Positions 1 to 44,587 of a stretch of 44,587 nucleotides of DNA are shown here, in pieces. The DNA is from Chitinophagaceae bacterium. Lineage in GTDB: Bacteria > Bacteroidota > Bacteroidia > Chitinophagales > UBA10324. Location of the stretch: contig CANJII010000028.1 of NCBI GenBank assembly GCA_947474435.1, positions 1-44,587 on the forward strand. Reading direction: 5' to 3'. A model generated the notes under the pieces. It was not told the origin of the DNA. It worked only from the letters and a program-made list of their open reading frames with translations, and did not search any database. The position numbers and the translations under genes were made by a program. Within the stretch, counting starts at the first letter, position 1, and every line of letters begins with the position of its first letter.

Positions 1-75
1 ATTTAATTGGTATTGAATAGAAAGTAACTGGAATTTTTAGTTCAAAAAATTCAGTATGATTAATTATTAAACTGA

Positions 76-101
76 AAGTGAATGCATGAATTCATTCACT
101 T
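76..101 (-). terminator. Stem-loop downstream of His-rich gene (weak terminator candidate)
   Basis: Perfect 9-bp arms AAGTGAATG (76-84) and CATTCACTT (93-101) surround an 8-nt loop about 20 bp past the stop codon of the minus-strand histidine-rich gene. In the minus direction the hairpin is followed by a mixed T/A tract, not a clean T run, so termination is only inferred. Confidence 0.35.
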
Positions 102-121
102 AAAATTCATAATTTATTAAA

Positions 122-520
122 TCAGGAAATTGGGGGGCCTCTTAATCCGTAAGCAATCGCATGAGGCGATAAGTATTTGACTTGTTCCGCATATGGATTG
201 AATAACAATGGCGGTATATCAAAATCTTTAAACGAAAATTCAGTACTGATAACAGCAACAACAGAAATGAGTTTTATTGAAAGGAGTTTTCCGATTTTAT
301 GATTGGAACTTACTGTAAAATCATCATCGGGATGAATGGAGTGGGTGAACAGATGGCCGAGGTTGTTATCATGTTCTTCACCATGGTGCTGGTGATCGGA
401 TTGATTGTGTTCGGCTAAATCGCGCGCATTGGAATAATGGTGATGAGGAATGATGCTATGGCCTAGCAATAATGCATATGCGATGGTTAGTAATATAAAG
501 GCTGCTTTCTGTTTGAACAT
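122..520 (-). CDS. Small histidine-rich membrane-anchored/exported protein
   Basis: A 132-residue protein of unknown function. Residues 5-20 are a hydrophobic segment that could be a signal peptide or membrane anchor. They are followed by HHHYSN and a stretch (about residues 38-63) dense in His, Asp and Glu, which looks able to bind divalent metal. The C-terminal half has a second hydrophobic stretch (about residues 80-95) and no motif I recognise. Small His-rich proteins of this kind often sit near metal or RND efflux genes in Bacteroidota, and here the gene follows an RND operon on the same strand. A good terminator separates it from the operon, so it probably has its own promoter: a perfect TACATTTG box lies 5 nt before the ATG. 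A metal-sensing or metal-buffering role is inference from composition only. Confidence 0.7.
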   Translation of the reverse strand: MFKQKAAFILLTIAYALLLGHSIIPHHHYSNARDLAEHNQSDHQHHGEEHDNNLGHLFTHSIHPDDDFTVSSNHKIGKLLSIKLISVVAVISTEFSFKDFDIPPLLFNPYAEQVKYLSPHAIAYGLRGPPIS

Positions 521-525
521 CGTAA

Positions 526-533
526 CAAATGTA
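526..533 (-). promoter_or_regulatory. -7 box TACATTTG before the His-rich gene
   Basis: Minus-strand TACATTTG exactly matches the Bacteroidota TAnnTTTG consensus and ends 5 nt before the ATG at 520. Used as a promoter it would give a leaderless or nearly leaderless transcript. I see no clear -33 TTTG at the usual spacing. Confidence 0.4.
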
Positions 534-631
534 ATTGAAAAATTTATTGGTGATTTTTATACTAATTGATTATTGATTTGGTTGCACTACAAAAGATTCA
601 GAACTAAATTTAAAATAATTCATAAGTAAAT

Positions 632-669
632 TAAAAAAAAAGAGCAACTGAATTTTCATCAGTCGCTCT
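632..669 (-). terminator. Rho-independent terminator of the RND efflux operon
   Basis: On the minus strand an 11-bp stem (AGAGCGACTGA with TCAGTTGCTCT, one G:U pair that forms only in the minus-strand RNA) has a 7-nt loop and is followed by nine T residues. It lies about 95 bp past the stop codon of the RND pump gene. The G:U pair and the T run both fix the direction. Confidence 0.85.
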
Positions 670-764
670 CGTTTCATTTTACTTTTCAATAACACTTCAA
701 GAAACGCAAGACTTTGAGGTCATATATTTTTAATCAGTGTACCATTGCTCAGAACTTCATTGAT

Positions 765-3700
765 TTACTCAATATCAATAAATCCTGTATTCGCTTTTTT
801 TTCTTTCGGTTCACCGCGCATTCTTGCTTTAATATTTATTCCAATCATGTACATGGCAGGAACCAATATGAGGGATATAAAAGTTGCGAAACTCAACCCG
901 AAAATAATGGTCCATGAAAGGGGCCCCCAGAAAGCAACACTATCGCCACCGAACCAGATGTGCGGATTCAGGTGAGTGAACAGCGTAACGAAATCAATAT
1001 TCATTCCGACTGCCAATGGCAATAATCCAAGCATGGTTGCAGTAGCTGTAAGTATTACAGGAGTCATTCGGGTTTTCCCCGCTTCAATTATTGCCTCTCG
1101 AACAGGCATACCTTGCGAGCGTAACAAATCTGTAAATTCAATTATCAGAATTCCATTACGGACAACAATACCCGCAAGAGCAACTATTCCAACACCAGTC
1201 ATTACAACAGAGAAGTGCATTCCGGTGATTGCAATTCCAAGTAATACTCCAATAATGCTGAATAAAATTTCGCTCAGAATAATTAAAGTTTTTCCGAATG
1301 AATTAAATTGAATAACCAGAATCAACACCATCAACAAAATAGATAATAACAATGCGTTGCCAAGAAATGCTCCTGTTTCTTTTTGTTGTTCCAATTCACC
1401 CGTCAGGTTGATTGAAACATCTTTTGGCAATTTATAGGCGGCGGCGGCTTTCGTTACATTGGCCACTACATCCTGTGCATTAAAGCCGGTTAAAATATTT
1501 GAGTAAACGGTTACCACGCGTTTTTGATTTTTGCGTGTGATGCCGCCATAAGTATTGGTGTAACGGATGCTCGCAACAGAACTCAGTGGCACACTGCGAA
1601 TGGCTCCGCCCATATTCATATCGCGATATGTGATTTTTATATTCAGCAACTCACTTATATTATTTCGTTGTTCATCACTTAGTCGAAGCATGATCGGGTA
1701 TTCATCATTTGCTTCCTTGAATTTAGAAACTTCTTTTCCATACAAAGCTGTTCTTAAAGCTCCACCAATTTGCCCAGTGCTGATGCCTTCACGGTTTGCG
1801 CGTTCACGATCAATATCAACCACTACTTCCGGTTTGCTTACAACCAAATCCGACTTTAATTCTTCTACTCCCGGAATCTGTAATGAATCGAGGTAACGAA
1901 TCATTCCCTGTGATGAAGCAATGAGTTCATCAAAATCATCACCACCAATTTCAATGTTGATTGGTTTACCCACCGGTGGCCCGTTGGCTTCTTTATCAAC
2001 TGTGATTTGCACTCCTGGTATTCCTTTTACAATGGCTCGAATGCTGTCAAGTACTTTACCTGTTGAGCCCCCATTTCGTTTTGCAATGTCAACGAATGCA
2101 ACAGTTACTTTTCCTTTATTTGATGATGCACTTTTATCGCCGCTGCTTGGGTCAGTAGCACCAACAGCCACATTAGAGATCACCGATTCAACCATTGGAT
2201 TGTGTTCACCAATAACTGTATAAACTTTTTTCTCTACCAGTTTGGTCATTGAATCAGTAACTGATTGATGGGTACCTACTGGCATATTAATATATACATA
2301 AGCAAAGTGTGGTTCACCCGCAGGAAAGGTTTCAATTGCAGGACTCCGAAGAATAACGGCATACACTGAAACAAATAATAAAAGAATTGTTCCAACTAAA
2401 AACAACGCTGGTCTGATTCCAATCAGTACCCATGTTATAATTCGTTTGTAAAAATTTTGTACACGCGGCCAAACTTTTTCCATAAAATCACCTGTTACTT
2501 TATGCAACACATAACGATTGAGTAAAACCATTAACCACAAGAACACACCGAAATTTCCAATACCAATATTTCCTCCTATATAAAATAAAAGAGAGATGGC
2601 CAAAAGAATGACAGTGGTGATTTTTAAACTTTTATTTTTTCTCTTAATCACTTTCGGGTCATTATCATTTTCGTGCGGTTTCATAAAACTGACCGCAAAA
2701 ACAGGATTGATAATGTAGGCAATTACCAACGAAGCAAGCAGTGTAATGATGAGTGTGATTGGTAAAAAGAACATGAACTTACCAATGATACCAGGCCAAA
2801 AAGCGAGTGGCAAAAACGGTGAAAGTGTAGTGAGTGTACCGGTTAGTACTGGAAGAAAAACTTCGCCGGTTGCAATCTTTGCTGCTTTTTTAATTGGTAC
2901 TTTTCCATTGTCGAATATGCGGTGCGTGTTTTCAATTACAACGATTGCATCATCCACCACAATTCCTAAAGCAAGAAGGAAACTGAATAACACAATCATG
3001 TTTAATGAAAATCCAATTCCTGGCAATATTAAAAATGCGAGGAAAACTGAAAGGGGTACAGAGAGTGCCACGAAGAATGCATTGGTAACTCCCATGAAAA
3101 ACATCAATACAATTAACACCAGTAAAAATCCGATGATGATGGTGTTAATCAAATCGTGCAAAGTTGTTCTTGTCAATTCACTTTGGTCACCTGTAACAGT
3201 AATTTTTAAACCTGTTGGAAAAGATCTTGCCTGCAGGTCTTCAACTATTGCTCTTACTTTATCAGATGCATCAATTAAATTTTCGCCGCTTCGTTTTATT
3301 ATGTTGAGTGTAATTACATTTTTGTGTTCAAGGCGAGCATAACTTTCTTTCTCGGCAAAACCATCTTTCACTTCAGCTATATCCTGCAGATACAAAGTTG
3401 CTCCTGACATGCTTCGCAGAATAATATTTTTCATTTGTTCCACATTTTTGAATTCGCCTGATACACTCAGTGAGCGCTTCATTCCATCCATAGAAATATT
3501 TCCGCCGGAGATGGTCATGTTTTCATACGCAAGGGCACGGTCAATATCATCAAGGGTAAGATTCGCCGCCTGCATTTTGAACATATCTACATTAACCTGA
3601 ATCTCACGATTCAAAGCGCCAACAATATCCACGCGGGTTATTTCCTTCATTCCTTCTACATGGTCCTTTATTTCGTCCGCGTATTTTTTCAGTTTATTCA

Positions 3701-4169
3701 AATCATAATTGCCCGAAATATTTACATACATAATCGGCATTTCAGAAAAATCAATTTCCTGAACGGTTGGCGGATTTTTTAAATCAGATGGTAAATCAGC
3801 TTTCGATTTATCTACTTCATCTTTTACTTTTTGTTTGGCAACTGCCACATCCACATTAGTATTGAATTCAATAATAATGTTGCTGAAATCCTGGATGGAA
3901 TTACTGGTCATTTTCTTCACTCCATTAATTCCTTTAATCCGTTTCTCCATTTGCTTAGTCACCAGATTTTCCATATCGGCCGGAGATGCCCCTGGATAAA
4001 TGGTGCTGACAAAAATTGTTGGAATAACAATATCCGGAAACCGCTCCTTCGGAATACTCATGTAAGAAAATATTCCTGCGAGGGTTATAATAACCGTGAG
4101 CACATAAATACTTGTGCGGTTATCTATTGCCCACGAACTGGCGAAAAATTCTTTGTTAGTGTCTTTCAT
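765..4169 (-). CDS. RND-family efflux pump, inner membrane permease
   Basis: A 1134-residue proton-driven inner-membrane pump of the AcrB/MexB (HAE-1-like) class, of normal length. Membrane segment 1 is at about residues 20-38, followed by the periplasmic porter start (GASPADMENLV, about 60-70). The second membrane block (about 335-500) carries the proton-relay motif VDDAIVVIEN at 405-414 with both Asp residues. CzcA-type metal pumps usually have VDG there, so drugs, detergents or lipophiles are likelier substrates than metal ions. The second-half counterpart VVRNGILIIEF (near residue 1004) has Arg where AcrB has Lys940. The gene is last in the tetR-tolC-adaptor-pump operon, 106 bp after the adaptor. 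It probably works with that adaptor and the TolC-like channel. The substrate cannot be told from sequence. Confidence 0.95.
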   Translation of the reverse strand: MKDTNKEFFASSWAIDNRTSIYVLTVIITLAGIFSYMSIPKERFPDIVIPTIFVSTIYPGASPADMENLVTKQMEKRIKGINGVKKMTSNSIQDFSNIIIEFNTNVDVAVAKQKVKDEVDKSKADLPSDLKNPPTVQEIDFSEMPIMYVNISGNYDLNKLKKYADEIKDHVEGMKEITRVDIVGALNREIQVNVDMFKMQAANLTLDDIDRALAYENMTISGGNISMDGMKRSLSVSGEFKNVEQMKNIILRSMSGATLYLQDIAEVKDGFAEKESYARLEHKNVITLNIIKRSGENLIDASDKVRAIVEDLQARSFPTGLKITVTGDQSELTRTTLHDLINTIIIGFLLVLIVLMFFMGVTNAFFVALSVPLSVFLAFLILPGIGFSLNMIVLFSFLLALGIVVDDAIVVIENTHRIFDNGKVPIKKAAKIATGEVFLPVLTGTLTTLSPFLPLAFWPGIIGKFMFFLPITLIITLLASLVIAYIINPVFAVSFMKPHENDNDPKVIKRKNKSLKITTVILLAISLLFYIGGNIGIGNFGVFLWLMVLLNRYVLHKVTGDFMEKVWPRVQNFYKRIITWVLIGIRPALFLVGTILLLFVSVYAVILRSPAIETFPAGEPHFAYVYINMPVGTHQSVTDSMTKLVEKKVYTVIGEHNPMVESVISNVAVGATDPSSGDKSASSNKGKVTVAFVDIAKRNGGSTGKVLDSIRAIVKGIPGVQITVDKEANGPPVGKPINIEIGGDDFDELIASSQGMIRYLDSLQIPGVEELKSDLVVSKPEVVVDIDRERANREGISTGQIGGALRTALYGKEVSKFKEANDEYPIMLRLSDEQRNNISELLNIKITYRDMNMGGAIRSVPLSSVASIRYTNTYGGITRKNQKRVVTVYSNILTGFNAQDVVANVTKAAAAYKLPKDVSINLTGELEQQKETGAFLGNALLLSILLMVLILVIQFNSFGKTLIILSEILFSIIGVLLGIAITGMHFSVVMTGVGIVALAGIVVRNGILIIEFTDLLRSQGMPVREAIIEAGKTRMTPVILTATATMLGLLPLAVGMNIDFVTLFTHLNPHIWFGGDSVAFWGPLSWTIIFGLSFATFISLILVPAMYMIGINIKARMRGEPKEKKANTGFIDIE

Positions 4170-4174
4170 ATTTA

Positions 4175-4206
4175 TAGCTGTTAGCTTTTAGCAATTAGCT
4201 GTTAGC
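4175..4206. repeat. Short TAGCTGT-type repeats in the pump-adaptor spacer
   Basis: TAGCTGTTAGC occurs at 4175-4185 and again at 4196-4206, separated by TTTTAGCAAT, so the core TTAGC recurs roughly every 7-10 bases. It fills the spacer between the adaptor stop and the pump start. See the finding on heptamer-like spacers. Confidence 0.6.
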
Positions 4207-4275
4207 ATGTTTGAATTAATAATGTATGCTGAAATTTTATTTTGCTGATGAACCTGTTAAACTGATAATTCCTCA

Positions 4276-5391
4276 TTATAATTTAAGAAACTCGCCATCT
4301 TCCACATCCTGGTATCCAGTTGTTATGAGTGAATCACCTTCTTTCAATCCTTCCAGAATTTCAATTTGCCCTTTGTAATCTCTACCGGCTTTTACCATTT
4401 GTTTATGTGCAATTGTTTTTCCCTTTTCATTTTGAACGGCGAGAAAAACATAGTATCCATCTTCTGAATTCTGAACTACATTGAGCGGAATAACAATTGA
4501 ACTGATTGTTTGATAGTCAACAATATTTAAATGCGCTATCATGTTCGGATGCAAATCAGGGTCAGTAGGCACATTCACCTGCACAGCGAAAGTGCGATTC
4601 ATGCTGTTGATTACACGACTGACGAATGAAACTTTTAAATCTAAATTTTTATTCATATCGGGAAACTCAACCAACACCGGATTTCCTTCGCGAATTTTGC
4701 CTGCATAACTTTCTGCTATATCAGCTTTCACCTTCAGCGAGTTCATATTCACTACACGAACAGCTGGTAAACCCGGCGCGGCTATTTGTCCGAGTTTCAA
4801 ACTCACTTCATCCACAGTTCCGTTAATGGGTGATTTTATTTTATACATAGCCAATTGTTCGTTCATGGTTTGCATTTTCTTCTCCATTGATTCCTTATTG
4901 TTTTTTGCAGAAAGAAATTGCACTTCACTTCCGATTTTCTGATCCCAAAGATTTTTTTGCTTGTTGTATATATCAGTTGCAAACGCTAATTGATTTTTTA
5001 ATTCTTCAATTCCCTGCCGCATTACTGCATCATCTAATTCGGCAAGAATTTGCCCGGCTTTAACATTGTCGCCCTCCTTTACATAAATGGATTTTACAGT
5101 GCCTCCCATTTGAGCGCTCACATTTACATTTTCATCGGCATCTAATTTTCCCTGTACCTGCACATAACTTTTAAATGGCATGGCGGCAACCAGAGTTACT
5201 TTAACATCCAGCATTTTAATTTTGGTAGTTGTATCAGCTTTTGCAATTTCATCTTCCAGATTTTTTATTTTATCTGAAAGTGTTGCCTGCTCTTTTTTTA
5301 ATTTTTCCAGTTCGGTTTTTTTATCGGAAGAATTATTTCCGCAGGCGAAAAACAAAACAGAGAAAGAGATTAATATTAAAATGTGTTTCAT
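4276..5391 (-). CDS. RND efflux periplasmic adaptor (membrane fusion) lipoprotein
   Basis: A 371-residue adaptor linking the RND pump to the outer-membrane channel across the periplasm. The N-terminus is a lipoprotein signal with lipobox LFFAC (Cys17), so it should be lipid-anchored. Residues about 25-55 form a Lys/Glu-rich coiled coil. A lipoyl-like domain follows (GGTVKSIYVKEGDNVKAGQ), then an alpha-hairpin (about 115-180) and the second lipoyl half with KIKSPINGTV. Beta-barrel and membrane-proximal domains complete the HlyD/AcrA layout, and length is normal. It lies 50 bp after the TolC-like gene and 106 bp before the pump gene, so co-transcription is very likely. Confidence 0.94.
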   Translation of the reverse strand: MKHILILISFSVLFFACGNNSSDKKTELEKLKKEQATLSDKIKNLEDEIAKADTTTKIKMLDVKVTLVAAMPFKSYVQVQGKLDADENVNVSAQMGGTVKSIYVKEGDNVKAGQILAELDDAVMRQGIEELKNQLAFATDIYNKQKNLWDQKIGSEVQFLSAKNNKESMEKKMQTMNEQLAMYKIKSPINGTVDEVSLKLGQIAAPGLPAVRVVNMNSLKVKADIAESYAGKIREGNPVLVEFPDMNKNLDLKVSFVSRVINSMNRTFAVQVNVPTDPDLHPNMIAHLNIVDYQTISSIVIPLNVVQNSEDGYYVFLAVQNEKGKTIAHKQMVKAGRDYKGQIEILEGLKEGDSLITTGYQDVEDGEFLKL

Positions 5392-5441
5392 AAGAAATGA
5401 TAGTTTATCGGGGTTGAATTTATTTTTTATGGATGGTTGAA

Positions 5442-6785
5442 TTATTTTATTTGTCCGGTAGCGTTTAAGTAATCTGTTTGCGCAATCATGGCATCGTACA
5501 ATGCACTCAAATAATTTGTCTGAGATTCTTTTAACGATGATTGTGCATTGAGCAAATCAGTATTTGATCCTAATCCCTGCTCGTATTTTGATTTAGTAGC
5601 ATTGTAAACTTTTTCAGCAAGCTGCATATTGTCTTCCTGCGATTGCAATGATTGAGTGGCGTTTTGCAATTGTGTTTTTGCATTCATGAACTGCAAAGTC
5701 AAACCATTTGTTAAATTCAACTGGTCATTTGTATTTTTTTCGAGATTCAGCTTTCCCTGTTGAATTCTTCTTGCTTTTTGTAATCCATCAAAAATTGGAA
5801 CCGATAATTTCAAGCCAATCAATCCTGTTGGATACCACTTTTGACCTGAACCAAATAAATCAAACTTGTTCGACTGTGCCTGATAACTGTAAGAACCAAA
5901 TGCATATAGGCTCGGGAAGTAAGAAACCTTGTGGCGACGGATATCTAACTGATATAGTGTTGCAGCATTATTTAACAATTGCATTTCAATTCTATCCTGC
6001 GGATTAAAACTGGCAGATAACACCGATTCAAAATTCAAAGGCTTCAAAGTATCAGTCAGCATGAGTTTTGAATTCACATCCATTCCCATCTGGTACATTA
6101 ATAAATAATTACTGAGTGCAACTAATTTTGAAATTTTATCTAACTCGGTTTTTAAATTGGTATTCAGAATATTGATTCTGTCTAAATCCAGTTGCTCAAT
6201 AAAACCATTGTCGAACATCACTTTACTATCACTCGCCAACTTTGCAATCCGTTCAACATTTGAATTCAATAATTCAATCCGCTTGTTTGCAATCAGAGCA
6301 TTGTAATATGCCTTTGTAACAGTGGTGATGGTCTCAATTTTTGTTCGCTCAGTGCTCTTGCTTGATAGTTCTTTCAACGCTTTAGTTGCTTGAATGGCAA
6401 CGAAATATTGTCCATCAGCCACCAGCTGACCAACTTCCAATCCACCATTTGCGCTGTACTGTGTTCCGAATTTTACAGGGATGTAAGTTCCGGCAGGCGC
6501 ACCGAAAACTTCACCCGGCAACAGACTGGTTGGAATTTCTATGAAATCATTAATGCCACCATTTGCACTTATTTGCGGCATCGACAATCCTAGAATCTCC
6601 TGCACCTTTCTTTTTGAAATTTCTTCATCAATCTGCGCATTCAAATAAGCTGACTGATGAGCAAGCGCGTAATCAATACACTGTTGCAAACTGAATTTTA
6701 ATTCTTCGCCTGAAGTTTGTGCTTTCAGGTTGAAAGTAAAAGTGAGCAGAAGGAGAGAAAATAAAACGGGTTTGAATTGCTTCAT
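5442..6785 (-). CDS. TolC-family outer membrane efflux channel
   Basis: A 447-residue outer membrane factor with a signal peptide (residues 1-23, ending LKAQ). The two internally similar halves of the TolC fold are visible: the first begins LKFSLQQCIDYAL and the second contains the helix region KYEQGLGSNTDLLNAQSSL, a standard OEP-family signature. Length is normal. Its start overlaps the regulator's stop by 4 bp (ATGA), so translation is probably coupled and the efflux genes come under the regulator's promoter. It would form the trimeric exit duct for the adaptor and pump encoded next. Confidence 0.93.
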   Translation of the reverse strand: MKQFKPVLFSLLLLTFTFNLKAQTSGEELKFSLQQCIDYALAHQSAYLNAQIDEEISKRKVQEILGLSMPQISANGGINDFIEIPTSLLPGEVFGAPAGTYIPVKFGTQYSANGGLEVGQLVADGQYFVAIQATKALKELSSKSTERTKIETITTVTKAYYNALIANKRIELLNSNVERIAKLASDSKVMFDNGFIEQLDLDRINILNTNLKTELDKISKLVALSNYLLMYQMGMDVNSKLMLTDTLKPLNFESVLSASFNPQDRIEMQLLNNAATLYQLDIRRHKVSYFPSLYAFGSYSYQAQSNKFDLFGSGQKWYPTGLIGLKLSVPIFDGLQKARRIQQGKLNLEKNTNDQLNLTNGLTLQFMNAKTQLQNATQSLQSQEDNMQLAEKVYNATKSKYEQGLGSNTDLLNAQSSLKESQTNYLSALYDAMIAQTDYLNATGQIK

Positions 6786-7402
6786 ACTTTTTGTTTTTTC
6801 TTATTGAGTTTCGATAAATATTTATTGATGAGCTGATGACCTTTTAAAGTAGTAATTCCATACATGTACAATTTCATTGACTGGTCGTGTACCAATTGCA
6901 TGTTGAATTGACTGGCTGGAAAAAGTTCGTGATTGAAAACACATTCAACCTGTTCCATTCTTAACCGTGATACAATATTTACATTCAAGTCGGGGTGAAA
7001 TAATTTTTCTTTGACTCCGCGTTTCAGATTGTCTTCAATACTTTTTCGCAGAAAATTTTCTTTATGATGTGTAAAGTGCGCCCATGCCTTTGGATAGTAT
7101 TTCTGTAAATCATGAAATGAAGTAGGATTGCGCTGGGCGAAATAAATATTCATGAACTCCAGAATCAGAATCATTTCTTCAACAGCATTCTCCGCCTTCT
7201 TGCGGAACTCCTGACAATTTTGCTCAGTAATTTTTACCTGGGCTATTACAATTGTTTCTACCAGATCATCCTTATCGGTAAAGTGCTGGTACAAAGTTTT
7301 TTTAGAAATAGAAAGGTGCTTTGATACATCATCCATGGTTACACTACGAATACCGTGGCGTGTAAATAACTCAGTAGCTTTTTCGAGAATGTGAACCTTC
7401 AT
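6782..7402 (-). CDS. TetR/AcrR-family transcriptional regulator
   Basis: A 206-residue one-component regulator. The N-terminal helix-turn-helix (about residues 8-52) includes the family signature, with TMDDVSKHLSISKKTLYQHF as recognition region. The C-terminal ligand-binding domain is helical and not recognisable by substrate. It is the first gene of the efflux operon and overlaps the channel gene by 4 bp, the usual arrangement for a local repressor that controls its own operon. A candidate operator (inverted GGAAAC/GTTTCC) lies 20-47 bp upstream. Repression relieved by a pump substrate is inferred from the family. Confidence 0.9.
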   Translation of the reverse strand: MKVHILEKATELFTRHGIRSVTMDDVSKHLSISKKTLYQHFTDKDDLVETIVIAQVKITEQNCQEFRKKAENAVEEMILILEFMNIYFAQRNPTSFHDLQKYYPKAWAHFTHHKENFLRKSIEDNLKRGVKEKLFHPDLNVNIVSRLRMEQVECVFNHELFPASQFNMQLVHDQSMKLYMYGITTLKGHQLINKYLSKLNKKKQKV

Positions 7403-7412
7403 AAACGGGGCG

Positions 7413-7449
7413 CAATACTAAGGAAACATTTTTCATTTCCAAAGTTTCC
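7413..7449 (-). promoter_or_regulatory. Candidate promoter and TetR operator of the efflux operon
   Basis: GGAAAC (7422-7427) and GTTTCC (7444-7449) form an inverted repeat with 16 bp between arms; a further TTTCC at 7436-7440 can also pair with the left arm. On the minus strand TAGTATTG (7413-7420), a one-mismatch -7 box, sits between it and the ATG at 7402. An autoregulating TetR protein would bind here. This is inference from position and symmetry. Confidence 0.4.
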
Positions 7450-7553
7450 ATAAAATATTTTTTGATTTTAGTTTGTGATTCGTATGGATGGAGTAGGATA
7501 TTCTTCAGGTGGAATTGTTTTCAATTTGAATTGATTATTAAAAATTTTTATAA

Positions 7554-7688
7554 AGAAAACTGCTATGCCCACAATCATTTCAAAACCAAATTGATGCGAG
7601 TGAATATGCGAATGGAAATTATTTAATCAAACTGGAATATGAGAATGGGAAAGAATACAAGGTTTATAAAGTGTTGCTGGTGAAATAA
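7554..7688 (+). pseudogene. Remnant of a T9SS cargo gene (C-terminal sorting domain fragment)
   Basis: A plus-strand frame of 44 codons, opposite to its neighbours, runs from just after a stop at 7551 to TAA at 7686-7688. It has no start codon. Its translation (IDASEYANGNYLIKLEYENG, ending KVYKVLLVK) matches the last third of a T9SS type A sorting domain, including the ANGNYLIKL turn-strand pattern and a basic final residue. I find no matching upstream half in any plus-strand frame between 7403 and 7553, so this is probably the 3' scar of a deleted or rearranged surface-protein gene. Confidence 0.6.
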
Positions 7689-7701
7689 AAACAGTTTTGA
7701 T

Positions 7702-8514
7702 TTATCTGTTTCTAAAAACCCTTTCCACTATCACCAATATTCCAATCACCAGAATCACATATCCTGCAATCACTTTTAATTTATCTGAATGAATTTTTTT
7801 GGCAATGGTCCAGCTGATAATCATTCCAATCACAGTTAAAAAAGTATAAATCAATAAAAAATTCCAACTGTAAACTTCATGCGATGTGTCAACCAAAAAG
7901 GTAATTAGTGAATTGAGCGTGATTAGCCAAAGAGAAGTTCCGACCGCAACCTTCATGTCCAAACTGAAATAAATTACCAGAACCGGAACTATTAAAAACC
8001 CTCCACCAATACCAAGCAACCCGATTAATATTCCAACAATAACACCTGCAATGAGAGCCGGGAATATATTTTCAGAACGAACAACTGATGCATCAATTTT
8101 TCCTGGTCGAATCATGTTCCTTGCAATCACAATTAAAAGAATTGCAAACAATAACATCAGGTAAGAATCCTTATTGATAATTATTGAAGAGGAGAATTTT
8201 AATGATGCTGGTAGCAACGGAACTAAAAACCGTCGGGTTATGAGAGCGGCTATCACTGATGGTATTCCTAAATACAAAACAGGTTTCCAAGCTACTTGTC
8301 GTTTCAATAAATTATAAAGTGCGCCTGCAAATGATGTTACACCAACCACAAAAACCGAATCGGGAATGGCCTGAGTTGGTGCAATTCCCATAAAATAAAC
8401 CAGTACCGGAACTGTGATGGCCGAACCTCCGCTACCCAACAATCCTAAACTCAACCCAATGATGAAGGCGAGAAATAATCCAATAATATGTATGAGTGTA
8501 TCGAAGGGGAACAT
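7702..8514 (-). CDS. TauE/SafE-family (TSUP) membrane transporter
   Basis: A 270-residue inner-membrane protein with about eight membrane segments and the two-fold family repeat: GLLGSGGSAITVPVL near the N-terminus and GLLGIGGGFLIVPVLV in the middle. Members export or import sulfite, sulfoacetate and other small organosulfur anions; the substrate here is unknown. I start at the ATG at 8514 because it begins directly before the first membrane segment. The frame is open further upstream to 8580, but that part translates a repetitive spacer and is probably non-coding. It follows polA on the same strand. A second, different TSUP protein is encoded at 35903-36643. Confidence 0.88.
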   Translation of the reverse strand: MFPFDTLIHIIGLFLAFIIGLSLGLLGSGGSAITVPVLVYFMGIAPTQAIPDSVFVVGVTSFAGALYNLLKRQVAWKPVLYLGIPSVIAALITRRFLVPLLPASLKFSSSIIINKDSYLMLLFAILLIVIARNMIRPGKIDASVVRSENIFPALIAGVIVGILIGLLGIGGGFLIVPVLVIYFSLDMKVAVGTSLWLITLNSLITFLVDTSHEVYSWNFLLIYTFLTVIGMIISWTIAKKIHSDKLKVIAGYVILVIGILVIVERVFRNR

Positions 8515-8559
8515 GAAGGAGAGATTGCGTGCGAATGTAATCAGCAGGTAGTAAAACCG

Positions 8560-8583
8560 TAGGCAGTTGGCAGTAGGCAATAG
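8560..8583. repeat. Heptamer-like repeat between polA and the TSUP gene
   Basis: TAGGCAG-TTGGCAG-TAGGCA: three near-identical 7-mers in a row, starting right beside the polA stop codon (8584-8586). It resembles the repeat-like junction at 11559-11601. Confidence 0.6.
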
Positions 8584-11451
8584 TTAATGTGCATCAAGCC
8601 AATTATTACCAACACCAACACTTACTTCAATGGGCACATTTAATTCAATGGCGTGAATCATTTTTTCTTTGATGATTGGAATAATAATATCCACTTCAGA
8701 TTTATGTGCATCGAAAACCAATTCATCGTGCACCTGCAAAGTCATTTTTGATTTGAAGTTTTGTTTGTGAAATTCTTTCTGAATATTAATCATCGCCACT
8801 TTTATCATATCGGCTGCTGAACCTTGTATGGGAGCATTGATGGCATTTCGTTCTGCAAAGCCGCGCACGGTTTGATTTGCAGAATTTATATCACGCAGTT
8901 TTCTTCTTCTGCCTAAAACAGTTTGTACATAACCATGCTCGCGCGCAAACTGAATGTTATCACTCATCAGTTGTCGCACTCCCGGAAATTTCAGGTTGTA
9001 GTTATCAATAATTTCTTTGGCTTCGGTGCGCGAAATTTTTAAACCTTGCGAAAGCCCGAATGCAGTTTGACCATAAGCAATTCCGAAGTTTACAGCTTTT
9101 GCACGGCCGCGCATTTCGCGTGTTACTTCCTTTATATCAACATTAAAAACCTGCGATGCTGTTGCGGTATGAATATCCAACCCATCTTCAAATGCTTTCA
9201 ACATGTTTGCATCACCACTTAATCCTGCAATGATGCGCAATTCAATTTGCGAATAATCGGCAGAGAGAATTACATATTCTTCGTTGCGCGGAATAAATGC
9301 CTTTCGAATTTCGCGACCGCGCTCAGTTCTAATCGGAATGTTTTGAATATTCGGGTCTGTACTACTCAATCTTCCAGTTGCAGCAACGGCCTGATTGAAT
9401 GAAGTGTGAACTCGTCCGGTCTTCGGATTTATCAATGATGGAATGGCATCAACATAAGTTGATTTCAATTTTGTGAACTCACGATAATCGAGCAGGTCAT
9501 TCACAATCGGATAATCTCCTGTGATGCGCGAAAGTGTATCTTCATCAGTGGAGTACTGACCGGTTTTTGTTTTTTTAACTTCATACGGAATTTTCATTCG
9601 TTCAAATAAAACTTCTCCCAATTGTTTTGGTGATGAAAGATTGAAACGAACACCTGCATCCTTGTAAACTTTTTCTTCAGTGATTTTTATTTCCTCTTCT
9701 AATTTTTTTGAATAAACATTCAGGAAATCTTTATCTATTGCCACACCTTCAAATTCCATATCGCACAACACATGCATCAATGGCATTTCCACTTCTTCAA
9801 ATAATTTTTCCACTTCATTTTCTTTCAGCTTCGGCAAAAAAATATTTTCTAACTGCAAAGTCACATCTGCATCTTCGGCAGCGTAGTCAGCAACTTTCTG
9901 CACATCAATATCGCGCATGCTGAGTTGTTTTTTTCCAACTCCAATTAATTCTTTTATGGAAACCGGTTTGTAATTCAGGTAAGTTTCAGAGAGATAATCC
10001 ATCCCATGTCGCATATCCGGTTCAATCAAATAATGAGCGAGCATGGTGTCAAATAATTTCCCGTTCACTTTTATGTTGTACCATTTCAACAACAACAAAT
10101 CGTACTTTAAATTCTGTCCGATCTTCCCAATGTTTTCGTTTTCTAAAACGGGGCGGAATTTTTCAAGCAATTTTTGCGCTTCAATTTTATCAGCAACAAC
10201 CGGAACATAATATGCTTGCTTCGGTTTTACCGCGAATGATAAACCAACCACTTCGGCATTGTTTGCATCAACGCCTGTGGTTTCAGTATCGAAACAAAAT
10301 TCTTTTGATGATGAAAGCAGTTGCAATAAATCGTTCAGTTTTTTTTCATCATCAACTAAAATATAATTGTGTTCAGTATCAGCAATAGTGTTAAGGTTTG
10401 TTGGAATTTTTTCTTCGTCACTACTTGCGTCCCCAACTGAATTACCGAATAAATCTTTTTGTCCACCACTGCGCAGGGTGTCCTCGTTCCTGCGGTCACC
10501 CTGCTGGGACTTGACCGCTTCGGTTTGACTTGCAGCAATAATTTCAGCGTGACCTACAGAAAATTTTTCGCCGAGAATTCTTTTTCCGAGTGTACGAAAT
10601 TCCAGTTCATTAAAAATTTCTGCAAGCTTTTCGCGATTGGGTTCTTCCATATCGAAATTGTGTTCATCCCAATTAACAGGTACATCTAAAATTATCGTCG
10701 CGAGTTTTTTCGAGAGAATGGCTTTGTCTTTATGCTCTTCCACTTTCTCTTTCAGTTTACCTTTCAGTTTATCTGTATTAACAATCAGATTTTCTATTGA
10801 ATCAAATTCCTTGATTAATTTTTTTGCCGTCACTTCGCCTACACCTGGAATACCGGGAATATTATCTACCGCATCACCCATCAATCCCAAAATATCTTTC
10901 ACTTGATCAATGCGCTCTATTGCCCACTTCGCTTTTATTTCATTCACACCCAAAATCTGTTCTGCATTTCCGAATGCAGGTGGTTTCCAGATAAAAATAT
11001 TTTCACTCACCAACTGTCCGTAATCTTTATCGGGAGTAACCATGTAAACTTTAAATCCTTTTTGCTCTGCCACTTTTGCGAGTGTTCCAATCACATCATC
11101 AGCTTCGTACCCATCGCACTCAATAAGCGGAATGTTGAATGCGCGAATAACATCCTTGATGTATGGAATATTCGAAACCAAATCTTCAGGTGCTTCTTGT
11201 CGGTTTGCTTTATAATCAGCAAAGTCAGTATGTCGTTCGGTTGGTGCTGTGGTATCAAAGCACACTGCAATGTGTGATGGTTTTTCTTTCTTCAGTAAAT
11301 CCAACAATGTATTTGTAAAACCCTGAATGGCTGAAGTGTTCATGCCTTTAGAGTTGATGAGTGGATTTTTGGCAAATGCATAGTAGGCGCGGAAAATGAG
11401 CGCGAATGCATCCAACAGAAATAATCTTTTGTCTTCGGGGTTTCCGTTCAT
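8584..11451 (-). CDS. polA: DNA polymerase I
   Basis: A 955-residue repair and Okazaki-fragment-processing polymerase with all three domains. The 5' nuclease (residues 1-290) has YKANRQEAPEDL and ECDGYEADDVIG. The 3'-5' exonuclease begins at about residue 375 with FCFDTETTG, keeping the catalytic Asp and Glu, so proofreading should be active. The polymerase has motif A (DYSQIELRI), motif B (RGRAKAVNFGIAYGQ) and motif C (LQVHDELVFD, about 905-915). The linker between the two nuclease domains contains an in-frame GC-rich stretch (about residues 316-330) with palindromic DNA that looks like an inserted repeat (see the repeat at 10460-10515). The start has a possible weak -7 box, TAACTTTA, 6 nt upstream. 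Confidence 0.98.
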   Translation of the reverse strand: MNGNPEDKRLFLLDAFALIFRAYYAFAKNPLINSKGMNTSAIQGFTNTLLDLLKKEKPSHIAVCFDTTAPTERHTDFADYKANRQEAPEDLVSNIPYIKDVIRAFNIPLIECDGYEADDVIGTLAKVAEQKGFKVYMVTPDKDYGQLVSENIFIWKPPAFGNAEQILGVNEIKAKWAIERIDQVKDILGLMGDAVDNIPGIPGVGEVTAKKLIKEFDSIENLIVNTDKLKGKLKEKVEEHKDKAILSKKLATIILDVPVNWDEHNFDMEEPNREKLAEIFNELEFRTLGKRILGEKFSVGHAEIIAASQTEAVKSQQGDRRNEDTLRSGGQKDLFGNSVGDASSDEEKIPTNLNTIADTEHNYILVDDEKKLNDLLQLLSSSKEFCFDTETTGVDANNAEVVGLSFAVKPKQAYYVPVVADKIEAQKLLEKFRPVLENENIGKIGQNLKYDLLLLKWYNIKVNGKLFDTMLAHYLIEPDMRHGMDYLSETYLNYKPVSIKELIGVGKKQLSMRDIDVQKVADYAAEDADVTLQLENIFLPKLKENEVEKLFEEVEMPLMHVLCDMEFEGVAIDKDFLNVYSKKLEEEIKITEEKVYKDAGVRFNLSSPKQLGEVLFERMKIPYEVKKTKTGQYSTDEDTLSRITGDYPIVNDLLDYREFTKLKSTYVDAIPSLINPKTGRVHTSFNQAVAATGRLSSTDPNIQNIPIRTERGREIRKAFIPRNEEYVILSADYSQIELRIIAGLSGDANMLKAFEDGLDIHTATASQVFNVDIKEVTREMRGRAKAVNFGIAYGQTAFGLSQGLKISRTEAKEIIDNYNLKFPGVRQLMSDNIQFAREHGYVQTVLGRRRKLRDINSANQTVRGFAERNAINAPIQGSAADMIKVAMINIQKEFHKQNFKSKMTLQVHDELVFDAHKSEVDIIIPIIKEKMIHAIELNVPIEVSVGVGNNWLDAH
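10460..10515. repeat. Palindromic GC-rich repeat-like element inside polA
   Basis: GCAGGGTG (10473-10480) and CACCCTGC (10497-10504) are perfect 8-bp inverted arms around a 16-nt loop. The surrounding DNA is clearly richer in G+C than the rest of polA. On the coding strand it reads as part of the variable linker (QQGDRRNEDTLRSGGQ), keeping the frame. It resembles dispersed palindromic repeats that I recall from Bacteroidota genomes; the exact family is not established here. Confidence 0.5.
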
Positions 11452-11558
11452 TCTTTATAAAGTTATAAGTTGATTTGTTGATTTGTTATTAGTGAGCAAA
11501 AAAATAAAAATTGTGAAATTGTAAAATTAATTTTTAGTTAGTAGTGATGTTTTAACTG

Positions 11559-11601
11559 TTGACCGCATACTGCCGACTGAATATTGGTGACTGTTTACTG
11601 A
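11559..11601. repeat. Degenerate heptamer-like repeat 5' of polA
   Basis: The stretch contains ACTGTTGACCGCATACTGCCGACTG and GTGACTGTTTACTGACTC-like words, with ACTG/GACT recurring about every 7 bases. It runs into the 3' end of the AhpD-like gene (stop 11595). In the minus direction it contains CAGTCGGCAGTATGCGGTC, close to the CAGTTGGCAGTAGGCA words at 8560-8583. A separate TTGATTTG pair occurs at about 11470-11487. Confidence 0.4.
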
Positions 11602-11936
11602 CTCAAAGCTTCCCAATATTCAACAGCTCTTCGTGTATGTGGAATTACAATTGTACCTCCAACAATATTTGCGACTGCGAATATTTCAAAAATTTCTTCA
11701 GTAGTAACACCTTCGTCCTTGCATTTTCCTACATGGTATTTTATGCAATCATCGCAACGCAAAACCATAGAGGCAACCAAGCCGAGCATCTCTTTTGTTT
11801 TAACATTAAGCGCGCCTTCCATGTAAGTATTGGTGTCAAGATTGAAAAGACGATTCAACACTTTGTTATTTGCGCCCGTGATTTTATCATTCATGCGCGC
11901 GCGGTAATCATTAAAGTCTTTTACTAAATCACTCAT
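11595..11936 (-). CDS. Carboxymuconolactone decarboxylase/AhpD-like protein
   Basis: A 113-residue, all-helical protein of the CMD/AhpD superfamily, of usual length. It has the redox motif CDDCIKYHV (Cys61, Cys64, His68), matching the CxxCxxxH arrangement of AhpD-type alkylhydroperoxidases and not the cysteine-free true decarboxylases. Peroxide or disulfide reductase activity is therefore likely, but the physiological partner is unknown: no peroxiredoxin gene is in the window. The gene is alone, about 140 bp upstream of polA on the same strand. Confidence 0.85.
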   Translation of the reverse strand: MSDLVKDFNDYRARMNDKITGANNKVLNRLFNLDTNTYMEGALNVKTKEMLGLVASMVLRCDDCIKYHVGKCKDEGVTTEEIFEIFAVANIVGGTIVIPHTRRAVEYWEALSQ

Positions 11937-11991
11937 GTATTTATTAATTTAAAGTTGAAGGTAAATGAAAACAGAAATCAGGAAAGAATAA

Positions 11992-12027
11992 AATAAAAAA
12001 ACCCCTGCTGAATCTCTTCTGCAGGGG
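11992..12027 (-). terminator. Rho-independent terminator after the receiver gene
   Basis: CCCCTGC (12002-12008) and GCAGGGG (12021-12027) are a perfect GC-rich stem with a 12-nt loop. In the minus direction it is followed by a run of T broken by one A. It lies about 75 bp after the stop of the minus-strand receiver gene, closing the three-gene signalling cluster. Confidence 0.8.
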
Positions 12028-12038
12028 CGCCTAAACAC

Positions 12039-12084
12039 TATCCGGAATCGAACACTAATCAAGTCCGGATACTTTAGAAGTATC
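12039..12084. other. Two overlapping perfect inverted repeats before the terminator
   Basis: TATCCGGA (12039-12046) pairs with TCCGGATA (12064-12071), and GATACTT (12068-12074) pairs with AAGTATC (12078-12084). The two hairpins share bases 12068-12071, so they are mutually exclusive. They lie between the receiver stop (12102) and the terminator. Function unknown: possibly 3'-end mRNA structure or a protein-binding site. Confidence 0.45.
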
Positions 12085-12101
12085 GGATTATTTTTTTAAT
12101 T

Positions 12102-12470
12102 TCAATTGAAAACTTTTACCATCTCATTAAACTGGTTCGATTTGTCGAAAAAATAATTGGCGCCTAATTCTTCTGATTTCTTTTTGTATTGAGCATCAGC
12201 ATAATTAGTGAGCACTATTGTTATTAAAGAGGGATGAATTTTTTTCATCTCTTTCAAAACCAAAAAACCGGTATCGTTCCCTAACAGATTTATATCAAGC
12301 ACCATCACATCCGGAAGCAACTTGCTTCCAAACTTAATTGCATCAACAGCGCAATCTGCTTCACCAACAACTTTCACTTTTTCAACCTCAGCCAACAACA
12401 TTTTAATACGAGTGCGTATTACACTTGAATCTTCAACAATAAAAACACTAGTACTTTTAGTGATAGCCAT
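12102..12470 (-). CDS. Stand-alone CheY-like response regulator receiver
   Basis: A 122-residue single receiver domain with no output domain. Key residues: acidic pocket Glu13-Asp14, phospho-acceptor Asp59 (VMVLDINLL), Thr88 (VLTNY) and Lys110 (FFDKS), so it should be phosphorylated normally. I use the ATG at 12470 because residues before it are not family-like and the upstream ATG at 12494 overlaps a near-consensus -7 box (CATATTTG, 12492-12499, minus). It follows the LuxR-type regulator by 104 bp on the same strand. A role as phosphate sink or protein-interaction switch for the neighbouring kinase is inferred. Confidence 0.88.
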   Translation of the reverse strand: MAITKSTSVFIVEDSSVIRTRIKMLLAEVEKVKVVGEADCAVDAIKFGSKLLPDVMVLDINLLGNDTGFLVLKEMKKIHPSLITIVLTNYADAQYKKKSEELGANYFFDKSNQFNEMVKVFN

Positions 12471-12574
12471 CAACAATATTTTTTGATTATGCAAATATGT
12501 TGTTTGAATAATCCGATAGTTGTAAATTAATTATTTAAATGTGTGTAGTATTTTTTATTACAGGTACCTGAAAA

Positions 12575-13225
12575 TTAATTACTGAATATTCCAGCATCCA
12601 TCACATATCGGGTAAGTTCAGCGTGGTTTCTGATATTTAGTTTAGTTAAAACCCGGGCGCGATAAGTATTAACAGTTGCTGAGCTTAATATCAATACATC
12701 GGCAATTTCGTTTACTGTTTTTCCATTTGCAAGCAATTGCATGACCTGAAATTCACGGTCGCTTAATGTTTCATGGGGTTGTTTATTTCCTGAAGAAATC
12801 TGATTGGCTAACTGTTCAGAAATTTTCGGGGTTAAATATTTTCTTCCGTTAAATAATGTATTAATGGCATCAACTAATTCATTCGGTGCTGAGTCTTTAT
12901 TCAGAAATCCGGATGCTCCGGCTTTTATTACCCGTATTCCATATTGATCTTCGGGGTAAATACTGAGAATTAGAATTTTTGCTTTAATTCCAGATTCAAT
13001 AAGTTGTTTCAACACATCCAATCCGTTTTTCCCGGGAAGAGAAATATCAAGAATGATGATGTCGAAATTATTTGACAGAGCAAGTCGTTCTGCATCCAAA
13101 CCATTTGTGGCTTCTGTTATTTCAACATCAATAAATCCTTCAACAATAATTTGCTTCAACCCTCTTCGTACTACTGCGTGGTCATCAGAAATTAATATTC
13201 TTTTAACTTTCATATTTTCCATCAT
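12575..13225 (-). CDS. NarL/FixJ-type LuxR response regulator
   Basis: A 216-residue two-domain regulator. The receiver (about residues 5-122) has acidic Asp14-Asp15, phospho-acceptor Asp60 (IIILDISLPG), Ser88 and Lys110. The C-terminal LuxR helix-turn-helix (about 150-212) has LSDREFQVMQLLANGKTVNEIA and the recognition helix SSATVNTYRARVLTKL. Several in-frame ATGs cluster at the start; the one at 13213 (MKVKRILISDD) is equally plausible. The kinase stop is only 5 bp upstream, so the pair is translationally linked and almost surely cognate. Target genes are unknown. Confidence 0.93.
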   Translation of the reverse strand: MMENMKVKRILISDDHAVVRRGLKQIIVEGFIDVEITEATNGLDAERLALSNNFDIIILDISLPGKNGLDVLKQLIESGIKAKILILSIYPEDQYGIRVIKAGASGFLNKDSAPNELVDAINTLFNGRKYLTPKISEQLANQISSGNKQPHETLSDREFQVMQLLANGKTVNEIADVLILSSATVNTYRARVLTKLNIRNHAELTRYVMDAGIFSN

Positions 13226-13230
13226 GTTGG

Positions 13231-16167
13231 TTAGCCTTTAATTGGAATTACAATGTTTATGGTTGTTCCATTTTCCTGGCCTGAACTAATGCTGAGCATT
13301 CCACCAATTATGGAGGCGCGTTCTTTCATTCCCATAATGCCAAGCGATTTTTTCTCTTTCATTTCTGTCAAGGAAATTCCTATTCCATTGTCAGCTATTT
13401 CGAGGCTGAAATTATTTAATTTATCATCCATTTTAATTTGCACCCTGGTTGCCTTTGCGTGTCTCCTGATGTTCGTTAAAGATTCCTGCAATATGCGAAA
13501 AGCTGTAATTGAAAGTAACGGATCAAATATTTTATGATCACATTTACCTGAGAGGTTGCATTCAATTCCTGTTTTATTTTGAAACTCATTTACTTGCCAA
13601 ATGATCGCTTCTTCCAAACCTAGATCATCTAATATTCCCGGCCGTAGTTCTGTTGCAATTCTTCTGACTGAATTAATTGTTTCGTCGGTAAGAAGAATCA
13701 TCTCCTTAATTTTAACTGCTAAATCTTTCTGAGTCGGATCTAATTTTTTTCCAAACCAGGAAATGTCAATTTTTAATCCGGTTAGCATCTGGCCAAGTTC
13801 GTCGTGAATTTCACGGGCAATGTATTTTCGTTCCTCTTCTCTTGCATTTTGAACATAGGCAGTTAATGTTCTGAGTTTTTCGTTTTTTTCTCTTAATTCC
13901 TCTTTTGTTTTTTTTCGTTCCGAAATGTCTCTGATAAATGATTGATAGCGTCCATCAGAAAGTACTTTTGCGCTTATTTCAACCGGAAATTCCTGACCAT
14001 CTTTCCGAACCAGTATTCTTTCAGAAACAATTGTATTGCCTGATTTTAATTCAGTAAATTTTATCGGTTGGTTTTTTAAATTTTCCTTTGAGATCAAATC
14101 ATAAAATTTCATGGTTTGAAACTCCGACAAATCGTAACCTAACATTCTGCATCCTTTGGCATTTACATCCTGAATGAAATGTTCGTTGGAAGTTATAAAT
14201 ACTCCATCCGGAGCTTGTTCAATTAATAATTTATAATTGAGTTCGCTTTCTTGCAGTTCGGTTTCAATTCTTTTTCTTTCAGAAATATCTCTGACGAACG
14301 ATTGATAACGACCATCCTTTAACATTTTTCCGCTCACTTCAACTATAATTTCTTTTCCATCACTTCTTACTAAATTCCGCTCGATAATTACCGTTTTTCC
14401 TTCCTTATATTCAGTTACATTAATCGGATTTGATTTTAAATTCTCTAAAGAAATTAAATCTGCCACTTTCATATTCAGCAATTGATTTAATTCATATCCA
14501 ACCATTTTGCAGCCTTTGTCATTTACATCTAATATGAAATCATCTTTATCAGATATGAAAACTCCATCGGGTGCCTGCTCAATTAATGTTCGGTAATTTA
14601 ATTCGCTTTTTTCAAGTGCTTCTTCAGCCTTTAATCGTTCAGTTACATCTCTGAAATTGGTAATGATTGCATTTACATTTTCATCATTCAGTAAATTGGT
14701 GATATTCGATTCAATGTTAATTAACTCACCATTTTTTTTTCGCAACTGATTTATTCTGCTAAATGTTTTTCCCGGAAACTGTAATAGTTTATTTAAAAAC
14801 TGAGCGCCATGCAGCTGTTTTTCATTTGCAAGAAAATCAAAGATGCTTTTGCCGGTTACCACTTCAGTAGTAAATCCGGTAATTTTTTGGGCAGTAGGGC
14901 TCATGTAAGTCAAATACCCATGTGCATTCATAAGGCAAATTCCATCATGGCTGTTTTCAATCAGCATTCTGAATTTTTCTTCCCTTTTTTTAAGTTCAAT
15001 TTCTGCATTTTTCTTTTCTGTTATATCCCGGAAATTGGCGATAATTGATTTTACATTTTCGTTGTTTAACAAATTCCTAACACTAATTTCTATCCATAAA
15101 TAGTTTCCGTTTTTATGGTGCAACCGAATGTATTCGTTAAATACTTTTCCCGGGTTTTGAATAACTTGATTAAAATACAGAGTAGCAAAATCAGAACCTT
15201 CGGGGTGAAAAAATTCATTTATTCTTTTTCCGACTATTTCTATATCAGCATAGCCACTTATTTTTTCTGCCGCCGGACTTGCGTAAGTAATGATTCCGGT
15301 TTCTGATAATTGTATGATTGCATCATTGCTGTTTTCAATCAGCATTCTGAATTTTTCGTCGCTTGCATGCAATGCTTGTTCTGTTTTTTTCCTTTTGGTA
15401 ATATCTCTGAACAGATTAGTCATGCCCAATTCTGAAGGAAAAAAATGATTTTCATACCAACGATCCAATGGTGCATAATAATTTTCAGAATATACATAGT
15501 GCTGTTCCTCCATCGCTTTTTTCATTGATGTGCCTATAGGTAATTTTGCAGCATCGGGAAAATATTGCCATAAATTTGACCCGAATAATTTTGCAGCGTT
15601 GGTGTTTAATAACTCAGCACCTCGTTCATTAATATAATTATAATTCCAGTTTTTATCAATTGAGGCCACCCCATCAGTTATGCGATCCAATATATTTTTA
15701 TATTCTTCGGTTTTTTTATATACAGTTTCTATCAGCGTTTTATTCGCCAATTTTAATTTTTCTTCCAGATTTTTTCGGTCTGTAATATCTATTCCGAAAG
15801 CAATTACACCGTTCGTTTTGTTTCCTGATTTTAACGGACTGTCTTTCCAACTGATATATCGCTCTTCACCATTTTTTGTGCGTATCGGGTTTTCATAACT
15901 TTCCGACAGACCATCAATAATATTTCGTTTAAATTCTTCAAAAACATAATTGTAATTTTCTTTCGGAACAATTAAATCAAACCAGTTTTTCCCAAGTAAT
16001 TCTCTCCGGTTATATCCTGTAATTTTTTCTGCTGCTTTATTAAAGAATTGAATTTCACCTTGAATTCCCAAAACCACAACAATAGCATTAGACAGGTCTA
16101 AGACATCTTGCCCCAATGCAATTTCTCTTGCGGTGTAATTTTTGGGGAGTGGTGGTATAGTTTTCAT
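13231..16167 (-). CDS. Multi-PAS sensor histidine kinase (NarL/DesK type)
   Basis: A 978-residue kinase with no membrane segment, hence predicted cytoplasmic. Six PAS domains in a row (about residues 20-135, 155-260, 265-385, 390-510, 515-635, 640-760) each end in a DI(T/S)ERK-type PAC signature. A HisKA_3 dimerisation domain has the phospho-acceptor His788 in IAREIHDELGQML, and the HATPase domain has DNGIGI and GIMGMKERA. PAS3/PAS4 and PAS5/PAS6 are two independent tandem duplicates, by the strong similarity within each pair (LIENSNDAI / LIENSHDGI; LIEQAPDGVFI in both). It is first in a three-gene unit with the LuxR-type regulator and the CheY-like receiver. The ligand is unknown. Confidence 0.93.
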   Translation of the reverse strand: MKTIPPLPKNYTAREIALGQDVLDLSNAIVVVLGIQGEIQFFNKAAEKITGYNRRELLGKNWFDLIVPKENYNYVFEEFKRNIIDGLSESYENPIRTKNGEERYISWKDSPLKSGNKTNGVIAFGIDITDRKNLEEKLKLANKTLIETVYKKTEEYKNILDRITDGVASIDKNWNYNYINERGAELLNTNAAKLFGSNLWQYFPDAAKLPIGTSMKKAMEEQHYVYSENYYAPLDRWYENHFFPSELGMTNLFRDITKRKKTEQALHASDEKFRMLIENSNDAIIQLSETGIITYASPAAEKISGYADIEIVGKRINEFFHPEGSDFATLYFNQVIQNPGKVFNEYIRLHHKNGNYLWIEISVRNLLNNENVKSIIANFRDITEKKNAEIELKKREEKFRMLIENSHDGICLMNAHGYLTYMSPTAQKITGFTTEVVTGKSIFDFLANEKQLHGAQFLNKLLQFPGKTFSRINQLRKKNGELINIESNITNLLNDENVNAIITNFRDVTERLKAEEALEKSELNYRTLIEQAPDGVFISDKDDFILDVNDKGCKMVGYELNQLLNMKVADLISLENLKSNPINVTEYKEGKTVIIERNLVRSDGKEIIVEVSGKMLKDGRYQSFVRDISERKRIETELQESELNYKLLIEQAPDGVFITSNEHFIQDVNAKGCRMLGYDLSEFQTMKFYDLISKENLKNQPIKFTELKSGNTIVSERILVRKDGQEFPVEISAKVLSDGRYQSFIRDISERKKTKEELREKNEKLRTLTAYVQNAREEERKYIAREIHDELGQMLTGLKIDISWFGKKLDPTQKDLAVKIKEMILLTDETINSVRRIATELRPGILDDLGLEEAIIWQVNEFQNKTGIECNLSGKCDHKIFDPLLSITAFRILQESLTNIRRHAKATRVQIKMDDKLNNFSLEIADNGIGISLTEMKEKKSLGIMGMKERASIIGGMLSISSGQENGTTINIVIPIKG

Positions 16168-16315
16168 TTATAGCAAGTTTATTAAATTAATTATTTGTTT
16201 AAAATTCGTTTAGAACTAAAGGAACAGAGCTTTAAATTAGTTTATTAATCAATGGAACGAATGATAAAAAACAAATTTTTATAAAATAATTGTTTTACTA
16301 AAAATTATTCGATGA

Positions 16316-17230
16316 TTATTTTCTTAAAAATATTTTATTAAAAATAAATTTTTCATTTCGAATACTGACCAAATAGACTCCGATAAAGATTAATAGCATG
16401 GCCAGAATTTTTATTCCATTTAAATCATCTCTTCCTAATATCATGGCAAAAATTGTTGCCAATGCAGGTTGCACATATATGTAACTGCCGGCCAATGACG
16501 GATCAGCCGTTTTCAAAGCGAGAATATTAAACAGGTATGCAAAAAAAGTAGTGGCTATTACAATGAATGAAAGTTCAAACCAAATGGAAGGTGTAAATGC
16601 ATTCCAATCAATTGAATGAAATTCATTCCATCCTACCGGCATTACGAAAATCCATCCGAATAGAAACACCCACTTTATAATTGTGATTGGATGATACTTG
16701 TGCATCAATGGTTTTACAATAACCAGATAAACTGCATAGGATGCAGCATTGAGCATGATATAGATATCACCTTCAGCCGTTGAAGTGCTGAATGAAATTT
16801 CTTTTCCGAAAACTGTAATGACTAACGCCCCGCAAATACCAACAACAATTCCGATTATTTTAAGTGTAGTTATTTTTTCATCCTTAAGTAAACCTGATAA
16901 GACCAAAACAATAATTGGTGTAGTGGTCATTATTAATGCTGCATGAATTGGGGTTGTAATTGATAACCCTTTAAAAAATAAAAGCTGATTGATGGCTACG
17001 CCAAAAAATCCACAGGCTATTAAAAGCGGAATGTCTTTTTGTTTTATTTTTTCTTTAATGAAAACTGAATGCACAATCAGAAACAAAACCAGTGACAAAC
17101 TCACTCTGATAACTATTGCGCCGAATGGTTGAATGAAATTCGGAACCACATCTTTCGCGATTGTAAAGCTGACACCGTAAATAAGATTGGCAAGAAATAA
17201 AAACAGATGCGCCTTAAATGTTTTACTCAT
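16316..17230 (-). CDS. EamA/DMT-family transporter
   Basis: A 304-residue inner-membrane protein with about ten hydrophobic segments arranged as two EamA repeats (residues about 8-140 and 150-290), the drug/metabolite transporter fold. Characteristic pieces are NLIYGVSFTIAKDVVP near the start and SLAGSYIYVQPALATIFAMILG in the second repeat. Members export amino acids, nucleosides or drugs; the substrate cannot be predicted. It follows the large outer-membrane protein gene by 61 bp. A one-mismatch -7 box (TACATTTA, 17236-17243, minus) lies 5 nt before the ATG, so it may also have its own promoter. Confidence 0.88.
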   Translation of the reverse strand: MSKTFKAHLFLFLANLIYGVSFTIAKDVVPNFIQPFGAIVIRVSLSLVLFLIVHSVFIKEKIKQKDIPLLIACGFFGVAINQLLFFKGLSITTPIHAALIMTTTPIIVLVLSGLLKDEKITTLKIIGIVVGICGALVITVFGKEISFSTSTAEGDIYIMLNAASYAVYLVIVKPLMHKYHPITIIKWVFLFGWIFVMPVGWNEFHSIDWNAFTPSIWFELSFIVIATTFFAYLFNILALKTADPSLAGSYIYVQPALATIFAMILGRDDLNGIKILAMLLIFIGVYLVSIRNEKFIFNKIFLRK

Positions 17231-17291
17231 TCGCGTAAATGTAAAAGCGGAAAAATGGTATTGAAATATTTATCCTCTTATTTCTTCACGG

Positions 17292-20200
17292 TTAAAAATC
17301 AAGCCCGATAGAAAAATACCACAGTCCTTTATTGAGCACTCCGCTGTCCCAACCTCGTGCATAATCGAGTTTTACAAAGTAGCCGAATAAATTTGTTCGT
17401 GCGCCACCGCCAAAACCGGCCACCAATGGTTCGCGGAAATAATTTACCTGAACAGTAATTGGTCCTTCGTTTATGGTTGTTGTATTGAACGGATTGTTTT
17501 CACTGTATGGAGAAAATCCCTGCCATGCGGTTCCGGCATCAAAAAACCCAACCAACTGAAAATTGCGAATGAACTCCGAACGAATAGGCGAATTAAATAA
17601 ATAACTGAAAACCGGAAAACGGATTTCGGTATTCACCAAGGCAAAAGAATTTCCGTTTCGAATGTTTTGTGTGAATCCGCGAAGATTTGTTGCTAAGGAT
17701 TGGAATGCATAATTTGCTGTTTGACTCACCGATGTATTGGTATTGAACTTCGGCGCAAACCATCCGTCAATTCCACCAACATAGTAAACTACTTTTCCAT
17801 TTCCCCACGAAGAGGCGCTGCAAAAACGGGTTGCCCAAATAATGTTGCGATGAATTTTCTGATAGTGACGAAAATCAACACCAGCCACAAAAAGAAAGGG
17901 GCCATTCTTTTTTGCCAATCGCATTACATCGGAATAAAATTTATAGCGAGTGCCCTCCAAAATATTTGTTTGAACTTTCAATGTATTATCAAATACATAT
18001 TCACCTCTTATTGAAATCCAGTTCTCGGTATAATTATCTAATCCAAGGCTAAAACTATCAGAACCAAGAAAAACCAATTGCTCCATTCGGTACGATGCAA
18101 TGGCTCTTATGCTTTTTGTAAAATCCAATGGATAACGATATGCTGCTTCAAAATAATTTGTTTTTGATTTTCCATAAACAGGATAAGCCCAAAACGGTGC
18201 AGCATCATATTGCTTTGCATCAACTCTTCGGTAAAAAGTATATTTTTTATCCAATCGCTTTTTAATATCATCAAACGAAAAGAAATATTCATTACCACCT
18301 AAACTGGTTGGAATCCGAAATCCTCCGGTGAAACGATAGTCTTCAAACAAATCAGTTGTGCTGAGTTTTATCAAACCATTTAAACCAGGATTAACAAACT
18401 GACCTCCGTTGGGTGCATAACTCTGGTAACGATTAATGATTAAATTATTATCGAGTTGCGATACTACATAGTCAGTTGAAAAGCGTGGAGCATATGGAAG
18501 TATTTTGCTGAACTTAATTCTCCAGTCTTTCTTCAGTGTGGTTTCTGATTTCTCTTCTTTATTCTTAATTACTGTAACAGGTTTTTGCGAAAACTCACTC
18601 TGGAAAATATAATTATTAATATCAATTTTAGCTGAATCGTTTTTTGTTTTTGATGAGTCAACTGCAACTGCAGGATTCATTTTCTTTTTCTTTTCTTCTG
18701 TTGTTTGCCTGTCAATAATTTGTTGCGTGTATCCCGTATTTGGAATTGCAGTGTGATGGGTAGTGTCGATGGCCTTTAAATTTTTTGTTGCAATAAAAAA
18801 ATATTTTCCGTTGTCGAAATACAATTCTGCCATCTTTCCCGCCTTCAATGCATTCTCCTGTTCAAGCATACTGTTATCGTAATTTGTATTGCTGAATGAG
18901 TGAGCAACATCGCGATACATCGGAATTTTTTTTGTGGAATCAGGATGAATGTTTCCGGATGCGATTAAAGAATCCATGTTGTATTTCGGATTCAGAATTA
19001 CAGAGTCAGCGAAATAATAAAAGTGATTGTAGTGATCGAACACGCTATCAATGTAGGCCACATACCGATTATTGATTCCGTTTTTATCACTGGTGTAAGA
19101 GAAAAAATTATCGTTGTAACCGGTTGCATTTCGTTCATCGGCATTGGGTGTGTTTGTTACACGCGTTAAAATTTTATCCTTCGTTTTCAGATTGTAATAA
19201 AATAAATCAAAACTTCCCAAAGGCATTATGGTATCCAATTGCCCTGAGCGAAGTGTATCATCCAGCCTGTTCGAACTCCATAATACAATTGTACGGCTGG
19301 TTAGTTTTACAAAGTGCGGATCCAGATCGTCATAAAAATCGTTGGTGATCTGATCAATTTTTCCGGAGAGATAATTCATAATATAAATATCGCTCTGACT
19401 TTTATTCACGGCGCTCATCACAATTGTTTTCGGATCGGCGCCAAATGAAATGCTTAATATCTTTTGAAAGTTAGTTATAACATGTTCTGTTTTTTTCTTC
19501 TTCTCAAAATCATATACATCAATAAATACTTTTCCTTTTTTCTCAATAATCATAGCCAGTTTATTTCCGGTCGGATCCCAGGCAGTGAGCGGATACGAAA
19601 AATCAATTGGCTGTGTTATGTTTTTAAATCCACCACGCAAGTAAGTGCGACGATGTTTTTTTTCAATGTCATAAATTTTCACTTTATATTTTCCTAATTC
19701 ATTCTCGCAATAAGCAACCCGTTCAAAAGTGGGGTCGGGTTTAAACTGATAATATTTCCTGCCCTTGCGTGTTTTTACCACAACTTTATCTAAAGTAGTT
19801 GGGTCAATTTTTATTGATTGTTCCAATGCATATTGATTGCCATAATAATTATTGAAGTCGGCAATTAATTGTTTTAAAGTTTTTCCAATCACGAAATTGA
19901 ATCCACTCTCCACACTTCGGTTAATTCGGGTGAGGTATAAAATATTTGGAATGGAAGTAGCGCCGTAATTTCTGGCGATGTAGTACCACAATGCCTGCCC
20001 GGCAAACTTTGCATCTTCGCCGGTAAGGCGATTAAAATTTTTGTACTTGCCGGAAAGAACTCCTATTCGAAGCCGATTATCTAATTCAGTGCTCCAGTCT
20101 TTTCCGATGTATGCAGCCAAACCTTCGGTATACCACGATGGTAAATTCAGCAGTACAGCGTTTTGTAAAACTTCCTGAATGTTTCCACCGAACATCATGT

Positions 20201-20645
20201 TATCCAAACAAATTTTTGCAATGCCTTCCCTGATTTGAATTAATAAATCGTTGTGATTACCATTGAAGTAAACAAACATTTTGTTGCCGATAATTTTTGT
20301 AGTGCCTCCTGTATTATTCTGCTCCACACCATAACCAATGTTCGATTGTTTCAGGTCGCTGAGGTTATTGTAAATGAGAATATCAATGTTGTCGTTTACT
20401 TTATATTCCAGTGCATTCTCTACACTTTCAATTTGCCGTTCACCTTCAGTGATTACAAATTTTCCGAGGTCTTGTCCGCCTAAATAAAAATATACTGCAA
20501 AGCGATCTGATTTATAAAACGACCAGATGAAATCACTGTACTGAACACGGTTTTGTCCGAATTCTTCTAATGTAGTTTGCGCAAGCAAGCGCGAACCCAA
20601 AAATGAAATGGTGAAAAAGAAAAATAATGACTTCAGTATTTTCAT
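17292..20645 (-). CDS. Large outer-membrane protein: degenerate zincin-like domain, TolB-like propeller, barrel-like end
   Basis: An 1117-residue exported protein; I start at ATG 20645, directly before a signal peptide (MKILKSL to LLAQ, residues 1-23), not at the longer open frame to 20708. Residues about 40-280 resemble the gluzincin/peptidase-MA fold: EGLAAYIG (Glu174) is kept, but where HExxH is expected there is REGIA (139-143), so it is probably catalytically dead. About 290-480 contains TolB/PD40-like propeller repeats (KIYDIEKKHRRTY, DIYIMNYLSGKIDQIT). The last 400 residues look like an outer-membrane beta-barrel and end in Phe (IGLDF). A perfect -7 box (TATATTTG) lies 7 nt before the start. 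Surface scaffolding or outer-membrane assembly is inference; I recognise no named homologue. Confidence 0.8.
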   Translation of the reverse strand: MKILKSLFFFFTISFLGSRLLAQTTLEEFGQNRVQYSDFIWSFYKSDRFAVYFYLGGQDLGKFVITEGERQIESVENALEYKVNDNIDILIYNNLSDLKQSNIGYGVEQNNTGGTTKIIGNKMFVYFNGNHNDLLIQIREGIAKICLDNMMFGGNIQEVLQNAVLLNLPSWYTEGLAAYIGKDWSTELDNRLRIGVLSGKYKNFNRLTGEDAKFAGQALWYYIARNYGATSIPNILYLTRINRSVESGFNFVIGKTLKQLIADFNNYYGNQYALEQSIKIDPTTLDKVVVKTRKGRKYYQFKPDPTFERVAYCENELGKYKVKIYDIEKKHRRTYLRGGFKNITQPIDFSYPLTAWDPTGNKLAMIIEKKGKVFIDVYDFEKKKKTEHVITNFQKILSISFGADPKTIVMSAVNKSQSDIYIMNYLSGKIDQITNDFYDDLDPHFVKLTSRTIVLWSSNRLDDTLRSGQLDTIMPLGSFDLFYYNLKTKDKILTRVTNTPNADERNATGYNDNFFSYTSDKNGINNRYVAYIDSVFDHYNHFYYFADSVILNPKYNMDSLIASGNIHPDSTKKIPMYRDVAHSFSNTNYDNSMLEQENALKAGKMAELYFDNGKYFFIATKNLKAIDTTHHTAIPNTGYTQQIIDRQTTEEKKKKMNPAVAVDSSKTKNDSAKIDINNYIFQSEFSQKPVTVIKNKEEKSETTLKKDWRIKFSKILPYAPRFSTDYVVSQLDNNLIINRYQSYAPNGGQFVNPGLNGLIKLSTTDLFEDYRFTGGFRIPTSLGGNEYFFSFDDIKKRLDKKYTFYRRVDAKQYDAAPFWAYPVYGKSKTNYFEAAYRYPLDFTKSIRAIASYRMEQLVFLGSDSFSLGLDNYTENWISIRGEYVFDNTLKVQTNILEGTRYKFYSDVMRLAKKNGPFLFVAGVDFRHYQKIHRNIIWATRFCSASSWGNGKVVYYVGGIDGWFAPKFNTNTSVSQTANYAFQSLATNLRGFTQNIRNGNSFALVNTEIRFPVFSYLFNSPIRSEFIRNFQLVGFFDAGTAWQGFSPYSENNPFNTTTINEGPITVQVNYFREPLVAGFGGGARTNLFGYFVKLDYARGWDSGVLNKGLWYFSIGLDF
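19241..19263. repeat. CCTGAGCGAAGTG repeat-like word inside the large outer-membrane gene
   Basis: The word CCCTGAGCGAAGTG sits in the coding region and translates in frame as DDTLRSGQ, strikingly like EDTLRSGG from the polA insert. This supports a shared repeat origin, though chance similarity of a short word cannot be excluded. Confidence 0.35.
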
Positions 20646-20652
20646 TGCTGTA

Positions 20653-20660
20653 CAAATATA
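20653..20660 (-). promoter_or_regulatory. -7 box TATATTTG of the large outer-membrane protein gene
   Basis: Exact TAnnTTTG match on the minus strand, 7 nt before the chosen ATG (20645). Its position supports that start over the longer upstream frame, which would place the promoter inside the gene. No clear -33 element. Confidence 0.55.
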
Positions 20661-20817
20661 ATCACTTCGCATTGATGAACGGATTTGAAAAAGATATTTC
20701 TGCCTCACCGCGTAAATTCACACACCGAAAATTTCAGTTCGTGGGGACATGAACCGAGTCTGTAAAAAAATTATTGCCTTTGATATAGAAATAAAATTTA
20801 CAACTCATTTTTGCCCC

Positions 20818-21477
20818 ATGCTTCAAATTCATTTTTTCACTTTCAATCCGTTTCAGGAAAACACTTACATACTTTTTGATGAAACCAACGAATGTGTAAT
20901 CATTGATCCGGGATGCAGCACCGATGCAGAACGAAATGAACTCACACAATTTATTTCAAACAACAAACTGAAACCTGTTTTGTTGCTTAACACGCATTCG
21001 CATTTAGATCACATGATTGGCAACAGTTTTATTAAACAGACTTATAACATTCCGTTTCTGCTGCATAAAAATGAATTGCCGATTTTGCATTCAGCTGTGG
21101 AAACAGGGCGCAAGTATGGGGTTGTAATAATTCCATCACCTGAACCCGATCGTTTTATTGAAGATGAAGAAATTGTTCGCTTCGGAAAAACAGAGTTGAA
21201 AACTTTATATACTCCCGGTCATGCACCAGGCGAAGTTTCTTTTTATCACACCGAAACAAAAACACTGATTGCAGGCGATGTATTGTTCAATGGAAGTATC
21301 GGGCGATATGATTTTCCATTGAGTGATTATGAAAGTCTGATGCAAAGTATTTTTAAAAAATTGCTGGTGTTGACTGATGATGTGAAAGTTTATTCCGGTC
21401 ACGGTTCACCAACCACAATTGGAATAGAGAAAAGAACCAATCCGTTTTTGCTGGAGTATACTGAAGGATTGAACTAA
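20818..21477 (+). CDS. MBL-fold metallo-hydrolase (glyoxalase II-like)
   Basis: A 219-residue cytoplasmic metallohydrolase. The metal-binding motif THSHLDH (His60, His62, Asp64, His65) is complete, with further ligands in YTPGHAPGE, AGDVLFNGSIGR and YSGHGSPT. The layout and length match hydroxyacylglutathione-hydrolase-like proteins such as YcbL, which hydrolyse thioesters; as glutathione is often absent in Bacteroidota, the true substrate is uncertain. I start at ATG 20818 because the family begins with this strand (MLQIHFFTFNPFQENTY); an upstream in-frame ATG exists at 20749 but adds unrelated residues. It is divergent from the outer-membrane protein gene and stands alone. Confidence 0.92.
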   Translation: MLQIHFFTFNPFQENTYILFDETNECVIIDPGCSTDAERNELTQFISNNKLKPVLLLNTHSHLDHMIGNSFIKQTYNIPFLLHKNELPILHSAVETGRKYGVVIIPSPEPDRFIEDEEIVRFGKTELKTLYTPGHAPGEVSFYHTETKTLIAGDVLFNGSIGRYDFPLSDYESLMQSIFKKLLVLTDDVKVYSGHGSPTTIGIEKRTNPFLLEYTEGLN

Positions 21478-21666
21478 AGAAAGTCTTTCATCCTGAATTG
21501 AACCGATGGATATTCACCATTAATTTCAATAGACGATGCCCCTTATTTTCTTAAAGAAATTAATTTTAAACTGTTCGATATAAAATCCTGTATTGAAATA
21601 TTTGCTTGCGAAACATGTTCAAAAAACGGAAATCGTAAATTATAGAATTTGAATAACCATAAGTAA

Positions 21667-21692
21667 GAGTTTGCTATTTGTAATACAAACTC
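21667..21692 (-). other. Stem-loop downstream of the hybrid kinase
   Basis: GAGTTTG (21667-21673) and CAAACTC (21686-21692) pair around a 12-nt loop that itself contains TTGTA/TACAA. It lies about 40 bp past the kinase stop codon, between convergent genes. There is no T run, so it is a weak terminator candidate. Confidence 0.3.
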
Positions 21693-21730
21693 ATATGGGG
21701 TTAAGAAATTCTATTTTGCAAAATCAGTAT

Positions 21731-24700
21731 TTACAAACATTCACTTGCAATCTGTTCTATTGCCTTCAGCGAATAATTTTTGAATTCCTTAAAGGATGAT
21801 TTGATGTTTTCTTCATCTGCATTGTGAATATCAATAGCAGCTGCAATGTGAAGAAATGGCTCCGCTTTTTTAATACCCATCATCATAATATTGGTTTTTA
21901 TTTTATGGGCAAGAGCTTTAAAAGCAACCCAGTCATTTTTATTCAATGCCTCTTCAATCTGAATAATACTTGAAGGAGTTTCTTTAACATACAATGATAA
22001 AATGCTGTTGATGAACTCCTGTTCGTTATCATAATACTGTGTCAGAAAAGAAAGGTCATAAAATTTTTCATCCGCTATTTCAATTTTTCCAGTCTCAATT
22101 TCTTCATTAACACCAGGATTTAATTGGTTGGTAATTTTTTGAAATAACTCTTCCGGTTTAAATGGTTTGCTCAGGTAATCGTTCATACCGCTATCAAGCG
22201 CTTCATTAATTTGTTCCTGAAAAGCATGAGCGGTCATCGCTATGATAGGAACTTTTCGCAGGTAGGCTTCATCCATTTTACGAATGATTCTGGTAGCTTC
22301 TAATCCATCAAGGTCAGGCATTGATATATCCATTAACACCAAATCAATATCTTCTTCCTTGAGTTTTTCAATTGCCTGATAACCATTTTCAGCTTCAATA
22401 ACAGTATATCCTTTGTCATCCAATAAATGAATAACTAAAAGGCGATTAATAAAATTATCATCAACCAGTAAAATATTAATTCCATTTTTCTCCGTTTCAA
22501 TTTCGGGTTGATTTTTCTCTTTCGAAGAAATTTTTTCTTCAGTTGTTTCCTCGGCTATTTCATTTAATTCGAATGGAAGTGTAAAATAAAATGTGCTTCC
22601 CTCCCCAGATTTACTGTTAATGTGAATTTCGCCTCCCTGCAATTCCACCAGCTGTTTTACAATTGGCAATCCCAATCCGGTTCCGCCGAATTTTCTGGTG
22701 GTATCGGCACTTGCCTGGCGGTACGATTCAAAAATTTTCAACTGTTCTTTTTCCGGAATTCCTATCCCACTATCTTCAACTTTAAATTGAATAAATATTT
22801 TTCCATTTTCCTTACTGATTAACTCAACACTATAATGAACCCGGCCTTTCTCTGTAAATTTTACAGCATTTGAAATCAGGTTGAGTAATATCTGATTTAA
22901 CCGAACACGATCGCCTCGAACGATAGCTGGAATTTGAGTATCAACTGAAAAATTGTATTCCAGATTTTTTTCTACTGCTTTTATATTGGTGGCCATAAAT
23001 ATGGCGCGCATCATTTCGCGTATATTGATATCAATAATTTCGAATTGAATTTTCCCGCTTCTGATTTTTGATAAATCTAAAATATCGTTGATGATAACTA
23101 ATAAATTATCTGCCGATTGTTTTATTAGTCTTAAATATTCCTCCTGCTCGTGCGATGTTGGTTCTTTTAATAAAATATCAGTCAACCCGATAATACCATT
23201 CATAGGTGTGCGTATTTCATGACTCATTTTGGCTAAAAACTGTTCTTCGGCATGCTGAGCATCTTCAGCTACTTTTTTAGCAACGAGAATTTCCTCTTCA
23301 TCTTTTTTTAATTGGGTGATGTCACGAATCACCACCACCCTGATTAATTGCCCGAGGTATTCCTGCATTTGAGAATTCACTTCCACAAAAAAATCTTTCC
23401 CCTCCTTGGTTTTGAGTGCAAATTCAGTTTCAATATTATTTTGAGAAACCAGCAACGACGAAAGTTTATCCTTCATCGTATTGTTATTCAGTTCCGATAT
23501 TTTTTTGTTCAGCACTTCTTCCTGCGAAAATCCGGTGAGTTTTAAAAATGCAGTATTAACATCAATGATTTTTTCATTGTCAATCAATAAAATTCCTTCA
23601 CTCGTTATGCTGAAAAAATATTTTAACCTCTCCTCATTTTCTTTTAAATTTTTTTCTGCTTTTTTACGAAGTGTAATATCACGGATGGCAACTACTTTAA
23701 CTTTTCTTCCTTTGTAAAAATGAGAGCGCCCGGCAATTTCAACCTTTATTTCATTGCCTTCCTTATGCGTAAGTGATGTTTCATATGGAAGTGTTAAATC
23801 TTTTTTTGAATTTTCTTTAAACAGTTCCCGGTTATCTTCATTGGTAAAAAATAAAATACTCTTGCCCAATATTTCTTCTTCACTGTAACCAATCATTCGC
23901 GCCACTGCCTGATTCAGGTCAATGATTATTCCGTTATCGTACACCAGAATTCCTTCGGTGGTTGAGTTCATTAAAAACTGTAATCGCTGTTCGCTTTCCA
24001 GTAATTGCTTCTGAAAAATAATCCGGTCGGTTATATCAATTGCATAAATGTTACAATAGCTGTTATTGATTAGTGGTGTTATAGTCAGGTTATAATACCT
24101 TCCCTCCACATCAATATCAATTTTGCTAATGTTGTTTGTTTGAAATTGTTTCGAAATAATATTCTGCCATTCACCATTTAAATTCCCATCTATACTGATG
24201 TGTTTGATAATTGATTGAGCAGTTTTATTGAAATAAAGAATTTTTCCTGAATCGGCAATTCGAATAATGGGTGAGGGATTTTCTTCCGAAAATTTTGCCA
24301 GCCACCTGATTTCATCTTCAACTTTTTTCCGCTGTGTGATGTCAGTGATGGTTCCCACACTTCCAACAATTTCACCGTTCTTGTCTTTGTATGGAGCTGC
24401 AGTAATTGATGCCCATATTCTATGTCCGTCTTTTCTGACTAACTCAACTTCATATTGTTCACTTGAACCATTCAGCCGATTATTAATTCCATTCAAAACC
24501 TGCTGCCAGTATTCTTCGGCCACAATTAATTGATACATGGGCATAGAGCCCAATTCAATCATTGTATATCCTGTAAGCTTTGCCAAAAGCGAATTGCAAT
24601 AAACCAGGAAATGATTTTTATCGGTAATTAAAATGGCTTCCGATAAACTTTCGAACAACGAATGATAAAGTTCTTCTTTGTCTTCCAACTCGCGACGCTC

Positions 24701-25924
24701 TGATGCCTGCCTTGTGATATTTCTTGCACTTACAACAATTCCTTTAATAGCGTCATGCTCAATCTGGTTAATGGCTATAGATTCAAGAATTATATTCTTT
24801 CCTTGCTTATCAATGAATTTAAATTCAAAATAATCATCGCCCTTTTCGTTTTTACCCGATAAATACAACAACATTTGTTGCAGGTGATTGGGCAATTCTT
24901 CCTTACTGAAAAATTCAAAAGATGATTTTCCAATCACTTCATGAGCAGAATATCCTGTTATTCTTTCAAATGAAGAATTTACAAACCTGATGGTTCCCCT
25001 ATCATCAACCACCCAAACTATATCAGGAATTAATTGAATGAGCAATTCATTGAATACTGAATTTCCTTTTGAAGAAACAGCAGGTGTTTTTTCCTGTGTG
25101 GAAATTTCAGTTGCAAAACAAAAACACTTTCTTTCATTTCCTGATACAGGTGAAAAGGTAAAGTGGAAATTTTTTTCTTCGCCTCCGACCAGTATTTTTT
25201 TAGAACAATAATTTCTATTTCCGTTCAATGCCTTTTGTATTCCAGAAATAATTTCGCTGAATTCGTTTCCAAGTATTGATTTCAGGTTTTTATTGGAAGA
25301 AATAAAATTTTTACCTGAAAAATTTTTAAGGAAATTTTTAAACGAATTGTTTGAAAAGGTTATATCAAAATTTTCATTTAATTCAAAAACCAAATCCTGA
25401 ACAGATTCCAACGAAAGTGTAATAGTTTCAGAATCATGCTTGCTGCTTTTATCTGAAAAATTATTTTTAATAATTAAGCCGGATTGTTTTGACCAATCGC
25501 GACAACGATTTATAAATTTTTCATTTTGACGAAATGGTTGTTCCGATAAAATGGCCAACACTCCCACACATTCATTATTCACTTTAACAGGAAGTACCAA
25601 CTTCCATTTTGGCAAGGTATCTAAAACTTTATTTTGTGCAAACGGGTCATGCATTAAATCGGCATGCGGAAAAATATATTCATTGCCTGATTGAAAAACT
25701 TTTAAGACCATCGGAAGTGAAATTCCTTCAGCTGAAAAGAAATTTTTATTTCCTGAGAAATACCGAAGACTTAACGAGGAAGAATTTGAATCAACGGAAT
25801 AGAATTCAAACACATCATATGGAGTCAGTTCACTGATATTATCAGCAAACCACTCAAACCACGAACGGATATTTTGCCCGATGTTTTCATTAGTAAATAC
25901 TCTAAAAGCCAACTGCTTCTCCAT
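21731..25924 (-). CDS. Hybrid sensor kinase with GAF, multiple PAS, receiver and HPt domains
   Basis: A 1397-residue complete phosphorelay in one chain (BarA-like order), predicted cytoplasmic. The N-terminal GAF-like domain is about residues 20-150. Five to six PAS domains with PAC ends fill about 165-880. HisKA carries phospho-acceptor His902 (KMSHEIRTPMNG). The HATPase has NAVKFTEKG, EDSGIGIP and GTGLGLPI. The receiver (about 1150-1270) has Asp1199 (LVLMDISMPDLDG). The HPt domain (about 1300-1397) has His1340 (ALAHKIKTN). Phosphate can thus run His-Asp-His to an outside regulator, none of which is adjacent. I use ATG 25924; the frame could begin two codons earlier at a TTG. Confidence 0.94.
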   Translation of the reverse strand: MEKQLAFRVFTNENIGQNIRSWFEWFADNISELTPYDVFEFYSVDSNSSSLSLRYFSGNKNFFSAEGISLPMVLKVFQSGNEYIFPHADLMHDPFAQNKVLDTLPKWKLVLPVKVNNECVGVLAILSEQPFRQNEKFINRCRDWSKQSGLIIKNNFSDKSSKHDSETITLSLESVQDLVFELNENFDITFSNNSFKNFLKNFSGKNFISSNKNLKSILGNEFSEIISGIQKALNGNRNYCSKKILVGGEEKNFHFTFSPVSGNERKCFCFATEISTQEKTPAVSSKGNSVFNELLIQLIPDIVWVVDDRGTIRFVNSSFERITGYSAHEVIGKSSFEFFSKEELPNHLQQMLLYLSGKNEKGDDYFEFKFIDKQGKNIILESIAINQIEHDAIKGIVVSARNITRQASERRELEDKEELYHSLFESLSEAILITDKNHFLVYCNSLLAKLTGYTMIELGSMPMYQLIVAEEYWQQVLNGINNRLNGSSEQYEVELVRKDGHRIWASITAAPYKDKNGEIVGSVGTITDITQRKKVEDEIRWLAKFSEENPSPIIRIADSGKILYFNKTAQSIIKHISIDGNLNGEWQNIISKQFQTNNISKIDIDVEGRYYNLTITPLINNSYCNIYAIDITDRIIFQKQLLESEQRLQFLMNSTTEGILVYDNGIIIDLNQAVARMIGYSEEEILGKSILFFTNEDNRELFKENSKKDLTLPYETSLTHKEGNEIKVEIAGRSHFYKGRKVKVVAIRDITLRKKAEKNLKENEERLKYFFSITSEGILLIDNEKIIDVNTAFLKLTGFSQEEVLNKKISELNNNTMKDKLSSLLVSQNNIETEFALKTKEGKDFFVEVNSQMQEYLGQLIRVVVIRDITQLKKDEEEILVAKKVAEDAQHAEEQFLAKMSHEIRTPMNGIIGLTDILLKEPTSHEQEEYLRLIKQSADNLLVIINDILDLSKIRSGKIQFEIIDINIREMMRAIFMATNIKAVEKNLEYNFSVDTQIPAIVRGDRVRLNQILLNLISNAVKFTEKGRVHYSVELISKENGKIFIQFKVEDSGIGIPEKEQLKIFESYRQASADTTRKFGGTGLGLPIVKQLVELQGGEIHINSKSGEGSTFYFTLPFELNEIAEETTEEKISSKEKNQPEIETEKNGINILLVDDNFINRLLVIHLLDDKGYTVIEAENGYQAIEKLKEEDIDLVLMDISMPDLDGLEATRIIRKMDEAYLRKVPIIAMTAHAFQEQINEALDSGMNDYLSKPFKPEELFQKITNQLNPGVNEEIETGKIEIADEKFYDLSFLTQYYDNEQEFINSILSLYVKETPSSIIQIEEALNKNDWVAFKALAHKIKTNIMMMGIKKAEPFLHIAAAIDIHNADEENIKSSFKEFKNYSLKAIEQIASECL

Positions 25925-26082
25925 TGTCAATTAACCATTAATCTTTTTCGAGGACGATAAAAATAAACCAAACATTGTTAATGCGAATTATTTATTCGGT
26001 GACTTTACGATACCAAACAAATTATGTTTAAAAATCTTGTTTTTAATGAGAAATAGCCACCATGAAAAAAACAGAAAGAATT

Positions 26083-26110
26083 TTTTGATAAGAAATTTTA
26101 AATACATTTG
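26083..26110 (+). promoter_or_regulatory. Promoter of the secreted thioredoxin-like gene
   Basis: TACATTTG (26103-26110) matches the -7 consensus, 33 nt before the ATG at 26144. A TTTTG at 26083-26087 could serve as -33, but the 15-nt spacing is shorter than the usual 17-23. Confidence 0.55.
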
Positions 26111-26143
26111 ACACTCCAAAAACAAAAATTAAACAAAAACAAA

Positions 26144-27856
26144 ATGAAAAAAATTTTCCTTTCACTTACACTAGTAGTAGTAAGCTTAGGCATTTCGCTC
26201 AATGCTTCCGCTCAATTACCAAACGGTACCATTTGCCCTGATTGGACAGGTACTGATCTTAATGGCACTTCATGGCATTTGTATGATCTTTTAGACCAAG
26301 GCAAAACTGTTTTTATAGATGTTTCTGCTACATGGTGTTCTCCTTGCTGGAATTATCACACTGGGGTTACAAATGGTACCGGTGGAGTTCCTGCTTTGGA
26401 AAAATTATATAGTGATTTTGGTCCTTCTGGAACCAACGAATTAATGGTTTTCTTTATTGAAGGTGATGCTGCTACTACAAATGCTGATTTAAATGGCACC
26501 GGTACTAATACACAAGGTGACTGGGTTACAGGTACTTTGTATCCGATTATTGATGATGCAGCGATTGGAAATACTCTTTTAGATATTAGCTATTTCCCAA
26601 CTATTTACATGGTTTGCCCAGATAGGATTATTACTGAAAATGGTCAATTAACTTCAGCAGCACATAAAGCTAAAATGGATGCAGGCTGTTTTTCAGCTGT
26701 TGCGGGTGATGATGTAGGTGTTACTTCATCTCCGGATTTATTTGATCAGTTTTTTGGCTGTACAGCTCCTGCTTCTGTTCAATTCAGAATTGGAAACTAT
26801 GGTTCAACTACTCTTACTTCTTGTAACCTTGCAATTTCTGTAAATGGTGGAGCGCCTACTAACCAGCCTTGGACTGGTAATCTTGCACCTTTTGCTACTA
26901 CATTAGTTACTATTACTCCTACAGGTGGAGTTGGTGGCGATAATACTTTAACAGTTACTTGTTCTAGCCCAAATGGTAGTTCAGATGTTAATGCTGCTAA
27001 TAATTCAAAGGACTTGACTTTCTTCGTTTATCCAACAACAGGTGCTTCAAGCATTGTTGAAGGTTTTGAGGGAACAAGTGCACCTGCTGAATGGTTTGCT
27101 ATTGATCCAGACGCAAATGGAACTTGGTTCCCTTATAGCGCTTCCGGAGATGGTGGATTTGGAAATAGCGATGGTGGTGGTATAATGGAAATGTATTACA
27201 GTCCAAATGGCAATATTGATGATTATCAGGCACCTGCAGCAAGTTTTGTAGGAATGGCTCATCCTCTTTTAAAATTTGATATGGCTTATGCTGAGTATTC
27301 AAGTAACGGAACAACCTACAAAGACCGTTTAAAAGTTCGAGTTTCTTCAGATTGTGGATCAACTTGGTCAACTCCTTATGATTTACAAGGTGACGCTCTT
27401 ATGACCGGTGGAGTAGCTACTTCATATTTTATTCCTTCTGCGACACAATGGCGTACTGAGTATGTGGATTTAACATCTTTCTCAGGACAACAGCAGGTTC
27501 TCGTTAAATTTGAAGCAGTTTCAGGTTATGGAAACAATGTGTTTATTGATAATGTAAACATGACTTCAGGTAATGGAATCAATAATGCAAAAATTGTTGC
27601 TGAAGAAATGAGCATTTACCCAAATCCTTCTTCTGATGTAGCTACAGTTAATTTCTCATTAACAGAAGCATCTGATGTGAATATTTTAGTAACAAATACT
27701 CTTGGAGAAATTGTTATGGTTAAAGGTTTAGGTCAATTGTCTGCTGGCAATCTTCAGACTACTTTAGGTTTGGAGAATCTTGCTTCAGGGTTGTATAAAG
27801 TTACTTTACAAACCGGATCACAAAGCCAGACTCAAAAACTTTCTGTTATTAAATAA
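26144..27856 (+). CDS. Secreted thioredoxin-like protein with T9SS sorting domain
   Basis: A 570-residue surface or secreted protein. Signal peptide: MKKIFLSLTLVVVSLGISLN to ASAQ (residues 1-24). A thioredoxin/redoxin-like domain (about 25-180) has VSATWCSPCWNYH, the CxxC redox pair. About 190-300 is an immunoglobulin-like stretch. A jelly-roll-like domain (about 305-480) starts VEGFEGTSAPAEWF, as in choice-of-anchor/MAM-like domains of secreted Bacteroidota proteins. The C-terminus (about 490-570) is a T9SS type A sorting domain: MSIYPNPSSDVATV to QTQKLSVIK. I start at ATG 26144; the open frame extends to a TTG inside the -7 box. Codons are unusually uniform (GCT, ACT, GGT rich), suggesting high expression. 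A strong terminator follows. Substrate of the redox domain is unknown. Confidence 0.9.
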   Translation: MKKIFLSLTLVVVSLGISLNASAQLPNGTICPDWTGTDLNGTSWHLYDLLDQGKTVFIDVSATWCSPCWNYHTGVTNGTGGVPALEKLYSDFGPSGTNELMVFFIEGDAATTNADLNGTGTNTQGDWVTGTLYPIIDDAAIGNTLLDISYFPTIYMVCPDRIITENGQLTSAAHKAKMDAGCFSAVAGDDVGVTSSPDLFDQFFGCTAPASVQFRIGNYGSTTLTSCNLAISVNGGAPTNQPWTGNLAPFATTLVTITPTGGVGGDNTLTVTCSSPNGSSDVNAANNSKDLTFFVYPTTGASSIVEGFEGTSAPAEWFAIDPDANGTWFPYSASGDGGFGNSDGGGIMEMYYSPNGNIDDYQAPAASFVGMAHPLLKFDMAYAEYSSNGTTYKDRLKVRVSSDCGSTWSTPYDLQGDALMTGGVATSYFIPSATQWRTEYVDLTSFSGQQQVLVKFEAVSGYGNNVFIDNVNMTSGNGINNAKIVAEEMSIYPNPSSDVATVNFSLTEASDVNILVTNTLGEIVMVKGLGQLSAGNLQTTLGLENLASGLYKVTLQTGSQSQTQKLSVIK

Positions 27857-27880
27857 AATTATCAGAAAAAAATAATTAAA

Positions 27881-27914
27881 AAAAAGACCAGCTCATTTGA
27901 GCTGGTCTTTTTTT
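27881..27914 (+). terminator. Strong Rho-independent terminator
   Basis: AAAAAGACCAGCTC (27881-27894) and GAGCTGGTCTTTTT (27899-27912) form a 14-bp perfect stem with a 4-nt loop, continuing into a T run. It begins 25 bp past the stop of the thioredoxin-like gene. The A run on the left arm lets it work in both directions. Confidence 0.93.
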
Positions 27915-27921
27915 TTGACTA

Positions 27922-27955
27922 TTTGAATTGATTCAAAAAACTTCGGTTATATTTG
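27922..27955 (+). promoter_or_regulatory. Promoter of the small T9SS cargo gene
   Basis: -7 box TATATTTG (27948-27955), exact consensus, with TTTG at 27922-27925 (22-nt spacer) or TTG at 27928-27930 (17-nt spacer), both within the Bacteroidota range. The ATG follows 23 nt later. It lies just after the terminator of the previous gene, so the two genes are transcribed separately. Confidence 0.75.
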
Positions 27956-27978
27956 AATCTTAATAAAAAATTCATTTC

Positions 27979-28680
27979 ATGAAAAGAATTACTTCAGCAC
28001 TTTTACTTTTAATCTCAAATTTTTCTTTTGCGCAGACATATACACTAAGTGCAGATACATTTTCTCTTACTGTTCCTTTCACTGATGTACAGACGGATCA
28101 GTATTATGTATTAGGAGTTGATGCTGAACTAACAAATACTACTGGTGATACAGTCGCTTCAAATTGGATAAGAACTGTTCAATATTTAACAACAGGCTGG
28201 ACAACAAGTGTGTGTGACCCGGAAGCATGTTGGGGTGATGCCACAAGTACTGAAAATTTTAGTTTTTTACCTAACGCCATTTCTCCGGTAATAGTTGATT
28301 TTAAACCAAATCAACTTTCAGGATATGGAATAGTAAAAGTTACTTTCAGAAAGCAAGGAAATAATTTTGATAATATTGAAGGAACATTTATCGGAATTGT
28401 TGATGCTGGAAGTGGTGTTTCATCTATTGAAAAATTAGATGGTATTAAGATATTCCCAAATCCTGCCAAAGAGAATTTAATGGTTGTGGCTAGTTCATAT
28501 TCCTTACCATTTTCTGTTGAAATTTATAATGTATTAGGAAATAAAATAAATGCTTTCATTCAAGAATCAGACAACAATATTACTACCATTGATTTGAATG
28601 GAATTAAAAGCGGTGTTTATTTTTTAAGAATGAAGTTAGCAGACAATTCAGTTGTTATCAGAAAGTTTACAAAAAATTGA
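27979..28680 (+). CDS. Small T9SS-sorted surface protein of unknown function
   Basis: A 233-residue exported protein. Signal peptide: residues 1-18 (ending FSFAQ). The central domain (about 19-145) is beta-rich with Cys68 and Cys73 near WTTSVCDPEACWGD, plausibly a disulfide pair; it may be an immunoglobulin-like domain with COG1470-like FxxP/F repeats, but I cannot name it. The C-terminus (about 150-233) is a T9SS type A sorting domain: IKIFPNPAKENLMV, VEIYNVLGNKI, GIKSGVYFLRM, ending RKFTKN. It has its own promoter and lies between two other T9SS cargo genes. Confidence 0.82.
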   Translation: MKRITSALLLLISNFSFAQTYTLSADTFSLTVPFTDVQTDQYYVLGVDAELTNTTGDTVASNWIRTVQYLTTGWTTSVCDPEACWGDATSTENFSFLPNAISPVIVDFKPNQLSGYGIVKVTFRKQGNNFDNIEGTFIGIVDAGSGVSSIEKLDGIKIFPNPAKENLMVVASSYSLPFSVEIYNVLGNKINAFIQESDNNITTIDLNGIKSGVYFLRMKLADNSVVIRKFTKN

Positions 28681-28971
28681 TTTTACTTTTGACAACATAT
28701 AAGAATTATTAAAGTATCCAATATTTTATCAAATTAAATTTCTCAAGATTTTTATTAATATAACTGATTGATTTTTTATTCTGTTGTTTTATATGATTGT
28801 TGCTTACTTGTCATTTTTTAATTAATAAAATTGGAACTGCTAATAAAAGTTATCGAAAATTATTCTCATTATTTACTTCTCCTGTTTTTATTGATCAGAA
28901 GTATTTGATTTCGTATTATTGACTTAATTTTTTAATGGTTATTTCTGGTAAAAATTTTTAACAAACTTCCT

Positions 28972-31900
28972 ATGAAAAAAATACTCTTTGCTTTTTTCCT
29001 AATATCATTTCTTTCAACGAAGGCACAAATTCCTTATTCTACAATTCCATTAAAAGGTAATGAACCGGAATGGGTGCAACTGATGCTTCAACCCAATGCT
29101 GACCCCGGAATCGTTTCAGAAAAATTTAAAGCGTATTTCAAAACACATCCGTTCGAAAAAAATTATTTCACACAATTTTATAAGCACTGGATGATGCTTC
29201 ATGCACGCGATAACAATGGTTCGTTATTCGGTTTGCCATTGGATGATTCAAAATTTAATCAGGCAGATTATTTAGCGCACTGTTTATATCTTCAAAATCA
29301 ACGAGCTGCTAATTGGGAATGCATAGGCCCGTTTGATTTTGATAAAGAAGCTGCAGGAAAAAGCTATGCTGCAGGAGCAGCCCATGTTTACACCACCGAA
29401 CAATCCATTTCAAACACAGATATTTTATATGCCGGAACTGCAAATGCCGGAGTATGGAAAAGTATTGATAAAGGAAGTACTTGGGTGAACCTCACAAAAG
29501 ACATGATGCTTGGCACAGTACTCGCCTTGGAAATTGACCGAACCAATCCTGACATTGTTTATTTCGGGGGTGCCGGAAAAGTTTATAAAACCATTGATGG
29601 CGGTACATCGTGGAACATTACCGGTGATGTCACATTTAATTCAACAACAAAAACAATTAGGGACATAGTGCAATCAACTGTGAATGCAGATGAATTATGG
29701 ATGGCAGCCGATCAGGGATTTTATCATACAACAGATGGGGGTGTGAATTGGGCGTTACAATATTCAGGTGCCTGGAAAGAAATTGAAATTCATCCAATCA
29801 ATCCGCAAATCATGTATTCGATAAAACAAAATGGAGTGAAAACGGAATTTTACAAATCATATGATGGCGGTCAAACTTTTATTAATATTATAAATGGTTA
29901 TCCATCTGCAGTTTCACCAGATGAACAAAAGCGAACTGAAATTGCAGTAACACCTGCTGCACCGAATATTGTTTATGCTTTAGCCACAGGTGAAGCTGAC
30001 GGCGGAAAAGGTTTATATGGAATTTATGTAAGTCACGATGCCGGTGAGAGTTGGTCGTTTCAATGTTGTGGTACAGGGCCCGGAGGATTTCCTGATACAA
30101 GTACTAATAAAAATTTATGCGGATGGGATGATCATGGTGGCGATGATGGCGGACAATGGTATTATGATTTAGCATTGGAAGTTTCACCGTTTGATTCAAA
30201 TGAAGTTCATGTTGGTGCAGTGAATCACTGGATAAGTTATGATGGTGGAGTAAATTGGTTTTGTCCATCGAAGTGGAGTCACTCCGGAAAAGTAAATTAT
30301 GTGCATGCGGATATTCACGACATTCATTTTTATGGAAATGACTGGTGGATCAGTTGCGATGGCGGAATTTTTTATTCACAATCGCAAGGCGATACTTTCA
30401 ACCGAAAACAATTCGGAATTGCCGGAACCGATTTCTGGGGATTCGGAATGGGAGAATGGGAAGGCGAAGAAGTAATGGTTGGTGGCACTTATCACAACGG
30501 TACTTTACTGCGCGATTTTAATACTTACACCAATGGCTGGCTCAGCACTATGGGTGGCGATAATGTTTTAGGCGGAGTTAATTATGGCGACTCACGAATT
30601 ATTTATTCAGATTACGGTCGGCATAAAATACCAGGTGATAGGACTGTAGATTTATTAAACCTTGGAACAGCCATGCTTCCGAATAATTCATACATCATTG
30701 GCGAAGCAGGCGATTTTGAATTTCACCCGAATCTGTTTAATACAATTTATATCGGGAGAGATTCATCAATCTGGAAAACGGATGACCAAGGCGCTACATA
30801 TACATTGCTTCATAATTTCGGAGGAGGAATTATTACTTCTATTGAAGTTGCTCCAACAAATCCATCAGTTATTTATGCATGCTACTATCTGAGTTATTAT
30901 GGTGCAAAAAAATTGTTCAAATCAACTGATGCAGGTCTATCCTGGATTGAAATAACTCCGGCTGCTTCAGTATTTAATAATGCATCAGCAGGAATTCCAT
31001 TTGATATTGCAGTGAGCGGAAGCAATGAAAATGAATTGTGGCTTGTGCGCATTCCACAAAGTTCACAACTAAGTAATCTGAATGGCTATAAAGTTTTTAA
31101 AACCATAGATGGTGGAACCAACTGGATAAATCTCACAACACCTATGCTCGATGGCGAATACATTACCTGTATAGAACATCAGCGGGGAACAGATGGGGGA
31201 ATTTATATTGGGACGCGAAGAGCTGTTTATTATCGAAATAACACAATGTCTGATTGGGAGCTTTACAACAGTGGTTTACCTGTGAGTATTGGAAGCACAC
31301 AGGTTTTAATAAATTACAAATCCGGTAAGGTAGTGAATGCCACTGACCGAAGTGTGTGGGAATCTCCTGTGTACGAACCATCAGCCCCACAAGCAATAAT
31401 TTCTGCGGATAAAAATGTCAGTCATTGCACACGCGATACGATTTATTTTCATGACCATTCAAATCTGCTGGATCAAAGTGCCACATCAACATGGAGTTTT
31501 CCGGGTGGAAATCCTTCTTCATCCAATCTTCGAAATCCGAAAGTTGTTTATGCTGCACCCGGAGTTTATTCCGTTTCATTAACTGCAACTAATTCAGTTG
31601 GAACATCAACACAAACACTAAATAATTTTATTATCGTTTACAATGAATGTTTTGCTGATACTGTACCCGGAAATTGTTTGAGTCTTGATGGTTCTGATGC
31701 TAAATCTGTTGGGCCATCATTAAATCTGAATTCAAATACAGTAACTTTTTCAGCATGGATTAAACCTGTTGGTCAACAGAATGATTGGGGTGGAATTATT
31801 TTTTGCCGTGGAGGAAATACCACCGCAGGTGTAAGCATAAAATCAGATAATGAAATCAGAATTCATTGGAACGATAGTCAATGGGGATGGAGCAGTGGAT

Positions 31901-33012
31901 TGCATGTGAACGACAATGAGTGGTCGCACATTGGTTTTGTTGTTACACCAGATTCGGCTATTGTATATGTAAATGGAATTCCGTCAACTGATCATACTTC
32001 ATTTGCCACTGAAGAATTTAACAGTCCACTGAACATTGGAGAAGACCCGAATGGTGGTAGTCGTTTTTTCACGGGCAAAATTGATGAAGTGTGTGTATAC
32101 AATCGTTCACTTTCAAAAAATGAAATTCGTGATTTAATGCACCTCACAAAAAAACCAACTGATGATACTTCCTTGGTTTTATATTATCAGTTCAATGAAT
32201 CAGGAGGACCTGTTCTCGACAAAGTTGGAAATAAACACGCAGGTTTATCGGGTGATGCAAGCAGAGTTTCCTGTTCCGGACCTTTTGGTGGTGGAAATAG
32301 TTTCCGGAAGAATATTACGACTTCCGGAAATCATATATTCACTAACACCGGTTTAGCTACTGATTGGACAACCGGAGCAACTCTTCCAAACGGCGAAGTG
32401 GTAGTTACTCGAATCAATTTAAATCCCGATCAAACTCCAGCGCAAAACTGGAACGCACGCAGTTACTGGACCATGGATAATTATGGAACCAATCCGTTTA
32501 TTGATTTACCGCAACAAATTTCTTTTGATAAAATCGGAACAGTGAGCACAACTGATCAGCAAAATCCAAATCGTTTTAAATTATACCTGCGCGATCACAA
32601 TTCAGATGGAAACACCTGGGGAACACCGAATGACAGTGCAAATCAATGCACATCAGGTACAGATGGTTCAGCACAATTTGGAAATGTAAGTTCGTTTGTT
32701 TCTTCGTCGCAGTTCGATATTATTAATTCATCCATTTTAGTAATCGGAGCACAGCAAATTCTTTCTGAGAATTATGAAATGAATGCATCCGTTTATCCTT
32801 CTCCGATTTTAAACACCGATAAGCTTTATGTAAAAACAATTTGTAAGGGCGAATGCCGCATCGAATTATTTTCTTCAATCGGACAAAAAATAACCGAGCA
32901 GCAATTCATAAAAGAAACTTCTCTCTCGTTAAAGGATTTGCCTGCCGGAATTTATCACTACACTTTTCATTCTTCGGATTACGAACAGAATGGTGAAGTA
33001 GTGATTCAGTAA
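28972..33012 (+). CDS. Large secreted Asp-box/PKD/LamG protein with T9SS sorting domain
   Basis: A 1346-residue secreted or surface-attached protein. Signal peptide: residues 1-19 (ending STKAQ). Residues about 100-800 hold a VPS10/sortilin-like beta-propeller with at least eight Asp-boxes of the form (S/T)xDxGxxW, for example SIDKGSTW, TIDGGTSW, TTDGGVNW, SHDAGESW, STDAGLSW. A PKD domain (about 805-890, STWSFPGGNPSS) follows, then a LamG/concanavalin-like jelly roll (about 900-1080, FSAWIKPVG, FTGKIDEVCVYNRSLS), a spacer, and a type A sorting domain at the end (about 1265-1346, ASVYPSPILNTDKL, AGIYHYTF). The layout suggests glycan or protein binding outside the cell; no catalytic residue is evident. 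The 291-bp upstream gap is AT-rich with no clear promoter motif. Confidence 0.9.
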   Translation: MKKILFAFFLISFLSTKAQIPYSTIPLKGNEPEWVQLMLQPNADPGIVSEKFKAYFKTHPFEKNYFTQFYKHWMMLHARDNNGSLFGLPLDDSKFNQADYLAHCLYLQNQRAANWECIGPFDFDKEAAGKSYAAGAAHVYTTEQSISNTDILYAGTANAGVWKSIDKGSTWVNLTKDMMLGTVLALEIDRTNPDIVYFGGAGKVYKTIDGGTSWNITGDVTFNSTTKTIRDIVQSTVNADELWMAADQGFYHTTDGGVNWALQYSGAWKEIEIHPINPQIMYSIKQNGVKTEFYKSYDGGQTFINIINGYPSAVSPDEQKRTEIAVTPAAPNIVYALATGEADGGKGLYGIYVSHDAGESWSFQCCGTGPGGFPDTSTNKNLCGWDDHGGDDGGQWYYDLALEVSPFDSNEVHVGAVNHWISYDGGVNWFCPSKWSHSGKVNYVHADIHDIHFYGNDWWISCDGGIFYSQSQGDTFNRKQFGIAGTDFWGFGMGEWEGEEVMVGGTYHNGTLLRDFNTYTNGWLSTMGGDNVLGGVNYGDSRIIYSDYGRHKIPGDRTVDLLNLGTAMLPNNSYIIGEAGDFEFHPNLFNTIYIGRDSSIWKTDDQGATYTLLHNFGGGIITSIEVAPTNPSVIYACYYLSYYGAKKLFKSTDAGLSWIEITPAASVFNNASAGIPFDIAVSGSNENELWLVRIPQSSQLSNLNGYKVFKTIDGGTNWINLTTPMLDGEYITCIEHQRGTDGGIYIGTRRAVYYRNNTMSDWELYNSGLPVSIGSTQVLINYKSGKVVNATDRSVWESPVYEPSAPQAIISADKNVSHCTRDTIYFHDHSNLLDQSATSTWSFPGGNPSSSNLRNPKVVYAAPGVYSVSLTATNSVGTSTQTLNNFIIVYNECFADTVPGNCLSLDGSDAKSVGPSLNLNSNTVTFSAWIKPVGQQNDWGGIIFCRGGNTTAGVSIKSDNEIRIHWNDSQWGWSSGLHVNDNEWSHIGFVVTPDSAIVYVNGIPSTDHTSFATEEFNSPLNIGEDPNGGSRFFTGKIDEVCVYNRSLSKNEIRDLMHLTKKPTDDTSLVLYYQFNESGGPVLDKVGNKHAGLSGDASRVSCSGPFGGGNSFRKNITTSGNHIFTNTGLATDWTTGATLPNGEVVVTRINLNPDQTPAQNWNARSYWTMDNYGTNPFIDLPQQISFDKIGTVSTTDQQNPNRFKLYLRDHNSDGNTWGTPNDSANQCTSGTDGSAQFGNVSSFVSSSQFDIINSSILVIGAQQILSENYEMNASVYPSPILNTDKLYVKTICKGECRIELFSSIGQKITEQQFIKETSLSLKDLPAGIYHYTFHSSDYEQNGEVVIQ

Positions 33013-33026
33013 AATATTTTTCTTAT

Positions 33027-33066
33027 AAAAAAGAAGGCATTCATTAAAGGAATGCCTTCTTTTTTT
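33027..33066. terminator. Bidirectional terminator between convergent genes
   Basis: An A-rich arm with AAGAAGGCATTC (33031-33042) pairs with GAATGCCTTCTT (33050-33061) around a 7-nt loop, with A and T runs on the two sides. It ends transcription of the 4-kb T9SS gene (stop 33012) and of the FKBP gene (stop 33088, minus). Confidence 0.93.
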
Positions 33067-33087
33067 ATTCCATTTTTTGAAATCAAT

Positions 33088-33522
33088 TTATTTAATTCCC
33101 AACAACTCCACTTCAAAAATCAAAGTGCTGTTTGGGCCAATGTGCGAACCGGCTTGTTGTTCACCATAGGCAAGATTGGGTGGAAGAAATAATTTCCACT
33201 TACTGCCGACAGGCATCAGTTGCAATGCTTCGGTCCATCCGCTGATAACTCTGTTCAATGGAAAACTTGCTGATTGTCCGCGTTGCACTGAACTATCGAA
33301 CACAGTTCCGTTAATCAACGAGCCATGATAATGACAGGTAACAGTATCAGTTGCTCTTGGTTTTGCTCCGTCCCCGGTTAGCATGATTTCATATTGTAAA
33401 CCGCATTCAAGTGTTACCACTCCCGGTTTTAATTTATTCTGTTCTAAAAATTCCATTCCTTCTTTCAGGTTCTTTTCAGCTTTATCTGATTTGATTTGAA
33501 ATAATTTGTCGGCGATTCCCAT
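33088..33522 (-). CDS. FKBP-type peptidyl-prolyl isomerase
   Basis: A 144-residue proline isomerase. A short charged N-terminal helix (residues 1-30, [17 protein letters not shown]) resembles the dimerisation arm of FkpA/Mip proteins, but no signal peptide precedes it, so I predict a cytoplasmic protein. The FKBP domain (about 40-144) has [32 protein letters not shown] and [10 protein letters not shown], with the conserved hydrophobic and Asp pocket residues kept. It is convergent with the T9SS gene and divergent from moaA, with its own good promoter. A folding role, possibly for exported proteins, is inferred. Confidence 0.94.
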
Positions 33523-33568
33523 TTTTATTTTTTTTAAAAGTTTGCTTGTGAAATTTTTTTCTGAATGG

Positions 33569-33601
33569 CAAACTTACTGAACTTACAACTGGCGGAACAA
33601 A
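33569..33601 (-). promoter_or_regulatory. FKBP gene promoter
   Basis: Minus strand: TTTG (33598-33601), 21-nt spacer, TAAGTTTG (33569-33576). Both boxes and the spacing match the Bacteroidota consensus TTTG-N17-23-TAnnTTTG. The start codon is 46 nt downstream. This is among the cleanest promoters in the window. Confidence 0.8.
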
Positions 33602-33623
33602 AAATTAAAAGACAGTTATTAAT

Positions 33624-33631
33624 TATCTTTG
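33624..33631 (+). promoter_or_regulatory. -7 box TATCTTTG upstream of moaA
   Basis: An exact TAnnTTTG match 68 nt before the moaA ATG and the only good candidate promoter for the molybdenum-cofactor/formate gene run. No TTTG is seen at normal -33 distance, so activator-dependent initiation is possible. Confidence 0.5.
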
Positions 33632-33699
33632 TATCGTTGGAAAATTATTCTGAATTGCAACTTCAAATTTTAGAAAAATTACTGAACAAAAATTAATAG

Positions 33700-34680
33700 A
33701 TGCTAAAAGACTCTTTCGGTCGAATTCACGATTACCTGCGCATTTCGCTGACAGATAAATGCAATTTGCGTTGTGTTTACTGTCATCCGACCAAAGCATT
33801 GCACGGCCATCATGATTATGCGAAGAATATGTCGGCTGAAGAGATAGAAAAAATCGTTTCCGTTTTTGTAGGTGAAGGAGTGAATAAAATTCGCCTAACA
33901 GGTGGCGAACCTTTAATCAGAAAAGATGCGAAAGAAATTATTGAGCGTTTATCAAAATATCCCGTCAAGTTAACCATCACCACCAACGGAGTTTTTGTTC
34001 ATGATTTTATTGACACATTCAGGCAAGCGAAATTAAAGTCGGTGAATGTGAGTCTGGATTCATTGAACAAAGTGAAAAATTTCTCGCTCAACCAACGCGA
34101 TGAATTCGACAGAGTAAAAAGCAACATTGATTTATTACTGGAAAATAATTTTCATGTAAAAGTGAATGTGGTGGTGATGAATGGTGTGAATTCAGAGGAG
34201 GTAAATGATTTTATAGAATGGACAAAAAAATTTCCAATACACATCCGCTTCATTGAGTTCATGCCGTTTCCCGGAAATAAATGGGACCATAAAAAAGTTT
34301 TTACGCACCAGCAGATTCTTGAAACTGTTTCTGAAAAATATATAGTCGAAAAATTATCAGACGACAAGCACGATACAGCTAAAAAATATTTCATTCCGAA
34401 TCACCAAGGAACATTCGCTGTCATCAGCACCATGAGCGAACCGTTTTGCAGCGGTTGCAATCGCATGAGAATTACTACGGATGGTAAAATGCGCAACTGT
34501 TTATTCTCAAAAACCGAAACCGATTTACTTACTGCACTTCGTTCAGGAAACGATATTGTTCCGTTAATTCGTGAATGTCTTTATGGTAAACATTACATGC
34601 TTGGCGGAAATCATGATGAACACTGGGGTGAAGAAGAAACTTCTTCGCACCGTAGAAGTATGCTCGGTATTGGCGGATAA
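33700..34680 (+). CDS. moaA: GTP 3',8-cyclase MoaA
   Basis: A 326-residue radical SAM enzyme that starts molybdenum cofactor synthesis by converting GTP to 3',8-cyclo-GTP, which MoaC then converts to cyclic pyranopterin phosphate. The N-terminal cluster ligands are Cys21, Cys25 and Cys28 (DKCNLRCVYC), and LTGGEPLIRKD is the SAM-binding GGEP motif. The second cluster site is in EPFCSGCNRMRITTDG with the later RNCLFS cysteine. The catalytically important C-terminal Gly-Gly (GIGG) is present. It is first in the cluster, 24 bp before moeA. MoaC, its partner enzyme, is not encoded in this window. Confidence 0.97.
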   Translation: MLKDSFGRIHDYLRISLTDKCNLRCVYCHPTKALHGHHDYAKNMSAEEIEKIVSVFVGEGVNKIRLTGGEPLIRKDAKEIIERLSKYPVKLTITTNGVFVHDFIDTFRQAKLKSVNVSLDSLNKVKNFSLNQRDEFDRVKSNIDLLLENNFHVKVNVVVMNGVNSEEVNDFIEWTKKFPIHIRFIEFMPFPGNKWDHKKVFTHQQILETVSEKYIVEKLSDDKHDTAKKYFIPNHQGTFAVISTMSEPFCSGCNRMRITTDGKMRNCLFSKTETDLLTALRSGNDIVPLIRECLYGKHYMLGGNHDEHWGEEETSSHRRSMLGIGG

Positions 34681-34704
34681 ATATTTTATTAATTTCATGC
34701 TCCG

Positions 34705-35889
34705 ATGGTAATAGCTATAGAAGCAAGAAATGCAGTAATCAGTACTGTTCAGCAAGGCAAAAAAGAAATTTTATCCTTATCAAAATCACCAGCATGCATT
34801 TTAGCTGAAGATATAATTTCTCCGATTGATTCGCCTCCATTTGATAATTCAGCAATGGATGGATATGCTTTCCGTTATAATGATTTTGTTAATCAGCAAG
34901 AAATAAAAATCATTGGAGAATCAGCAGCCGGAAAAAGTTTTTCAAAAAAAATTAAACAAGGAGAAGCAGTTCGGATTTTTACGGGAGCCGAAGTTCCGGT
35001 TGGTGCAGATACTGTAGTGATGCAGGAAAAAATTTCAATCGCTAATGAAAAATTAATTATTCAGGATGATAAAATTTTTCTTGGAGCGAACATTCGTTAC
35101 AAAGGTTCACAGATAAAAAAGAAAGATTTGGCATTGAAGAAAGGCGCTCAGTTAAATCCGGGTACAATCGGATTTCTTTCTTCAATCGGAATCGGTAAAG
35201 TCAAAGTGTTTTCAAAACCAAAAGTTGCAATCATTGTAACTGGTAGCGAATTGCAGCAACCCGGAACCAAACTGAAAACAGGAAATATTTATGAATCCAA
35301 TTCAGTTGCTCTGCAAAGTGCATTACAAACAGACGGAATAAATTTTATAAAAACATTTATTGTTAAGGACAATAAAAAATCAATCCGAGCCACTTTCAAA
35401 AAAGCGATGAAACAATGTGATTTTATTTTATTCACGGGTGGAATTTCAGTAGGTGATTATGATTTTGTCGGGACAATAATGGAAGAAGAAAAAGTAAAAA
35501 CTATTTTTTACAAAGTGAAACAAAAGCCCGGCAAGCCATTGTACTTCGGAGTAAAAAACAAAAACTACATTTTCGGTTTACCCGGAAACCCAGCCTCGGT
35601 GCTCACTTGTTTTTATGAATATGTAATTCCTGCTCTACGGAAATTTCAGGGATTTGAAAATCCATTTTTGAAATCCATTTCAGTTTCATTGACAAAAACC
35701 ATCAATAAAAAATCCGGCCTGACTCATTTCATGAAAGCCGCAACAGACTATAAAACTGTAACTCCATTGGAAGGTCAGGAATCTTTCATCATGAAATCAT
35801 TTTCAGATTCCAATTGCTTCATAGTTGTTCCAGAAGAAGTGGAAACAATAAAAGCCGGGGATTCAGTTGAAATACATTTATTGCCATAG
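34705..35889 (+). CDS. moeA: Molybdopterin molybdenumtransferase MoeA
   Basis: A 394-residue enzyme inserting molybdate into adenylylated molybdopterin. Typical motifs are PPFDNSAMDGYA (about residues 44-55), FTGAEVPVGADTVV, VTGSELQQPG, FTGGISVGDYDFV and LPGNPASVLTCFYEY, in the family order, and length is normal. MogA/MoaB, which makes the adenylylated intermediate, is not in the window. It is 24 bp after moaA and 13 bp before the transporter gene, so co-transcribed. Confidence 0.96.
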   Translation: MVIAIEARNAVISTVQQGKKEILSLSKSPACILAEDIISPIDSPPFDNSAMDGYAFRYNDFVNQQEIKIIGESAAGKSFSKKIKQGEAVRIFTGAEVPVGADTVVMQEKISIANEKLIIQDDKIFLGANIRYKGSQIKKKDLALKKGAQLNPGTIGFLSSIGIGKVKVFSKPKVAIIVTGSELQQPGTKLKTGNIYESNSVALQSALQTDGINFIKTFIVKDNKKSIRATFKKAMKQCDFILFTGGISVGDYDFVGTIMEEEKVKTIFYKVKQKPGKPLYFGVKNKNYIFGLPGNPASVLTCFYEYVIPALRKFQGFENPFLKSISVSLTKTINKKSGLTHFMKAATDYKTVTPLEGQESFIMKSFSDSNCFIVVPEEVETIKAGDSVEIHLLP

Positions 35890-35902
35890 ATAATTTTCAA
35901 TA

Positions 35903-36643
35903 ATGAACCCTGAAATCTCCAACCTGATTTTTCTCTTGCTACTTTTCTCAGTTGCATTTCTGTATTCCAGTGTTGGACATGGAGGTGCAAGTGGGTACCT
36001 CGCATTAATGGGAATTTATCATTTCACCCCCGATGTGATGAAGCCTTCTGCTTTGATGCTGAACATTGTTGTTTCGCTTATTGCATTCATTCAATACTCA
36101 CGAACTACATCAATCAATAAAAAATTATTGTTGTTGCTGATTCTCGGTTCAGTACCTGCTGCATTTATCGGTGCAGGAATTACATTGGATGTATTGATTT
36201 ATAAAAAAGTTTTAGGAGTGTTGTTGTTGTTTCCCATTCTTCGCTTGCTTGGATTTTTCGGGAAGGAAGTTTCCGTATTAAAAAATCCAAATCCATATCT
36301 CGCTGTTGCAATCGGGATTTCAATCGGATTTATTTCCGGAGTAATTGGAATCGGTGGTGGAATTTTACTCAGTCCGATTTTACTTTTTTTAGGTTGGGCA
36401 TTCATCAAACAAACCGCTGTGATTTCATCACTGTTTATTTTTCTGAATTCAATTTCAGGAATGATTGGTTTGGTCTCAAAAGGAATTTCAATTGACTCCA
36501 CCATTTATTTATGGATTGTCATTGCTGTTGCGGGTGGATTAGCAGGTTCTTATTTCGGAGCAAAAAAATTTGACTCAACAGTTTTGAAAAAAGTGCTGGC
36601 TGTTGTGTTGGTCATTGCTTCATTCAAACTAATCGCAAGTTGA
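35903..36643 (+). CDS. TSUP (TauE/SafE) transporter in the molybdenum cofactor operon
   Basis: A 246-residue inner-membrane protein with about seven to eight membrane segments. The two repeat signatures are SVGHGGASGYLALM (about 23-36) and GVIGIGGGILLSPIL (about 147-161). The N-terminal histidine in GHGGASGY is a noticeable difference from the GLLGSGGS of the paralogue at 7702-8514. It lies between moeA and mobA with gaps of 13 and 9 bp, so it is certainly in the operon. Known family substrates are sulfite and related oxyanions; carriage of molybdate, formate or a sulfur compound needed by the cofactor pathway is only suggested by position. Confidence 0.88.
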   Translation: MNPEISNLIFLLLLFSVAFLYSSVGHGGASGYLALMGIYHFTPDVMKPSALMLNIVVSLIAFIQYSRTTSINKKLLLLLILGSVPAAFIGAGITLDVLIYKKVLGVLLLFPILRLLGFFGKEVSVLKNPNPYLAVAIGISIGFISGVIGIGGGILLSPILLFLGWAFIKQTAVISSLFIFLNSISGMIGLVSKGISIDSTIYLWIVIAVAGGLAGSYFGAKKFDSTVLKKVLAVVLVIASFKLIAS

Positions 36644-36652
36644 TTCGGAGTT

Positions 36653-37243
36653 ATGAAAAACAATTCACCATCAATCAACGGATATATACTCGCAGGAGGA
36701 AAAAGTTCGCGCATGGGTGAAGACAAAGGTTTGATGCTGTTCAATGGAAAACCAATGATTGCACATGTGATTGAACAACTAAAACCAGCAGTTAAAAAAA
36801 TCATTATCGTTTCAAACAATAAAGCATACGAGCAATTCGGATTGGAAGTTATCAGCGATTTAGTAACCGATATTGGACCTGCTGGTGGAATTCTCACAGC
36901 ACTAACTCACACTGATTCCGATTATAATTTCATTTGCAGTTGCGATATGCCATTCATTAAAACAGATGCAATAAATTTTCTGATTGAACATTCATTTGAT
37001 TTTGAAATTACAGTTGCTGTTCATCACGATAAAATTCAACCGTTGTTTGGAGTGTATTCTAAAAATTGTTTAGCTGAATGGAGTAATCAAATTCAAAAAA
37101 ACAATTTCAAATTGCAGGAATTGATTACTCATTTCAAATTGCAGAAATTAGAAATGAAAAACATGAACTCGTTCGATGAAACTATTTTTACCAATCTAAA
37201 TTCGAAATCGGAGTTGGAACAACAACAGCAAAAAGAAAAATGA
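36653..37243 (+). CDS. mobA: Molybdenum cofactor guanylyltransferase MobA
   Basis: A 196-residue nucleotidyltransferase that attaches GMP to Mo-molybdopterin to give the guanine dinucleotide form used by formate dehydrogenases and other DMSO-reductase-family enzymes. The N-terminal LAGGKSSRMGEDKGLM is the GTP-binding loop with its Lys, and CSCDMPFIK holds the metal-binding Asp. Its stop overlaps the moaD start by 4 bp (ATGA). The presence of mobA fits a bis-MGD formate dehydrogenase as the end user. Confidence 0.95.
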   Translation: MKNNSPSINGYILAGGKSSRMGEDKGLMLFNGKPMIAHVIEQLKPAVKKIIIVSNNKAYEQFGLEVISDLVTDIGPAGGILTALTHTDSDYNFICSCDMPFIKTDAINFLIEHSFDFEITVAVHHDKIQPLFGVYSKNCLAEWSNQIQKNNFKLQELITHFKLQKLEMKNMNSFDETIFTNLNSKSELEQQQQKEK

Positions 37244-37473
37244 AAATAAAAATTCTCGCCTTCGGAGTCATTGCTGATATCACCGGAAAATCAGAATGGA
37301 CAATAGAAAATATTCATCACACTGATGAATTGAAAAAACATTTAGAGAATTTATATCCGCGATTAAAAAACATGAAGTATGCAATTGCAGTTAACCTGTT
37401 AATCACTTCAGGAAATTTCGAATTTACAGATGGTGTGATTGTGGCTTTGATGCCTCCATTTTCAGGAGGGTGA
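37240..37473 (+). CDS. moaD: Molybdopterin synthase sulfur carrier subunit MoaD
   Basis: A 77-residue ubiquitin-fold sulfur carrier. The C-terminal tail MPPFSGG has the Gly-Gly that is adenylylated and thiocarboxylated before sulfur transfer in MoaE. Length is normal. It overlaps mobA by 4 bp and ends 22 bp before moaE, the catalytic partner. MoeB, the activating enzyme, is not seen in the window. Confidence 0.94.
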   Translation: MKIKILAFGVIADITGKSEWTIENIHHTDELKKHLENLYPRLKNMKYAIAVNLLITSGNFEFTDGVIVALMPPFSGG

Positions 37474-37495
37474 TTTACTCAAACAATAAAGAAGA

Positions 37496-37942
37496 ATGTC
37501 AGAGAAAAAAAGAAAAAATGTATTTATAGAAGGGGCAATCTTACCTTCCTTCATCGCCGATGCAATTGCAAAACACAGCACTAAAAAAGACATTGGTGCG
37601 CACAGTATTTTTCTCGGCCAGGTTCGTAACGATGTCATCAACGACATGGAAGTAAAAGCCATTGACTATACCGCCTACAATGAAATGGCGGAAGAAAAAT
37701 TTCATGAGATTCGTGAATCCGCTTTCGAAAAATATTCATTGACCTGCATGCACATTTATCACAGCCTTGGCAGAGTAAATTCAGGAGAAATAAGTTTATT
37801 TGTTTTCACTTCTTCCAGGCACCGCAAAGATGCAATTGAGGCTTGTTCATACATCGTCAATCGCATTAAAGAAGAAGCACCTGTTTGGGGAAAAGAAATT
37901 TTTGAAGATGAAAGTTACATTTGGAAGCAAAACACACCTTAA
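37496..37942 (+). CDS. moaE: Molybdopterin synthase catalytic subunit MoaE
   Basis: A 148-residue enzyme that converts cyclic pyranopterin phosphate to molybdopterin with two sulfurs from MoaD. Visible family features are GAHSIFLGQVRND, LTCMHIYHSLGRVNSGE and the catalytic-lysine region IKEEAPVWGKEIF. The substrate-binding arginine-histidine pair is seen in SSRHRKDAIEA. Length is normal. It follows moaD and lies 29 bp before fhs. Confidence 0.95.
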   Translation: MSEKKRKNVFIEGAILPSFIADAIAKHSTKKDIGAHSIFLGQVRNDVINDMEVKAIDYTAYNEMAEEKFHEIRESAFEKYSLTCMHIYHSLGRVNSGEISLFVFTSSRHRKDAIEACSYIVNRIKEEAPVWGKEIFEDESYIWKQNTP

Positions 37943-37971
37943 CACTAAATCATAAAATCAGAAAAATAAAA

Positions 37972-39642
37972 ATGCTATCAGACTTAGACATTGCGCAAGC
38001 GGCCAAAATCACACACATCAAGGAAATTGCAGCCAAGATAAATATTCATGCCGACGACCTTGAATATTACGGCAAGTACAAATCGAAACTTCCACTGAAA
38101 TTAATTGACGAGCAAAAAATAAAATCGAGCAAACTCATTTTGGTTTCCGCCATCAATCCAACTCCGGCAGGTGAAGGAAAAACAACTGTCTCTATCGGAT
38201 TGAATGAGGGATTAAACAAACTCGGAAAAAAATCCATAGTGGTTTTACGCGAACCATCGTTGGGTCCCGTGTTCGGAATGAAGGGTGGCGCCGCCGGTGG
38301 TGGTTACTCGCAAGTGATTCCGATGGAAGATATTAATCTGCATTTTACAGGAGATTTTGCCGCAATAGAAAAAGCAAATAATTTATTAGCAGCGCTCATT
38401 GATAATAATCTTCAGAACAAACAAAATAATTTAAACATCGACCCGCGCACTATCAAATGGAAGCGTGTGATGGACATGAACGATCGCGCGCTTCGTCAAA
38501 TCATAATTGGTATTGGCGGCACCAGCAATGGTATTCCGCGCGAAGATGGATTCAACATTACTCCTGCATCAGAAGTGATGGCGATTCTTTGCATGTCGAA
38601 AGACATTGATGATTTGAAAGTGCGACTCGGAAATATTTTCATTGGATTCACTTTCGATAAGAAACCAATTTACGCGCGCGATTTAAAAGCGCAAGGTGCA
38701 ATGGCGATTCTGTTGAAGGAAGCCATCAAACCAAATCTCGTTCAAACACTGGAAGGCAATCCTGCCATTCTGCATGGCGGTCCGTTTGCAAACATTGCGC
38801 AGGGAACCAACACAATTCTCGCAACAAAAATGGGATTGTCATTAGGCGATTATGTGGTAACCGAAGCAGGTTTCGGTGCCGACCTTGGTGCCGAAAAATT
38901 CATGAACATCAAATGTGGTTATGCCGGGTTAGCGCCGCATGCAATTGTGTTGGTGGCAACCATCCGTGCATTGCGTCATCACGGCGGTGCAAAAAAAGAG
39001 GAGTACAATACTCCGAGCATGGATCGTGTGATTAAAGGTTTTCAAAATCTTGAAAAGCACATTGAGAATTGTAAAAAATTCGGAATCACTCCGGTTGTGG
39101 CAATTAATAATTTCCCTACTGATTCAGTAGAAGAAATAGAATTTGTGCAAACACATTGTGCGAAAATGAATGTGAAAGCTGTGGTATCTTATGGCTTTGC
39201 AAAAGGAGGTGATGGAACTAAAGAACTGGCGCAAGCTGTTCTTGATGTTATTGAAAGCGGTTCAAATAAATTCAAACCATTGTACGATTGGAACCTGAGT
39301 GTGGAAGATAAAATCAATCGAATTGCAACCGAAATTTATGGTGCTGATGGTGTTGAATATTCTTCGAAGGCACGCACACAATTGAAAATGATAAAAGATT
39401 TAGGCTACGATAAATTGCCGATCTGCATGGCGAAAACGCAGAAGTCATTGTCCGATAAAGAAACCGTTGTTGGCCGCCCGAAAGGATTTACCATTAATGT
39501 GCGCGAGTTTGAATTTGCTGCAGGTGCCGGTTTCATCATTCCTATTTTAGGTGACATGATGCGCATGCCTGGCCTGCCTGTTGTTCCCGCATCCGAGCAC
39601 ATGGATATCGACAACAACGGAAAAATCACAGGATTGAGTTAA
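37972..39642 (+). CDS. fhs: Formate-tetrahydrofolate ligase
   Basis: A 556-residue enzyme that joins formate to tetrahydrofolate with ATP, feeding one-carbon metabolism. The P-loop region NPTPAGEGKTTVSIGL (about 54-69), EPSLGPVFGMKGGAAGGGYS and MEDINLHFTGDFAAI are hallmark motifs, and length is as usual. I start at ATG 37972; the open frame reaches back into the moaE 3' end but those residues are unrelated. Its place in a cofactor/formate-dehydrogenase cluster suggests balanced use of formate, assimilation by fhs and oxidation by the dehydrogenase. A 62-bp gap then leads to the nuclease/AlbA cassette. Confidence 0.97.
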   Translation: MLSDLDIAQAAKITHIKEIAAKINIHADDLEYYGKYKSKLPLKLIDEQKIKSSKLILVSAINPTPAGEGKTTVSIGLNEGLNKLGKKSIVVLREPSLGPVFGMKGGAAGGGYSQVIPMEDINLHFTGDFAAIEKANNLLAALIDNNLQNKQNNLNIDPRTIKWKRVMDMNDRALRQIIIGIGGTSNGIPREDGFNITPASEVMAILCMSKDIDDLKVRLGNIFIGFTFDKKPIYARDLKAQGAMAILLKEAIKPNLVQTLEGNPAILHGGPFANIAQGTNTILATKMGLSLGDYVVTEAGFGADLGAEKFMNIKCGYAGLAPHAIVLVATIRALRHHGGAKKEEYNTPSMDRVIKGFQNLEKHIENCKKFGITPVVAINNFPTDSVEEIEFVQTHCAKMNVKAVVSYGFAKGGDGTKELAQAVLDVIESGSNKFKPLYDWNLSVEDKINRIATEIYGADGVEYSSKARTQLKMIKDLGYDKLPICMAKTQKSLSDKETVVGRPKGFTINVREFEFAAGAGFIIPILGDMMRMPGLPVVPASEHMDIDNNGKITGLS

Positions 39643-39704
39643 ATTAAGGATGCAATGTTTTAACAATAATTTTAACTCAAATAACAAATCAGTTTCAAAC
39701 TATA

Positions 39705-40112
39705 ATGATTAAACTAACCGAGGACGAAATCATAACTTTTTTAATTTCACATTTAAAGAAAAATGAATGGACAATTGATAGTTATTGTTTAGGACAGAAT
39801 CACGGTAATGATATTGTTGCATCTAAATCTAATACGAAACTTATAGTTGAAGCAAAAGGTGCAAGAGCAGGTGACAACTCGCCAACAAAAAAAAGAGAGT
39901 ATTTTGATAGCGGACAGATAAAAACTCATTTTGGTAAAGCCATTGTGAAAGTTCTTGAAGAAAAATATCTTAACCCAAAATATAAACATGCTATTGCACA
40001 TCCAGACGATAGTGATATAAGAAAATCAATTGGTCATTTGATTCCATTTCTTAAAACACTTGGCATCAAACATTTTTGGATTTCATCAAACGGAAATGTA
40101 ATTGAAGAATAA
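39705..40112 (+). CDS. Small PD-(D/E)XK nuclease-like protein
   Basis: A 135-residue protein that I cannot assign to a named family. GNDIVASKSNTKLIVEAKG gives the nuclease-core signature Asp36, then Glu49-x-Lys51 on the next strand, and Gln71 follows a helix start (SGQIKTHFGKA) where Mrr/restriction-type members have a conserved Gln. The protein is basic and has no partner domain. Its stop lies one base before the ATG of the AlbA-domain gene, so the two are one unit. The pair interrupts the fhs-fdhD gene run and looks more A-rich than its neighbours. A DNA- or RNA-cutting role, perhaps defence, is inferred. Confidence 0.75.
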   Translation: MIKLTEDEIITFLISHLKKNEWTIDSYCLGQNHGNDIVASKSNTKLIVEAKGARAGDNSPTKKREYFDSGQIKTHFGKAIVKVLEEKYLNPKYKHAIAHPDDSDIRKSIGHLIPFLKTLGIKHFWISSNGNVIEE

Positions 40113-40113
40113 A

Positions 40114-41271
40114 ATGAACCCAGCATTTCACTATGTAGTAAAAGCCAAACTCATTCGTTATAAAAATGCAGATGATATAAATTTTTTAGAGTTTGAAGAA
40201 AAATTTGAAAATGAGAATCCAATCATTGCAAGAGAAGCTGCATTTAATTTTTATCAAAACTACATTGATGTATTGCTTGAAAGTAAAAACATAAAATATA
40301 TTTCGGACAAACAAACAAGAGAAGAACTAAAAACTTTCATTGAAACAGAAACTTCATCTAAAATGAAAGTAGGTGATAAACTTGTTGAGTTCAATGATGC
40401 TTTCGGTAATGGAATTGGAATTTTTTTAGTAGTAGATATTGCACAAGATGGGAGTCATGAAAGTTTATCATATAAAAAAGGTGATGAATTTTTAATTCAT
40501 GGAATCGGACATCTAATCGGTGGTTCAGACAACCCAGACTATGTTGTTGGAAATTTAGACCAAGAGCACGAATTCTATCAAATAAATAATTATGACACAA
40601 AAAATAAGGAAAAAAAAATAGTTTATTGTAGTCGTGATGAATGGGAAGAAGGTTTCAGAGAAGATGAACCATCCAACTATATTATTTTAGAAACTCCCTT
40701 CGATTGGACAGGATTTGAAAAACCTTATTGGTGGGGAGAACCAGATAAAAGCAAACAAGAAATTCAGCAAGTAACCAAATCAGTAGAACAAATAATTGAA
40801 GGAGGAGAAGGTAATCAAGTAGAATTTAAACCATCACTTCTTTACAACTTCAAATCGAATAAGGCAGGAATAAGTGTGAAAGGAAAAATTGCAACTACAG
40901 TTTGTGCTTTCCTGAATTCAAATGGTGGTTATCTTTTAATTGGAGTGAAGAATGATAAAACAATAGGTGGTCTCTCTTATGATTTTAGTTTGTCAAATGA
41001 AAAAGACCAAAAGGATTTTTTTCTTTTAGAGTTTGATGAAATGATTGAGCAATTTATTTCTACTTCAATTATCAATTATGTAAAAGGAGAATTTTACGAA
41101 ATAGAAGGTAAAGAAATTTTTTTAGTGTCAGTACAACCAAGCAATAGAAGACCAATTTTCTTGAAAGGACAAGAGGGTAAAGAATTTTTTGTCCGTAAAT
41201 TAGCATCAAGCAAGAGAATTTATGACATTGAAGAAATTGCTAACTACTGCATTGACAAATGGTCTTCTTAA
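40114..41271 (+). CDS. Schlafen AlbA_2-domain protein with unknown N-terminal domain
   Basis: A 385-residue protein. The C-terminal part (about residues 225-385) is an AlbA_2 (Schlafen-type) putative nucleic-acid/ATP-binding domain: GGEGNQVEFKPSLLY, then AFLNSNGGYLLIGVKNDKTIGGL, and the end FFVRKLASSKRI. The N-terminal 210 residues match no family I know; they include a basic/acidic helical section (18-80) and an aromatic stretch FDWTGFEKPYWWGEP (196-210). AlbA_2 proteins occur as transcription regulators and in anti-phage systems. I start at ATG 40114, one base after the stop of the nuclease-like gene; a TTG start inside that gene (40102) is possible. Coupling to the nuclease gene suggests joint function. 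Confidence 0.8.
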   Translation: MNPAFHYVVKAKLIRYKNADDINFLEFEEKFENENPIIAREAAFNFYQNYIDVLLESKNIKYISDKQTREELKTFIETETSSKMKVGDKLVEFNDAFGNGIGIFLVVDIAQDGSHESLSYKKGDEFLIHGIGHLIGGSDNPDYVVGNLDQEHEFYQINNYDTKNKEKKIVYCSRDEWEEGFREDEPSNYIILETPFDWTGFEKPYWWGEPDKSKQEIQQVTKSVEQIIEGGEGNQVEFKPSLLYNFKSNKAGISVKGKIATTVCAFLNSNGGYLLIGVKNDKTIGGLSYDFSLSNEKDQKDFFLLEFDEMIEQFISTSIINYVKGEFYEIEGKEIFLVSVQPSNRRPIFLKGQEGKEFFVRKLASSKRIYDIEEIANYCIDKWSS

Positions 41272-41316
41272 AACTGCTTTACTTTGCAGGAACAGTATTA
41301 CTTATAATCGAATTGC

Positions 41317-42147
41317 ATGAACATTGAACAATACAACGGACTGTTTTTTAAAGATGGGAAATTTTCTCAGGTCGAAGATATTCTCGCAGTTGAAGTTGCG
41401 CTGAGTATTGCAGTCAATGAAGTTCCGTTCACTGTTACCATGCAAACTCCCGGTAACGAAATGGAACTGGTTCGCGGACTATTATTCTCCGAAAAAATAT
41501 TTCAGAGTTTAACCGAACATCCCGTTATTGATATTCGCGAAAGAAATGAAGAAGGATTTATTTCAGCGGTGAATGTTAAAATTCCTCCTCACCTAATACT
41601 GAAAGATTTCGCCGGAACACGAAATGTAATTTCCGCATCATCATGTGGTGTGTGTGGCAAAACTGAATTGGATGAATTGGGAACCGACAGAGTTTTAAAT
41701 TCAGATATCCTCAATCCTGCAATGGTTAAAATGATGTTTGAAAAAGTGAGCGCACAACAAAAAACTTTTCAGCAATCAGGAGGCACACACGCCGCCGGCG
41801 CATTCACCATTGATGGAGAACTGCTTGCTGTGATGGAAGACATTGGTCGCCACAACGCAGTTGATAAAGTAATTGGATACCTCGTGAATAATAATAGGCT
41901 CGATAAAGCAAAGCTCATCACCGTCAGTGGTCGCGTGTCGTACGAAATTGTGAGCAAAGCAAAATCTGCAGGCATTCCTTTTCTCGCTTCTGTTTCAGCG
42001 CCGTCATCCTTGGCTGTTGATTCAGCCGAAGCCGCCGGAATTTCCCTCATGGCTTTTTGCCGCAATAATAAATTTACTGTTTACTCAAATCCTGCACAGG
42101 TGGCAAACGATAAACCCGAAATAACCACAGGTCAGATTCAACGATAG
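41317..42147 (+). CDS. fdhD: Formate dehydrogenase accessory sulfurtransferase FdhD
   Basis: A 276-residue protein that moves sulfur from a cysteine desulfurase to the molybdenum cofactor and is needed for formate dehydrogenase activity. The sulfur-carrying pair Cys110 and Cys113 is in [15 protein letters not shown]. The cofactor-binding region [20 protein letters not shown] and [11 protein letters not shown] is conserved, and length is normal. It stands 9 bp before the NuoE-NuoF fusion gene, so the two are co-transcribed. Its presence is strong evidence that the organism has a molybdenum or tungsten formate dehydrogenase. Confidence 0.96.
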
Positions 42148-42156
42148 ATAAATACA

Positions 42157-43809
42157 ATGTCAAAAAATTTAAGTGACTTATCAGGTAGGAAAGGATTATC
42201 AAAAAATCTTTTCGAAGAATATGGAAACCTTGCAACTGAAACAGGAACTCCTGATGCTGTGGCATTGGAAAAACTTCGCGAAGAATTCCTCGTTGGGAAA
42301 TCATCAGTGTATGGTGCTGTATCTTTTTATGATTTTCTTAAACCCGAAAACAAAGGCAAGAAAGTTTACATCTGTAACGGCAGTTCCTGCATGACGGCCG
42401 GAACACAAGATGAATTGCATTCAAAAATCAGCGCACACTATTCTGCAGACGAGATTGGCGAAATGTGCTGCCTCGGTCGCTGTCACGAAAATGCATCGTT
42501 CCACATCGCAGGAAAAAATTATTCAGGAAACGATATTGATGATATTGAAAAAATAAAATCCGGCAATGTGGGTACTAAAGAAAAATACAATGTCGGTTCC
42601 ATCGGCACACCCATACTCACAAGCGAGTATGGCAACATAAAAGATTTCTATAAAATATTTACCGACTGCTTAACCAAAACTCCCGAAGCGCTTCTCGCCG
42701 AACTGAAAGATTCCGGATTGCGTGGTCGTGGTGGTGCAGGTTTTTCAATGGCATTCAAATTAGAGTCGTGCCGCAATGTGGCAGGTGACACAAAATTTAT
42801 TGTCTGCAATGCTGATGAAGGCGACCCCGGTGCATACTCCGACCGTTACATCATGGAACAGCGCCCGCACACTATGCTCATGGGAATGATGATTGCCGGT
42901 TATATCACAGGTGCACAACACGGAGTGGTTTACATCCGAGGCGAATATCCCGAGTCGGTTAATATTGTGACCGAAGAAATTTCGAAACTGCAAAATGAAA
43001 ATCTGCTTGGAGAAAACATTAAAGGCAGTGGTTTCGCCTTCAATTTCAAAGTAATTAAAGCGCAGGGCGCATACATCTGTGGCGAAGAAACCGCATTGCT
43101 TTCTTCCGTAGAAGGGCAGAGACCTGAAGTGCGGGTGCGTCCACCGTATCCGACTCAACAGGGCTTATTCAATAAACCAACTGTTGTAAACAATGTAGAG
43201 ACACTGGCCAATCTTCCCTTCATCATGCAGCACGGCGGAAAAACTTTTGCCGCCATCGGCACCGCAAAATCATCAGGCACAAAACTCATTTCGCTCGATG
43301 GATATTTTAACCGCCCCGGCATTTATGAAGTGGACATGGGCACTCCCCTCAGCAAAGTCATTAATGATTTAGGTAAAGGCTTTCGCACTCCCGTTAAAGC
43401 CATGCACATCGGCGGGCCGCTCGGTGGCCTCGTTCCCGTTTCTAAAATCGACAACCTCACCGTTGACTTCGATTCATTTGCGCGTGAAGGTTTTCTGCTC
43501 GGTCATGCTTCGGTGGTTTGCATTCCCGAAAATTATCCGCTCATCGCTTACATCGAACACCTGTTCCGGTTCACTGCACACGAAAGTTGCGGCAAGTGTT
43601 TTCCGTGCCGCCTCGGCTCCACCCGTGGTTACGAAATGGTAGAGAAAGCGCGAACCGAATCTTATAAAATGGATTACACCCTTATGACCGACCTGCTCGA
43701 AACCCTCGAAACCGGCTCACTCTGCGCCCTCGGTGGCGGATTGCCTCTCCCAATAAAAAATGCACTGAAGTATTTTGATGCAGAGTTGTCGGAATACTTT
43801 GTGAAATAA
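42157..43809 (+). CDS. NuoE-NuoF fusion, NADH-binding subunit of a formate dehydrogenase-type complex
   Basis: A 550-residue FdsB-like diaphorase. The N-terminal NuoE-like thioredoxin-fold domain (about 15-130) has [2Fe-2S] ligands Cys73, Cys78, Cys105 and Cys109 (ICNGSSC, CCLGRC). The NuoF-like part (about 160-550) has NADH-binding GLRGRGGAGFSMAFK, FMN-binding CNADEGDPGAYSDR and a [4Fe-4S] site with Cys478, Cys481, Cys484 and Cys523 (ESCGKCFPCR, SLCALGG). It lacks the C-terminal ferredoxin domain seen in some hydrogenase relatives. It would pass electrons between formate dehydrogenase and NAD. HoxF- or HydB-like hydrogenase subunits are alternatives, but fdhD and the cofactor genes favour formate. 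No catalytic subunit gene follows. Confidence 0.9.
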   Translation: MSKNLSDLSGRKGLSKNLFEEYGNLATETGTPDAVALEKLREEFLVGKSSVYGAVSFYDFLKPENKGKKVYICNGSSCMTAGTQDELHSKISAHYSADEIGEMCCLGRCHENASFHIAGKNYSGNDIDDIEKIKSGNVGTKEKYNVGSIGTPILTSEYGNIKDFYKIFTDCLTKTPEALLAELKDSGLRGRGGAGFSMAFKLESCRNVAGDTKFIVCNADEGDPGAYSDRYIMEQRPHTMLMGMMIAGYITGAQHGVVYIRGEYPESVNIVTEEISKLQNENLLGENIKGSGFAFNFKVIKAQGAYICGEETALLSSVEGQRPEVRVRPPYPTQQGLFNKPTVVNNVETLANLPFIMQHGGKTFAAIGTAKSSGTKLISLDGYFNRPGIYEVDMGTPLSKVINDLGKGFRTPVKAMHIGGPLGGLVPVSKIDNLTVDFDSFAREGFLLGHASVVCIPENYPLIAYIEHLFRFTAHESCGKCFPCRLGSTRGYEMVEKARTESYKMDYTLMTDLLETLETGSLCALGGGLPLPIKNALKYFDAELSEYFVK

Positions 43810-43897
43810 ATTTTGAATTATAGAAATTTCGGGGACTGTCACTCTCAGCATGTCGAAGTGTTGGGCAAGTCACCATTTTTTTGATTACAAAAAATGC

Positions 43898-43984
43898 TGT
43901 CAGGCTTTCCGCTATTAGTCCTCGCGCCCCACTCATTCCACCACTGCGGCTGTGGGCTAACCGCTGCAATCCTTCACGCTTAGC
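43898..43984. repeat. GC-rich dispersed-repeat-like element
   Basis: The stretch begins TGTCAGGCTTTCCGCTATTAG and ends CCGCTGCAATCCTTCACGC, with a variable middle that can fold (CCAC with GTGG at about 43940-43955). It is far richer in G+C than all surrounding intergenic DNA. From memory, elements with a GGCTTTCCGCT start and a CAATCC(T/C)TAACGC-type end recur in Bacteroidota intergenic regions; copy number here is untested. Confidence 0.45.
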
Positions 43985-44214
43985 AACACTAAAACTATAA
44001 CGAAAACCATTTCATGAAACCCAATGAAATTCTACTGATAAATACTAAATCCTCCACCATCATACTGATGTCTCAGCTGGTCATAAACTAAATTTGTTTT
44101 CAATTTAGGTTTTTTTATGTTATCTTTTACAAGTATACGATAACAATGAAACTAAATAAAATAGAAGTATTTAAGCAAAATACAATCGCCGCTTGATAAG
44201 TTGTTGTAAAAAAG

Positions 44215-44297
44215 GCGAAATACATTTTATTCAAAACTTTCGCTTTTGCTACAAATTATTTCACGAAAAGCGAAAGTTTGAGTTACATTCGTTTCGC
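44215..44297. repeat. Nested long inverted repeat
   Basis: Inner arms AAACTTTCGCTTTT (44234-44247) and AAAAGCGAAAGTTT (44266-44279) are a perfect 14-bp pair around an 18-nt loop. Outer GCGAAA (44215-44220) and TTTCGC (44292-44297) also pair. There is no T run, so it is not a terminator. Twelve bases further on is GTTATGTG, which recalls the recombination core of integron attC sites. Confidence 0.7.
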
Positions 44298-44375
44298 ATA
44301 AAAAGATGTTATGTGCAACCCTAAAAGATAGCTTAAACTATCGATGGAAGAATTAGTCTAAAAAAATAAAAAGAC

Positions 44376-44587
44376 ATGAAAAAAATATTTTTACAATTCA
44401 TTTTGTTGATTTCACTATCCAATTGGGCTTTTGCTCAAACAAATATTTATGACAGTATTTTTGTTGGAGGTCGTTGGAGAACTTTTTTAACTCATCTTCC
44501 AACAGGATATAATACTTCGAACAACTACCCATTAGTTTTAGCATTTCACGGTGGTGGTCTATTAGGTTATCAATCCATTCAATATCA
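44376..44587 (+). CDS. Secreted alpha/beta-hydrolase (esterase/PHB depolymerase-like), 5' part
   Basis: The gene is cut by the window end after 70 codons. A signal peptide spans residues 1-21 (MKKIFLQF to WAFAQ). The mature start resembles the LpqC/poly(3-hydroxybutyrate) depolymerase-like esterase family: DSIFVGGRWRTFLTHLPTGY is followed by PLVLAFHGGGLLGY, the oxyanion-hole HGGG region. The catalytic Ser, Asp and His would be beyond the edge, as would any T9SS sorting domain. Substrate class (feruloyl, acetyl-xylan or polyester) cannot be decided. The start ATG follows the inverted-repeat region by about 80 bases. Confidence 0.8.
   Translation, partial: MKKIFLQFILLISLSNWAFAQTNIYDSIFVGGRWRTFLTHLPTGYNTSNNYPLVLAFHGGGLLGYQSIQY

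Follow-up and report, generated by a model that had tools for sequence, protein, structure and literature searches.

A PD-(D/E)XK nuclease-like gene and a Schlafen AlbA_2 gene inserted between fhs and fdhD form a recurring pair and a candidate modular defense system

What do two tightly spaced genes do between fhs and fdhD, and do they belong to the cluster in which they lie? The window analyzed here is a stretch of 44,587 bp from a Chitinophagaceae bacterium, in which mobA, moaD, and moaE (Pfam) precede fhs and the two genes, here called P1 and P2. A preliminary description, made from the DNA letters, had read P1 as a nuclease-like protein and P2 as a Schlafen AlbA_2 protein, and had proposed a role in defense. 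The features of the locus are collected in Table 1.

Table 1. Positions of the P1-P2 pair, its neighbors, and the protein features discussed in the text (window coordinates).
Feature	Position	Strand	Evidence or remark
fhs (formate-tetrahydrofolate ligase)	37921-39642		left neighbor of P1
Leader, 62 bp, fhs stop to P1	39643..39704	+	no clear promoter
P1, small PD-(D/E)XK nuclease-like protein, 135 aa	39705..40112	+	ORF, AlphaFold2, fold comparison
P1 E6	39720-39722	+	in at least 90% of aligned rows
P1 catalytic-type core, D36 to E49-x-K51	39810..39857	+	invariant in 26/26 aligned rows
P1 Q71	39915-39917	+	in at least 90% of aligned rows
P2, N-terminal domain plus Schlafen AlbA_2, 385 aa	40114..41271	+	ORF, Pfam, relatives
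P2 N-terminal domain, about residues 1-215	40114..40758	+	no library match
P2 first 80 residues, part most conserved together with P1	40114..40353	+	identity to L057, L084
SLFN_AlbA_2, P2 residues 232-368	40807..41217	+	Pfam PF04326
AlbA_2 acids E232, E237 (GE-x4-EFK), N280, D281	40807..40956	+	column check, six P2 proteins
Spacer P2-fdhD, 45 bp	41272..41316	+	comparison with L039-L042, L045
fdhD	41317-42147		right neighbor of P2

The pair is an insertion that splits fhs from fdhD. A family search, counting the window's own genome, returned an fdhD match in 8 of 16 genomes, and in all five congeners that show the junction (L039, L040, L041, L042, and L045) fhs and fdhD are separated by a gene-free gap of 8 to about 100 bases. 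The pair is thus absent from this position in 5/5 informative congeners and is not fixed between the two genes. Comparison with these congeners places the insert's right boundary at the start of fdhD or close to it. Within the insert, the ATG of P2 at 40114 is one base past the P1 stop, the mechanically called ORF beginning at a TTG at 40102. Both genes are poorer in GC than their surroundings (0.306 for P1 and 0.303 for the P2 ORF, compared with 0.374 ± 0.031 for the remaining window ORFs with 100 or more amino acids, 27 in number), and the same holds for GC3 (0.185 and 0.201, compared with 0.335 ± 0.064 for the same 27 ORFs). The one-base spacing and the splitting of fhs from fdhD, both claimed in the preliminary description, are confirmed by these results, and the AT-richness of the pair agrees with the description of it as more A-rich than its neighbors. 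At the ends of the insert, neither a target-site duplication nor an end repeat was conspicuous, and promoter- and terminator-like sites in 37400-42400 were no commoner than in shuffled sequences.

P1 was modeled with AlphaFold2 at high confidence (mean pLDDT, 93.0; pTM, 0.87). The order of elements in the model, alpha-beta-beta-beta-alpha-beta-alpha-beta, is that of the canonical PD-(D/E)XK core, with helices at residues 6-19, 69-89, and 103-118 and strands at residues 23-27, 37-41, 44-50, 94-100, and 121-126. Across 26 aligned rows, the window included, six residues never vary (G34, D36, E49, K51, G52, and A98), and four more are kept in at least 90% (E6, F67, Q71, and H75). The nuclease core and the signature of Asp36, Glu49-x-Lys51, and Gln71, which had been picked out from the translation, were therefore both recovered. 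By fold and active-site pattern, P1 is a member of the PD-(D/E)XK superfamily and is predicted to be a nuclease. Among solved structures, two XisH proteins come nearest in fold (rmsd, 3.0 to 3.1 Å over 112 to 113 residues; Z, 11.2 and 10.9), followed by AF1548, PaqCI, and BstEII at Z scores of 8.2 to 8.3; EndoMS is also among the best fold matches, and in a Foldseek search the XisH chains were the only two with an E value of <0.001. P1 matched no Pfam (XisH included), PADLOC, or PHROG family at E values up to 1, and its sole NCBIfam line was at chance level (E, 0.087). Family matches of single P1 relatives were given little weight, as weak PD-(D/E)XK lines appeared alongside unrelated families at an equal level.

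Relatives of P1 are scattered. Two of 149 related genomes and 6 of 395 genomes of the window's phylum gave a P1 match, the window's own genome being counted in both cases, and a search of a genome collection gave 27 loci, one of them partial, with E values that are relative to the candidates. Plasmids held five distant relatives (25 to 32% identity) and the IMG/VR viral contigs held one (L055); the phage collection gave no match.

P2 comprises an N-terminal domain and a C-terminal Schlafen AlbA_2 domain. SLFN_AlbA_2 was matched at an E value of 2.3e-20 with 73.8 bits, compared with a cut-off of 25.3, and the N-terminal part had no Pfam match above the cut-off, so that the AlbA_2 call and the description of the N-terminal domain as unrecognized both stand. 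A profile of seven P2 relatives matched, through the AlbA_2 part, chains of SLFN12, Schlafen 8, SLFN11, and SLFN14, the best five at E values of 8e-9 to 1.3e-7. The assignment of the AlbA_2 fold is drawn from sequence; the AlphaFold2 model of P2, built from a two-row alignment, reached a pLDDT of 34.5. The Schlafen triad was placed on P2 by residue spacing and by alignment with chain 5yd0, which was deposited as Schlafen 8 and which we take to be the rat SLFN13 structure. E232 and E237 are retained in 6/6 compared P2 proteins. The third triad column holds N280 (then D281) in the window and D in the other 5/5. For rat SLFN13, the published report (PMC5862951) gives the triad as E205, E210, and D248 and states that no cleavage remained once one or the other glutamate was lost, even when more enzyme was used. 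RNase activity of the window's P2 is plausible but, because its third acid is N280, not safe. With two of the three RNase acids kept, the AlbA_2 part appears Schlafen-like and not merely a binding domain.

Other candidate assignments of P2 were set aside. A comparison by hhalign gave no support to the idea that the N-terminal domain is a degenerate second AlbA lobe (probability, 0.1; E, 0.42), and a PHROG "DNA helicase" match to the AlbA part (E, 1.1e-7) was read as a shared domain and not as helicase function. P2 matched 0 families of PADLOC-DB 2.0.0 at E values up to 1. Among the 149 relatives, 24 matched P2, the window in full length and the other 23 in the AlbA part. No P2 relative was found in the viral contigs and no match in the phage collection, and the P2 N-terminal domains of L084 and L085, two loci described below, had no plasmid match. 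Seventeen plasmid records that matched P2 were set aside, as the match runs from residue 209 on and is nearly all AlbA part.

P1 and P2 occur together again in L057, a Bacteroidetes metagenome-assembled genome. Its P1 is 72% identical to that of the window over 135 residues and its P2 is 43.5% identical over residues 1 to 383; the two genes are 3 bp apart, and the flanking genes are quite different from the window's. Because the pair recurs at this unrelated locus, it is a unit and not two chance neighbors. The alternative, that two unrelated mobile genes have come to lie side by side in the style of a cassette array, could draw on the fact that the P1 and P2 families each also occur apart and that one P1 relative sits on a plasmid among numerous short genes of one strand, an arrangement that resembles a cassette array. 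It is largely refuted by the recurrence in L057 of both gene order and near-zero spacing, together with nearly identical DNA around the junction and similarity that is continuous through it, and we give this alternative hardly any weight.

The two ends of P2 show different affinities. Over residues 1 to 80, the window's P2 is 76% identical to that of L057, which has the same P1 partner, and 56% identical to that of L084, which has another partner; over residues 216 to 385, the corresponding values are 38% and 55%. Site counts favored a grouping of window and L057 in the first part (23 versus 6 and 4) and of window and L084 in the last part (44 versus 14 and 15). For residues 216 to 385, the AU test rejected the grouping of window and L057 (P value, 0.033). 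For residues 1 to 80, the P values were 0.226 for window and L057, a grouping that was imposed and lies outside the best tree, and 0.128 for window and L084, and the trees neither rejected nor recovered either grouping; the middle part of P2 decides nothing. A swap of the first part within P2 is suggestive only, because unequal rates could mimic this pattern.

The P2 family was undersampled because the genome-collection search used P1 as the query, and the sample of P2 N-terminal domains amounts to nine loci. With a profile of this domain, a class search gave 4 of 395 genomes (the window and the full-length L084, L085, and L086), and the phylum sample gave 3 of 395 (the window, the full-length L048, and L047, which has the N-terminal domain alone). 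Searches of the order (2/298) and of one family (3/100) added L088, a weak match at an E value of 2e-4, and L091, both without AlbA_2 in frame. The domain thus occurs without AlbA_2 in three genomes (L047, L091, and, weakly, L088). Of nine genomes from the order of L084, all belonging to one genus, a single one gave a match to its P2 domain.

Four full-length P2 relatives (L048, L084, L085, and L086) were located without use of P1 as a query, and in three of them a DNA enzyme lies directly upstream, of a different kind each time. In L084, the upstream gene encodes a DUF7255 protein (E, 1.5e-7), and its stop shares a single base with the start of P2. DUF7255 may be a nuclease to judge from a short acidic stretch; none of our searches supported this assignment, and no paper on it was found in the literature search. 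In L085, the partner is a protein of the UDG superfamily (E, 1.5e-10) that ends one base before P2; it also gave weak PDB matches and MUG-like NCBIfam lines (E, about 2e-7, far under the cut-offs). The partner in L086 bears GVY and YIG motifs and matches GIY-YIG just below the cut-off (E, 3.5e-4; 21.3 bits, compared with 22.6); its gene has a one-base overlap with P2, which is followed by an EEP nuclease gene. L048 has no evident upstream partner. The P2 family is probably modular, with a constant Schlafen-like partner and an interchangeable DNA enzyme.

The main rival explanation is a toxin-antitoxin system that maintains a plasmid or island, in which P1 would be a toxic nuclease and P2 would hold it inactive and perhaps repress the operon. 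Such a system would suit a compact coupled pair, a patchy distribution, and one kind of partner holding different enzymes, and a MazF-like toxin gene lies near the L084 pair. However, P1 relatives occur without P2: AlbA_2 was found in 2 of the 35 P1 loci searched with P2 (three of these loci being duplicates). In L056, the P1 relative (about 70% identical) has a 106-aa protein without a family match 11 bases downstream instead of P2, and in L058 the P1 relative (60%) has no close same-strand partner. The P1 enzyme family therefore does not need P2 as an antidote. Antitoxins are usually smaller than P2, which is in addition enzyme-like, and a UDG-type partner would be an odd toxin. We consider a toxin-antitoxin role unlikely, though it deserves more weight than the other alternatives.

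Two of the nine loci with a P2 N-terminal domain, the window and L092 (the L084 locus, in another family), are housed in related molybdenum-cofactor clusters. In L092, the pair directly follows a moaE that is 61% identical to the window's; homologs of two further window genes, mobA (34%) and the TauE-like gene (48%), occur in the same cluster, and the gene after P2 was read by eye as moaC-mogA. These positions, together with that of the window pair between fhs and fdhD, could point to a function in formate or molybdenum-cofactor metabolism. Yet the five congeners retain the fhs-fdhD junction without the pair, the pairs of L057, L085, and L086 are located elsewhere, neither protein has a cofactor-chemistry domain, and an insertion-tolerant cluster explains the position equally well. 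A cofactor function is accordingly very improbable in our judgment, as the preliminary description had supposed in seeing no link to formate chemistry. The two insertions near moaE may mark an insertion-tolerant cluster, or they may reflect a link for which we have no explanation; a pure defense reading does not predict them.

Dedicated defense genes lie near P1 relatives in at least 5 of 31 loci, the number that remained after the partial match L081 and the duplicates L003, L050, and L051 were dropped; the calls were made on ten proteins picked by eye from seven P1 loci. These genes are PglW in L060 (PADLOC E, 0), PglZ and BrxL in L075 (E, 2.4e-84 and 9.3e-214), HsdR in L078 (E, 3e-151), with two small genes between it and P1, HsdS and HsdM in L079 (E, 6.2e-95 and 3.2e-200), and GajA/GajB in L080 (E, 2.1e-289 and 4.7e-213). 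L058 and L059 gave generic ATPase or helicase matches only. Overall, 146 neighboring ORFs from the 31 loci matched 290 PADLOC families at E values up to 1e-15, and 39 families were matched by 100 control ORFs, which came from all but one of 20 control stretches (L113 being without an ORF); no significance is claimed for this difference, as the control was small, hand-placed, and taxon-unmatched (the window's phylum only, including some genomes with a P1 or P2 relative elsewhere, compared with several phyla for the P1 loci) and the tallies are silent on which member matched. The P1-neighbor tally includes a type II methylase match (E, 5.7e-202), in all likelihood to an N-6 methylase that is annotated in L032. 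The BrxL of L075 directly precedes the P1 relative and ends in an AlbA_2-like part, which shares 24% identity with the AlbA part of P2 over 158 residues (E, 2e-17). To judge by this similarity, L075 represents a second, independent meeting of P1-type and AlbA_2 domains. According to a paper on BREX loci (PMC12839542), a close linkage of Schlafen RNases to the BREX core exists in at least 1017 taxa.

Restriction-modification and mobile genes were also seen near P2 relatives. HsdM and HsdS genes and an integrase lie near that of L048 (L095), Vsr, two C5 methylases, and an integrase lie near the weak P2-domain match L098, and a transposase is directly upstream in L093 (the L085 locus). The integrases and the transposase, together with the lead of XisH over the next solved folds, suit an explanation in which the pair would be an accessory of recombination or DNA processing, P1 acting like XisH, an excision controlling factor, and P2 as its nucleic-acid-binding helper. 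Against this explanation, no recombinase was recognizable by eye among the ORFs listed around the window pair, the insert ends carry no duplication or repeat that stood out, and P1 falls outside the Pfam XisH family. Such an accessory role is improbable, more so than a toxin-antitoxin system.

We favor, with moderate confidence, the reading of the pair as a two-gene module against phages or plasmids that was acquired by horizontal transfer and belongs to a modular family. Defense becomes likelier because the DNA enzyme in front of P2 relatives changes, because defense genes lie near some P1 relatives, and because AlbA_2 is linked to Schlafen RNases. That P1 can be replaced by a GIY-YIG protein or by a base-excising glycosylase is in keeping with enzymes that would meet phage DNA. 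The layout of a nuclease-like protein with an AlbA_2 partner, which the preliminary description had compared to compact defense systems, is in this respect supported, with defense itself as its putative part. More tentatively, at a little below an even chance, we propose a mix-and-match immune family, of which our literature search gave no description, in which an N-terminal adaptor and AlbA_2 chassis would combine with interchangeable DNA enzymes (PD-(D/E)XK, GIY-YIG, glycosylase, or DUF7255), the first 80 residues going with the enzyme. In the favored reading, P2 would be the constant chassis, its N-terminal domain binding the partner and its C-terminal domain being a Schlafen-type AlbA_2, and the upstream gene would supply the interchangeable small DNA enzyme, in this case P1. 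The two proteins would bind each other by way of the first part of P2. P1 would engage or cut foreign or abnormal DNA, and this trigger would free AlbA_2 to cleave tRNA or to stop translation in another way, upon which the infected cell would cease making phage.

Several observations weigh against a module of this kind: neither P1 nor P2 has a PADLOC family, most of the P1 loci searched are without P2, L048 has no evident partner, the N-terminal domain stands alone in L047, L091, and L088, and the third Schlafen acid of the window's P2 is N280. A chassis able to take up DNA enzymes of unrelated folds would illustrate how an immune module in bacteria could change what it senses and still retain its killing arm. 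In the mix-and-match family, the sensor of foreign DNA would be exchangeable and the translation-stopping arm would stay. The differing partner types provide a ready comparison set.

A literature search of titles and abstract starts, with preprints outside its scope, gave no description of the P1-P2 pair among the matches listed. The known system closest to P1 in fold is XisH of fdxN-element excision (PDB 2okf and 2inb), with which P1 shares only 14 to 15% identity. XisH, whose Pfam accession we take to be PF08814, usually has XisI as its partner; nothing relevant that ties XisH to defense was found among the matches listed in the literature search. Bacterial and animal Schlafen RNases, like P2, carry an AlbA_2 lobe, and P2 keeps the two glutamates that are essential in SLFN13. 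In contrast to these RNases, P2 shows one recognized AlbA_2 domain and not two lobes, and it adds an unmatched N-terminal domain, N280 as the third acid, and a coupled upstream DNA enzyme. Bacterial Schlafens in phage defense are the subject of a preprint by Taboada et al. from 2025. The paper on BREX loci catalogs PD-(D/E)XK proteins, along with Schlafen proteins, among effectors with an auxiliary or backup role, describes several Schlafen-linked systems that can cleave tRNA in defense, and names histidine-kinase or wHTH parts for Schlafen effectors (PMC12839542), neither of which was matched in P2 by Pfam. L075 and L060 place P1 relatives beside BREX genes, whereas the window pair has none beside it, judging by the Pfam assignments of the nearest genes (mobA, moaD, moaE, fhs, and fdhD) and, by eye, by the other ORFs of 36000-44587. 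Finally, a Brig1-type DNA glycosylase acts against phage DNA according to its abstract, which mentions no Schlafen-like partner (PMC11078745). The partner in L085 belongs to the UDG superfamily, but in the window the nuclease-like P1 takes its place.

The spacer between fhs and fdhD contains a GC-rich palindromic element in three congeners without the gene pair (L039, L040, and L045); this element is absent from the window and from the congeners L041 and L042.

Two separate modules containing P2, the AlbA_2 protein, were found in molybdenum-cofactor clusters, which suggests that such a cluster is an insertion-tolerant site for P2 modules. The cluster holding the DUF7255-P2 pair (L092) also carries a MazF/PemK-like toxin gene with a small upstream gene. 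Genes of the EEP nuclease family adjoin both the P2 of a GIY-YIG-P2 pair (L086), which one of them overlaps, and a lone P2 N-terminal domain (L088), from which the other is divergent; the two nucleases share 54% identity. Another lone N-terminal domain lies 73 bases downstream of a gene (L097) whose 382-aa product had no match in Pfam or NCBIfam, while inspection by eye picked out a short DUF262-type-like stretch.

Relatives of P1, the small nuclease-like protein, were found in several arrangements. At a BREX locus, one immediately follows a BrxL bearing an AlbA_2-like part at its C-terminal end, and its reading frame looks disrupted close to the start. Internal stops divide a second relative (L082, the same location as L051), which is likely a pseudogene. 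A P1-like domain also begins a 453-residue protein (L034), the rest of which gave no Pfam match above the cut-off. On a Vibrio parahaemolyticus plasmid, a further relative lies among short same-strand genes with spacers, a run looking like an integron cassette array.

Coordinates of features at the compared loci
Locus	Position	Feature
L033	5998-6402	P1 relative, plasmid
L034	1730-3091	453-residue protein
L075	3823-5880 and 5925-6372	BrxL and P1 relative
L082	6007-6240 and following	Divided P1 relative
L086	275-970	EEP-family nuclease
L088	576-1247	EEP-family nuclease
L092 (G706)	2485-3562	Toxin and upstream genes
L097	9264-10412	382-aa protein
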